A stretch of DNA of 54,628 nt. Origin: an uncultured Arenicella sp. GTDB lineage: Bacteria > Pseudomonadota > Gammaproteobacteria > Arenicellales > Arenicellaceae. Under the pieces are notes generated by a model. That model ran no database searches and was not told where the DNA came from. It was given only the letters and a program-made list of their open reading frames with translations. Made by a program: the position numbers and the translations under genes. This document shows positions 1 to 54,628 of this stretch, in pieces (the first letter of the stretch is position 1; each line of letters opens with the position of its first letter). The stretch covers positions 1-54,628 of the forward strand of contig CAJQNY010000124.1 in assembly GCA_905479805.1 (NCBI GenBank), written 5' to 3'.

Positions 1-99
1 CCCACCCACCACCACAGGTCTGCCACAAAGCTCAGGATTATCTCTCTGCTCTACCGATGCATAAAATGCATCCATATCTATGTGTAGGATCTTACGCAC
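1..99 (-). CDS. dinB: DNA polymerase IV (Y-family), N-terminal fragment running off the window's left edge
   Basis: Reverse-strand translation from a GTG at 99..97: [33 protein letters not shown], the DinB N-terminus (cf. [22 protein letters not shown]). Not in the ORF track because it is truncated. Confidence 0.9.
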
Positions 100-133
100 A
101 AAACCAACATCGAGTATTTGAATAGGAAAGCAC

Positions 134-811
134 CTAACTAATGCACCAATCAATCGGTGACTTATCCTGCTCTACTAAATACTGATTTGCCTTAGAGAAA
201 TGCTGACAACCAAGAAATCCGCGATGAGCCGAAAGCGGTGAGGGGTGCGGTGCTGCCAACACGCAGTGGCGTTGACGATCGATTACCGCACCTTTTTTTT
301 GTGCATACGCTCCCCACAATAAAAAAACCACGTGTTCTCTTGAACGACTAATCAGCTCAATGACAGCATCCGTGAACATTTCCCAACCTTTGCCTTGGTG
401 GCTAGCGGCCTTGCCATCTTCAACCGTTAGCACACTGTTCAACAACAAAACGCCTTGCGTGGCCCAAGACTCAAGATTTCCATGAACAGGCATGACTAGC
501 CCTAAATCAGTTGTAAGTTCTTTGTAGATATTACGCAAGGATGGTGGAATTTTTTCACCCTTTGGCACAGAGAAGCTCAAACCCTGTGCTTGATTAGGTC
601 CGTGATAGGGGTCTTGTCCTAATATAACCACCTTCACCGATGATAAGGGCGTTTTATTCAAGGCTGCAAAGACGTTGTGAGTCGCTGGATAAATAGTATT
701 ACCACGGTTTTTTTCATGTATAAGAAACTTTACCAAATCATTCATATAGGCAGCTTCGAATTCCGAACTCAATGGCTTTATCCATTCTGTATGTAGTTGA
801 GTGTTAGTCAT
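134..811 (-). CDS. ung: Uracil-DNA glycosylase, family 1
   Basis: [32 protein letters not shown] and [21 protein letters not shown] motifs. Confidence 0.97.
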
Positions 812-1143
812 TATGTTTATTACAGCTGAATGGAAGAGGCTACTAATAGGCCAAGAAGGTTAAATAAATGTAATTAGCATTATGCGTCCGATTAAGATTT
901 GACGCAGCTAATCTTCGATCTACCCAGTTATTCTAGCGTACTTTAATTGCAGTGTTCGTGGACCTAACTCTAACTATTTATTTAGAATGGGCACATTTAG
1001 ATTACCCCGAGTTAACGGTGTTTGCTACTGAATAGATGACTCTCTAATATTTCGTTTGCGCTCGTCGCGGTATCCCAACCCCTGATTTTTGCGCATTCCT
1101 ACTAACCCACTAACCGCGCTCTTTTTGAGCAGAGGAAATTATT

Positions 1144-1416
1144 ATGAGTAAACTTATTCCAGTCCAACCTAACTTCACTAAATTATTAGGTCTTATAGTC
1201 CTAGCCACATTCAGCACCGCGACACTGGCTGAGCACCATGCGACAGCCGAAAAAACGACTGAAGCCATGCAGAAACAGCAAACAATTGAAGCCATTCAGG
1301 CTGACAATATGCTGACTGAAGATGAAAAAACAGTGATGATAAAAAAGGAAAAACGAATGCATGAAATGAAAAAAATGATGAAAGAGAATGCAGTAGAAGA
1401 AGCGCCGGAAGAGTAG
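1144..1416 (+). CDS. Small secreted/periplasmic charged protein (signal peptide, KEKRMHEMKKMMKE tail), unknown function
   Basis: 90-aa ORF with hydrophobic signal segment LLGLIVLATFSTATLAEH and charged C-terminus; AGAGGAAA about 5 nt before the ATG. Confidence 0.6.
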   Translation: MSKLIPVQPNFTKLLGLIVLATFSTATLAEHHATAEKTTEAMQKQQTIEAIQADNMLTEDEKTVMIKKEKRMHEMKKMMKENAVEEAPEE

Positions 1417-1464
1417 TTATCTAATGGAGCTATCAGATTCGCTTTGACAGCCTCATGTTTTAAC

Positions 1465-1637
1465 GAAAGAGCCCGCTAACTCCGGACTGAGGCCCTTGCA
1501 GTGACGCTATTTTATTCAAAGACAAGGCGAAAGCGCGCGCAGAAGAGGAGTTTACATTTTGTAAATGACGATTCGAGCACGGTTCCAACGCAGTATTTGG
1601 ATAAAAGAGGTTTATTGCAACGGTCTCAGGCTCTTTC
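1465..1637. repeat. ERIC-like palindromic intergenic repeat (MITE-like), about 173 bp
   Basis: Perfect 9-bp ends GAAAGAGCC/GGCTCTTTC; inner imperfect inverted repeat CTGAGgCCcTTGCA../..TGCAAcGGtCTCAG; near-central TTTACATTTTGTAAA; AGGAGtTTACAttttGTAAaTGA...GAGCAcGGttCCAACGCA resembles the ERIC core AGGAGCTTACATAAGTAAGTGA...GAGCGAGGGCAGCCAACGCA. Confidence 0.65.
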
Positions 1638-1711
1638 TTACATTATTATTCATGCGCTGCGGCTTTAGCATATAATAGCCTCCGAACTAACAAATACAGC
1701 TGGAGCTAGCT

Positions 1712-2185
1712 ATGATTCAAGTAGGAGATTCGATCCCTGACGCAACGATTACAGTAATCGACAAAGACGGTCAAAATAACGTATCAGCAAATGAATACTT
1801 TGCTGGTAAAAAGGCAGTACTAATGGCCTTACCTGGTGCTTTCACACCCACTTGCTCTGAAACCCATTTACCGGGCTTTGTAGTGAGTTTTGATGAGATA
1901 ACGGCAAAAGGTGTAGACGTAGTAGCCTGCTTATCAGTCAATGATTCATTTGTGATGAAGAGCTGGCAAGATAACCAGAATGCCGAACACATAGCGATGA
2001 TCGCAGACGGCGGTGCAGCTTTGACTAAAGCCATGGATCTAGTGTTAGATACCGGCGATTTCGGTGGTGTACGATCACGTCGCTATTCAATGATTGTTGA
2101 TGACGGCAAAGTAACTCACCTGAATTTAGAAGAAGGTGGCAGTTTTGAAGTGAGTGGCGCCGATACTATTTTAACGCAACTCTAA
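1712..2185 (+). CDS. Peroxiredoxin (Prx5/redoxin-type)
   Basis: MIQVGDSIPDATITV..LMALPGAFTPTCSETHLPGF with peroxidatic Cys motif PxxxTxxC. Confidence 0.93.
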   Translation: MIQVGDSIPDATITVIDKDGQNNVSANEYFAGKKAVLMALPGAFTPTCSETHLPGFVVSFDEITAKGVDVVACLSVNDSFVMKSWQDNQNAEHIAMIADGGAALTKAMDLVLDTGDFGGVRSRRYSMIVDDGKVTHLNLEEGGSFEVSGADTILTQL

Positions 2186-2205
2186 GTTTCGCGTATTTTT
2201 TTAAA

Positions 2206-2241
2206 GGGCCCACAGCTTATTGCAGCTGTGGGCTCTTTTTA
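2206..2241 (+). terminator. Intrinsic terminator after the peroxiredoxin gene
   Basis: GGGCCCACAGCT-TATTGC-AGCTGTGGGCTC followed by TTTTT. Confidence 0.85.
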
Positions 2242-2262
2242 TTCAGAATGCCACGGATGGGT

Positions 2263-2293
2263 GGCGACACGCAGTGGGCGACACGCAGTGGGC
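2263..2293. repeat. Short tandem repeat, period 14 (GGCGACACGCAGTG, about 2.2 copies)
   Basis: GGCGACACGCAGTGGGCGACACGCAGTGGGC read directly. Confidence 0.8.
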
Positions 2294-2334
2294 GGCACCC
2301 GAAAGGATGCGCAAGAATAACGAAAGCCGGATAT

Positions 2335-3387
2335 CTAGAACGGTACTGGATAGCGTCTCATCACTGAATCGACCTCAGCTAAAACAGTGGCATCTAACAC
2401 CTTTGAATAGGCTCCAATATTCTCTTTCAAGTTGTCCATTGAGGTTGCGCCGATGATGGTTGAGGTGACCCCATCAAATTGATACACCCACGCTAACGAC
2501 AATTCCGCGAGGGATAGGTCATGGGCAGAAGCAACTTGGTAATAGGCTTCGATTGCCTCATGTGATTGGCTGGTATCGCGAAATATGCCGTTGCGTTGTT
2601 GCATAGTCCAACGGCAACCTTCTGGCTTTGCGCCATTGCGATACTTGCCACTAAGTGCACCACCTGCAAGTGGTGACCAAGGCAGATAAGCCACATCACT
2701 CAATACACAGGTTTCCATCAGATGCGGCGCATCGGTTAGCTGCAACAAGCTGAATTCATTTTGTACCGACACCATTTTTGGGAGATCGTGCTTTTCGGCT
2801 AACTGTAGATACAAGTTTACGCCCCAGGGCGTATCGTTAGAGACGCCGCACTCGCGAATCTTTCCCGCTTTTTGGCATTCACCTAAAGCGGATAAAATGT
2901 CTAGATGTTGGTCGCGCTCTTGCTCAGCATCTATGTCACTGTGCTTGTAAGTGCCTGGCCAGTGGTTGGAGAACTTCGGGGCTGGCCGATTGGGCCAATG
3001 CAATTGATAGAGGTCTAGATAGTCTGTTTGCAGGCGCTTTAGAGAACCATCGACTGCTTTCTTTATAGCCGCACCGTCTATACCTGCGCTGTCTCTTACC
3101 CATGGAACGCCGAAGCCTCCAATCTTGGAGGCCAAGACGATGTCTTCACGGCGTGCCTTATTTTTTGCTAACCAATTACCTATGTAGGTTTCTGTTAAAC
3201 CGTAGGTCTCTTCTCTTGGCGGGACTGAATACATTTCAGCGGTATCAATGAAATTGATATCTTGGTCTAGCGCATAGTCTATTTGCTCATGCGCTTCGGC
3301 TTCCGTATTCTGCTCGCCCCAGGTCATGGTGCCTAGGCAAACCGCCGACACTTGTAAATCACTACTGCCTAACTTAACTTTTTTCAT
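2335..3387 (-). CDS. tas: Aldo/keto reductase, Tas-like
   Basis: VCLGTMTWGEQNTEAEAHEQIDYALDQDINFIDTAEMYSVPPREETYGLTETYIGNWLAK closely resembles E. coli Tas. Confidence 0.9.
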   Translation of the reverse strand: MKKVKLGSSDLQVSAVCLGTMTWGEQNTEAEAHEQIDYALDQDINFIDTAEMYSVPPREETYGLTETYIGNWLAKNKARREDIVLASKIGGFGVPWVRDSAGIDGAAIKKAVDGSLKRLQTDYLDLYQLHWPNRPAPKFSNHWPGTYKHSDIDAEQERDQHLDILSALGECQKAGKIRECGVSNDTPWGVNLYLQLAEKHDLPKMVSVQNEFSLLQLTDAPHLMETCVLSDVAYLPWSPLAGGALSGKYRNGAKPEGCRWTMQQRNGIFRDTSQSHEAIEAYYQVASAHDLSLAELSLAWVYQFDGVTSTIIGATSMDNLKENIGAYSKVLDATVLAEVDSVMRRYPVPF

Positions 3388-3423
3388 AAGGTAACTACCA
3401 TCACTTCATTTGTAAAATTATAT

Positions 3424-6400
3424 TTAGTGTGTGGAGGAAAAATCCCAAGCACGAAGTTCTTTCAGTAGCGGAAAATACACCGCTAGTCTTATTGGGCGAT
3501 CATCAAGTTGGCTCAGAAGCTTGCCATATTTTTCTAATTGCGCTCGATGACGCAACGCTACTTGCTGATCTACAAAGGAGCCTACATTCTCTTCGCGTGT
3601 GTCGGTACTTTTGTAATCCACGATCCAGCGTACGCCTTTCTCATCGACAAAGGTACGATCAATTCTATAAGTTTTGACCACCTCTTTCTCAATGCAAGAG
3701 ATTGAGTATTCATTGCTTTGTTCGGCGTAGTCAGCAAACACAAAATGCGCGGCTTGATCTGCTTGAATATTTTCAATGCCTTTCTTTAGTCGGTTCAAGG
3801 CGAACTGCATACGATTAGGCGCTACATTCAGAGCGCGTAAGTCTGACCGCCATTGTGCGGTTGTATCCTCATTAAGTTGGTAACTGACGACTTGGCCACT
3901 GTGGTGGCTGAGCCAATCATGCAAAACAGTACCCACCGCCGCAGCGACTTCACTGGCCCACTCGTAGGTAAGCTCTTCTTCGATTACTTCTATCTCTGGC
4001 ACCTGAATTACGTGACGTGGTAGTGGCGCCCACTCAATTGAGTTTGCTCTAATTGCTTTGTATTTACCAGGCAGCCTGAACAAATCTTGTGACAACTGGT
4101 CCTGAGCTAATTGCTCTCTTTTTGACTCGGCCCCTTGCTCGCCTTGTTCTGATAAAGGCGTATTTAACGAGAGTGTTTGATCCGCATCAGACCAAATTGC
4201 GGCCAGCAAACTACCTTTAGCAGGCGACTTAATCTCATTGGACTCATCGTCAATTTTAACCGTGGCCGTCAAAATTAATTGTTGCTCGGCACGCGTACAC
4301 GCCACATACATTAAGCGTATAGATTCATTCATTGCGCGCTTTCTATTTAGCGCCCGTAAATACCCATAATGAGAGCTTTGCTTCGTCTCCTCGAGCGTTA
4401 ACGGCGCTAACAACAATTGTGCTTCGCCTAAATTACTTTGGTTCTCTGTCCACATCATGACTTCTTTATCGTCAGCACGCGGCGGACTAGCCAAACTCGG
4501 TAATATTACTGTGTGATATTGCAAGCCCTTAGCTTTGTGGATGGTAGAAACCACCAGCTGGGGAGATCGACCCTCGCTATGTGTCGTGGGTTGCGCAAAC
4601 AATCCATCAAGCCCGCGCTCTAGTTCACTAACATTGGGTAAATCACCACCGCTTTGTAACTCGCTTAACAGCGTAAAGACTGTCTCAATGTTTTTAAGGT
4701 CGGTCTCGGCTAAGGTCGCCTCACCACCCAGTGCCTGCCAAGCCCAACGAGTGAGACTGGATAGTGACACGCGTTGGCGCTGCACTAAGGCCTCTGCCAT
4801 GATTTCGCGGAAACGCTGCAAGCGTTGCAATGCCGCTTCATCCATGACGCTGGTTATTTCATCAGCTGCACAAATTTGTTGCCAAAGTGTTTTATCAAAA
4901 TCATTGGTGAGTGCTTTTATTTGATACAAGTTCAAACCGCACCATGGGCCCCGTAAGAGAGACAACCATGAAACCCGATCATCTTCTCGACAAATAGCTT
5001 TGCACAGTGCCACTACATCAATGATGGCCTGTACATCCTTGAGTGGGTGAATATCGATGCCTGCGTAGGCAATTCCCTCGGCTTCAATGGCCGGTAATAG
5101 CTCTTTCAGCTGGCCTCTTGAGCGAACCAATATCGCAACTTGATCTGACTCTCTCTGGCAGTTTTCCAGCGCCGTCGTGATGGCATCAACAATTGACTCA
5201 ATTTCTTGGGAGCGCTCACCACTAAATTTCTTGCTAACCGAAAGATCACTGCCTGGCTTATTTGATGTAGCCTTGGCGTAACGAATTGCGCCCGCTACTG
5301 GATCATCCTTCTCAGCAAAACCGTGTTTAAAAGTTTTGTTAAACCACTCGACCAAACTTTGACTAGAACGAAAGTTTTGCGTTAAAGATAAAGGCTGAAC
5401 CTTAATGTTAGGAAATATTTTAGTCGTCGCATTGCTAGTAACCCGTAAGAACAAACTCACGTCGGCTTCTCGGAAGCGATAGATGGATTGCATGGGGTCA
5501 CCCACCAAAAACAAACTGCGGTTTTCAAAGCCCTCTTCGTTGCCCCAGCCCGCTGTCATACGTTTGAGCAATTCGATTTGGCCGTGGGACGTATCTTGAA
5601 ATTCATCAACTAAAATATGCTGAATTTGCGCATCCAGTCTTAAACCTAATTCAGTAGGGTCGTCTAATTCTTGTAAGGCTAGGTTGGCACGCTGAGTTAC
5701 TTCGCTATGATCGCACTCGCCAGTTGACCTAAATCTAAGTTGTAAGGCCGCAGCCAGGAATTTGAGCACCTTCTCTAAGTGCAACATTTGTTCCCAGTCT
5801 TGGTTTAAGAATTTTGCTTCTGGCAAAAAATTCAGTTCTACCAAGGCCAACCTAAACTGTTCACCGTCTTCGCGAAACTCATCAATAATAGCGGTGAGCG
5901 CTTGATGTTCTGGCGTTTTGCTTTTAAAGCCTATGGTGATGTTTAATTGTTTGCGCCATTCTTCTTTGCCGGTGAGCAACATGTTTTTGATGGCTAACCA
6001 TTGTGCTATTCCCATAAAGCGCACATTGCGATCAAATCCTTCCATGCCAATAAGCGGTGACACCTTATCCCCTTTGACGCTCACCTTAGTCGAGGCATCG
6101 ACGGCTAGTTCCGCTAGTTGTTCAAGCTTAAAATGCGCTATGGATTGCGATAAATCGGCTAGCTGCTCGTTGATCAACGTTTGCCACGCGTATTCTATAT
6201 GAGCTCTGAGCTTTGATAGATCTTGCTGTAGTAGATGACGTAACCACTGGTCACGCTTTGCCAACATTGATTTAAACAGCACACGGCTTCGAGCATAGTT
6301 GAAATCCAATTCTTCGAGCACTACTTGCAGGGAATCGGCGACAGTTGATTGCTCGTTGAGTAATTCGGAAAACAGTAGCTCCACGGCATCGCCATAATGC

Positions 6401-6837
6401 TTGTCTGCATTGTCAGTAGTTCTTGGACGATCACCTAAACGGCTCAACCATGGCATGCTGCCAGCTAATTTAGAGCAAAGCGCATCGATCGTCATTATCT
6501 GCAATTGACTAGGCGTCTCGATCAGATTCCAAGCGTGTTTTTTATCTTGAACTAACACCTCAGCGGCAAGGTTAATACCGTACTGCTCATACTCAATCGG
6601 GCTGTCGACACCCTGTTCGGCCATCTCTAATAACTCCACCACGCGATTACGCATCTCGGCGGTTGCTTTGCGGGTGAAGGTAATGGCCAGAATCTTTTGT
6701 GGCTGATCTACAGTAGCCAATAGCTTTAATATACGAAACACTAACAGACCAGTTTTACCTGAGCCGGCAGGCGCCTGAACAATAAACGACCCATCAACTT
6801 GAAGTGCGGTCTCGCGTGCTGCGCTATCACTAATCAT
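3424..6837 (-). CDS. UvrD-family (SF1) helicase with C-terminal PD-(D/E)XK nuclease domain, AddA/RecB-like
   Basis: Walker A VQAPAGSGKTGLLV; VDEFQDTS; LVGDPMQSIYRFR; QNFRSS; STIHKAKGLQY; RLMYVACTRAEQQL; nuclease motif WIVDYKST. Confidence 0.93.
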   Translation of the reverse strand: MISDSAARETALQVDGSFIVQAPAGSGKTGLLVFRILKLLATVDQPQKILAITFTRKATAEMRNRVVELLEMAEQGVDSPIEYEQYGINLAAEVLVQDKKHAWNLIETPSQLQIMTIDALCSKLAGSMPWLSRLGDRPRTTDNADKHYGDAVELLFSELLNEQSTVADSLQVVLEELDFNYARSRVLFKSMLAKRDQWLRHLLQQDLSKLRAHIEYAWQTLINEQLADLSQSIAHFKLEQLAELAVDASTKVSVKGDKVSPLIGMEGFDRNVRFMGIAQWLAIKNMLLTGKEEWRKQLNITIGFKSKTPEHQALTAIIDEFREDGEQFRLALVELNFLPEAKFLNQDWEQMLHLEKVLKFLAAALQLRFRSTGECDHSEVTQRANLALQELDDPTELGLRLDAQIQHILVDEFQDTSHGQIELLKRMTAGWGNEEGFENRSLFLVGDPMQSIYRFREADVSLFLRVTSNATTKIFPNIKVQPLSLTQNFRSSQSLVEWFNKTFKHGFAEKDDPVAGAIRYAKATSNKPGSDLSVSKKFSGERSQEIESIVDAITTALENCQRESDQVAILVRSRGQLKELLPAIEAEGIAYAGIDIHPLKDVQAIIDVVALCKAICREDDRVSWLSLLRGPWCGLNLYQIKALTNDFDKTLWQQICAADEITSVMDEAALQRLQRFREIMAEALVQRQRVSLSSLTRWAWQALGGEATLAETDLKNIETVFTLLSELQSGGDLPNVSELERGLDGLFAQPTTHSEGRSPQLVVSTIHKAKGLQYHTVILPSLASPPRADDKEVMMWTENQSNLGEAQLLLAPLTLEETKQSSHYGYLRALNRKRAMNESIRLMYVACTRAEQQLILTATVKIDDESNEIKSPAKGSLLAAIWSDADQTLSLNTPLSEQGEQGAESKREQLAQDQLSQDLFRLPGKYKAIRANSIEWAPLPRHVIQVPEIEVIEEELTYEWASEVAAAVGTVLHDWLSHHSGQVVSYQLNEDTTAQWRSDLRALNVAPNRMQFALNRLKKGIENIQADQAAHFVFADYAEQSNEYSISCIEKEVVKTYRIDRTFVDEKGVRWIVDYKSTDTREENVGSFVDQQVALRHRAQLEKYGKLLSQLDDRPIRLAVYFPLLKELRAWDFSSTH

Positions 6838-9601
6838 CTGCGCTCACCATTTGACCCGCCAGCGTGTTCGCATGGAATTTACTCGGACTGTTACGTGATT
6901 GGTGGCGCAACTGAGAAACACGGCATATCGAACTTAAATCACAATAGGCGCAAGTCTTTTCCTCAATGGGGTTTACTCTGGCATCACCGCTTAGAAATTC
7001 AGTCGCTAATTGCTCTAATTTATTAGGCCAATCAGTTTTGGCATCGCTCCATTGTTCTGCATAACGGCGCGCGTAATGATTTGACTCTGGTTTGACAATG
7101 TCGGTTTCCGCTAGTTCTTGAAACTCCATTTTCTTAGCGTCTATTTTAGCGTAACTAAAACCTGAAATAGGCTTGGCTTTTTTCTTATCTAAGGCAACGG
7201 CATAAAGCGGCAGTTGTGGCTTGGCTATACGCTCATCTAGCCAATCTTGACGAGAAGTAGCACCTGTTTTGTAATCGATGATAATAGTACGACCATCATC
7301 CGTGGCATCCAAACGGTCTATCACAAAGGTAAACTCGATTCCGCCGATCTCGGCTTCGTATCGCTGTTCGCGCTCGAGTACCGCAAAACTGCTCGGCCGC
7401 TTTAATTCGTAAGTAAGCCACTCTGCCAATATATTCTTTAAGCGAGTTCTCTCTAATTTGAGCAATGCAGACTTATCGCCGTTAAGCTTTAACTGCGTAT
7501 CTGCCAATAATCGATCGAGCATGCCGTCTAAAAAGACCGGGAAGTTATTACTGATTGCTCTTTCTAGTTGATCGCTGGTTTGCAATTCGCCCCAGGCGAT
7601 TTCTAATAGTCGATGCACCACTGTTCCACGATCTAAGCTATCTAAACCAAACTCTGATTCTACTTCTCGATTAAAACCTAGTTGGTGAGTCACAAAGGCT
7701 TTAAAAGCGCAATTTGATTGATGCTCAAATATACTGGTGCCTCCCGCCATAGACCTTGACCCAAGCCAAGCAGGCCCTACGACATCCTGATAAATCTCTA
7801 GTTCTGGCTTATCCACTAGACGCCCTTCTAAACCAGAATCTTGCCCTGAACTAAACAACTCATCACGAAAAATTGCGCTTGGGCTCGACCCCATGTCCAC
7901 GTCGTTGTCATCGCTAAGTGCATAGCTAACAATTACTCGCTGAGACGATCTAAGTAGACTAGCGATCACTTGCTTGGTTTGTGCGTATGCGCGAGTAGGG
8001 CTAGCATCAGGGAATCCTGTATCCATCAATACACGATTAGGAATAAAGGCATCTCTTACTGCACTCGGCGGGAAATTTTGGCTCATTCCCAATAGTCTAG
8101 TGACATCTGCTTTTTGTCCTATGGCTTCGTAGATGCCAGATATCAGTATTGGTGAACCGGCAGCCTTAGGAAGAAATATTGCATCGTTTGCAGCCGAGTT
8201 TAATATCTCAATGGCTTTGCTTAGACCAATGTTAGATTGAACCACAGACATACTAGAAAAATCATTTAGAAACGATTTCCAACGTTCTTGTAGCTGATAG
8301 TCTTTAGTGTTTAGAGAACCATCAGCAATGGAAATTCGCCAACCCCATGCGTGCAACCAGTTTTCGAATACTTGCACCCATTCATCGAAACCAATGGCGG
8401 CAAAGTTAGTGTTTTCCTTTTGGCTATCTAACAATTGTTGAATCTCTACTCTAGCGTCAACGATTGACGTAAAGGAATCGTACAGAGCACTACCCGCATC
8501 ATCAGTCTCCTTCTCAAAACATTGTTCAATTAGACTGGGAATATCAGTCAATCTCACCCGACTAAGGCGCTGCTTTTTCAACCAGCGTTCAAACTTTCTG
8601 GCTTGATTGGGGTGGCGTGTGATAGCGGCAAGGTATCGGTTGCGCAACATTAAACAAAGATCGCTAACGGCAATGCTGTTGCGCAATGTTTTAATGGCGC
8701 TTAAGGCGGACTCAATGGCCGGCCAATCAGCCATGGGCTGACCCAAACTAAAACGGTATACGGTATCGCTTAGGTGAACATCCAAAGGTGATTTATTTGG
8801 ATAGAACACATCACGTGCGATTTCCTGAACCTGGGCATATTTTTGTTGCAGATCAGGAATAACTACATTGATCTTAGACTCTGGCTGGGTCTCTATGAGT
8901 GTTCTAGCATGTTGTAGGGCGGTGCGGATTTCACCGCCTGTATCGAGAAATCGCTCGTAGCTAGACTCCTGATCAACTACCTCAAATCCATTTGATTGTT
9001 CATGACGCACGCCACAAGCGGACTCAAGTTGCATAAGACGTTGCTGGGCATCACTAATCAGGTCAAATGAATGCCAAACCACGTTTTTGAACGGTGACTT
9101 AATCGTCTTAGACTGCAAGATTTTCGATAGCAACGTTGGCTCGTCGATCAAACGGCGTTTTTCCAACATAGCTTGATAGGCCTTGATCCATTCAATAAAT
9201 TTGTCTATATCAGCCACATGATCGTCTTGCAGCTGATCTACATTGAGGCACCAATCATTAATTAGGCGCCAACTGCGTTGTGCCGCCCGGCTGGTTTGTC
9301 GAACATTAAGAAGCGTGAGTTCACGCTCTTGTCTGCGCGTTAATTCAATTACCTGTGCCCACAAAAGAAGGCTTTTCTGGGGGTCGATTAGGGTCGCCTC
9401 AGGCGCTAATGTAGACCGGTTGATCTGCCAAATCAGTTTGTAATAGTCAGCCCAGACAAGAATATTTGGCGATTCCCAGACGGTGCGACCTAGCGCAATT
9501 TGTTGCTCACTATAATCGGCATGTAAAGCTGTGGCTAAGCTTCTGGTAGGCACCAATACGGCAGACTGTCGTTCCAAGTTATTTAGCCACTGTTGTTCCA
9601 T
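6830..9601 (-). CDS. PD-(D/E)XK nuclease family DNA repair protein, AddB-like, probable Fe-S cluster
   Basis: SNCAFKAFVTHQLG, IIIDYKTG nuclease motif, CAYCDLSSIC cysteine cluster; overlaps the downstream helicase by 8 nt. Confidence 0.85.
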   Translation of the reverse strand: MEQQWLNNLERQSAVLVPTRSLATALHADYSEQQIALGRTVWESPNILVWADYYKLIWQINRSTLAPEATLIDPQKSLLLWAQVIELTRRQERELTLLNVRQTSRAAQRSWRLINDWCLNVDQLQDDHVADIDKFIEWIKAYQAMLEKRRLIDEPTLLSKILQSKTIKSPFKNVVWHSFDLISDAQQRLMQLESACGVRHEQSNGFEVVDQESSYERFLDTGGEIRTALQHARTLIETQPESKINVVIPDLQQKYAQVQEIARDVFYPNKSPLDVHLSDTVYRFSLGQPMADWPAIESALSAIKTLRNSIAVSDLCLMLRNRYLAAITRHPNQARKFERWLKKQRLSRVRLTDIPSLIEQCFEKETDDAGSALYDSFTSIVDARVEIQQLLDSQKENTNFAAIGFDEWVQVFENWLHAWGWRISIADGSLNTKDYQLQERWKSFLNDFSSMSVVQSNIGLSKAIEILNSAANDAIFLPKAAGSPILISGIYEAIGQKADVTRLLGMSQNFPPSAVRDAFIPNRVLMDTGFPDASPTRAYAQTKQVIASLLRSSQRVIVSYALSDDNDVDMGSSPSAIFRDELFSSGQDSGLEGRLVDKPELEIYQDVVGPAWLGSRSMAGGTSIFEHQSNCAFKAFVTHQLGFNREVESEFGLDSLDRGTVVHRLLEIAWGELQTSDQLERAISNNFPVFLDGMLDRLLADTQLKLNGDKSALLKLERTRLKNILAEWLTYELKRPSSFAVLEREQRYEAEIGGIEFTFVIDRLDATDDGRTIIIDYKTGATSRQDWLDERIAKPQLPLYAVALDKKKAKPISGFSYAKIDAKKMEFQELAETDIVKPESNHYARRYAEQWSDAKTDWPNKLEQLATEFLSGDARVNPIEEKTCAYCDLSSICRVSQLRHQSRNSPSKFHANTLAGQMVSADD

Positions 9602-9663
9602 GTATAAAGTTTACCACCGGCCTCAACAAAGGTGTTGTAGTTCCTTCTTAAGCTTGCAAAAAA

Positions 9664-9683
9664 AAACGACCCGCAGGTCGTTT
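9664..9683 (-). terminator. Intrinsic terminator of the cytochrome c4 gene
   Basis: Minus strand: AAACGACC-TGCG-GGTCGTTT followed by a T run. Confidence 0.8.
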
Positions 9684-9705
9684 ATGAATGCTTAAAAACT
9701 TAAGC

Positions 9706-10329
9706 CTAATTTAGTCCGGCCATATAAGCGGCTAATTCCTTAATTTGCTGCTCAGATAAACCAAAAGCAATATTAGGCATCACATCATTGTAGCCCTTGC
9801 GCTCTCCTTTCTTATACGCAAGCAATTGTTGCTCTAAATAGCTTTGATGCTGCGCAGACACTCTTGGGTAGTTTTTTGGAATACCATGACCACTAGGTCC
9901 ATGACAGCTCATACATGCTGAAATTCCACGTTCGGCGTAACCTCCTCGATATATCACCCTACCGGCCTCGGCCAAAACTTTGTCTTCATCTGTCATCGCC
10001 GTAGACACCTTAGGCACCATTGACGAATAGTAAGCATCTAAGTCGGCCATATCCTCTTCTGACAAGCTTAGCACCTGGCCAGCCATAATGGCGTTAACGC
10101 GTTCACCATCCTTAAATGCCTTCAACTGCGAGGCGATGTATCCAGGCACCTGGCCCGCAATATTTGGGTTGGCTGGAATAGAGCTAATGCCCTTCGCTCC
10201 ATGACAACTCGCACAAATAGCCGATTTTGACTCACCGGATTGTGCATCGCCGGCTGCATATACCGACCCAATAAATAGACTAATAGACGATAGTACAGCG
10301 GCGGTAATTAAAATTATTCTTTTAAACAT
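9706..10329 (-). CDS. Cytochrome c4, diheme (start trimmed to MFKRIILITAAV)
   Basis: Two CXXCH motifs (CASCHG, CMSCHG), signal peptide; GGAGG just upstream of ATG 10329. The track's start at 10422 is probably too long. Confidence 0.92.
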   Translation of the reverse strand: MFKRIILITAAVLSSISLFIGSVYAAGDAQSGESKSAICASCHGAKGISSIPANPNIAGQVPGYIASQLKAFKDGERVNAIMAGQVLSLSEEDMADLDAYYSSMVPKVSTAMTDEDKVLAEAGRVIYRGGYAERGISACMSCHGPSGHGIPKNYPRVSAQHQSYLEQQLLAYKKGERKGYNDVMPNIAFGLSEQQIKELAAYMAGLN

Positions 10330-10485
10330 TCGGAGCCTCCAAAATAAGCTCGTAGGTAAGGTATCACGTGTTTGGGAGAGTCTTATAGCATGGTAGCGAT
10401 TGTCTCTCAAGAGTATGCCCACTGTTTGTCTATTATAGGGGTTAATGGAACAGTTTAATCCGTATTAATTTGCTACAATCCGCCG

Positions 10486-11145
10486 ATGTCTGAAAGTAAC
10501 AAAAATCATGGAAATAATTCGACCACCTCGCAACCAGAGTTGCCTGAAATATTGCGTGACCCAAAATTTGTCTTAGGTGCTGCGGAAGCCCATCAGTTTC
10601 CTAAAGACGACATCATTGAAATTGCCTTTGCCGGCCGTTCAAATGTCGGAAAATCCAGTGCTATCAATGCGATAGCTAATCGTCGCAAATTAGCAAGAAC
10701 AAGTAAAACACCTGGGCGAACTCAACAAATCAATTTTTTTACCCTAGGCGAGCAAGCAAGATTAGCGGACCTCCCCGGCTATGGTTTCGCACAAGTACCG
10801 CTAGCGATCAAGGCTAAATGGCAAAATACCATCAAGTCATATCTTTCTGAGCGAAGCAACCTGATTATATTAGTGTTGTTGATGGATATACGACACCCTT
10901 TAACTGACTTGGATTGGAATATGGTCGAATGGGCGAGCGAATCTGGGTTAGCCACTCAAATACTACTAACCAAAGCCGATAAATTTAAACGCGGTAAAAT
11001 TGCCTCTACCGTTCTTGACGTCGAAAGACAACTTTCCAGAGTAAATGGACAATTTGGTGTAGAACCTTTTTCTTCGACCAATTACACAGGTGTCAAGAAA
11101 ATGCGGACGCAGCTAGCAGAATGGGTGTCTGACAGCATTTCTTAA
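10486..11145 (+). CDS. engB: Ribosome biogenesis GTP-binding protein EngB/YsxC
   Basis: EIAFAGRSNVGKSSAINAI, RTSKTPGRTQQINFF, ADLPGYGFA, LTKADKFKRGK. Confidence 0.96.
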   Translation: MSESNKNHGNNSTTSQPELPEILRDPKFVLGAAEAHQFPKDDIIEIAFAGRSNVGKSSAINAIANRRKLARTSKTPGRTQQINFFTLGEQARLADLPGYGFAQVPLAIKAKWQNTIKSYLSERSNLIILVLLMDIRHPLTDLDWNMVEWASESGLATQILLTKADKFKRGKIASTVLDVERQLSRVNGQFGVEPFSSTNYTGVKKMRTQLAEWVSDSIS

Positions 11146-11180
11146 GAATATTACTTTAGGCTAATTTTGCATAAAGTGTC

Positions 11181-11209
11181 TTGAATTAGCGTCACTTTAG
11201 TTTTAAGAT
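11181..11209 (+). promoter_or_regulatory. Candidate sigma70 promoter upstream of the 11271-11357 hairpin
   Basis: TTGAAT (11181-11186), 17-nt spacer, TAAGAT (11204-11209); each hexamer matches 4/6. Confidence 0.3.
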
Positions 11210-11270
11210 TGAGGAATAGATAAAAGTTGAATGGTGCGCAATTTCAAGTGACAGCATTCATCGAAAGAAT

Positions 11271-11357
11271 TGTCTAGGGTAGACAGTCCCCCCAAACGAC
11301 ATCCCCTTGGAATACCACACACACGGTATTTCGTTTGCCCTAGACATCTTTTCTTTT
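11271..11357 (+). ncRNA. Putative structured sRNA or elaborate 3'-UTR terminator
   Basis: Three nested perfect stems: TGTCTAGGG/CCCTAGACA, CAAACGA/TCGTTTG, AATACC/GGTATT. All bulges are on the 5' side (TAGACAGTCCCCC and CATCCCCTTGG); followed by TCTTTTCTTTTTTT. Confidence 0.5.
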
Positions 11358-11591
11358 TTTATCTCCCACTCCTTTATCTCGCACGCCTTTTCAAATTCAA
11401 TCTCCATATCTAGCTCCTAGCATGTACTTAGCAGTAAGAACTTAGAGCTCGTTTGTATCCTCTCAAATATTTGCAGTTACTTATTGACCCAAACCAGCTG
11501 GAAACTCCACTACCGCTAGTATTAAATCAAACTTAAGCTCACCCGACGAGTGAAAATACTCTAACTAGATGAACCCCTAATGGAATGCATT

Positions 11592-11600
11592 TGCTATACT
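11592..11600 (+). promoter_or_regulatory. Extended -10 promoter (TGCTATACT) for the M14 peptidase gene
   Basis: TGC TATACT located 40 nt before the start codon. Confidence 0.45.
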
Positions 11601-11639
11601 TTGCAGACCGCGTAACCTCAGCAAAATAATGATCTTTCG

Positions 11640-12824
11640 ATGACTGGGAAAGGAAGCAACAAACGAATCACCCGCAATATTTTTTATCTGGCTGCATTGT
11701 GCTGCGTGTTACTTGTCAGCGCTTGCCAACAGAACAACTCTGAGACGAACAGCGTAATTTCAACTGGGGGTAATCAGGAACTAGACCTCTCTAACCAACC
11801 AATCGTTGAAGAGAATAGCTCAGTAAACAAGGGTGAAAATATATTAGGTGATGGCTTTTACAGCGGCACCGATAAGCAGCCAGTGGACGCTCTTAAACCT
11901 GGTGAAACAGTACAAAACTCCATTGTAGCTGATTCTGATTTTTCCAAGAAAGACTCAGATACGAATGACACCGAAGCCCAAATAGAGACCTATTGTATAA
12001 ACTCTGAAATCAAGAGCACACCCAACTCCATCAGCACCGACGAAGCATGTGAAATGATTTCCAATCGTTTGGCGAGCGTTAGCTATCAAAGTTGTGCGTC
12101 AGCTAACCTCCAATATAGCCAGTGCTCTTCAGTGTCCGGTTTTCCCATTTTGGTTAGCGAGTTTGCGCCTTTGAACGATCGTGAACCACAGGGTCGTATC
12201 TTGGTAATCGGTGGAACCCACGGAGACGAATTAACATCAGTAAGCATTTCGTTTAGATGGATTGAAAAACTCAACAAATATCATTCGGGCTTATTCCATT
12301 GGCACGTCGCCCCGATGATGAACCCAGACGGTGTGTTGAACCGGTCAGCATCTCGTACGAATAAAAATGGTGTAGACCTAAATCGAAACATGCCCTCTGA
12401 TGATTGGGAGGAAAATGCTCTTAAGTATTGGGAAGAAAAACAGGGCAAGAATGCAAGGAAATATCCTGGTGAACATCCCGCCAGTGAGCCAGAGACGCAA
12501 TGGTTGATTGATGAAATTAATACGTTCAAACCTGATGCGATTATCAGCGTACATGCGCCATACGGAGTCGTAGATTTTGATGCTTTGGCTCTCAATACCG
12601 CACCTAGAAGCTTAGGTAAGCTAACACTAAACTTACTCGGCACCTACCCAGGCTCCCTTGGCAATTACGCAGGAATTAATCGAGACATACCTGTCATCAC
12701 ACTCGAACTACCGCACGCGTGGGATATGCCATCGGATAAAGAAACCACCAAAATTTGGGAAGATATTGTTTCTTGGCTAAGAAAAAATGTCAGAACGGAA
12801 CAGCTCGCTAAAATTGACGACTAA
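11640..12824 (+). CDS. Lipoprotein with M14 zinc carboxypeptidase domain, MpaA-like murein-peptide peptidase
   Basis: Lipobox LVSAC; GGTHGDELTS (HxxE); MMNPDGVLNRSASRTNKNGVDLNRNMPSDDW; HPASEPETQWL; SVHAPYG; ITLELPHAW. Resembles E. coli MpaA. Confidence 0.85.
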   Translation: MTGKGSNKRITRNIFYLAALCCVLLVSACQQNNSETNSVISTGGNQELDLSNQPIVEENSSVNKGENILGDGFYSGTDKQPVDALKPGETVQNSIVADSDFSKKDSDTNDTEAQIETYCINSEIKSTPNSISTDEACEMISNRLASVSYQSCASANLQYSQCSSVSGFPILVSEFAPLNDREPQGRILVIGGTHGDELTSVSISFRWIEKLNKYHSGLFHWHVAPMMNPDGVLNRSASRTNKNGVDLNRNMPSDDWEENALKYWEEKQGKNARKYPGEHPASEPETQWLIDEINTFKPDAIISVHAPYGVVDFDALALNTAPRSLGKLTLNLLGTYPGSLGNYAGINRDIPVITLELPHAWDMPSDKETTKIWEDIVSWLRKNVRTEQLAKIDD

Positions 12825-12825
12825 G

Positions 12826-14046
12826 CTAACCTTCGTAAACAATTTTCCAAGTTCCGCTTTCGTCCCGTTTCCAGTATTGCTCCTTTGAGGCCTTTCCTGA
12901 ATAATTATTGCTGAGATAATGTTGTGTATATCTAACCAAAAACATATCGTCAGCACCGGGATAGACAAATAAACTCTCTATATCTAAATCAACTTGCACA
13001 AAAGTTTTACCATCATTCACTTCCCGTTTTCTGGCCAACCAAGTCGAAAAGTTATTGCTACCAAAATTAAAATTCTCTTGTGAATAATGCTTAGCATAAA
13101 TTTCCGTGTCCAAACTTTCCCAATCACTTTTCCACGTTTGAAGGATTCGCAAATACTTTTGTTTTTCTTGATTTAAAGTATCCGCATTAACCCATTCGAT
13201 CTTGTCGGTCAGCACAACTGGAGTTCGAGATTCGATATCTATGTAGTTTTCAATGTCCAACAAATCATCGTTGCTCAGAACGAAACAACCCTCACTAGCC
13301 CAAGGTGCACGAGCGTAAGTATTAGATGGGGTTCCGTGTAACCAGATACCGTACCCGGTTCGTTTCAGAGAACGATCAAATCGATTTGGGTAATCAACCG
13401 GAAACGCACCTTCTCCATAAAGATCAGGCAGCTCATCAGACTTGATATGCTTATAAATAGAATAAACTCCCACTGGGGTTTTATTGTCGCCCTCTACTTC
13501 TTTACCAAAGCCTGCTGAGCCAACAGACATATAATAGTCTTTGACTAAATACGGTTGCTCGTTTCTGTTTTGGTAAAGAAATAGACGCCCTGCACTCATA
13601 TCTGCTACAAGCACATGGGGGTGGCTGCCCATGTCGATTAAACTGGCCGGAAACAAATTACGGGTATCCTTACCACGACTCTCCCAACGATTTTTGAGTT
13701 GGTGTTTCAGTTTAAGCAACGGCTCCGAATCCGGAGAAACATTTTGACCGATAGTATCGAGCTCCACCGACATAGCTTGCAAAATGTCAGCCTTGAGAAG
13801 GTGGCCCAACTTGCTTTTCGGATATTTGACTACATGTTGATTTGCTTCTGAGAGAGCGTGTTGCAATTTACCCTCTTGAATCAAATCGACAATCGTTAGC
13901 AATTCCGGTTCGTAATTACTCTCCGAGTTATCTTTGTCTGCCCTTATTTGGGCATGGCTCGTCCAAGACCCCGTTATTAAGGCCAGTGCAATACACGCTG
14001 GCATCACATATCGACTCCGCCGTCTGTTTAACAATAAAAAAGTCAT
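12826..14046 (-). CDS. L,D-transpeptidase/L,D-carboxypeptidase fold (YkuD) with C-terminal NTF2-like (Cds6-type) domain
   Basis: GYGIWLHGTPSNTYARAPWASEGCFVLSNDDL catalytic region; C-terminal FLVRYTQHYLSNNYSGKASKEQYWKRDESGTWKIVYEG. Confidence 0.85.
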   Translation of the reverse strand: MTFLLLNRRRSRYVMPACIALALITGSWTSHAQIRADKDNSESNYEPELLTIVDLIQEGKLQHALSEANQHVVKYPKSKLGHLLKADILQAMSVELDTIGQNVSPDSEPLLKLKHQLKNRWESRGKDTRNLFPASLIDMGSHPHVLVADMSAGRLFLYQNRNEQPYLVKDYYMSVGSAGFGKEVEGDNKTPVGVYSIYKHIKSDELPDLYGEGAFPVDYPNRFDRSLKRTGYGIWLHGTPSNTYARAPWASEGCFVLSNDDLLDIENYIDIESRTPVVLTDKIEWVNADTLNQEKQKYLRILQTWKSDWESLDTEIYAKHYSQENFNFGSNNFSTWLARKREVNDGKTFVQVDLDIESLFVYPGADDMFLVRYTQHYLSNNYSGKASKEQYWKRDESGTWKIVYEG

Positions 14047-14048
14047 CT

Positions 14049-15485
14049 TTACCTTACTACCCGCTCTCCGATAATTTTTGCTTGTCGCCAGTCGTCACCC
14101 ATTTTTTGAAACTGCAATTGCTTGCGTATAGTGTCATCCATAGTGTTCGACTGATAATGTTGAGAAAATGTTACAAAGAATTTGTCGCCCGAATTACGCA
14201 CTTCAAAATTTGATACACCAACATTAATAAATTTCTTGTTCGTCAAACGCACTTGACGTTGTTCCAACCATGTAGCATGCGTAATGCTGCTCCCAGGCGG
14301 CACATATCCGTCTCGGTAATGAGAAACGTAACTACTCACATTTTGACCAGACCAAGCATCCGCCCAACTTTTAACCAAACTAATCGCCAACTGATTCTGT
14401 GCTCGTTGGTCTTGTACAGCCTGTGCTTGTTCTTCTGATAGCTTGGCATCGGCAATTAGTTTATCTTTACGCTCTTGTTCTTTCTCACTCGACAACAGCG
14501 CCAAACGGGCCTGTTCTTGTTCAGCCAATTTTCTCGCCGCTAGTTCTCGTTCAGCCACCTGCTGATCTTCTAATTGTTTTTGTTTTAGGCGTAATTTTTC
14601 TTCGTTCTCTAGAGCCACGCTATTACCATTGCTCCTTGGAAGAGACCCACTAACCCCGCCTTGGTCCAGCGAAGCTACCAGAACACCGGATTCTTTCAAA
14701 TTTGCTAATTCCAACTGACTCTGAGACAGTTGCTGCTGAAGGCTCGCAACCATTGTTTGAGTGTCATTTGTTTCAGCACTTTGGGTTTGTGCCAACTCCA
14801 AACTATTTTTGCTATCCTGCAACTCCTTAGAAACAACCTCTAAACGCGTCCGAAATTCAGATTCTCTTTGTTGCAATAAGGCGACCATTTGCTGACCTGA
14901 AGGAACTAAACTAACTTCGTTCAAAATGGGCAATTCTACTTTTGAAACTAATTCTTCCTCTTGATCCAATGCGGATCGATAGGCATTTGCAGCCAAAGCT
15001 CCGTGCACTCGACGCAAATTCTCAAACAGTCTTGCATAGGTTTTGTTTACGTCGACACCTCTGTTCAAAGTCAAACGAGCTTGCTCCAACTGACCATCAG
15101 CTGCGTATGCAGCAGCTAGATTTACATATGGCTCAATAATATGTGGATGATCAATTGTAAGCTGACTCAGAATTTCGATCGCCCTTGGTTGATTTCCCTG
15201 CTCATAAGCTTGCTGAGCTTTCTGAAAATTCGCGCTCAGTGTTTTCTTTTCAGCATCGTCTAAAACTGATATTGGGGTAGATTTGTAATCACCAGAACTA
15301 CCCAAATTACCATCACCAAATGATTGGCTCACTGGTTGGACGGCCGACACCAATCCTCTTCCTCCTAAACTAGATTTATTCTGCTCAGCTAAATCATCCT
15401 GCTGTGCTGCTGGCCATAGCCACCAAGCGACTACACCGATCACGGCGGGGACTAATATTAATCTTATTGGAAATTTTTTACGCAT
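14049..15485 (-). CDS. TPR protein with N-terminal membrane anchor, Q/A/E-rich coiled-coil and C-terminal Cds6-type NTF2-like domain
   Basis: IRLILVPAVIGVVAWWLW anchor; TPR-like AQQAYEQGNQPRAIEILSQLTIDHPHIIEPYVNLAAAYAADGQLEQARLTLNRG; C-terminus homologous to that of the neighbouring YkuD protein. Confidence 0.75.
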   Translation of the reverse strand: MRKKFPIRLILVPAVIGVVAWWLWPAAQQDDLAEQNKSSLGGRGLVSAVQPVSQSFGDGNLGSSGDYKSTPISVLDDAEKKTLSANFQKAQQAYEQGNQPRAIEILSQLTIDHPHIIEPYVNLAAAYAADGQLEQARLTLNRGVDVNKTYARLFENLRRVHGALAANAYRSALDQEEELVSKVELPILNEVSLVPSGQQMVALLQQRESEFRTRLEVVSKELQDSKNSLELAQTQSAETNDTQTMVASLQQQLSQSQLELANLKESGVLVASLDQGGVSGSLPRSNGNSVALENEEKLRLKQKQLEDQQVAERELAARKLAEQEQARLALLSSEKEQERKDKLIADAKLSEEQAQAVQDQRAQNQLAISLVKSWADAWSGQNVSSYVSHYRDGYVPPGSSITHATWLEQRQVRLTNKKFINVGVSNFEVRNSGDKFFVTFSQHYQSNTMDDTIRKQLQFQKMGDDWRQAKIIGERVVR

Positions 15486-15711
15486 AACCCTTCATATACC
15501 CATTTATCTTTATTGACCTCATAGATCTGATTTACTCCTAGAATCAAATCCGAATGCGGCCTTGTTCCCCCAGAACAGGTCGAGGTGAAGTTCGAAAACC
15601 CCTAATTTTCTAACTACCACTCTTTTCACTAACCTGCCCAAGACACAGTGACTCACTACTTTACACATACAAACTGCAATTTTAGCCTATAAATCAACCA
15701 ATTCGCTAATT

Positions 15712-18420
15712 TTAATGAGCTAATGACCAGTTTTTCGCTGCCGCAGAGTCAACGATTAATGGCACTTCCAAGTCAGCCACTTCCTGCATGATATCGATGA
15801 CCTCCGTAGCCAACTTTTCGGCCTGACCGCTTGCCACTTCAAACACCAGTTCATCGTGCACCTGCATAATCATACGCGCTTCCGGAAAATTGGTCGCCAT
15901 TAACTGATCAACCTTAATCATCGCACGTTTAATAATGTCTGCTGCGGTACCTTGCATTGGTGCGTTAATGGCAGTCCTTTCAGCGTATTGTCGAACGTTA
16001 TGGTTCTTTGCATTAATATCTGGCAAATAGAGTCTTCGTCCAAACACCGTTTCAACAAAGCCATTGTCTCGAGCGAATTCACGCGTCGACTCCATATAAG
16101 ATTTGACGCCCGGATATTGCTCAAAATATTGATCGATATACTGCTGTGCCTGTTTACGCTCTACGTTGAGCTGTTTAGCTAAGCCAAAAGCGGACATACC
16201 ATAGATAAGCCCAAAGTTAACCGCTTTAGCATGACGACGTTGTTCCTCGCTAACACTTTCCAAGGCAGTCTCAAATATCTCAGCTGCGGTAGCCTTATGG
16301 ATGTCTAAGTCATTATTGAAAGCATGCACAAGCGTCTCATCCTTTGATAAATGAGCCATAATTCGGAGCTCGATTTGCGAGTAATCGGCGGCAAATACCA
16401 CATTCCCTTTATCAGCAATAAATGCCTCTCTAATTCGCCTTCCTTCTTTTGATCTGATCGGAATGTTTTGTAAGTTCGGATCACTCGATGAAAGTCTACC
16501 TGTCGCTGCAACGGCTTGATGATATGAGGTATGAACTCGTCCAGTTTTAGGGTTGATTAACGTAGGCAATTTGTCCGTATAAGTAGATTTAAGTTTTCCT
16601 AAACTACGATGCTCAAGAATAAGCCTTGGCAAATCATGTTCTACGGCTAAATCTTGAAGGACATCTTCAGCGGTTGATGGCGCGCCTTTAGGTGTTTTCT
16701 TCAAAACAGGTAGCTGCATTTTTTCGTATAAAATTTCTTGGATCTGCTTAGGCGAGGCAAGATTAAATTCACCACCCGCCAATTCATACGCAGTCTTTTC
16801 AGTCTCTTGCATACTCATCGCCAATTCTTGACTCTGTTGCAACAGCATATTGTCGTCTATCAAAACGCCGTTGCATTCTACACGAGACAGTACTTTAATT
16901 AGTGGGCGCTCTATCTGGTTATAAATTCTGTGGAGTTTGGGTTGCCGAGTTAGTTGAGGCATCAACACATTATGCAATCGCAAGGTAATATCTGCATCTT
17001 CGGCGGCATAGTGCCCACCCTTTTCTATGTCTACTTGATCAAACGTAAGTTGTGCCTTGCCTTTACCGGCGACCTCACTGAAAGGTACCGGAGTATGTCC
17101 CAAGTGACGTTGAGAAAGCGAATCCATATCATGGCGAGAAGCCACACTATCAATAATATATGACTCAAGCATTGTGTCGAACGCCACGCCTTCAACATGA
17201 ATGTCATAATTAGCAAGGACACTAATATCGTACTTTAGGTTTTGTCCGATCTTAGGTAACTCTGGATCCTCTAACAAAGGTTTCATTTTCTGTAAAACGT
17301 AATCGCGGTCAAGCTGTAGGGGTGCCCCCATATAACTGTGTGCGACAGGAACGTAGGCAGCAACACCAGATTCAACGGCAAACGAAACGCCAACAAGCTC
17401 GGCCTGCTGTGCGTTTAGTGATGTGGTTTCTGTATCGAATGCAAAGCCTTCACTATCGCGTAGATTCTCCAACCACGTTAGAAATTCATTCTCTTCATAG
17501 ATTATTACGTACTGCCCTTCCTTAAACTCTGGAATTCCTTCACCTGGCTGATTTACAGGTAGGTCTTGCCCTAGCTCGCTCAACCATTTTTTAAATTGTA
17601 AAGCTGAATAAATTTCTATTAGCTCTGCTTCATCAACCTTGCCTTTTTCAAGCTCAGATAAAGGGGGCTCTACGTCTAGCTCACAACGTATTGTCACCAA
17701 ATCTTTTGATAGAGGTAATTGTGGAATAAATTCTCGTAGGTTCTCACCGACCTTGCCACCGATGTCGTTAGCATGCTCTATGACTTGATCGAGTGAACCG
17801 TATTGCTCCAACCATTTAACTGCTGTCTTTGGCCCAACTTTTGGCACACCAGGAATATTGTCGGAACTATCCCCCATCAATGTTAAATAGTCGATGATCT
17901 GATCGGGCCTCACTCCGTATTTTTCTAATACACCATTTTGGTCATAAATGATCTTCTTCATCGTATCGACCAAATTAACCCGCTCAGTCACTATCTGCGC
18001 TAGGTCCTTGTCTCCCGTCGCCACCAGTACTGTTTTCCCTAAAGCCTCAGCCTGCTTCGCATAAGTTCCAATAACGTCGTCCGCTTCTACTCCCGGCATT
18101 GCTATCAGTGGCAAACCTAAGCCTTTTACTGCACGATGTACGAATTCGACTTGGCTTCGTAACTCATCCGGCATTGATGGTCTGTTCGCTTTGTAATCCT
18201 GGTACAGCTCATGGCGGAAATTTTTTCCCTTAGCATCAAAGATCACGACTATCTCTGATTCAGGATAATCACTCTGCAAACTTTTAAGCATATTTACCAC
18301 GCCAAAAACGGCACCCGTCGGCTGCCCGCCAGCGGTCTGCATACGCTTCAATTGGGGAACATAGAAGGCACGATAAAGATAAGACGAGCCGTCGACTAAA
18401 ATAAGCTGAGGAGTTTGCAT
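15712..18420 (-). CDS. polA: DNA polymerase I
   Basis: 902 aa with 5'-3' exonuclease, proofreading (FAFDTETTSL, YAAEDADITLRLH) and polymerase motifs (ADYSQIELRIMAHLS, RRHAKAVNFGLIYGMSAFGL, MQVHDELVFEV). Confidence 0.98.
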   Translation of the reverse strand: MQTPQLILVDGSSYLYRAFYVPQLKRMQTAGGQPTGAVFGVVNMLKSLQSDYPESEIVVIFDAKGKNFRHELYQDYKANRPSMPDELRSQVEFVHRAVKGLGLPLIAMPGVEADDVIGTYAKQAEALGKTVLVATGDKDLAQIVTERVNLVDTMKKIIYDQNGVLEKYGVRPDQIIDYLTLMGDSSDNIPGVPKVGPKTAVKWLEQYGSLDQVIEHANDIGGKVGENLREFIPQLPLSKDLVTIRCELDVEPPLSELEKGKVDEAELIEIYSALQFKKWLSELGQDLPVNQPGEGIPEFKEGQYVIIYEENEFLTWLENLRDSEGFAFDTETTSLNAQQAELVGVSFAVESGVAAYVPVAHSYMGAPLQLDRDYVLQKMKPLLEDPELPKIGQNLKYDISVLANYDIHVEGVAFDTMLESYIIDSVASRHDMDSLSQRHLGHTPVPFSEVAGKGKAQLTFDQVDIEKGGHYAAEDADITLRLHNVLMPQLTRQPKLHRIYNQIERPLIKVLSRVECNGVLIDDNMLLQQSQELAMSMQETEKTAYELAGGEFNLASPKQIQEILYEKMQLPVLKKTPKGAPSTAEDVLQDLAVEHDLPRLILEHRSLGKLKSTYTDKLPTLINPKTGRVHTSYHQAVAATGRLSSSDPNLQNIPIRSKEGRRIREAFIADKGNVVFAADYSQIELRIMAHLSKDETLVHAFNNDLDIHKATAAEIFETALESVSEEQRRHAKAVNFGLIYGMSAFGLAKQLNVERKQAQQYIDQYFEQYPGVKSYMESTREFARDNGFVETVFGRRLYLPDINAKNHNVRQYAERTAINAPMQGTAADIIKRAMIKVDQLMATNFPEARMIMQVHDELVFEVASGQAEKLATEVIDIMQEVADLEVPLIVDSAAAKNWSLAH

Positions 18421-18566
18421 ACAGTAGGTTTTTTTGATTTTTGTGATCTACATTAATTAGGAGCCAGCAAGCTAGCTACTCAAGGTGATTATGATAACAT
18501 GTTGCTTAAACACACCCTTAAGCTAAAGGGCATTATTTGGAAAGACTCTCAACCAGAGGCAATCTC

Positions 18567-19010
18567 ATGTTTACTTTATTCAGCCTAGATCAACTCCCCC
18601 ACCGTGTTGCAAAAATTATGTCTGTGCTTGCAGCGGGCTTGGTACTGTCATTGACCACACTTTCATTTACCGCGCCTAGTCATGCCCAAGGCACTATCGC
18701 GCCACCCAGCTTGGGCCAAGAAACTAAAGGCAAGCCAGCGCTAGACGAGTTGGCGGACGTTGAAGCTGTTAATACGGCCCCAGCGAATAAAACAGCAACT
18801 GTAGAGAACCGAAGTTCTAGTATTTTTGGAAATGCAAAAGTAGTGGAATCTAGAAGAGAAAGCGGGCAACTCTATTTAATCGAGTTAGAGCATTCATCTG
18901 GTTCCAAACAATATATTGAAGAGACTGGCTCGGATACTAAAATTGAGTCAACCTCCAATGATATAGAAGAGACGCCTAATCTACCTAAATGGAAACTTGG
19001 ATCCTGGTAA
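18567..19010 (+). CDS. DUF2782 family protein
   Basis: Signal peptide; SGQLYLIELEHSSGSKQYIEETGSDTKI...PKWKLGSW resembles the DUF2782 C-terminus (PxWxLxSW) found beside polA in other gammaproteobacteria. ATG 18567 preferred over TTG 18537. Confidence 0.65.
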   Translation: MFTLFSLDQLPHRVAKIMSVLAAGLVLSLTTLSFTAPSHAQGTIAPPSLGQETKGKPALDELADVEAVNTAPANKTATVENRSSSIFGNAKVVESRRESGQLYLIELEHSSGSKQYIEETGSDTKIESTSNDIEETPNLPKWKLGSW

Positions 19011-19021
19011 TAAGACGAACA

Positions 19022-19477
19022 ATGACCCGCCCAAACCAGTTTTCTATTAAATGCAAAAAATCAGCTTTGCTCCTGATTACACTTATTTTTACAGCTAGCG
19101 GGTTTAGTCAAGCTGACGCGCGGAACAGGCAAGATATTCGTTTCTATAAAGCGAATAAGATTCTTCAGACAGACCGGATCTGGTTTACTAAGAAGCGTGC
19201 TTCAAAACCTGGTTGCCATAATTTTATTAGGAAGGCGAGGGTCTACAAAGCGGTACAATTCGCCTATGCCGCATGCTACCTATATGCCAAAAAGAATTGT
19301 GAGTCCGATTCTATAATTGAAGTTGCCAAAGAGAAAGATGAGACAACCACGACGGTATTGCTCGAAGGATACGGGTGGCTCCCTCAGTCAGACAATAAAC
19401 GTGGCGTCCGCGTTAAATCATGGTCTTGCACACATGACCCTATTGCCTCAAAGCCGACTGAAAACAAGCCTGAATGA
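19022..19477 (+). CDS. Hypothetical secreted cysteine-containing protein
   Basis: Signal segment ALLLITLIFTASGFSQADA; Cys residues in GCHNF, YAACYLYAKKNC, SWSCTH. ATG 19022 preferred over 18989. Confidence 0.5.
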   Translation: MTRPNQFSIKCKKSALLLITLIFTASGFSQADARNRQDIRFYKANKILQTDRIWFTKKRASKPGCHNFIRKARVYKAVQFAYAACYLYAKKNCESDSIIEVAKEKDETTTTVLLEGYGWLPQSDNKRGVRVKSWSCTHDPIASKPTENKPE

Positions 19478-19524
19478 CGCTGCTCGAAAACCCGAGTAAC
19501 CGGTTTTTTTAAACTGCGAGTAAA

Positions 19525-20112
19525 CTAACGATCCGCCGGAAAATAAACTTCCTTAAAATGACCACGACACAGGGAGATATAACGATCGTTTCCGCCAATT
19601 TCAATCTGCGTACCGGCACGTATCACTTCACCCGTTTTATCTACCCTTACTACCATGTTGGCTTTCTTGCCACAGTGACAGATAGTTTTCAGTTCTTGCA
19701 ACACATCGGCCCAGGCGAGCAACCATTGGCTTCCCGTAAACAGCTCACCTTGAAAATCTGTGCGAATCCCATAGCAGAGTACCGGGATGGAAAGAACATC
19801 GCAGACTTCGGTTAACTGCCACACTTGTTTCTTAGTTAAGAATTGCGCCTCATCGACCAATACACAATGCACTTCTGAGACCGCGTGACTCGCCGAGATG
19901 TGATCAAATAAATTGTCTTCTTCCCTGAACAAGTCAGCATCCTGATCCAAACCTATTCTCGAACTAACTTTACCAGATTCGAAACGATCATCAAATGCGG
20001 CTGTCAATAACAGAGTTTGCATCCCACGTTCACGATAGTTGAAACTTGACTGCAACAAAGTCGTCGACTTTCCGGCGTTCATTGTTGAGTAATAGAAATA
20101 GAGTTTAGCCAT
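19525..20112 (-). CDS. tdk: Thymidine kinase (type II)
   Basis: [42 protein letters not shown], zinc site CHCGKKA..CRGHFKE. Confidence 0.96.
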
Positions 20113-20168
20113 TTTGTATTATGGGATTATCTAGTTTAATGAAGGCGAAGTGAATTGACATAAATTCT

Positions 20169-21155
20169 CTACCAAGAGTAATCGAGTAATGTATCGACAA
20201 ATACATCCTTAACCTGTGGACCTTGAACCCCCACAGCCGCGTTAATAGTAGGACGGTTTTCCCAATCGGGTAATTCAAACTTTCTATTTGACCTATCAAT
20301 CGCCAACTGACCAATAGCGATCCCTTCACAGATCACTCGTGCGGGACCAGATACCAGTTCAAACAAACTCGGCTCAACTAAATAGACCAAAGCACTCGCA
20401 TCGTGCATAGGCGTACTAGGATCAACTTCTCTCTCTTGCGGATAGTGTGCTTTATAGAAGTCCACATAGTGTCGACTACTATTCCAAATAAATTCTCCAA
20501 CACTAGGATGTTTTTCTCTGACATTAGCCAGATCAGAGTCGAACAAGCTAACTTTCATGGTCACATCTAAACCGATAATAGTAATCGGCCAACCTGCACC
20601 AAGTACAATATCCGCAGCATGAGGGTCATTGATAAAATTTGCTTCGGCGAGTGGGGTTACATTTCCTGGCGCAATCACTGTGCCGCCCATGACCACTACT
20701 TGCTTTACCTTGGAGGCAAGCCCCGGATCTAATTCTAACGCAAGCGCCAAATTGGTTAACGGCCCTATTGCCACAAGACTAATCTCACCAGGCTGCCGAT
20801 TTACATACTCCACGATCAATTCTGCTGCGCTCATGTTTTCTACTACTTTCTGCGGTACTGCCAAAGCTATGTTGCCCAAGCCATCTATTCCATGCACAAA
20901 GTCAGGTGCATCAAGCCTATTCGTACTCAGGGGGCTTTCAGCGCCCTCCGCCACCTGAACTGACTCAGAGTCCAAAACTTCTAAGGTTGACAATGCATTA
21001 CGCGTTGTCGTCTTAACATCAGCATTTCCAAAAACTGTCGTTAATGCTAGCAATTCAATATTTTTATGCGCGATAGCAAAAGCGATCGCTTGGACATCGT
21101 CAATACCGGGGTCTGTGTCTATTATTACTTTATGTGTAGGGCTCATAGTGGTCAT
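20169..21155 (-). CDS. Nucleoside hydrolase (inosine/uridine-preferring family)
   Basis: VIIDTDPGIDDVQAIAFAI, AIGPLTNLALAL, VVVMGGTV, HDASALVYL. Confidence 0.94.
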   Translation of the reverse strand: MTTMSPTHKVIIDTDPGIDDVQAIAFAIAHKNIELLALTTVFGNADVKTTTRNALSTLEVLDSESVQVAEGAESPLSTNRLDAPDFVHGIDGLGNIALAVPQKVVENMSAAELIVEYVNRQPGEISLVAIGPLTNLALALELDPGLASKVKQVVVMGGTVIAPGNVTPLAEANFINDPHAADIVLGAGWPITIIGLDVTMKVSLFDSDLANVREKHPSVGEFIWNSSRHYVDFYKAHYPQEREVDPSTPMHDASALVYLVEPSLFELVSGPARVICEGIAIGQLAIDRSNRKFELPDWENRPTINAAVGVQGPQVKDVFVDTLLDYSW

Positions 21156-21160
21156 ATGAT

Positions 21161-22042
21161 TTACGAGTTTAACTCCTCTTTTCGCGGGATCGAGCTGATT
21201 GCTCCCATGCGGCTTACTGAGATAGCCGCAGCTTCACAAGCTTGATGGAGCGCTTCCGGGATAGCCATTTCTCGTAACAAAGCAGCTAAATAGAACCCGA
21301 TAAAGGTATCTCCGGCTGCCGTGGTATCCACCACATTATCAGCCATCACATGAGCCGTAAATCGCTGACCCTCGCTAAGGGCTACTGCCCCTCTTTCCCC
21401 CAGCGTGATGACGATGTGGGTATTCGGAAAACGGTCCAGCAAAGATTGTTCTACTTCACTCATTTTCTGCTTTGCGCTCAACTGCTGTGATTCACCCTCG
21501 TTAACGATCAACAAGTTAACTAATTCGAGCGGCAACTCCAATACATCTGGAGTGAATGGGGCAGGGTTAAAGGCAATGAGTAGTTCATGTTGATGCGCCA
21601 GCTTAAAAGATTCACCAAGCAAATTACATTCATTTTGCATCACTACAAAGTCATCGGGCAAAAGCTGCGAGAAGGTTGCTTGCAGCTCAGGCAAAGTGAA
21701 TCCTTGATTAGCACCGCCATGTAAAATAATGGCATTCTCTCCATTCTGGTCAAGCTGAATGATGGCGTGGCCACTAGGCTCCGCAACCAAATCTATGCAT
21801 TTTGTATCAACCCCTGCCCTGTTTAATTCGCCTATCGCCCAATCATCATCACAGGATAAACGCCCAAGGTGGGCCACGTTCGCCCCAGCCCTGGCCAGCG
21901 CAACAGATTGATTCGCCCCTTTGCCGCCTAAACCCACACTCAATGAAGTTGACGGCACAGTTTGTCCCGCAGTAACAAAGTCATCTAATCCATAAACATG
22001 ATCAATATTAATCGAACCAAAATTCAATACTTTGCGACTCAT
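21161..22042 (-). CDS. rbsK: Ribokinase (PfkB family)
   Basis: FGSINIDHVYGLDDFVTAGQTV..GLGGKGANQSVALARAGANV; VDTTAAGDTFIGFYLAAL. Confidence 0.9.
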   Translation of the reverse strand: MSRKVLNFGSINIDHVYGLDDFVTAGQTVPSTSLSVGLGGKGANQSVALARAGANVAHLGRLSCDDDWAIGELNRAGVDTKCIDLVAEPSGHAIIQLDQNGENAIILHGGANQGFTLPELQATFSQLLPDDFVVMQNECNLLGESFKLAHQHELLIAFNPAPFTPDVLELPLELVNLLIVNEGESQQLSAKQKMSEVEQSLLDRFPNTHIVITLGERGAVALSEGQRFTAHVMADNVVDTTAAGDTFIGFYLAALLREMAIPEALHQACEAAAISVSRMGAISSIPRKEELNS

Positions 22043-22950
22043 TTTCGTAGACCTATCTCTCGCAAACGCTGCTCTAAATATTCACCCGCTGTCATCGGCG
22101 AATAAGCACAGCGATTCTCATCATCGACACACCCACTCAAACAATCTAACCGCATATCAGGGCTGGGGTGCACAAAAAAGGGTATTGAATACCGGCTTGT
22201 CTTAGCCAAATCACCCATTGGATTAACCACTCGATGTGTAGTGGACGGAAGCTTGGTATTTGTTAAACGTTGCAGCATATCTCCCACATTGCAAATAATG
22301 CTACCTTCAATCGATCCAATAGGTACCCATTGACCCTGTCGGCTCATTACTTCCAATCCTGCTTGTTCAGATCCAACTAGGAGAGTAATTAGATTAATAT
22401 CCTCATGCGCCGCCGCTCTTACATTGGGTGCCGTCGGGTCGTTGATTGGAGGGTAATGGATCGCTCTTAATAGAGTTTCACCATTCGCTAATTTATTCTC
22501 AAAGTAGTCTTCGTTTAGCCCGAGATAAAGTGACACAACCCTTAGTATACGCCTGGCCAACTGGTCAAGCTTTGCATAGATTACTTCCATACTCGATTGA
22601 AATTCAGTTACTTCTTGTGGCCAAATATTTTCCTCCAACCAAGGTTTGCCCACATGGAAAAATTCCTTAAGGTCAACAAACACACTGTCTTTCGCTTTCT
22701 CAGTTCCAAAGGGTACATAGCCTCGATTAAACCCATCACTGGACCCAAGGTACCGACTTTTTGTAGTAGATGGCAAAGAAAAAAACCTCGCAGCTGCGTC
22801 CAAAGCTTGGTCTATTACATCATCTGGAATACCGTGACCGGTAATTCCAGCGAAGCCCCACTCATGATATGCAGCTCCAAATCTTTGTACAAAATCCGTT
22901 TGATTAATATCAAAATCAGAAATATCAAGCTGTGGGATTTGTAATGACAT
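22039..22950 (-). CDS. 2-oxoglutarate/Fe(II)-dependent oxygenase, isopenicillin N synthase family
   Basis: HEDINLITLL (HxD), STTHRVVNP distal His, SRYSIPFFVHP (RxS); N-terminal DIxD / EWGFAGITGHGI. Confidence 0.9.
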   Translation of the reverse strand: MSLQIPQLDISDFDINQTDFVQRFGAAYHEWGFAGITGHGIPDDVIDQALDAAARFFSLPSTTKSRYLGSSDGFNRGYVPFGTEKAKDSVFVDLKEFFHVGKPWLEENIWPQEVTEFQSSMEVIYAKLDQLARRILRVVSLYLGLNEDYFENKLANGETLLRAIHYPPINDPTAPNVRAAAHEDINLITLLVGSEQAGLEVMSRQGQWVPIGSIEGSIICNVGDMLQRLTNTKLPSTTHRVVNPMGDLAKTSRYSIPFFVHPSPDMRLDCLSGCVDDENRCAYSPMTAGEYLEQRLREIGLRK

Positions 22951-22999
22951 TGTGACGTATTAGTTCTCTAATTGTTTTGGCTGCACCGCAAGCAGGCTA

Positions 23000-24100
23000 C
23001 TAAGTTTTATGGCTCAACGCTAGGTAATCGTGTGACTGCATTTCTTGTAGTCGGCTAATCGTTCTTTTAAATTCAAACTCAACTCGAGTTCCCTGATATA
23101 GATCATTCGCAGCGACTGCTGCGGAGATAATTAACTTAACATTGTGATCGTAAAATACATCAACTAAATTGATAAACCGACGAGCTTGATCTTCTTGCAA
23201 GCGATCCATCTGTGGCACATTCTCAACTAAAATCGAATGGAAACATTTTGCCAGTTCTATATAGTCATTTTGAGATCTCGGCCCGTCACAAAGCTCTAGA
23301 AACTCAAACCAAATAACTCCATCGGAACGACGAATAGACGTCAACTCGCGCCCTTCAATCACTATGCCTGCATTCGGAACACCAGCATCAGGCGCCAAAT
23401 GATCAAAGTTGTATTGCATGCCCTGATGTGCGGAATCGTCAATCGGTGAAAAGTAAGTTTCTGCCTTATCCAAAAAACGTAGGCGATAGTCTATACCTGA
23501 ATCAATATTAACAACGTCTGTATGTTGATAGATTAGATCGATTGTTGGCAGAAAAAGATCGCGTTGCAAACCACCCTTATACAAATCGACGGGCTCCACG
23601 TTTGAGGTCGCGACTAAGCTCACACCCTCCTTGAATAACGCGTCTAGCAATTTAACCAAAATAACCGCGTCAGCAATATCGTTGACGACAAACTCGTCGA
23701 AGCAAAGTATTCGGGTTTCTTGTGCTAATTGCTTAGCGACAATAACCAGTGGGTCTTCTTGTTCACTGAGTTCTTTACGCTCTTTATGTATTCGCTGCAT
23801 GAAGCGGTGAAAATGCATTCGCATTTTTTCATCAAATGGTAAACACTCATAAAAAGTATCTACCAAGTACGTCTTACCACGTCCCACACCACCCCAAAAG
23901 TACAAGCCTTTAATCGGTGTTTTATCTAACGTCTTGGATATCCCAATTTTCTGTAGAAAACTCTCTTTAGGGGGTTTAAAGGCCACCAGATCATCGTACA
24001 AGCGTTGCAGATTATTAACAGCCAATTCTTGAGCAGGATCTGGCTCAAATTCTGGATTCTTTAAATCTTCGCGATATCTTGAGATGGGCGTATGGGGCAT
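23000..24100 (-). CDS. zapE: Cell division protein ZapE (AFG1-like ATPase)
   Basis: GLYFWGGVGRGKTYLVDTFYECLP, MHFHRFMQRIHKE, CFDEFVVNDIADA. Confidence 0.94.
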   Translation of the reverse strand: MPHTPISRYREDLKNPEFEPDPAQELAVNNLQRLYDDLVAFKPPKESFLQKIGISKTLDKTPIKGLYFWGGVGRGKTYLVDTFYECLPFDEKMRMHFHRFMQRIHKERKELSEQEDPLVIVAKQLAQETRILCFDEFVVNDIADAVILVKLLDALFKEGVSLVATSNVEPVDLYKGGLQRDLFLPTIDLIYQHTDVVNIDSGIDYRLRFLDKAETYFSPIDDSAHQGMQYNFDHLAPDAGVPNAGIVIEGRELTSIRRSDGVIWFEFLELCDGPRSQNDYIELAKCFHSILVENVPQMDRLQEDQARRFINLVDVFYDHNVKLIISAAVAANDLYQGTRVEFEFKRTISRLQEMQSHDYLALSHKT

Positions 24101-24182
24101 GCGTTCAAAAACGGGTTCGTATGATTGCTTTGCTCGGCTATTGAGTTTACCGTATTGCCAACGAGAATTGTTAGCTAATCCT

Positions 24183-24710
24183 ATGACAGACCATATTTAC
24201 CCCTTTAATGGAGTTCTTCCAACCATTCACCCAACTGCGTTCATCGCACAGACCGCTGCGATCATCGGAGATACCCATATTGGAGCTGAGTCCAGTGTTT
24301 GGTATGGCTGTGTAGTCCGTGGCGATGTCAACGAGATCCGAATTGGTGCTCGTAGCAATATTCAAGACCTAACCATGATTCATTGTGCCGAATTAGGCCA
24401 AGGCTGTTACATTGGTGATGACGTAACGGTGGGTCACTCAGCGGTCCTCCATGCGTGCAAAGTTGAGAATACGGGGTTCATTGGTATTCAAGCCTGCGTA
24501 ATGGATGATTGTATTGTTGAAGAAGGCGCCATGGTGGCCGCTGGCGCCCTAGTAACTCCTGGAAAGATCGTTAAATCGCATGAAGTTTGGGCCGGAAGTC
24601 CCGCCAAAAAATTACGTGATATCAACGACAAGGACTTAGCGTTTTTTGAAATTAATCGTCTGCGCTACGCGCGACTCGCTAGGACTTATCGCACCGAACA
24701 AGACGTTTAA
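24183..24710 (+). CDS. Gamma-class carbonic anhydrase family protein (YrdA-like)
   Basis: Left-handed beta-helix repeats IGDTHIGAESSVWYGCVVRGDVNEIRIGARSNIQD..VTVGHSAVLHACKVE. Start trimmed from 24084 to ATG 24183. Confidence 0.93.
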   Translation: MTDHIYPFNGVLPTIHPTAFIAQTAAIIGDTHIGAESSVWYGCVVRGDVNEIRIGARSNIQDLTMIHCAELGQGCYIGDDVTVGHSAVLHACKVENTGFIGIQACVMDDCIVEEGAMVAAGALVTPGKIVKSHEVWAGSPAKKLRDINDKDLAFFEINRLRYARLARTYRTEQDV

Positions 24711-24774
24711 ACTAACCTCAAAATATTTGCCCAAGGTATAACGGTGGCACCCTAACCATTCATCGATGATGTTG

Positions 24775-25254
24775 TCATGGCTTCAACAAAAGATCTTTAT
24801 CAATTGGAATATATTGTGTGGCTGACTTAATTAGAGAGGTAGAGGTGAATTTTGGCACACCATAAACCTCGACCTTTGCATTCAAATTTTTACGGACTTT
24901 ATTGACCATCAAATCAAAGTCTCCATCACCCGATGCTAATACCACCACATCAGCGCCTTTTGCGTACTCAATCGCGTCAAGAGTGATACCTACGTCCCAG
25001 TCGCCTTTTGCGGACCCATCAACCCTTTGGATAAACGGTTTTAGCTTTACTTCAAAACCAATCGCTCTGAGTATATTTTGAAATTGTTTTTGCTTTTCGT
25101 CATCACGGTTTATTGCGTAAGCTATCGCTTTTACTACCTTCCTATTAGATGAAGCTTTCTCCCAAAATTTATTGTAATCGAAGTTACAACCATACGATTG
25201 CCTGACCGTGTAGTAAATATTTTGCACATCGACAAGCATGACTAATTTTTCCAT
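24775..25254 (-). CDS. NYN domain-containing protein (LabA/DUF88 family)
   Basis: MLVDVQNIYYTVRQSYG; KGDWDVGITLDAIEYAKGADVVVLASGDGDFDLMVNKVRK. Confidence 0.9.
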   Translation of the reverse strand: MEKLVMLVDVQNIYYTVRQSYGCNFDYNKFWEKASSNRKVVKAIAYAINRDDEKQKQFQNILRAIGFEVKLKPFIQRVDGSAKGDWDVGITLDAIEYAKGADVVVLASGDGDFDLMVNKVRKNLNAKVEVYGVPKFTSTSLIKSATQYIPIDKDLLLKP

Positions 25255-25281
25255 GGGCTAAACCGCTCACTCTCTAGCTAT

Positions 25282-25866
25282 CTATTTTTTTACAGAGTAG
25301 ATGAACGGCCTGACACCTACTTTTTGCAGTTTATTTTTAGCGGTTTTGGCTTTTCGCTTATCGCTATAGGGTCCTAAACGTACTCGATAGTAGGTACCTT
25401 TACCATCCACTTCCCGTGCTTGAGTTACCGACTTAAAACCTTTTAATGCGAGACGCGCTCTTAGTTTTTCAGCATCACTGTATTCTCTGAACGATGCCGC
25501 TTGTAAAAAATAATCTAAATTGGTGGGTGCCCGATTAGGGGCCGCTTCCGGCAAGTCATCCGGCATCACCTTTTCTATCTCTGGCAACAACTCATAAAAG
25601 TCGAATTCCTTTTCTGAACTTTTATTCTCTATCAGGTCCGTTATCTCCTGATCCGCAATAATCTCTTCTGCCTGACGATTATTGAGAAGCTCTTTCAATC
25701 CAGCACCTAAACTCCCCTCACCAGTACTAGCACCACTTATCAACATCCCAATAACAATTCCGGATACTAATATTACAAACAACAAACCCCAGGGTAACTT
25801 AACCGCTATCCTTGGTTTCTTAAGCGTACTCTTAGGTTTCTGTTTTATTCGCTTTGCTTGAGCCAT
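25282..25866 (-). CDS. SPOR domain-containing protein
   Basis: TM segment WGLLFVILVSGIVIGMLISG; C-terminal YFLQAASFREYSDAEKLRARLALKGF..YYRVRLGPYSDKRKAKTAKNKL. Start trimmed to 25866, overlapping the argS stop (ATGA). Confidence 0.9.
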   Translation of the reverse strand: MAQAKRIKQKPKSTLKKPRIAVKLPWGLLFVILVSGIVIGMLISGASTGEGSLGAGLKELLNNRQAEEIIADQEITDLIENKSSEKEFDFYELLPEIEKVMPDDLPEAAPNRAPTNLDYFLQAASFREYSDAEKLRARLALKGFKSVTQAREVDGKGTYYRVRLGPYSDKRKAKTAKNKLQKVGVRPFIYSVKK

Positions 25867-27650
25867 CACATCTTCTCTGGCGCACTCACTCCAATGATAG
25901 TCAAGCCATTGACCAGAACCTGTTTTACGGCTGAACATAGTGCCAACATTGCTTCGCGCTGTGGTTGGTCTGAATCTAAAAACTTTGTTGAGTTGTAGTA
26001 AGAATGAAACGCCGTTGCCAAATCACGCAAGTAATAATTCAACTGATGCGGTTCATAATTTTTTGCCGCAGTTTCCACTAACTCTGGGAACCGCTGCAAT
26101 AGACTCAGCAACTTACTCTCATGCTCGCCGTTCAATAGGCTGAAATCAGCGGCGCTTAGGTTCTCTACAACGATTGATCTTTCGGACGCTTGACGAAAAA
26201 TACTGCAGATTCGCGCATGCGCATACTGAACGTAATACACTGGGTTATCATTGCTCTGTGACTTAGCTAGGTCGAGATCGAAATCCATATGTTGCTCCGA
26301 CTTTCTTTGAGCATAAAAGAATCGAGCGGCATCCACACCAACCTCTTCACGAAGTTCTCGTAAGGTGACAAATTTCCCACTACGGGTCGACATTTTGATT
26401 TTTTCACCGCTACGATAAAGAACTGCAAACTGTACTAGCAATACATTTAACTTATTTTCATCCAAGCCCAATGCCTGCATAGACGCTTTAACTCTTGGTA
26501 TATAGCCATGGTGATCTGAACCCCAAATATTTATGCATTCGTCAAAACCTCTGTCCACTTTATCTTTGTGGTAGGCGATATCCGAAGCAAAATAAGTAGG
26601 CTGGCCATTATCTCGAACGACCACTCTATCTTTTTCATCTCCAAAAGCGGTTGAGCGAAACCACCATGCGCCCGCTTTCTCATAGAGGTGATCAGACTGT
26701 TTAAGCTGCTCAATAGCCGCCATAATTTTACCGTTATCAAAGAGTGATTTCTCCGAAAACCAAGTGTCGTAATCAACGCCGAAGCCAGAAAGATCATCTT
26801 TGATATCAGCAAGAATTGAATCTATTGCACGACGAAAGAATATTGTAAATCCGCCTTCACCCAATTCTGTCTTGGCTAACGTAATCAACTGATCGATGGA
26901 TTTTTCGTATGCTGACTTTGTGGTTTCCTCATCAGCTCCTTGTATTGAAGCAGCCAGGTGTTCAGAAATCTTATCGATTTTGCTCTCGTCGATACAATAC
27001 TCATTGCCATGTTGTATCTTTAGATCGGCGCCCATTTCAACGATATAGTCGCCTTGATAGGCATTGCTTGGAAATGTGAGTGATAATTCATTAGCCTGCA
27101 AATAACGAAGCCAAACACTGCACGCCAATATATCCATTTGGCGACCAGCATCATTGACATAATATTCGCGCTCTACGGTGTTACCAGCAGCGCTCAACAC
27201 TCGGGCTAAGGCATCTCCATAGGCTGCACCGCGACCATGGCCTACATGCAACGGTCCAGTAGGGTTTGCCGAAACAAATTCCACCATAATCTTACGTTTT
27301 GAGTTTTCTGGCGCTAATCCGTAAGCATCTTTTTCCACAAAAATCGTATTTAGCACTTCATAGCGTGCATCCTGAGCCAAGAACACGTTAATAAATCCAG
27401 GCCCCGCGATATTGGTTTCTGTAATCAACGCATTTGACGGAATCGCTGCCACTATCAGCTGCGCAATATCTCGCGGATTCTTCCCAATCGCCTTGGTTAG
27501 CGTCATTGCTACATTAGTGGCGAAATCCCCATGTTCTTTTTGCCGGGTGCGTTCGAACATTAGCCGAACTTCATGTTCTGGCGGGATGATGGAGTCAGCC
27601 TTTAGCTGATCAATTGCCTGTGTGAACAGGTCCTCTAGCTGTTGTTTCAA
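25866..27650 (-). CDS. argS: Arginyl-tRNA synthetase
   Basis: VEFVSANPTGPLHVGHGRGAAYGDALARVL (HVGH), KMSTRSGKFVTLREL. Confidence 0.97.
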   Translation of the reverse strand: MKQQLEDLFTQAIDQLKADSIIPPEHEVRLMFERTRQKEHGDFATNVAMTLTKAIGKNPRDIAQLIVAAIPSNALITETNIAGPGFINVFLAQDARYEVLNTIFVEKDAYGLAPENSKRKIMVEFVSANPTGPLHVGHGRGAAYGDALARVLSAAGNTVEREYYVNDAGRQMDILACSVWLRYLQANELSLTFPSNAYQGDYIVEMGADLKIQHGNEYCIDESKIDKISEHLAASIQGADEETTKSAYEKSIDQLITLAKTELGEGGFTIFFRRAIDSILADIKDDLSGFGVDYDTWFSEKSLFDNGKIMAAIEQLKQSDHLYEKAGAWWFRSTAFGDEKDRVVVRDNGQPTYFASDIAYHKDKVDRGFDECINIWGSDHHGYIPRVKASMQALGLDENKLNVLLVQFAVLYRSGEKIKMSTRSGKFVTLRELREEVGVDAARFFYAQRKSEQHMDFDLDLAKSQSNDNPVYYVQYAHARICSIFRQASERSIVVENLSAADFSLLNGEHESKLLSLLQRFPELVETAAKNYEPHQLNYYLRDLATAFHSYYNSTKFLDSDQPQREAMLALCSAVKQVLVNGLTIIGVSAPEKM

Positions 27651-27762
27651 CGGCTTCTACATAGATGAGTTTTAAAGCGCAGATTCTAACTTTTTATGCA
27701 GTGTGGGGATAGCTGCTTCGGTAGCAAATTGGCGGATATTACATTTATGAACAATAGTTTGC

Positions 27763-30021
27763 TCAAAATAAATCAACCGGATCTACATCAACACTCCAAC
27801 GAACCGAAGAACTAAGCTTACGCACGGCTTCATTGTCTTTAATCTGCGATAACCAAGACGACAAACAAGCATTTAGCGGCGACCTTTGTTTCGCGCTAAT
27901 TAGCAATTGTGCACGATACTTACCTGCTCGCTGCTCCATCGGGGCTGGCACCGCATCCATAACGGTTACCCCATCACGAGCATCGCGACCCTGAAGCTGT
28001 GATTTCGCTAGCCTGAGAAATTGTAAGGCCTTAGCTTGGTGAGGTGATTCAGCACGAATCAACGCAAAAAAAGCAAAAGGCGGATAAGATGCTCGGTGGC
28101 GTTCGTGCATTAGTTCTTGCGCAAAACCATCAAAATCATGATTTATAACGCGTTCATAGAATGGGTGTTCCGGGAAGACAGTTTGAATGAATACTCTGCC
28201 CACAGTACTTCGCCTACCTGCACGCCCTGCCACCTGCAATATCTGCTGGAATAAAGACTCAGCAGCTCGAAAATCGCTACTATAAAGTCCTTGGTCAGCC
28301 CCCAGAATCCCGACCATATCAACCTCAGGAAAGTCGTGTCCTTTGGTCAATAGTTGGGTGCCTAATAGAATATCGGCATCACCACGGCGCGCTTGTTCCA
28401 ATAATTCTTCCAACTCGCCCTTTCGACGCGTGCTGTCACGGTCAATTCTTAACACTCTTGCCGCGGGAAATATCTGTTTTAGAGATTCTTCCACCCGCTG
28501 GGTTCCTTCACCCACGCCTACCAGTGAATCCTTCGCATTGCAGCTTAAACAATGGTTCTTCGCAACACTTTCGTAACCACAATGGTGGCAGCGCAAGCGA
28601 TTGATTCTTTGATGATAGGTTAGGTGTGAATCACAGCGATGACAGTCGGTGGTGGCTGAACACTCTTTGCAATACATGACCGGCGCGAAACCACGTCGAT
28701 TCAAAAACAATATCACTTGTTTAGAATTCTCTAACGTTGATTTAACCGCAGCTACCATGGCTGGACTAAGCCCGTCATTGCTAGGAAGCACTTTCATATC
28801 AAATAACTCTACGGTCGGTAAAGCAACGTTAGTGGCTCTCTTAACCAGACGCAAAGAATGGTAGCGCCCGGAATCAGCATTGACAAAACTCTCCAATGAG
28901 GGCGTGGCTGAGCCAAGAATGATCGGTACCCCTGCTTGTTTCGCTCGATAAATAGCAACATCACGTGCCTGATATCGAACTTTATCTTGTTGTTTAAAAG
29001 AGACATCGTGCTCTTCATCAACGACAATCAGCCCCAAGTCTTTGAATGAGGTAAAAACGGCAGATCGCGTTCCTAATACAATACTCGCCTCGCCTTGCTT
29101 GGCATGCCACCATGCCAAATGCCTTTGTTTATCATTCATGCCAGAGTGTAGGGTAACCAAAGGCACAGAGAAACGATCCTGGATTCGCTTAATAAGTTGC
29201 GGTGTTAAACCGATCTCAGGCACCAAAAACAATACTTGTTTGTTTTGATCCAACACAGTTTGCATTGTTGAGAAATAAACTTCTGTTTTACCGCTCCCGG
29301 TCACACCATGAAGCAAAGTACATGAAAAGTTATTATCGTCTAAGCGTTGCAACATAGATTCAACTGCACTCTTCTGCTCTAAATTTAGTTCCAGTACTTG
29401 GGTCATAGGCAAGCCTTCGTTAACTAAACCTTCTCCGATGGATAACCTCGGTGGTTCGCTATTTTCTACCACCCAACCTTTTTCAACCAACGCGGTGATG
29501 GCTTGTCGCCAACTCTTTGATTCATCCTTAAAATCTGCGGGGCTCAATATTGTGTTTTTCATAAAGCGCCGAACAATCGCTAATTGCAAAGGCGCTCGAG
29601 CCAAATCCTCGATAGGCGAACTACGTCCTTTCTCACTTAATCTCCAACTTCTAATTGGAGGTGGGTTTTGCTCCTCGCCCTGCCTAATTTTAGCTGGCAT
29701 CGCAGCATCTAATACTTCCCCAATTGGCGCCAAATAATAGCTAGCAAGCCATTTTAAAGTAATCCATAAACTGGGCTCAAAAACGGACTCATTATCAAGA
29801 ACTTCTATCGCCTCTTTTAGACTTTCCTTAGGGTAGTCTGAATGGTCCTTCAGCTCTGTGATTATGCCAATCAACCGTCTATTACCAAACGGCACTTTAA
29901 CGCGTGCGCCCACTAAATCAGCATCCGCGCCTAAAGTAAATCCCTTAGGCAACACAAAATCAAAGGTTTGCCGCAATGGAACCGGTACTGCAACGCCAAT
30001 AATAGAGGGAGTATCAGCCAT
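27763..30021 (-). CDS. priA: Primosomal protein N' (replication restart helicase)
   Basis: LLHGVTGSGKTEVYFSTM, VDEEHDVSFKQQD, zinc motifs YCKECSATTDCHRCDSHL..CHHCGYE..CLSCNAKDSL, GTQLLTKGHDFPEVDMVGIL. Confidence 0.97.
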   Translation of the reverse strand: MADTPSIIGVAVPVPLRQTFDFVLPKGFTLGADADLVGARVKVPFGNRRLIGIITELKDHSDYPKESLKEAIEVLDNESVFEPSLWITLKWLASYYLAPIGEVLDAAMPAKIRQGEEQNPPPIRSWRLSEKGRSSPIEDLARAPLQLAIVRRFMKNTILSPADFKDESKSWRQAITALVEKGWVVENSEPPRLSIGEGLVNEGLPMTQVLELNLEQKSAVESMLQRLDDNNFSCTLLHGVTGSGKTEVYFSTMQTVLDQNKQVLFLVPEIGLTPQLIKRIQDRFSVPLVTLHSGMNDKQRHLAWWHAKQGEASIVLGTRSAVFTSFKDLGLIVVDEEHDVSFKQQDKVRYQARDVAIYRAKQAGVPIILGSATPSLESFVNADSGRYHSLRLVKRATNVALPTVELFDMKVLPSNDGLSPAMVAAVKSTLENSKQVILFLNRRGFAPVMYCKECSATTDCHRCDSHLTYHQRINRLRCHHCGYESVAKNHCLSCNAKDSLVGVGEGTQRVEESLKQIFPAARVLRIDRDSTRRKGELEELLEQARRGDADILLGTQLLTKGHDFPEVDMVGILGADQGLYSSDFRAAESLFQQILQVAGRAGRRSTVGRVFIQTVFPEHPFYERVINHDFDGFAQELMHERHRASYPPFAFFALIRAESPHQAKALQFLRLAKSQLQGRDARDGVTVMDAVPAPMEQRAGKYRAQLLISAKQRSPLNACLSSWLSQIKDNEAVRKLSSSVRWSVDVDPVDLF

Positions 30022-30095
30022 AAACTTAATAACTGGCTAAATGCGTAGTAGCTACGCAAGTCGATATAAACGCAGAGAAACAGGGGCTTTTGGCC

Positions 30096-30116
30096 TGTGG
30101 ATAACTTTGTTGATAA
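30096..30116 (-). promoter_or_regulatory. Pair of DnaA-box-like 9-mers (TGTGGATAA-ctt-TGTTGATAA)
   Basis: TGTGGATAA is the reverse complement of the consensus DnaA box TTATCCACA; TGTTGATAA = TTATCAACA, one mismatch. Confidence 0.45.
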
Positions 30117-30281
30117 ATCGGTTCGATTTCAGAAGAAGCGTGCACGTTATTTTACGGGTGAAATTCTGACTATTATAAAAATTCACATTAAACTCATTAA
30201 ATACAATGACTTAAATGAAAAATATTTACTTACGAAAAAATAGTTAACTAAAATTTAACAAAACTCTTGACAAAAATTAAA

Positions 30282-30290
30282 TGTGCATAA
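30282..30290 (-). promoter_or_regulatory. DnaA-box-like 9-mer (TGTGCATAA = TTATGCACA)
   Basis: Matches TTATNCACA; also part of the dyad GCATAA-CTC-TTATGC (30285-30299). Confidence 0.35.
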
Positions 30291-30629
30291 CTCTTATGCG
30301 AATTATCTTGGCGCAAAAATATTTGTTTTAAAAATTCAATGGCTTAGCTGTATTTACTGTGAAAGTAACTCAATAAAGCCTTATTAAGAACAAACCCTGC
30401 CAGCCTAAAATCCGGTTGCACTCTTTGCAACGGCTTAGTGATTTAGTTCCACGACTCAAAACAAACCCTAAGTACCCGAATAGTTTTTTAAACCGTCGTT
30501 TTAGAGTACGAGAGTGAGGTTAACTATAGCAGGAATACAAAGCAATTTTGCTGGCTAGACTGCTGTTTTGATTTAGCAGTTTAATATAGACTCTAGCTGC
30601 TCAATAAAGGTTCTCAAATTAACATAAAA

Positions 30630-31436
30630 ATGACTGAAAAATTTACCGCTAAAACTGCTGACAAATATGTGCTGTACCAACGCTCGGTACAATCAGCAGA
30701 ACAAGATATTGAGTTCCTACACCAAACTTACAAACAATTGAGAAATAGGCACCCAAAACGATTTCGCGAAGACTTTTGTGGCACTTGCCTGATGTCTAGT
30801 TATTGGGCAAAGTTGGGGAGTGACTACACAACCGAATCCTACGATATCGACCCTGAACCACTCAAATGGGGAAAGGAAAATAACCTCAAACCGATCGGTG
30901 AAGCAGCCGACCGAGTTAAGCAATTTACAGAAGATGCACGCAACCCAAGTCGTTCGGCACCCGATGTGCGCTGCGCACAGAACTTTTCCTATTGGGTATT
31001 CAAAACTCGACCTGAAATGCTCGATTACTTCAAAAAGGTACAGGAAGACTTGGCGGAGGAAGGTATTTTTGTGATCGACCTACATGGCGGGCCAGAAAGT
31101 CATCAAGAGCTGGAAGAAGAAACTGAGATGGAGGATGAGAGTTTCACCTATGTTTGGGACCAGGATTCGATCAATCCAATTACTGGAGAATCTACACTAC
31201 GCATCCATTTTCGATTTCCGGACGGATCCGAAATGACCAACGCCTTTGTTTATGATTGGAGGTTGTGGGGTCTGCCTGAGTTGACAGATATCTTACTTGA
31301 GGCCGGATTTTCAAAAGTTGACTGTTACTGGGAAGGAACTGACGAAGATGGTGAAAGCGGCAATGGAGAATTTGCAGTCAGTACCCAAGGTGAAGCATGT
31401 TTATCCTACGTTGCTTACCTAGTTGCTCAAAAGTAG
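30630..31436 (+). CDS. Class I SAM-dependent methyltransferase
   Basis: FREDFCGTCLMSSYWAKLGSDYTTESYDIDPEPLKWG; FVIDLHGGPES. Confidence 0.8.
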   Translation: MTEKFTAKTADKYVLYQRSVQSAEQDIEFLHQTYKQLRNRHPKRFREDFCGTCLMSSYWAKLGSDYTTESYDIDPEPLKWGKENNLKPIGEAADRVKQFTEDARNPSRSAPDVRCAQNFSYWVFKTRPEMLDYFKKVQEDLAEEGIFVIDLHGGPESHQELEEETEMEDESFTYVWDQDSINPITGESTLRIHFRFPDGSEMTNAFVYDWRLWGLPELTDILLEAGFSKVDCYWEGTDEDGESGNGEFAVSTQGEACLSYVAYLVAQK

Positions 31437-31439
31437 CTG

Positions 31440-32261
31440 ATGAGAACCAGCCTTATTCTGTTTGTTCTAATTGTTGCTCTCTTGGCAATAGCGCGGAAAC
31501 CCAGACCCGTAGAAGATAGAGAAGGTGGTTATCTTGAGACTGTACAAAGCTCGACTTCATCTAACACAACGCTTAGTGTCGCGACGTTTAATGTTCAAAC
31601 AGGTAAAAGCCTAGACGGAGTGCGGGATGCTTCAAAGGCATCAGCGGTCATGCAAAGCGCTGATATTGTTGGTGTTCAAGAGGTTTATGCAGCTGGGTGG
31701 CTAAATAGAGTAGGCTGGGGCGATAAACAATCGACACAATTTGCAGCGGCTGGCAAATTCAGTATTTTATACAGCCCAACTCGGTACCGTTGGTTCCGAG
31801 AAAATCGCGGCAACTTAATCCTGACAAAACTGCCGATAAATACCTGGAAAACATCAATGTTACATGACTCGTCAGGCAAGAGTTTTCGTAATCTTACGGT
31901 TGCGCAAATTAAGTGGGGTGGCCAGAATATTGCGTTTATCAATACTCATTTGCACACTGGGTCGGGCAGAGTCCGTCAACTCGAAGAAGTTTTACAAGAG
32001 TTTTCAATTCATGAAAGAGCCATTTTGGTAGGGGATTTTAACTCTAAGCCAGACACTCAGGAGATCATCAACGTATTGAATTCTAAAACCAGTAGATTCA
32101 CTGTGGTTGATGCCATCGCGAGCGCAGGCCTTGCTTTGGACGACGAAAACCGTATTGACTGGATACTAACCAAAGGTTTTAAGGTGACAGGTGGTGAAAC
32201 ACAGAGTAAGGGAATTTCCGACCATCCGTACTATCAAGTTGAGCTCAAACTGTTTCCCTGA
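31440..32261 (+). CDS. Endonuclease/exonuclease/phosphatase family protein
   Basis: LSVATFNVQTGK, VGVQEVYAAG, FINTHLHTGSGRVRQLEEV, ILVGDFNSKPDTQE, RIDWILTKG, SDHPYYQVEL. Confidence 0.88.
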   Translation: MRTSLILFVLIVALLAIARKPRPVEDREGGYLETVQSSTSSNTTLSVATFNVQTGKSLDGVRDASKASAVMQSADIVGVQEVYAAGWLNRVGWGDKQSTQFAAAGKFSILYSPTRYRWFRENRGNLILTKLPINTWKTSMLHDSSGKSFRNLTVAQIKWGGQNIAFINTHLHTGSGRVRQLEEVLQEFSIHERAILVGDFNSKPDTQEIINVLNSKTSRFTVVDAIASAGLALDDENRIDWILTKGFKVTGGETQSKGISDHPYYQVELKLFP

Positions 32262-32439
32262 AGTGCTTTAGTCCCTTGCAAACACTGGCAAGTCAGGATT
32301 AAATGCGCAGGACGCTTCTGCACGGCCACAAATAACAATCAAACAATGGCCTCGGCACTGTATTGGAGTGTCTGCTACTAACTTAACTTTCGATTAGCCT
32401 CTAACACACTGTTCGGCTAATAAATTTGGAGACAATAAA

Positions 32440-32862
32440 ATGCTACAAGAATTTAAAGATTTCGCCATGAAGGGCAACTTCGTCGACATGGCCGTAGGTA
32501 TCGTTATCGGTGCTGCATTCGGCACTATCGTCAAATCTTTCGTCGATGACATAATTATGCCAGTCGTAGGTGCATTCACCGGTGGCGTGGATTTTGGTAA
32601 TATGTTTTATGTACTTAAAGAAGGTGCAGAAGGCGTTTCATATTCCACTGTTGCCGCCGCCAAGGAAGCGGGTGCTGTAACTATCAACTATGGTTTATTC
32701 ATCAATGCAATCCTTACATTTGCAATTGTGGCATTCGCGCTATTTATGGTAATTAAGGGCATGAATGCAGCCAAAGCGGCTGAAGAAGAAGCTGAAGAGG
32801 AAGCTGGGCCATCTGCGGAAGTCGAATTGCTGACACAGATCCGCGACTCATTAGCAAAATAG
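32440..32862 (+). CDS. mscL: Large-conductance mechanosensitive channel
   Basis: MLQEFKDFAMKGNFVDMAVGIVIGAAFGTIVKSFVDDIIMPVVGAFTGGVDF. Confidence 0.98.
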   Translation: MLQEFKDFAMKGNFVDMAVGIVIGAAFGTIVKSFVDDIIMPVVGAFTGGVDFGNMFYVLKEGAEGVSYSTVAAAKEAGAVTINYGLFINAILTFAIVAFALFMVIKGMNAAKAAEEEAEEEAGPSAEVELLTQIRDSLAK

Positions 32863-32883
32863 TAGAATTTCGAAATTAAAAAG

Positions 32884-32911
32884 AGCCGTGCATCACGCGC
32901 GGCTTTTTTTT
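32884..32911 (+). terminator. Intrinsic terminator of mscL
   Basis: AGCCGTGC-ATCAC-GCGCGGCT followed by 8 T. Confidence 0.9.
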
Positions 32912-32933
32912 AACTAACTTTTAGCATTCACAA

Positions 32934-33722
32934 TTATTCTGATTGCCTATTAGCCAGCCCCTCGTCTGCCATCAGATTCCCAATTTGATTTGTTTCCAAA
33001 ATTTCAAACCCTCGGTTTGCCATCGCGATAGCAGAGCTTACATCGTCCAAATTGTAAATTGCCCACTGCCAATCGCCTTGCCAAATATCGTCATTCTTCT
33101 TCGGCAATGACTCTTTATCACAAAACATATAGTTCGGGTTGAGATCCCTCAATACAGCTTCATTTGCGCTATTCCATTTAGGCAATACCCATCCAACCTG
33201 CATAGCCGATATTTCACGCGTGTACCTCACCACCTCGTCATTAAACGAAATAATCACGCACTGTGATTCGACTCCCGCGTCGAGAATGCGGCGATACGTT
33301 TGATCGACAAATTCCGTCAAACCAAACCGATCAATCGACTCCTGTTTGATTTCCATGAAAACAGTGACGTCGCTGTGGTGCTTCATCCATTTCGTAAACT
33401 TACGCAAAGTGGTGAATTTATTGTTAGCGAACTCTTCTCCATACCTATCAGGATATGAGGCTCTTAACGTTTTAATCTGTTTAGACTTCGTGTCGCGAAT
33501 ATCCAAGTCCACACCCGACATTCTTTTTAGGTTGGCATCATGGTGTACAAAAGGCACTCGATCGGCACTCAACTGCAGATCTAATTCCATATACTTAGCT
33601 CCATGCTCATAAGCTTCCTTATAAGCCAGAAGAGTATTCTCGGGGTATTGTCCAGAATATCCTCGATGAGCAATCAGTACGGGCGCGGGGCCAATTAATT
33701 TCACTTCACTATTAACCTTCAA
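32934..33722 (-). CDS. Glycerophosphodiester phosphodiesterase family protein
   Basis: LIAHRGYSGQYPENTLLAYKEAYEHGAKYMELDLQLSADRVPFVHHDANLKRMSG. Confidence 0.93.
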   Translation of the reverse strand: MKVNSEVKLIGPAPVLIAHRGYSGQYPENTLLAYKEAYEHGAKYMELDLQLSADRVPFVHHDANLKRMSGVDLDIRDTKSKQIKTLRASYPDRYGEEFANNKFTTLRKFTKWMKHHSDVTVFMEIKQESIDRFGLTEFVDQTYRRILDAGVESQCVIISFNDEVVRYTREISAMQVGWVLPKWNSANEAVLRDLNPNYMFCDKESLPKKNDDIWQGDWQWAIYNLDDVSSAIAMANRGFEILETNQIGNLMADEGLANRQSE

Positions 33723-33928
33723 CGATTACCTCCTATCACTTGTCAGAAAATACGGTTCATACCTTGACGTTGGTGAGCTCCATGTTACACCACCTCTGGG
33801 TATCCACATGTTAGACTGCGCCACAGACTAACGCCAGCATGGTTTAATCATCGCATAGTTGTGATTTACAAAACACCATATAGACGCATCCAAGACCGGC
33901 TCATTTAGACTTCCGAGAACACTTTATT

Positions 33929-34921
33929 GTGACTGAACTACTAGACCAAGCATACGCAACGCTATCACCAGACGATGTATTGAACAGCGTTGAAGAGTTT
34001 GGCTTTAAGTGTGACGGCCGATTGATGGCCCTCAATAGCTATGAAAATAGGGTATATCGAATTGGCTTAGACGATGGAAGCAATATCGTTGCCAAATTCT
34101 ATCGTCCGGAACGCTGGACTGACCAGCAGATTCTTGAAGAACATACCTATACTCTGGATTTGGCTGAATTGGAAATACCGGTGATCGCACCAATGATAAT
34201 CGCCAAACAGTCGCTCTTGCACCAGGGCCCGTATCGATTAGCAATATTTGAGAATAGAGGCGGTAGAGCCTTGGATCTAGAAGACCATGACCAGCTTGAA
34301 CAGATAGGAAGATTCCTTGGGCGTATCCATCAGGTAGGAAAATTGGAATCTTTCGCTACCAGGCCTGAGCTCAATATTCAAACCTTTGGCTGGGACCCGC
34401 GTCAATTTGTACTGGACAGCAATTTTATTCCCAATGATCTTTTGGACGCCTATAAAAGCTTGACCGAACAATTACTCATTGAAGCACAAGCTTGCTACGA
34501 GCGAGCTGGCGATGTTGCACTGATTCGCTGCCATGGTGATTGTCACCCCAGTAACTTTTTGTGGGCCGGTGAAGGGCCACATATAGTCGACTTCGATGAT
34601 GCAAGGATGGCTCCGGCGGTTCAAGACCTGTGGATGTTTTTAGCCGGTGATCGACCTGAAATGACAGTAAGTCTGGATGCAGTATTAAGTGGCTATACTG
34701 AATTTTGCGATTTTGATGCTCGCCAATTACACTTGGTTGAAGCTTTGCGAACACTCCGGTTAATCCATTACTATGGCTGGCTTGCTAAGCGCTGGCATGA
34801 CCCGGCTTTCAAAATGGCATTCCCGTGGTTCAACTCTCAACGCTGCTGGGAAGGTCACATTTTAAGTCTGCGAGAACAAGCCGCGTTATTGCATGAGCCA
34901 GCGCTGCAATGGTTTGGATAA
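33929..34921 (+). CDS. srkA: Stress response serine/threonine kinase SrkA (YihE)
   Basis: LNSYENRVYRIGLDDGSNIVAKFYRPERWTDQQILEEHTYTLDLAELEIPVIAP; IRCHGDCHPSNFLW; HIVDFDDARMAPAVQDLWMFL. GTG start. Confidence 0.95.
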   Translation: MTELLDQAYATLSPDDVLNSVEEFGFKCDGRLMALNSYENRVYRIGLDDGSNIVAKFYRPERWTDQQILEEHTYTLDLAELEIPVIAPMIIAKQSLLHQGPYRLAIFENRGGRALDLEDHDQLEQIGRFLGRIHQVGKLESFATRPELNIQTFGWDPRQFVLDSNFIPNDLLDAYKSLTEQLLIEAQACYERAGDVALIRCHGDCHPSNFLWAGEGPHIVDFDDARMAPAVQDLWMFLAGDRPEMTVSLDAVLSGYTEFCDFDARQLHLVEALRTLRLIHYYGWLAKRWHDPAFKMAFPWFNSQRCWEGHILSLREQAALLHEPALQWFG

Positions 34922-34943
34922 AATCATTGTTTGCTTACTTTTT

Positions 34944-35432
34944 TCAATACTCCAAAATTGCTAAGCTAGTTCGGCCGTCATCTTTTGCTACAGAGTAAGA
35001 TCGACCCAATAAATCGAACACCGATCCTGATGACGGATCGACAAACCCACCCACCCATGGAACGCTCTCTGGAATTTGTGGTGGAGCCCTTAGGGTGTAG
35101 CTGAGATCAAGCCCAGCGTACACTGACTGTGCCAGTAAAACACATACTGGAGTAGAAGCGCTGCAGCCGCCTTGTGGGTCTCGGACGTGGTGGGTTATCT
35201 CCTTAAGTATTTTCCTTTGCGTATTATCTAATCGAGTCACCCATACCCTTGTGCTTGAGTGACGCCGCATCGCGGTTGTCCCAAGTCCAACTTCAGCAAA
35301 CATATCATTGGTAGAGCTTGAAAGCGCTTCTTTTTGATAATTGATTCCGCTGCCGAGCACAAACGCAAAGGCCAACACAATTAACCCCAGCATCATAAGA
35401 ACCAGACCACGCAGTTGACCCTTAGACATCAA
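34944..35432 (-). CDS. Hypothetical membrane-anchored protein
   Basis: 162-aa ORF with N-terminal TM segment GLVLMMLGLIVLAFAFVLGSGI. Confidence 0.5.
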   Translation of the reverse strand: MMSKGQLRGLVLMMLGLIVLAFAFVLGSGINYQKEALSSSTNDMFAEVGLGTTAMRRHSSTRVWVTRLDNTQRKILKEITHHVRDPQGGCSASTPVCVLLAQSVYAGLDLSYTLRAPPQIPESVPWVGGFVDPSSGSVFDLLGRSYSVAKDDGRTSLAILEY

Positions 35433-35433
35433 A

Positions 35434-35922
35434 TCACAGCGCTTTGACGCTCAATACATCTACCTTCCACTGCAAATCACCCTGAGCATCTCTTACCGAG
35501 GCGAAGGCTAAATTATCCTTCATCCAAACTGTCTCACCAATATCTATATCAACCACATGATCTCTATCCACGGTTTGCTTCAAATCACAGTCCGCTTGCT
35601 TGCACAGCATTACTGAAAATCTTAAATTCATACGTTTTACGACAGCGGTTGTCGACTGATTTTTAAAACAATATTCAATATCGAAGTTATCACGATAACT
35701 GCGCTTAGCCTTGATCCCGCACGCCACAATATCTGTATCTTGAATTCGACCAGCACGAGGTGCCTTCGAGTACCCTTCAAACCAGAGTCCAGCAAGGACG
35801 AACAATCCGAGGGCCACGATGCAGCCTCGCTTTCTTGTTTTACTCAAACCTGAAAACAACAAAATCCACACTACAAGCACTACCGCCGCGCCGATCAATA
35901 TTCTAATCATAGTGTGCTTCAA
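35434..35922 (-). CDS. Hypothetical membrane protein
   Basis: 162-aa ORF, two N-terminal hydrophobic segments; 1-nt gap to the downstream ORF suggests co-translation. Confidence 0.5.
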   Translation of the reverse strand: MKHTMIRILIGAAVVLVVWILLFSGLSKTRKRGCIVALGLFVLAGLWFEGYSKAPRAGRIQDTDIVACGIKAKRSYRDNFDIEYCFKNQSTTAVVKRMNLRFSVMLCKQADCDLKQTVDRDHVVDIDIGETVWMKDNLAFASVRDAQGDLQWKVDVLSVKAL

Positions 35923-36044
35923 CCTTTCCAGTTATTTTTAATCGCATAATCTGCTGGTATCATAACATTCCATGTCTTAACATCTTGATCTAATAGTAAC
36001 CTCTGTGACCATGACCAACTCAAACTGGGTTCTCTGAAATATCC

Positions 36045-37796
36045 ATGACCATTGAAAAATTCACCAGCAAGGCGATTCTCAAAGCGCTTTTTAAGGATCA
36101 GGAAATCAGTGCGGCGGAAGCACGACGAATTGACGCCAACCTATTGGGCTCAGATAAGGCTATTAATCCACTAATCGCCATTGCTCGCAACTTACCAACC
36201 AATGTCAAAACTGAACTTAAGATCAGCTTGGACGAGTTGTGTGAATGGACCGCTAAACAATGCGGCCTCAGCTACTACCATATCGACCCTTTAAGTATCG
36301 ATATCGGGCATGTTACCAGTGTTGTAGCGCCAGAATATGCACGCCAAAATGGTTTGTTGCCAATAGAAAGCACTGATGAAAAGGTGACTTTCGCAGTTAA
36401 AAATCCAATTGATCAATCATGGAAAGACAGTCTTGCCAAGATACTTCGCAAGGAGATAAGCCTTGTCTATGCCAACCCCGTCGAAATAGATCGTTATGTA
36501 AACGAATTCTATAGCCTAGCAAAATCAATCGGGCTATCACGAGTATCTGATGTGGGTACTGGGGTTAACCTGCAAAAAAACCTTGAACAACTTGTAGATC
36601 TCGGTCGGCGCGGCCAACTAGATGCAGAAGATCACCACATTGTACAGGTGGTAGACTGGCTGCTTCAATACGCTTTTGAACAGCGCGCAAGCGATATCCA
36701 TTTAGAGCCCAGAAAAAATCAAGGTGAGATGCGCTTTAGGATAGATGGCGTCTTACATTATGCCTACCAAGTCCCACCCAATGTATTATTGGCCATAATA
36801 GGGCGATTAAAAACTTTGGGGCGAATGGATATTGCTGAAAAAAGACGCCCCCTAGACGGTCGCCTCAAAACTCGTACACCGGATGATAGGGAGATTGAGC
36901 TACGTCTTTCCACAATCCCTACGGCCATGGGTGAAAAAATGGTCATGCGGATCTTCGATCCTGAGGTTTTACAGCGTAGCTTCTCAGAACTAGGCTTAAA
37001 CAATAGAGAATTAGATATCTGGAACCGTCTGACGACCAATACTCATGGGATCGTACTGGTGACTGGCCCCACTGGCTCAGGTAAAACAACCACTCTTTAC
37101 TCTACCTTACGTAAATTAGCTTCCAGTGAAGTAAACGTCTGTACTATCGAAGATCCAGTTGAAATGGTAGAGCCCAGTTTCAACCAAATACAAGTACACA
37201 ACGCTATCGACTTGTCGTTTTCAGCGGGCGTTAAAGCATTGCTAAGACAAGATCCTGACATAATTATGATTGGCGAGATCAGAGATCTGGCGACTGCCGA
37301 AATGGCGATCCAAGCTTCTTTAACGGGTCATTTAGTTCTATCGACCCTTCATACAAACGATGCTCCTTCAGCCGTTACTCGATTAATGGAATTAGGGATT
37401 CCTGCGTATTTAATTAACGCGACGGTATTGGGGGTAATGGCACAACGCTTGGTAAGGACACTATGCCCACATTGTAAAGAATCAACAGAAATTGATGAGG
37501 CAGTCTGGTCAGAATTCATCCAAGGGTTTGAAGTGCCATTGAATGCCCCTGCAAAACCCATGGGTTGTATTGAATGCCGCCAAACTGGGTTTCTGGGTCG
37601 AGTAGGTCTTTATGAGATGTTGGAAATGACTGAATCCTTGAAATCCCAAGTGACCCCTGGGAACGACCTAACAGCTCTGCGCAAACAGTCCACCAAAGAA
37701 GGGTTACAGACATTGCGTATTAGCGGAGCCAAAAAAGTCGCCGCGGGTATCACGACTATAGAGGAAGTATTACGTGTTACTCCAACAGTCTATTAA
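36045..37796 (+). CDS. GspE/PulE/PilB family secretion ATPase
   Basis: VTGPTGSGKTTTLYSTL Walker A, TIEDPVEMVEPSFNQIQV, LLRQDPDIIMIGEIRD, zinc tetracysteine CPHC..CIEC. Confidence 0.95.
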   Translation: MTIEKFTSKAILKALFKDQEISAAEARRIDANLLGSDKAINPLIAIARNLPTNVKTELKISLDELCEWTAKQCGLSYYHIDPLSIDIGHVTSVVAPEYARQNGLLPIESTDEKVTFAVKNPIDQSWKDSLAKILRKEISLVYANPVEIDRYVNEFYSLAKSIGLSRVSDVGTGVNLQKNLEQLVDLGRRGQLDAEDHHIVQVVDWLLQYAFEQRASDIHLEPRKNQGEMRFRIDGVLHYAYQVPPNVLLAIIGRLKTLGRMDIAEKRRPLDGRLKTRTPDDREIELRLSTIPTAMGEKMVMRIFDPEVLQRSFSELGLNNRELDIWNRLTTNTHGIVLVTGPTGSGKTTTLYSTLRKLASSEVNVCTIEDPVEMVEPSFNQIQVHNAIDLSFSAGVKALLRQDPDIIMIGEIRDLATAEMAIQASLTGHLVLSTLHTNDAPSAVTRLMELGIPAYLINATVLGVMAQRLVRTLCPHCKESTEIDEAVWSEFIQGFEVPLNAPAKPMGCIECRQTGFLGRVGLYEMLEMTESLKSQVTPGNDLTALRKQSTKEGLQTLRISGAKKVAAGITTIEEVLRVTPTVY

Positions 37797-37826
37797 CTCA
37801 GCACTCATTAAATTTAAAGCCAGGTT

Positions 37827-38606
37827 ATGCGCGATTTGATGAGGCCCGGACGAAGACGTCCACCGCGTTCAGAACGAAACCAACTTCGCCAAGCCGCGAA
37901 GCAGGGTAAGCGCCGACGAGGAAGAAAGAAGCATACTTTTAGTCTAACTCGTTGGTTGCTCAAACTAATTATATTTGTTTGTTTGATTTCAGCTTTGCCA
38001 ATGGTCGCATTGCGTTATATTGACCCACCCACAAGTAGTTTTATTGAACTTAATAAATTAAATAACAATAAGAACATCAAGCACATCTGGGTTGATATCG
38101 AAGACGTCTCAGCCTATTTTCCAGTCGCTGTGATTGCTTCCGAAGATCAACAATTTCCGCACCATTTTGGGTTTGATCTCAAACAAATAATGTTAGTTCT
38201 TTCCGAAAAAGACAAGGGCTTGTCTCGAGGCGCCAGTACCATCACTCAACAAACGGTGAAGAATTTATTTCTATGGCCAGGACGAAACTTGGTACGTAAA
38301 GGGATAGAAGCATGGCTTGCGTTATGGATGGAAGTGATCGTCCCGAAGAAACGCATTTTAGAGTTGTATGTGAATTTCGCTCAATTTGGCACTTCAGTAT
38401 TTGGCGTCGGCGCAGCCAGCCAGCATTATTTCAAGGTCCATGCCCGTGAATTAAACCCTCACCAATCGGCATTGATTGCAGCAAGTTTGCCAACCCCTTC
38501 TAGATCTAATCCCGCCAAGCCATCGGAGTACTTGGAACAACGTGCTGCTTTTATTCAAGATCAAATGCCGAGAATAGGCGGGCGACGCCTTATTTCGGAG
38601 TTGTGA
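37827..38606 (+). CDS. mtgA: Monofunctional biosynthetic peptidoglycan transglycosylase
   Basis: IASEDQQFPHHFGFD, RGASTITQQTVKNLFLWPGRNLVRKGIEAWLALWMEVIVPKKRILELYVN. Confidence 0.95.
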   Translation: MRDLMRPGRRRPPRSERNQLRQAAKQGKRRRGRKKHTFSLTRWLLKLIIFVCLISALPMVALRYIDPPTSSFIELNKLNNNKNIKHIWVDIEDVSAYFPVAVIASEDQQFPHHFGFDLKQIMLVLSEKDKGLSRGASTITQQTVKNLFLWPGRNLVRKGIEAWLALWMEVIVPKKRILELYVNFAQFGTSVFGVGAASQHYFKVHARELNPHQSALIAASLPTPSRSNPAKPSEYLEQRAAFIQDQMPRIGGRRLISEL

Positions 38607-38717
38607 TCTTTCCGGCGTCTGTAGTCTAGATAATCCAGCTTCCAAAAGATCTAACTACGTGCGAACATGAGCTCCGATCCAGCCACTGAGCTAAGCATTT
38701 ATACAAGCTCCACTTAA

Positions 38718-39725
<1,008 letters not shown>

Positions 39726-39755
39726 GCGCGACAAGCTAAACGAAGAGGGTTAGAA

Positions 39756-40202
39756 ATGTCATTGCAGTATTTACACACTATGATAAGGGTCGGCGATTTA
39801 GATGCCGCCTTAGACTTTTTTTGCAACAAATTAGGACTCGTTGAAACGAGCCGTAAAGATGTAGAGAGTGCCCGGTTTACGCTTATCTTCTTGGCGGCTC
39901 CTGGTGATCTTAAAACGGTAGAACAGCATTCTGCACCACTACTCGAGCTGACTTACAACTGGGATGACAACCAGTATTCAGGAGGAAGAAATTTTGGGCA
40001 TTTAGCCTATCGTGTCGATGACATCTACCAGGCATGTGATGACCTCATGTCTGCCGGAGTCACGATTAATCGTCCACCGCGTGACGGATATATGGCCTTT
40101 ATTAAGTCACCCGATGGAATATCCGTAGAGCTTTTGCAAAAAGGGCCGCGCTTGGAACCTCAAGAACCTTGGTTGTCCATGGAAAACATAGGCACCTGGT
40201 AA
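39756..40202 (+). CDS. VOC-superfamily protein, lactoylglutathione lyase-like
   Basis: LHTMIRVGDLDAALDFFCNKLGLVETSRKD; LELTYNWDDNQYSGGRNFGHLAYRVDDIY; SPDGISVELLQ. Confidence 0.88.
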   Translation: MSLQYLHTMIRVGDLDAALDFFCNKLGLVETSRKDVESARFTLIFLAAPGDLKTVEQHSAPLLELTYNWDDNQYSGGRNFGHLAYRVDDIYQACDDLMSAGVTINRPPRDGYMAFIKSPDGISVELLQKGPRLEPQEPWLSMENIGTW

Positions 40203-40243
40203 AGAAAGGCACTTGGTAAATTAGGCAAACCTAGGGGTTACTC

Positions 40244-40492
40244 TTGGAATTACTAGCAAATATCATTGGCATGTTCGGAACCGCTTTAGTCGTTGGCACC
40301 TATTTCATGCTACAACTTGATCATCTAGACGCCAAAGGACTCGCTTATAATGTATGTAATTTATTGGGCGCAATACTGTTGTTAATCAGTTTACTGGTGC
40401 ATTTCAATCTGGCCAGTTTTGTTATTGAGCTATTTTGGATCGCGGCATCTTTAGTAGGCCTTTACAGGTTTTATCAAAGAAGACGGAACTAA
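40244..40492 (+). CDS. Small integral membrane protein (CBU_0592-like family)
   Basis: Three hydrophobic segments; GLAYNVCNLLGAILLLISL signature; TTG start with AGGGG upstream. Confidence 0.65.
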   Translation: MELLANIIGMFGTALVVGTYFMLQLDHLDAKGLAYNVCNLLGAILLLISLLVHFNLASFVIELFWIAASLVGLYRFYQRRRN

Positions 40493-41154
40493 AAACGCGG
40501 CAGGACACCGAGCACAATTTCACCATCTTTAGTTTGCACCGATTCAATGCGCATCAACTTAATCGGTAAGGTTTCAGTGGATACTTTGTGTACTGGAACG
40601 CCCAACTGTCTTAGAAGAGAATTCGATAAGGGAATCGAGCCTATGCGTACGCTGATGTCCTCGCTAAATGCCAACTCCCCATTTTTCGCTATAGGTTTTC
40701 CTTGTACGGCTAAAAACACTTTTGATTTTCCAAGAAACGGTAATGCATCACGCAATTTCTCGATAGCTGCTTTCGCCTTTCTATCGGCATTGGCTGCTTT
40801 CTGTAAATCTATTACCGCACCTAATTCGATACCATTCGAACTTAGGCTTGCCTTAATACCATCGCTGACAGAAATCAATCGACGACCGTCTTTGCTGGAC
40901 TTTAGACTCGCCAATACTAAGGCATTGAACTCAGCTTCACTAAGCGTTAAGTGACCGCTCATTACTTGCGCAAATTTTTGCCCTAAAAACTTTGATGTCC
41001 CATGTTTTTGTATATCCTCACTAAGCTGTTCAACCACTCGATCGGATTGGGAATGCTCTGACGAGTGCCAGTCTGGCATGCTTTGACTGGAAAAAAACAA
41101 AAATACTAATAATGCTATTACCGTGACCAATAACAGGCCTATAAACTTAATCAT
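40489..41154 (-). CDS. Hypothetical membrane-anchored protein
   Basis: N-terminal TM anchor (FIGLLLVTVIALLVFLFFSS); 221-aa coherent ORF. Confidence 0.6.
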   Translation of the reverse strand: MIKFIGLLLVTVIALLVFLFFSSQSMPDWHSSEHSQSDRVVEQLSEDIQKHGTSKFLGQKFAQVMSGHLTLSEAEFNALVLASLKSSKDGRRLISVSDGIKASLSSNGIELGAVIDLQKAANADRKAKAAIEKLRDALPFLGKSKVFLAVQGKPIAKNGELAFSEDISVRIGSIPLSNSLLRQLGVPVHKVSTETLPIKLMRIESVQTKDGEIVLGVLPRF

Positions 41155-41159
41155 TTAAT

Positions 41160-41480
41160 CTATCTCGATGCCGGTTGTTCTTTTATTCCATTACTAATCA
41201 GTTCAGCCTTCACTCCTTGTGGCGGCGTATCGCCATAATGCCATCGACCGTTGCTCAACCATTTATAAGTGGGGTTTTTGCTTTCCTTAAAGTCAGCTTC
41301 ACTACCTTGGGAGGTACTTGGGCTAGGAAGCAGGCTGTCAAACGAAGGCATTACAGGAAGATTTAAATTTGAAAGTGTCGGCAACCAATAAACTCCGGTC
41401 CGCAAATATGTTAGATAACTAGTTGCAGCAAAAATGATTATGCAAACCATCACACACTTAAGTAAGAATTTTAACGCCAC
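41160..41480 (-). CDS. Hypothetical protein with DUF4124-like C-terminal motif
   Basis: TM anchor; YKWLSNGRWHYGDTPPQGVKAE resembles the YxWxDxxGxxHYSDxPP pattern. Confidence 0.45.
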   Translation of the reverse strand: MALKFLLKCVMVCIIIFAATSYLTYLRTGVYWLPTLSNLNLPVMPSFDSLLPSPSTSQGSEADFKESKNPTYKWLSNGRWHYGDTPPQGVKAELISNGIKEQPASR

Positions 41481-41525
41481 AATATTCTATCAATTAGTAT
41501 TTAACGAAAGTCTCATTGATAGGGC

Positions 41526-42254
41526 TTAGAGCAAAGCAAACTTAACACTAATCTGCACGCGTACCTTTTGCATACCAAACATCTCAGGAGGAGGTGCTGT
41601 ATCGGCTTCCATCGCGCTAGCCATCATAGTCCGTTCCTGCCTAAGCATTCTAGGCGCTGAGGCATTTTGCTCTGTAATCAAAAACGCGCTCCCCAAACTT
41701 CGCCCGAGCTGTTCGGCTAGAAAATCAGCCTTAGACTTTGCGTCTTGCGCCGCAGCCTGCAAAGCGAGCTTTTGTAATACTTTGGGATCTTTGAACCCTG
41801 TATCAATACCTTCAATCGTGGAAACATCATTCTCGACCAAGGCCTGCATCAACAACGGTACTTTGTCTAAATCATTAATAATCACGTTAAGAGAACGACT
41901 CACTCTCTCACCCTTATAGACTTGTCTATTATTCTGCCACTGGTATTCGGGTTGCGCGTTAACTCTCGTGGCTTTGATATATTTATCTTCAATTCCAGCG
42001 TCTTTGATAACACCCAATACTTTGCGGTATCGTTCATCTGCAAGACTCTTAGCTTCTACCAATGTAGCTTGCTTTGCATTTACACTTATCCTCAATGTTG
42101 CTTGATCAGGCTCAAGCTCAACTTCTCCTACACCGAGCACGCTAATATGGTCTTGTATTGACGTAAGCTCATGAGCGCAGGCACTCATGCTCACAAACAA
42201 AGTAAAATTCAGCAACAATACAATCGTTACTCTATTAACAAGCGTAGCAGTCAT
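41526..42254 (-). CDS. SIMPL domain (DUF541) periplasmic protein
   Basis: Signal peptide; ISVLGVGEVELEPDQATLRISVNAKQATLVEAKSLADERYRKVLGVIKDAGIE. Confidence 0.9.
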   Translation of the reverse strand: MTATLVNRVTIVLLLNFTLFVSMSACAHELTSIQDHISVLGVGEVELEPDQATLRISVNAKQATLVEAKSLADERYRKVLGVIKDAGIEDKYIKATRVNAQPEYQWQNNRQVYKGERVSRSLNVIINDLDKVPLLMQALVENDVSTIEGIDTGFKDPKVLQKLALQAAAQDAKSKADFLAEQLGRSLGSAFLITEQNASAPRMLRQERTMMASAMEADTAPPPEMFGMQKVRVQISVKFALL

Positions 42255-42334
42255 CTCAGGTCTCCATATTTACAGTAGTCACAATTATTGCATGACTAAC
42301 TTTCCATGTGCTCACTTACATGGTTAAAATTACT

Positions 42335-43015
42335 TTAGTTGTCTTTTGCCAGTACACGCATTCCTTTAGTTGTAGTACGGCGTTTTCTAAATAACATGGA
42401 ATCTACCACTATTTTTGCAACCACTATTATTGCCAGCAGCCAAACTGGTGAGCCTAGACGTTGGAGCGCTACAGCGCCCAATAATAAGCCAACGTGCATA
42501 ATGAATATTTGCGGATATGGCCGCATGATCAAATTATTCGCCTTAAGATCAAAAATTTCACCGCGCAAAATAAAGTTTTCGATAAAAGACACAATATGGC
42601 TTAAAAATAATGCAGAAATACCAAGATAAATAAACGGTGAGAAGGCTTGGACGAAACTGGCTAGTACTGCAGCGCCTGAGAGAAATAGACTGCCAAAGGT
42701 TTTGAAGTAAACTGCGAAACCTTCGCTGACGTCTATTACTGGGAAATTTAGAATATCGCTCAAAAGCAATCCATGCGCAGAACAGAAAACGCCATAGTGA
42801 ACAACGAAAAACGCACAAAGAAAGATCCCTGAGCCATCTTTATGGTAAACCGTAAGGACAGCCATTTTAAGGACGTTGAACAGACCAATTATTAGGTTTT
42901 CTATCCAAAATAAGGCAAGTACTAATACCGTATCCCAGCCATAAAAGATAACACCAATCAACGGCACTAAATTCGCTGCAAGTAGTACGTAACTCGAAAG
43001 TGACCTACTTGGCAT
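42335..43015 (-). CDS. DUF6498-like polytopic membrane protein
   Basis: NLVPLIGVIFYGWDTVLVLALFWIENLIIGLFNVLKM and several further TM segments. Confidence 0.7.
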   Translation of the reverse strand: MPSRSLSSYVLLAANLVPLIGVIFYGWDTVLVLALFWIENLIIGLFNVLKMAVLTVYHKDGSGIFLCAFFVVHYGVFCSAHGLLLSDILNFPVIDVSEGFAVYFKTFGSLFLSGAAVLASFVQAFSPFIYLGISALFLSHIVSFIENFILRGEIFDLKANNLIMRPYPQIFIMHVGLLLGAVALQRLGSPVWLLAIIVVAKIVVDSMLFRKRRTTTKGMRVLAKDN

Positions 43016-43367
43016 TTTTTACTTTCTGTTTATTGCCCGCTTTGTCTACACAAACAAAGCTAATGTTATTTTCGAACAACACTTCTTCCGTCTCCGTTTC
43101 ATAGCGCGCACCGCGAACCTGTACGTTATAACTAACCGAGGTATTACCTACCCTAACCTTTTTACATTCGAAACACAGAATCTGTCCTTCACGAATAGGG
43201 TGTCTAAACTCCACATCATCTAAACCAATAGTTACAAAATGTTGGCCTGGGAAATCCAGGCTCACCCTTATGTACGCGATTTCGTCTACCCACTTTAGCA
43301 AGGTCCCACCAAACAGGCTTCCATAATCATTTAAATCTGCTGGGAGTACAATTTTGTAATGCTGCAT
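43005..43367 (-). CDS. Hotdog-fold acyl-CoA thioesterase
   Basis: LFGGTLLKWVDEIAYIRVSLDFPGQHFVTIGLDDVEFRHPIREGQILCFECKKVRVGNTS. Confidence 0.88.
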   Translation of the reverse strand: MQHYKIVLPADLNDYGSLFGGTLLKWVDEIAYIRVSLDFPGQHFVTIGLDDVEFRHPIREGQILCFECKKVRVGNTSVSYNVQVRGARYETETEEVLFENNISFVCVDKAGNKQKVKNAK

Positions 43368-43543
43368 CTCTATATTCCAATAAATAGGTTAAAAGCGTCC
43401 GCCTATTATGCGGGAGGTCGAGATACAACACCAAACCTGGCCAATGAAATTAAAGCATTTTAACTTTATCGTCGCCATCACCCCTTGATTTGCTGCGACG
43501 AAAGGTTTATCTATAAAGAGTAGAATACTTATGAGACTCGGTC

Positions 43544-43921
43544 ATGAAGAGAACACCTAGAGACATCCGGTTACATCAATCGTCACGGTACTTGGAAGTG
43601 AAGTTTGAAGACGAAACCTTCAAGCTTCCCTGTGAATACTTGCGGGTTCACTCACCTTCTGCAGAGGTAAAAGGTCATGGTCCAGGACAAGAAATATTAC
43701 AGACCGAAAAAGAAGAGGTTAACATCGTTGCCATCGAACCGGTTGGTCAGTATGCTGTGCGGCTTATTTTTAGTGATGCTCACAACTCTGGTTTGTACTC
43801 CTGGGACATTCTTTATCAATTGGGGCATGAGCGACAAAGAATGTGGCAAAATTATCTAGCCAAACTAAAAGAAGGTGGGATTACCCGTCAGGCCCAAGCG
43901 ACCGATCATTTCTTATGCTGA
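43544..43921 (+). CDS. DUF971 (gamma-butyrobetaine hydroxylase-like N-terminal domain) protein
   Basis: PRDIRLHQSSRYLEVKFEDETFKLPCEYLRVHSPSAEVKGHGPG; YAVRLIFSDAHNSGLYSWDILYQLG. Confidence 0.9.
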   Translation: MKRTPRDIRLHQSSRYLEVKFEDETFKLPCEYLRVHSPSAEVKGHGPGQEILQTEKEEVNIVAIEPVGQYAVRLIFSDAHNSGLYSWDILYQLGHERQRMWQNYLAKLKEGGITRQAQATDHFLC

Positions 43922-44030
43922 GTAACCCTTTATAGATATTAAGCCTAAATTTACTATCTTAGGGAGTCTAATTCGAAGCTAAGACTGTCCAGATGCATAC
44001 CGTTAACCTTATGATTTACTCTATATAATT

Positions 44031-44783
44031 ATGCGAGATCCACAGAACACAACTCATTTCGGGTTTACCGATGTAGAGGAAACAGAAAAACAAGGCTTAG
44101 TGGCTAACGTCTTTAAGAACGTGGCAGCAAACTATGACGTAATGAATGACGCAATGTCATTGGGAGTTCACAGAGCCTGGAAGTGGTTTGCGATTGCACA
44201 AAGTGGTGTAAAACAAGGAGATAAGGTACTGGACTTAGCGGCAGGGAGTGCAGATCTATCTATTAAATTTGCTGAAAAAGTTGGCGATGAAGGTCAAGTT
44301 TTCGTTACCGATATTAATGCTTCCATGCTTGAACAAGGTCGCCGTAGAATGGCCGATGCCGGCCATGCAGGTAATGTCGAATTTTGTTTAGTTAATGCAG
44401 AGAGTTTACCCTTTCCTGATAATTACTTTGATTGCATTACCATCAGTTTTGGCCTGCGTAACGTCACTCACAAGGAAACAGCCTTAGCGGAGATGCAGCG
44501 CTGTGTTAAACCAGGCGGGCGAGTTTTAATTCTTGAATTCTCACAGCCTACGAATGAAAGTTTTAGACGAATTTATGACGCGTATTCGTTCAATGTAATT
44601 CCTAAATTAGGCGAACTAATCTCCGATGATCGGGAAAGCTATCAATACTTGGTAGAATCCATTCGTAAACACCCCAACCAGGAATCATTGAAGAAAATGA
44701 TGGAAACGGCGGCTTTTGATCGTGTCCGATACCATAATTTGACCGGCGGTGTCGTTGCATTGCATATTGGTTATAAATATTAG
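44031..44783 (+). CDS. ubiE: Ubiquinone/menaquinone biosynthesis methyltransferase
   Basis: THFGFTDVEETEKQGLVANVFKNVAANYDVMNDAMSLGVHRAWK; FGLRNVTHKETALAEMQRCVKPGGRVLILEFS. Confidence 0.98.
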   Translation: MRDPQNTTHFGFTDVEETEKQGLVANVFKNVAANYDVMNDAMSLGVHRAWKWFAIAQSGVKQGDKVLDLAAGSADLSIKFAEKVGDEGQVFVTDINASMLEQGRRRMADAGHAGNVEFCLVNAESLPFPDNYFDCITISFGLRNVTHKETALAEMQRCVKPGGRVLILEFSQPTNESFRRIYDAYSFNVIPKLGELISDDRESYQYLVESIRKHPNQESLKKMMETAAFDRVRYHNLTGGVVALHIGYKY

Positions 44784-44798
44784 GTCACCGCATACTTC

Positions 44799-45407
44799 AT
44801 GGTCATCGATTTAATAGAACTCGCTTGCAATAGCGCCTTAGAACATGATTTGCAGTCACGCGACCGCCTGAAACGACTGCATGGAAAGCAAATCACGCTT
44901 AGCATTAAGCCTTTTGGCAGCCTACCTACCCAACACATAACGATCAACCCGCAACCACATGGGTTGGAGTTTACCAACAAGCTCGCAGAAGCACCCGATG
45001 TTAGTCTTATCGCGACACTAAACGCCTTAGTCAAAATTAGTCGCGACGGCTTAGATAACGCTGAATTGGAAACGGGTGATCTTGAAATTAATGGTGACGC
45101 CATTGTTGGACAGCGTTTTGCTCAAATACTTAGTGAACTCAACATTGATTGGGTAGCGTTAATGGCGGAACATTTGGGCCAAGCTCCAGCCGCGCTTTTG
45201 TATGGTGGTGCAGGCAAGGCGAAGGAATTCATCAGTGATTCCCGATCTATGATAAAAGACCAAGTAAGTCAGATTCTAGTCGAGGACCTAACGCTGCTGG
45301 TTCGGGAATCAGATGTGGAACCCTTCTTAGATTCTGTGGACGTATTAAGAGCTGATACTGACCGATTACTTTCTCGATTAAATCGCCTCCAAGCGCTCTC
45401 CGACTAA
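44799..45407 (+). CDS. ubiJ: Ubiquinone biosynthesis accessory factor UbiJ (SCP2 domain)
   Basis: Located between ubiE and ubiB; ELETGDLEINGDAIVGQRFAQILSELNIDWVALMAEHLGQAPAALLYGG. Confidence 0.93.
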   Translation: MVIDLIELACNSALEHDLQSRDRLKRLHGKQITLSIKPFGSLPTQHITINPQPHGLEFTNKLAEAPDVSLIATLNALVKISRDGLDNAELETGDLEINGDAIVGQRFAQILSELNIDWVALMAEHLGQAPAALLYGGAGKAKEFISDSRSMIKDQVSQILVEDLTLLVRESDVEPFLDSVDVLRADTDRLLSRLNRLQALSD

Positions 45408-45432
45408 CCACAAGTATCACAGGGTTTATCCT

Positions 45433-47103
45433 ATGGGCAAAAATTCAACATCTATAAGTCGACTCTGGCAAATCAGGCGTGTCATCAAGGCATATGGTCT
45501 CGCTGAATTAGTTGGAGAATTGGACCTACCCAAAGGCACGGCAATTCCGGCGCGCATTCTGTTCGGGAAAATTAAGCCCAGAGAACAACCTATCGCGGTG
45601 CGCTTACGACTAGCACTGGAAGAGCTTGGCCCTATTTTCATTAAACTCGGGCAAGCACTGTCCACTCGGCCAGACTTGCTAGAGGCAGAGATGGCGGAAG
45701 AACTCGCCAAACTGCAGGATCAAGTTCCTCCATTCCCGGAAACTCAAGCACTTAACATAATTAAAGATGCCCTAGGATCATCTTTCGATGAGGCTTTTAC
45801 TCATATAGAGACCAAGGCCTTGGCGAGTGCTTCAGTCGCGCAAGTGCATACCGCCCAATTGAAACAGGGCAATGCGATCATAGGCAAAAACAACAAGGAG
45901 TGTCATGACGTCGTAATCAAAGTACTTAGACCTGGAATAGTGGAAGCTGTAGAACGCGATCTGTCCGTTATGTACTTCATCGCTCGTTTTCTCAACAAAC
46001 ATTGGTCGCAGAGCGCGCAATTTAGACCGCTCGAAGTCATTAACGAGTACGAAAATACCATCCGTGGAGAATTGGACTTACGCCGAGAAGCGGCAAATTG
46101 TTCACAAATGGCGGCGAATTTTTCTGACAATGACATCATCTATGTTCCGACCGTATATTGGGACTACACATCGGTTAACGTCATGGTAATGGAGCGGATT
46201 TATGGAACATCGGTTCGTGACATCAAACAATTGAAATCACTAGGCTATGATCTCAAACAACTCGCCTCAGATGGGGTGGAGACCTTTTTCAAGCAAGCCT
46301 TTGAAGACAATTTCTTTCATGCTGATATGCACCCCGGAAACATCTTTGTTTCCGAGCAAGGTCGTTGGATTGCCATCGATTTTGGTATCATGGGCGTGCT
46401 TAGTGATAGTGATAAGCAGTACCTAGCCGAGATGTTATTAGGGTTTTTCAACCGTGATTATCGCTCTATCGCTGAATCACACCAGCGAGCTGGGTGGATT
46501 CCCGAGGAAACAAACCTAGCCGAGTTTGAAGCGGCTGTCAGGATGGTTTGCGAACCCAACTTCGCCAAACCCATAAGTGAAATTTCCTTTGGTTTAGTGT
46601 TAGTGGAATTATTTCGAACAATTAGGCGTTTCAACATGCCGGTACAACCGCAACTCGTGTTGTTATACAAAACGTTATTGAATGTTGAAGGACTTGGACG
46701 CCAGCTATACCCGCAACTCAATCTATGGGATACCGCAAAACCCTTTCTTGAGAATTGGATGAAACAGCAGCTTTCACCACAAGCCTGGATAGAAGAACTA
46801 AAAAGTGATTGGCCGCGGTGGCAAAAGGTACTCAAAGAATTTCCCGACTATCTTGAACAGAAGCACAAACAACCATTATTGGAACAACAAAGACACGCGG
46901 CGATGTTAGTTCAAATGGCAGCAGATGCGCGCAAGAAACGATCCAGTACCTTTCACCTGCTATTTGGCTTTACTACCACAATAGCTGCTGCGATCATTTT
47001 TGTTTGTGAACAAAACGGCATATTAGGGACCTCATGGCTTGCTCAATATTCACCACTCATCGGCAGCGCCGGTTTACTCTGGGCATACTTTAAATCACGC
47101 TAA
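45433..47103 (+). CDS. ubiB: Ubiquinone biosynthesis kinase-like protein UbiB
   Basis: LEELGPIFIKLGQALSTRPDLL, ASASVAQVHTAQL, DNFFHADMHPGNIFV, IAIDFGIMGVLS. Confidence 0.98.
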   Translation: MGKNSTSISRLWQIRRVIKAYGLAELVGELDLPKGTAIPARILFGKIKPREQPIAVRLRLALEELGPIFIKLGQALSTRPDLLEAEMAEELAKLQDQVPPFPETQALNIIKDALGSSFDEAFTHIETKALASASVAQVHTAQLKQGNAIIGKNNKECHDVVIKVLRPGIVEAVERDLSVMYFIARFLNKHWSQSAQFRPLEVINEYENTIRGELDLRREAANCSQMAANFSDNDIIYVPTVYWDYTSVNVMVMERIYGTSVRDIKQLKSLGYDLKQLASDGVETFFKQAFEDNFFHADMHPGNIFVSEQGRWIAIDFGIMGVLSDSDKQYLAEMLLGFFNRDYRSIAESHQRAGWIPEETNLAEFEAAVRMVCEPNFAKPISEISFGLVLVELFRTIRRFNMPVQPQLVLLYKTLLNVEGLGRQLYPQLNLWDTAKPFLENWMKQQLSPQAWIEELKSDWPRWQKVLKEFPDYLEQKHKQPLLEQQRHAAMLVQMAADARKKRSSTFHLLFGFTTTIAAAIIFVCEQNGILGTSWLAQYSPLIGSAGLLWAYFKSR

Positions 47104-47291
47104 TTTTTCGTTTCTGGATAATTAGTTAAGTAATTCACAATGGTTAAAGATTGTGTCGGAACGGGTCATGTTCTTGCAATAAAAGCCCGTTAGCGTGTAT
47201 CTTGTACGGGTTGTAGAGACAGCAGTTACCTCGTACGTTACTGCCTTTTCAAAACTTGTAAATTAATTACCTGAGAAAGGTAGGAGATAAA

Positions 47292-47723
47292 ATGGGATTA
47301 TTTGATTTTGCAGCCGACATCGGCAAAAAAGTATTTGGAATCGGTGACGCAAACGCGGCTGACCAAATTAAGGAAAACATTGAAGCTAACAACCCTGGCG
47401 TAAGCGATCTTTCAGTATCATTAGACGATGAAATTTGCACCGTTGGTGGCACTTGCGATACCGCTGAAGCGAAAGAAAAAGTTGTACTAATGACCGGGAA
47501 CATGAAAGGTGTTGGCTCTGTTAATGGGGACGGCCTAACGGCTCCAGAACCCGTAGCTGAACCTGAGTACTATGTTATCGAGAGCGGCGATACTCTATGG
47601 GGTGTTGCAGCTAAATTTCTAGGTAACGGTAGTAAGTACCCAGAAATATTTGAAGCCAATCGCGAAGTTATTGAGGATCCTGACAAAATCTTTGTTGGGC
47701 AAAAAATTCGTATTCCTCGCTAA
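47292..47723 (+). CDS. kbp: BON/LysM protein, potassium-binding protein Kbp (YgaU)
   Basis: MGLFDFAADIGKKVF..; LysM YYVIESGDTLWGVAAKFLGNGSKYPEIFEANREVIEDPDKIFVGQKIRIP; matches the YgaU architecture. Confidence 0.92.
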   Translation: MGLFDFAADIGKKVFGIGDANAADQIKENIEANNPGVSDLSVSLDDEICTVGGTCDTAEAKEKVVLMTGNMKGVGSVNGDGLTAPEPVAEPEYYVIESGDTLWGVAAKFLGNGSKYPEIFEANREVIEDPDKIFVGQKIRIPR

Positions 47724-47747
47724 GCGAAAGCGAACAAGCACGTCTAA

Positions 47748-47774
47748 AACAGCTCCTACGGGAGCTGTTTTTTT
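47748..47774 (+). terminator. Intrinsic terminator of kbp
   Basis: AACAGCTCC-TACG-GGAGCTGTT followed by a T run. Confidence 0.9.
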
Positions 47775-47876
47775 GTCTGCGGGAATGCAATATCTAGCAC
47801 CGCCTAGCCCTCACAGTTGACCCTGATCTAGATAAACCAAGCCATAGAAGCACAGAAGGTTAATACCTTAATCGCC

Positions 47877-47905
47877 TTGAACTTGCACAAATGTGTCCCT
47901 ATAAT
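47877..47905 (+). promoter_or_regulatory. Sigma70 promoter of the iscR-suf operon
   Basis: TTGAAC (47877-47882), 17-nt spacer, perfect TATAAT (47900-47905). Confidence 0.7.
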
Positions 47906-47912
47906 CCTAATC

Positions 47913-47929
47913 CCGAGTAATTTACTCGG
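47913..47929. promoter_or_regulatory. Candidate IscR-type operator: perfect dyad CCGAGTAA-T-TTACTCGG
   Basis: 8-bp inverted repeat around one nucleotide, starting about 8 nt after the -10 box and thus over the predicted start site. Confidence 0.55.
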
Positions 47930-48024
47930 TTTTATCTTTCAAAGCCAGAAAGCGACCGTAAATGGCCTGCACTTTCTAGATTGTTTAAAAATAACCATAT
48001 TTACACGATGCTCTGCTAACGAGA

Positions 48025-48489
48025 ATGAAACTTACTACCAAAGGTCGATACGCTGTTACAGCTATGATGGATTTGGCGCTACACGCGAAAATCGATCGTG
48101 TCACGCTTGCTGATATAGCTGAACGCCAAAGCATCTCTCTTGCTTATCTAGAACAACTATTTGCCTGCTTAAAGAAGGCTGGCTTAGTTTGTTCGGTTCG
48201 AGGACCAAAAGGTGGGTATAGACTTGCTCGTGATGATAAGTCCATTTCACTGGCGGATATTTTAGTTGCCGCAGAAGAGCAAATAGACATGAGTTGTGGT
48301 GGCAGCACTTGTGGTCACGATGACCCCTGTCTCACGCACAGTTTATGGAATAACTTAAGCACTGAGTTCTATCAATTTTTAGACAGCAAGAAACTCAATG
48401 AAATTGTACGTACCCGTTATGTACAAACCATGGCTACTCAACAGGATGTCACGCAAATCGGCGATATCCCTATTCAAATCGGCAGGTAA
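48025..48489 (+). CDS. iscR: Rrf2-family Fe-S-responsive regulator IscR
   Basis: [31 protein letters not shown]; Cys cluster [18 protein letters not shown]. Confidence 0.95.
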
Positions 48490-48494
48490 TAGAA

Positions 48495-49964
48495 ATGTCC
48501 GAAGCATTAGAACAAGAATTAAATGAGAAAAACCGTGATCTCAAGGATCTGGTTAAACGCGAGTACAAAGAAGGCTTTGTAACCGACGTAGAATCTGACA
48601 CCTTTGAGCCTGGTTTAAATGAAGATGTCGTTCGCCGAATCTCTGCAAAGAAGAACGAGCCTGAATTCATGCTTGAGTATCGCCTCAAAGCATTTAGACG
48701 TTGGCAGAAGATGAAGGAGCCCGACTGGGCGCATATTGATTATCCAAAAATCGACTTTCAGAAAATAGCCTATTATTCAGCACCGAAAGAAATGCCTAAG
48801 CTGGATAGCTTAGATCAGGTAGACCCAAAGATTTTAGAGACTTACGAAAAGTTAGGAATTCCACTTTACGAGCAAAAGCTACTTGCCAACGTTGCAGTAG
48901 ACGCGGTATTTGATTCCGTTTCTGTACGTACCACTTTTCGTGAAACACTGTCGGAAGCGGGCGTTATCTTTATGCCCATATCCGAAGCCGTGCATGAGCA
49001 TCCTGAGTTAATAAAAAAATACTTAAGTAGCGTGGTGCCCGTGCAAGACAATTACTATACCGCGTTGAATTCTGCGGTATTCAGTGATGGATCATTCGTC
49101 TACATCCCACCCGGCGTTCGTTGCCCTATGGAGCTTTCGACTTATTTTCGCATCAACGAAATGAACACGGGTCAATTCGAACGTACGCTGATCATTGCTG
49201 ACGAAGGCGCTTACGTGAGCTACTTGGAAGGATGTACAGCCCCACAACGAGATGAAAATCAATTACACGCTGCAGTAGTTGAGTTGGTTGCTCATAAAGA
49301 CGCGGAGATTAAATATTCCACGGTACAGAATTGGTACCCCGGCGATGAAAATGGCAAAGGTGGCATTTTTAACTTTGTCACCAAACGCGGTGTTTGTAAG
49401 GGCGACAATTCTAAGATTTCCTGGACTCAAGTTGAAACCGGCTCCGCTATTACCTGGAAATATCCGAGTGTAGTCTTGCAAGGAGACAACTCGGTGGGTG
49501 AGTTTTATTCAGTGGCATTAACTCACAATAAGCAACAAGCCGATACCGGCACCAAGATGATTCACATGGGTAAGAACACCTCAAGTACGATTATCTCCAA
49601 GGGGATCTCGGCAGGACATGGTCAAAATACCTACCGTGGACTGGTTAAGATTTTGAAGGGCGCAGACAATGCGCGTAATTTCTCACAATGCGACTCTCTA
49701 TTAATGGGCGATCGCTGTGGTGCACACACCTTTCCTTACATGGAAGTGCAGAATCCTTCTGCTAATCTTGAGCACGAAGCCACCACATCAAAAATTTCAG
49801 AGGACCAATTATTCTATCTAAAGCAGCGGGGTCTGTCAGAAGAAGCCGCTGTGTCGATGATCGTAAATGGTTTCTGTAAGGAAGTATTTCGTGAACTCCC
49901 AATGGAATTCGCGGTAGAAGCACAAAAATTATTAGACATCTCCTTAGAGGGAGCTGTCGGCTAA
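48495..49964 (+). CDS. sufB: Fe-S cluster assembly protein SufB
   Basis: [78 protein letters not shown]. Confidence 0.98.
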
Positions 49965-49997
49965 ACACAGTATTGTCATAGAACAGAGAATATTCTA

Positions 49998-50777
49998 ATG
50001 CTTAAAGTTACTAATCTACACGTTTCAGTTTTTGGAACATCTATTTTAAAGGGCGTAGACCTTGAAGTTAACGCCGGTGAAGTTCATGCCATTATGGGCC
50101 CAAACGGCTCTGGCAAGAGCACACTCTCAAACGTAATAGCCGGCCGTGATGGTTATGAGATTACGGAGGGCAGTATCGAATATATGGGTAAAGACCTCAG
50201 TGAGTTAGAGGCAGAGGAGCGCGCTTGTGAAGGTATATTCTTGGCGTTTCAATATCCAGTTGAGATACCCGGTGTAAGCAACATGGCCATGCTTAAAGCG
50301 GCCATCAATTCAATGCGCAAACATCGTGGCGAAAAAGAAATGACCGCGGGTGACTTTCTAAAACTCATTCGTGAAAGAGCAGACCTTGTCGAAATGAAGC
50401 ACGAATTTCTAAAACGGTCGGTCAACGAAGGTTTTTCAGGCGGCGAAAAGAAACGCAACGAGATATTACAGATGGCCATGCTCGAGCCAAAGTTAGCGCT
50501 ACTGGATGAAACTGATTCAGGCTTGGATATCGATGCATTGAAAATCGTTTCTCAGGGTGTTAATGCACTCCGTTCGCCTGACCGAGCCATGGTGCTTGTC
50601 ACTCATTACCAGAGGTTGCTTGACTATATAATACCCGATCACGTCCATGTCCTAGCGGGCGGCAGAATCGTTAAATCGGGCGATAAATCTCTCGCTCTTG
50701 AATTAGAAGAGAAAGGCTATAGCTGGCTTGAAGGTGGTACCAACGCTGCAGCATCTCTGGAGCAGGTAGCCAACTAA
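49998..50777 (+). CDS. sufC: Fe-S cluster assembly ATPase SufC
   Basis: GEVHAIMGPNGSGKSTLSNVIAGRDGYEITEG; GFSGGEKKRNEILQMAMLEPKLALLDETDSGLDIDALK. Confidence 0.98.
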   Translation: MLKVTNLHVSVFGTSILKGVDLEVNAGEVHAIMGPNGSGKSTLSNVIAGRDGYEITEGSIEYMGKDLSELEAEERACEGIFLAFQYPVEIPGVSNMAMLKAAINSMRKHRGEKEMTAGDFLKLIRERADLVEMKHEFLKRSVNEGFSGGEKKRNEILQMAMLEPKLALLDETDSGLDIDALKIVSQGVNALRSPDRAMVLVTHYQRLLDYIIPDHVHVLAGGRIVKSGDKSLALELEEKGYSWLEGGTNAAASLEQVAN

Positions 50778-52120
50778 TGAGTGCCAAAGCAATGACAATT
50801 GTCGCCGACGAAGCTGACAGCTGGGTCGATAACTATCAAAGCATCAGTCCTGCTGGCAACCACCTACCGTGGCTGCAAGCGCAACGCGAAAACGCTTTGA
50901 AGCGGTTTGCACAGCTTGGTCTACCGGGCATACGTGATGAACAGTGGCGCTATACAAATTTACGCGCCTTAAAAAGCAACGCATACAGCGTCTCGGCGCC
51001 CAGTTCTTTGATTCCTTCTCAATTAGAAGAGACCGATCAGCCAAGACTGGTATTCGTTAACGGTCACTTTCGTAGCGACCTGAGTGAGCTGAAAGAACTT
51101 GGACCAAAGGTAAGCCTATTGAACTTAGCCACGGCCTTAACCGATGAAAGTTCTGATCTTGCAGACAACATCGCCAATTACTTTGGTAAGAGTTTGCCGC
51201 AAGAAACGCATGGTTTTTCTGTGTTGAATACAGCCTATGCGCGAGATGGTTACGTACTGGTACTAGAGCCTGGCGCGGTATGCGAACAGGTAATTGAAAT
51301 CTGTTACTTTAATCACGGGGAATCTCAGGAAGCTAACACCGTTAGTCATATTCGCAACTTGATCATCGCCAAGGCCAATAGTCAGTGCACTATCGTCGAA
51401 CGACATATGGGCGATGATGGCTCGGTGTATTTAAGCAATGCGATTACTGAAATACATGCACATGAAAATGCCCACGTAGATCATTACAAGCTATTGCGTG
51501 AATCCGATAATGCTTTTCATATCGGCGGTGTCTATATAAACCAAGACTCAAGCTCACACGTAAAGAACCATAACATTGCTCTTGGTGGTTTGGTTTCTCG
51601 AAACGATATTTACTGCAATTTGAATGGCCAAGGAGCTCACATTGAGATGAATGGTTTGGTGTTGGGAAAGAATCGGCAGCACGTCGATAACCATACTGAA
51701 GTTCATCACGTGGTGCCAAATTGCACCAGTGACGAGTATTACAAAACGATTCTAGATGATCATTCGCGTAGCGTGTTTCGCGGTCGAATAATTGTGGCGG
51801 AGGATGCACAGCTAACCAATGCTGATCAGCAAAACAATAATTTAATTCTTTCGCCACACGCTGAAGCAGATTCTAAGCCTCAACTTGAAATCTACGCAGA
51901 TGACGTCAAGTGCTCTCACGGCGCCACAGTAGGTCAACTCGATGCGAAATCCATGTTTTACTTACGCTCACGCGGCATCGACGCTGAATCCGCGCGCGCT
52001 TTATTAACCTTCGCATTTGCCAACGAGGTTATCGACCGAATCAAAGTCGATGCCGTACGGACAGAACTAACCCAAACCATCGCCGGTCAACTATTGGCTG
52101 GACTAGAGGATTTGGTATGA
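50777..52120 (+). CDS. sufD: Fe-S cluster assembly protein SufD
   Basis: LPGIRDEQWRYTNL; LNGQGAHIEMNGLVLGKNRQHVDNHTEVHH; DDVKCSHGATVGQLDAKSMFYLRSRGI. Confidence 0.97.
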   Translation: MSAKAMTIVADEADSWVDNYQSISPAGNHLPWLQAQRENALKRFAQLGLPGIRDEQWRYTNLRALKSNAYSVSAPSSLIPSQLEETDQPRLVFVNGHFRSDLSELKELGPKVSLLNLATALTDESSDLADNIANYFGKSLPQETHGFSVLNTAYARDGYVLVLEPGAVCEQVIEICYFNHGESQEANTVSHIRNLIIAKANSQCTIVERHMGDDGSVYLSNAITEIHAHENAHVDHYKLLRESDNAFHIGGVYINQDSSSHVKNHNIALGGLVSRNDIYCNLNGQGAHIEMNGLVLGKNRQHVDNHTEVHHVVPNCTSDEYYKTILDDHSRSVFRGRIIVAEDAQLTNADQQNNNLILSPHAEADSKPQLEIYADDVKCSHGATVGQLDAKSMFYLRSRGIDAESARALLTFAFANEVIDRIKVDAVRTELTQTIAGQLLAGLEDLV

Positions 52121-53379
52121 ACGCCTCGCTCTCGTCTAATAATAGTTTAGAAAATGACCTAGCATTTGATATTGAGGCCGTACGCCGCGACTTTCCGATA
52201 CTAAGTCAGTCTATTTCTGGCCACCCGCTGGTGTATTTGGATAATGGTGCTTCAACGCAAAAACCACAATGCGTTATTGATACTGTTTCTAACTACTATG
52301 AAAACGATAATGCCAATGTGCATCGCGGAATTCATGAGTTAAGTCAACGAGCTACCGATAGATTTGAAGCAGCGCGATCTACAGTCCGAAAATTTATTAA
52401 TGCAGAAAGTGATGCTGAAATTATCTTTACAAGCGGTACCACCGAAGCGATTAATTTGGTGGCACACAGCTACGGTTTGGGCCATTTGAGCAAAGGCGAT
52501 GAAGTCTTAATCTCTGCAATGGAGCATCATTCTAATATCGTGCCGTGGCAATTACTGTCACAGCAAATGGGCCTGGAACTAAAGATCATTCCCATCACCT
52601 TAGCAGGTGAGTTGGATTATCCTGCTTTTCTTGAATTGCTCGGTCCAAAAACGAAACTGCTTGCAATAACACAACTTTCCAATGCCTTGGGAAGCATCAC
52701 TCCATTGAAAGAAATGATTGATGCAGCTCACGCAGTCAATGCCAAAGTGTTGGTTGATGGTGCACAAGCTATTGCTCACACCAAGGTCGACGTGCGCGCC
52801 CTGGATTGCGATTTTTACGCTTTTTCAGGGCACAAAATATTCAGTCCTACTGGTATCGGGATCCTATACGGTAAGAGAGAGTTGTTAGAATCTATGCCTC
52901 CCTACCAAAGCGGTGGCGATATGATAAAGGTTGTGAGTTTTTCGGGGACCACTTTCAATGAACTGCCGTATAAATTTGAAGCCGGAACGCCCAACATAGC
53001 TGGAAGCATTGGCTTAGCGGCAGGTATAGATTATGTTACTAAGTTGGGCATTGAAAATATTGCAGCACATGAACACACCGTTTTGGAGTACGCTACCGAA
53101 AAAATGTTAGCCATTGATGGCTTACGTATAATCGGCACTGCTAAAGATAAAGCCGGCGTACTATCGTTCGAAATTGACGGCGTACATGCGGCCGATCTTG
53201 GTACTCTGTTAGACCATCAAGGGGTTGCCGTGCGTGTGGGACATCACTGTGCCATGCCGGTGATGGAGTTTTTTGGTGTTAGCTCAACGACTCGTGCATC
53301 ATTGGCGCTATACAACAATACTGCTGATATAGATGCCCTAGTGACAGCAACCGTTAAAGCCGCAGAAATGCTCGCGTAA
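52117..53379 (+). CDS. sufS: Cysteine desulfurase SufS
   Basis: YLDNGASTQKPQCVID; NVHRGIHELSQRATD; FYAFSGHKIFSPTGIGILYGK; RVGHHCAMPVMEFF. Confidence 0.97.
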   Translation: MNASLSSNNSLENDLAFDIEAVRRDFPILSQSISGHPLVYLDNGASTQKPQCVIDTVSNYYENDNANVHRGIHELSQRATDRFEAARSTVRKFINAESDAEIIFTSGTTEAINLVAHSYGLGHLSKGDEVLISAMEHHSNIVPWQLLSQQMGLELKIIPITLAGELDYPAFLELLGPKTKLLAITQLSNALGSITPLKEMIDAAHAVNAKVLVDGAQAIAHTKVDVRALDCDFYAFSGHKIFSPTGIGILYGKRELLESMPPYQSGGDMIKVVSFSGTTFNELPYKFEAGTPNIAGSIGLAAGIDYVTKLGIENIAAHEHTVLEYATEKMLAIDGLRIIGTAKDKAGVLSFEIDGVHAADLGTLLDHQGVAVRVGHHCAMPVMEFFGVSSTTRASLALYNNTADIDALVTATVKAAEMLA

Positions 53380-53461
53380 TTTGCTACAAATATTTATTTT
53401 GAATTACTGTATTTTAAACAATTTTATAAACGACTATTTTAAACGACTTTCTTAAACAGCT

Positions 53462-53866
53462 ATGAATGATCAAGAACCAGTTTGGAGTTTTGAAAACCCC
53501 AACCCAGATGCCATTAAAAAGGAAACGGTCGAGACGCCGAGTACGGGTGAGCCGCCAACAGCTGAAGCCTTGCAGTTTGCAATCGTCGAGGCATTACGTA
53601 CGGTTTACGACCCAGAGATTCCTGTCAATATTTATGACCTTGGGTTGATATACGGGTTTGAGGTCGATGAGAATTATTTTGTCGATGTCGCCATGACACT
53701 AACGGCACCGGGCTGCCCTGTCGCAGAGACGTTTCCTGGTATTGTAGAAAATGCGGTCAAAAGTGTAGTAGGTGTATCCGATGCTCGCGTTGAACTTACA
53801 TTCGATCCCCCTTGGACCATGGCAAATATGTCAGAAGAGGCGAAGCTTGAATTGGGAATGATGTAG
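53462..53866 (+). CDS. sufT: Fe-S assembly protein SufT-like (DUF59/MIP18 family)
   Basis: IVEALRTVYDPEIPVNIYDLGLIYGFEVDENYFVDVAMTLTAPGCPVAETFPG. Confidence 0.93.
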   Translation: MNDQEPVWSFENPNPDAIKKETVETPSTGEPPTAEALQFAIVEALRTVYDPEIPVNIYDLGLIYGFEVDENYFVDVAMTLTAPGCPVAETFPGIVENAVKSVVGVSDARVELTFDPPWTMANMSEEAKLELGMM

Positions 53867-53913
53867 ATATCATTAAGAATGAACTTCATAGTCAGCAGGA
53901 AAACTACCTAGAG

Positions 53914-54628
53914 ATGGCAAACTCTACCGAAACCCCATTACCGAAACCGGAGATGCTTGTTGTTTTGGAAAACGCCAATACCGCTCATAAAGCAGGAGAC
54001 TATGCCAACGCTCTACGATTCTATGAGACATTTTTCGACCATGCTTTAGATGACGATCCCTACGCTTTATATGGCGTCCGCCTATCGCATTGTTTAGAGT
54101 CTTGGGCAGAGCTGGCATTAATTTTTCCTGGCGCTAAACGGGCTCTCGAAAGTAAACAACGAGATGTGCTTGCTGTTTATGAACAGCAAAAAGATCCCGA
54201 AAAATTTCACGATTATTTGTGTATTTGTCGGCAACTCGGGCTCAACGATAAAGCCCTAGAAACCTTCCTGCGACTGCACGCTGAAAACCCCAAATCCTCA
54301 GCAAAACTAGTTAAATATATTTGGGATGACTTAATTAATGCAGAACATTGGGGTGTTTGCTCGGCGTTACTGGAGCAACCAGCGCAAAAACTCGATGAAC
54401 TGTTTTCCATTTTTGACGAATCGACTAAACTAAAAGAAATCGATTCATCGTTTGACACGATTCAGTTTGAGAATCACATAGTCGATCAGCTGTTAAACGA
54501 TGTACACAAGATATCGTTGGTACTTCGCCATACGCAACGCAGTGAAGAGCTAGTTTCCATAGAAAGACAGTTTTATTCAGCTTTAGAAAACCAAGAAAGC
54601 TCATCGCTTCACAAACAAGCGCATTCCA
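53914..54628 (+). CDS. TPR-like protein of unknown function, 5' part, open at the right edge
   Basis: Uninterrupted frame from ATG 53914 to the end: MANSTETPLPKPEMLVVLENANTAHKAGDYANALRFYETFFDHALDDDPYALYGVRLSHCLESWAELALIFPGAKRALESKQRDVLAVYEQQKDPEKFHDYLCICRQLGLNDKALETF... Missing from the ORF track because no stop lies inside the window. Confidence 0.75.
   Translation, partial: MANSTETPLPKPEMLVVLENANTAHKAGDYANALRFYETFFDHALDDDPYALYGVRLSHCLESWAELALIFPGAKRALESKQRDVLAVYEQQKDPEKFHDYLCICRQLGLNDKALETFLRLHAENPKSSAKLVKYIWDDLINAEHWGVCSALLEQPAQKLDELFSIFDESTKLKEIDSSFDTIQFENHIVDQLLNDVHKISLVLRHTQRSEELVSIERQFYSALENQESSSLHKQAHS

Follow-up and report, generated by a model that had tools for sequence, protein, structure and literature searches.

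The RNA described here lies on the + strand, directly downstream of engB, in the stretch of Arenicella DNA of 54,628 nucleotides that was analyzed as a whole (hereafter, the window). Its hairpin, at 11271-11346, begins 125 nt past the engB stop codon. The features of the locus are listed below; it should be noted that the names of engB, M14 and the other genes were assigned from sequence and synteny.

10486..11145, + strand: engB (YihA/YsxC-type GTPase), an ORF directly 5' of the RNA and outside the proposed RNA
11181..11209, + strand: promoter-like element TTGAAT-N17-TAAGAT, candidate transcription start of the RNA
11264..11270, + strand: leader AAAGAAT, near-invariant in alignment A1; its AAGA can pair with UCUU past P1 and is paired in the minimum free energy (MFE) fold
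11271..11284, + strand: 5' strand of P1 (14 bp), supported by covariation, 9 of the 14 pairs being changed on both sides among 15 species
11286..11300, + strand: P2, a 3-bp GUC/GAC stem (11286-11288/11298-11300) with the single-stranded loop CCCCCAAAC, nearly invariant in the genus; the loop is predicted to be unpaired with a probability of ~0.98-1.0
11301..11308, + strand: single-stranded linker AUCCCCUU, with a predicted unpaired probability of ~0.97-1.0; AUCCCC is retained in related genera
11309..11332, + strand: P3, the hairpin GGAAUACC-loop-GGUAUUUC of 8 bp (11309-11316/11325-11332), seen in the fold and near-invariant within the genus
11333..11346, + strand: 3' strand of P1, covarying with 11271-11284
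11347..11361, + strand: U-rich tail AUCUUUUCUUUUUUU after P1, read from the sequence

In the usual gene order, cc4 (on the opposite strand) is followed by engB, the RNA, the gene for an MpaA-like M14 peptidase lipoprotein and an L,D-transpeptidase gene (again on the opposite strand). Thirteen Arenicella loci carry the RNA on the same strand as engB and directly 3' of it, and so do g15, a genus that belongs to the same order but to a different family, and, less certainly, the sister genus G018; the M14 gene lies 3' of the RNA in most carriers. The engB orthologues of relatives within the genus share 67-78% identity.

Fold and covariation of the RNA

A preliminary description of this DNA had proposed an elaborate hairpin followed by a U-rich tail, and both the sequence and the folding energy bear this out. 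The MFE of 11260-11370 is -35.1 kcal/mol, as compared with -16.3 +/- 2.6 for shuffled sequences (z of -7.3; none of the 200 shuffles was as stable). That the 3' strand GGTATTTCGTTTGCCCTAGACA (11325-11346) forms a single continuous paired segment, and that the 5' side has two unpaired, C-rich stretches, had also been correctly recognized. The nested stems of 9, 7 and 6 bp that had been drawn from these elements, however, reach only -23.6 kcal/mol on 11262-11363, as opposed to -31.5 kcal/mol for P1, P2 and P3 together. The true fold is the latter, namely a P1 of 14 bp around the 3-bp P2 with its CCCCCAAAC loop, the AUCCCCUU linker and P3. In the relatives, the middle 7-bp stem of the earlier fold (CAAACGA/TCGTTTG) is paired in 69.5% of cells, which does not exceed the shuffled value, and two of its pairs are disrupted in 12-13 of the 15 species. 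A competing hairpin that had been suggested, TGTCTA-GGG-TAGACA, is paired in 81.1% of cells, as compared with 81.7% when shuffled, and the idea of a conditional terminator is, like this unconserved fold, not supported.

The hairpin is a genuine structure that has been conserved in evolution. The RNA was found in 15 of the 18 Arenicella genomes, in a single copy each; of the other three, two have contigs that stop before the site (G007 and G009), while G004 has engB and M14 and lacks the RNA between them. In alignment A1, the mean identity is 84% for the core, and 27% and 22% for the flanking 90 nt upstream and downstream, respectively. The sequence from the promoter to the stem differs between relatives in both length and letters. 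Of all cells, 99.7% are paired; shuffling lowers this figure to 96.1%, and displacing the partners by 1-3 columns lowers it to 27-41%. Double changes that preserve pairing are seen in 9 of the 25 pairs across the 15 species, all of them in P1, such that the compensatory substitutions that the preliminary description had proposed to look for in relatives are indeed present. The P2 stem never varies and most of P3 is also invariant. As these pairs do not vary, covariation is uninformative on P2 and on most of P3. Among the paired cells, G-U outnumbers A-C by 26 to 1, which shows that it is the + strand that has the sequence of the RNA. Almost no variation is seen in the segments CCCCCCAAACGACAUCCCC, which represent the most conserved part of the RNA and are predicted to be largely single-stranded.

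The U-rich tail is likely to serve intrinsic termination using P1. A simple terminator scan of the locus did not report P1 with its U tail, because the loop limit of that scan was 8. In three genomes (G003, G008 and G010), a second, separate terminator-like hairpin with a T run follows P1 (L034, L042 on the reverse complement; L046 at ~1575-1615). In G010, this hairpin reuses the 3' end of P1 (GGGCATCTTCCTCAAAAGAAGATGCCCTTTTT), and the two could therefore compete.

Promoter-like elements and the transcription unit

With a scoring script, a layout of a TTGWAT-like box, a 17-nt spacer and a TATCKT-like box was found in 12 of the 13 engB-linked Arenicella loci, with the end of the -10 box lying 58-153 nt 5' of P1. 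Seven of the promoter-like elements reach 11-12 of 12, a score that none of 200 shuffles matched. The copy in the window is weak (9 of 12, with 57 of 200 shuffles as good) and, taken alone, is not above chance. The thirteenth locus, that of G010, has a weaker TTGAAT-N17-TATGGT, identified by eye, and no clear promoter was seen at the relocated RNA copy of G002. The M14 gene presents a TATAMT -10-like box of its own, 5' of its start, in 11 of 11 Arenicella loci examined by eye.

The neighborhood of the RNA is not constant. M14 is gone from G005, G006 and G015 and is decayed in G008, with the RNA being intact in all four. In the engB tree, these cases correspond, with moderate support, to roughly three losses that occurred separately (G006 with G015; G008 beside G003 and G012; G005 beside G017). 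In G002, the RNA has been relocated away from engB together with M14 and is still fully conserved, while in G004, engB and M14 are kept with no RNA between them. From the end of the RNA to M14, there are roughly 200-450 nt in Arenicella; in g15, the RNA lies only ~60-70 nt 5' of the M14 start. The promoter-like site, the TATAMT box of M14, the M14 losses and the move in G002 thus favor an independent RNA gene over a leader of M14 or a 3' end of engB, and, as the RNA outlasts some three independent losses of M14, the best reading of it is a stand-alone, C-rich sRNA that acts in trans.

Several side observations were made on these neighboring regions. In G002 (L122, C38), the sequence 3' of engB retains part of the promoter-like element, followed by a small ORF (MVTRVKIGDIKVQWLNAK...) in place of the RNA, which is found on another contig with M14. 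In G007 and G009, the 5' part of M14 contains many copies of a repeat of ~18 nt (GATGGCTCTTTGTCCGCT-like), and both contigs end inside this repeat (L119, L120, start of the reverse complement). In neither genome was engB properly matched, even though a completeness of 99% is listed for G007, and a gap in the assembly beside the repeats is the probable cause. A similar repeat, TAGCTAACGGCTCTTTATCT, comes after the RNA in G005.

Diverged copies and known RNAs

Outside the genus, the covariance model R2 found copies in g15, with E values of 1e-5 to 1e-9 over the loci searched. In the five genomes of this genus, P1 is again 14 bp long, with a quite different sequence, and encloses the unpaired CCCCCCAACAACAUCCCC, followed by P3. 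The alignment of the related family has 98.9% of its cells paired and two pairs with double changes. P3 keeps its position in the related genera and differs in sequence; the genera have the layout and the C-rich single-stranded sequence in common, with the stem sequences changing. For G018, the R2 match is weak (18 bits, E of 0.005, similar to opposite-strand scores) and by score alone the candidate is uncertain. Its location, with engB on one side and M14 on the other, and its layout nonetheless support considering it, less certainly, as a diverged copy of the RNA.

Wider searches returned candidates that were rejected. The matches of a 15-nt pattern search in the order were, beyond g15, mostly unstructured sequence, and exact matches to the core in Planctomycetes, Chloroflexi, Verrucomicrobia and one Proteobacteria have no such fold. 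In the named genome collection, all structured matches to the exact core were Arenicella or records of the same loci. A class-wide search of 369 genomes gave two weak matches (E of 3e-4 and 8e-4), a plain GC-rich stem and a long, nearly perfect inverted repeat, both without the C-tract layout.

The Rfam scan that the preliminary description had suggested, done here with Rfam 15, matched no family anywhere in the window, and none at E<=1 for the Arenicella locus. Of the known RNAs, sX13 of the Xanthomonadaceae deserves the closest comparison. Its C-rich loops act on 4G motifs near start codons and Hfq is not needed (PMC3771888). Like sX13, the Arenicella RNA has stable stems presenting C-rich single-stranded loops, belongs to the polA/engB neighborhood and is highly conserved between variable flanks. 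Its C-rich segments are predicted to be kept single-stranded by conserved stems, a feature of the sX13-like class. Whereas sX13 comprises three separate stem-loops and an unstructured 5' region and lies 3' of polA (PMC3771888), however, the Arenicella RNA is one nested three-way junction located 3' of engB. The single junction, the engB location and the lack of an Rfam match rule out the sX13 family proper. The alpha-r7 sRNAs of alphaproteobacteria similarly carry apical C-rich motifs and are polA-linked (PMC3771888), yet they consist of three stem-loops, belong to another class and are set apart by description and by the Rfam scan. ErsA of Pseudomonas (PMC8575079) and Spot 42 of E. coli and Vibrio are likewise sRNA genes of the polA-engB neighborhood. 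ErsA differs in being a multi-hairpin RNA with a U-rich pairing domain (PMC8575079), the Arenicella locus has no Rfam match to Spot 42, and the position relative to engB is not the same for either. In a sponge of the CsrB/CsrC type, many loop GGA motifs would be expected; here, there is one GGA, at 11309, and it is paired.

An anti-hemB-like C-rich RNA (RF02837, Burkholderia RNA 7) was detected in the region 3' of engB in g15 and g19. As these matches in the relatives are on the other strand and in a different place, and as the Arenicella locus has none at E<=1, an anti-hemB identity was rejected. By the features tested, the RNA represents a new family, though of a known kind, outside the sX13, anti-hemB, Spot 42 and CsrB/CsrC families.

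Candidate function and rival explanations

This conserved, structured RNA after the essential gene engB in marine Arenicella is, by analogy, probably a regulatory sRNA by which other genes are turned off. In its specific form, we consider it reasonably probable that this is a stand-alone small RNA gene, whose C segments pair in trans with G-rich stretches of several mRNAs and lower their translation, as sX13 does. Transcription from the conserved promoter-like site would start near 11216 and end near 11357-11361, giving an RNA of ~140-150 nt. The 14-bp P1 and P3 would form a rigid three-way junction presenting CCCCCAAAC and AUCCCCUU as single strands. The targets of these two segments would be G-rich stretches of several mRNAs, located at the ribosome-binding site or close to it, with the pairing lowering translation as described for sX13 in Xanthomonas. 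We infer expression, the exact ends, mRNA pairing and repression, with the trans-acting role being drawn from the anatomy of the RNA and from analogy; if this holds, the RNA works like sX13. Of the earlier proposal of an sRNA with exposed C tracts, the structure, the conservation of C tracts predicted to be unpaired and, in most engB-linked relatives, a promoter-like site stand, the precise fold was replaced and the trans-acting role remains one suggested by analogy.

Within the genus, perfect 12-nt complements of either C segment were recurrent only as the RNA's own locus, with the other sites being scattered and non-recurrent, and CAAGGGGAT adjoining an ATG revealed no recurrent gene among 30 loci read. 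These searches covered long complements, and this should be considered when referring to their outcome, as seeds of the sX13 type are only 4-6 nt long. The absence of a conserved mRNA from these results is also what would be expected of an RNA that binds a protein, such as a sponge for CsrA-like or other regulators, rather than acting as an antisense RNA, and a protein could recognize a three-way junction whose loop sequence is invariant. E. coli CsrC, moreover, also adjoins engB. As the single GGA is paired at the base of P3 and is missing in G008, the RNA is very unlikely to be a CsrA sponge; other proteins may bind, and we regard protein binding in general as quite improbable. A more tentative idea, which we consider possible but doubtful, is that the RNA defines a new family of Arenicella's order in which the three-way junction is a dedicated module for recognizing a single protein or a single small, fixed group of G-rich mRNAs, its active site being the invariant CCCCCCAA(A)C(G/A)ACAUCCCC, and that this family is evolutionarily unrelated to sX13, Spot 42, ErsA and anti-hemB despite sharing their gene neighborhood.

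The neighboring genes suggest two cis-acting explanations. A leader of the M14 peptidase gene, serving in the 5' UTR of that gene for attenuation or for the control of translation, would agree with the engB-RNA-M14 synteny of most carriers and with the joint relocation in G002, and in g15, where the RNA closely precedes the M14 start, such a role is possible. We nonetheless hold it to be unlikely, given that the RNA remains intact where M14 is lost or decayed, that G004 has M14 without the RNA, that the gap in Arenicella contains the TATAMT box and that a U tract follows the stem. A conditional terminator or riboswitch leader of M14 was rejected, as the alternative fold is not conserved and the RNA occurs without M14. 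The RNA could otherwise be an elaborate 3' end of the engB mRNA, where it would terminate or stabilize the transcript and from which it might be released as a 3'UTR-derived sRNA. Its position on the same strand, directly downstream of engB in so many loci, and its ending in a U tract would fit; it is, however, improbable as well, as the RNA of G002 is fully conserved though away from engB, as a terminator has no need of invariant unpaired C tracts and as the promoter-like site lies past the engB stop. As for a chance structure or a mobile inverted repeat without function, only the palindromic look of the P1 arms speaks for it, and the single copy in this genome and in each relative, the covariation and the contrast in identity between core (84%) and flanks (~25%) refute it.

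The locus adds a covariation-supported, well-delimited RNA family that is absent from Rfam. Our literature searches found no sRNA work on the genus Arenicella and no report of an engB-linked C-rich/G-rich RNA. The locus also strengthens a pattern in which unrelated bacteria hold C-rich or otherwise regulatory small RNAs near polA-engB (Spot 42, ErsA, sX13 and anti-hemB). As g15 carries both the anti-hemB-like RNA and the Arenicella-type RNA, a repeated origin of such RNAs in this neighborhood becomes testable. In family f2, the anti-hemB-like matches are found at L029:2119-2219(-), L022:2309-2417(-), L023:1388-1492(+) and L025:1341-1448(+), on the strand opposite engB, and their scores, 30-42 bits, do not reach the gathering score of 49.5.
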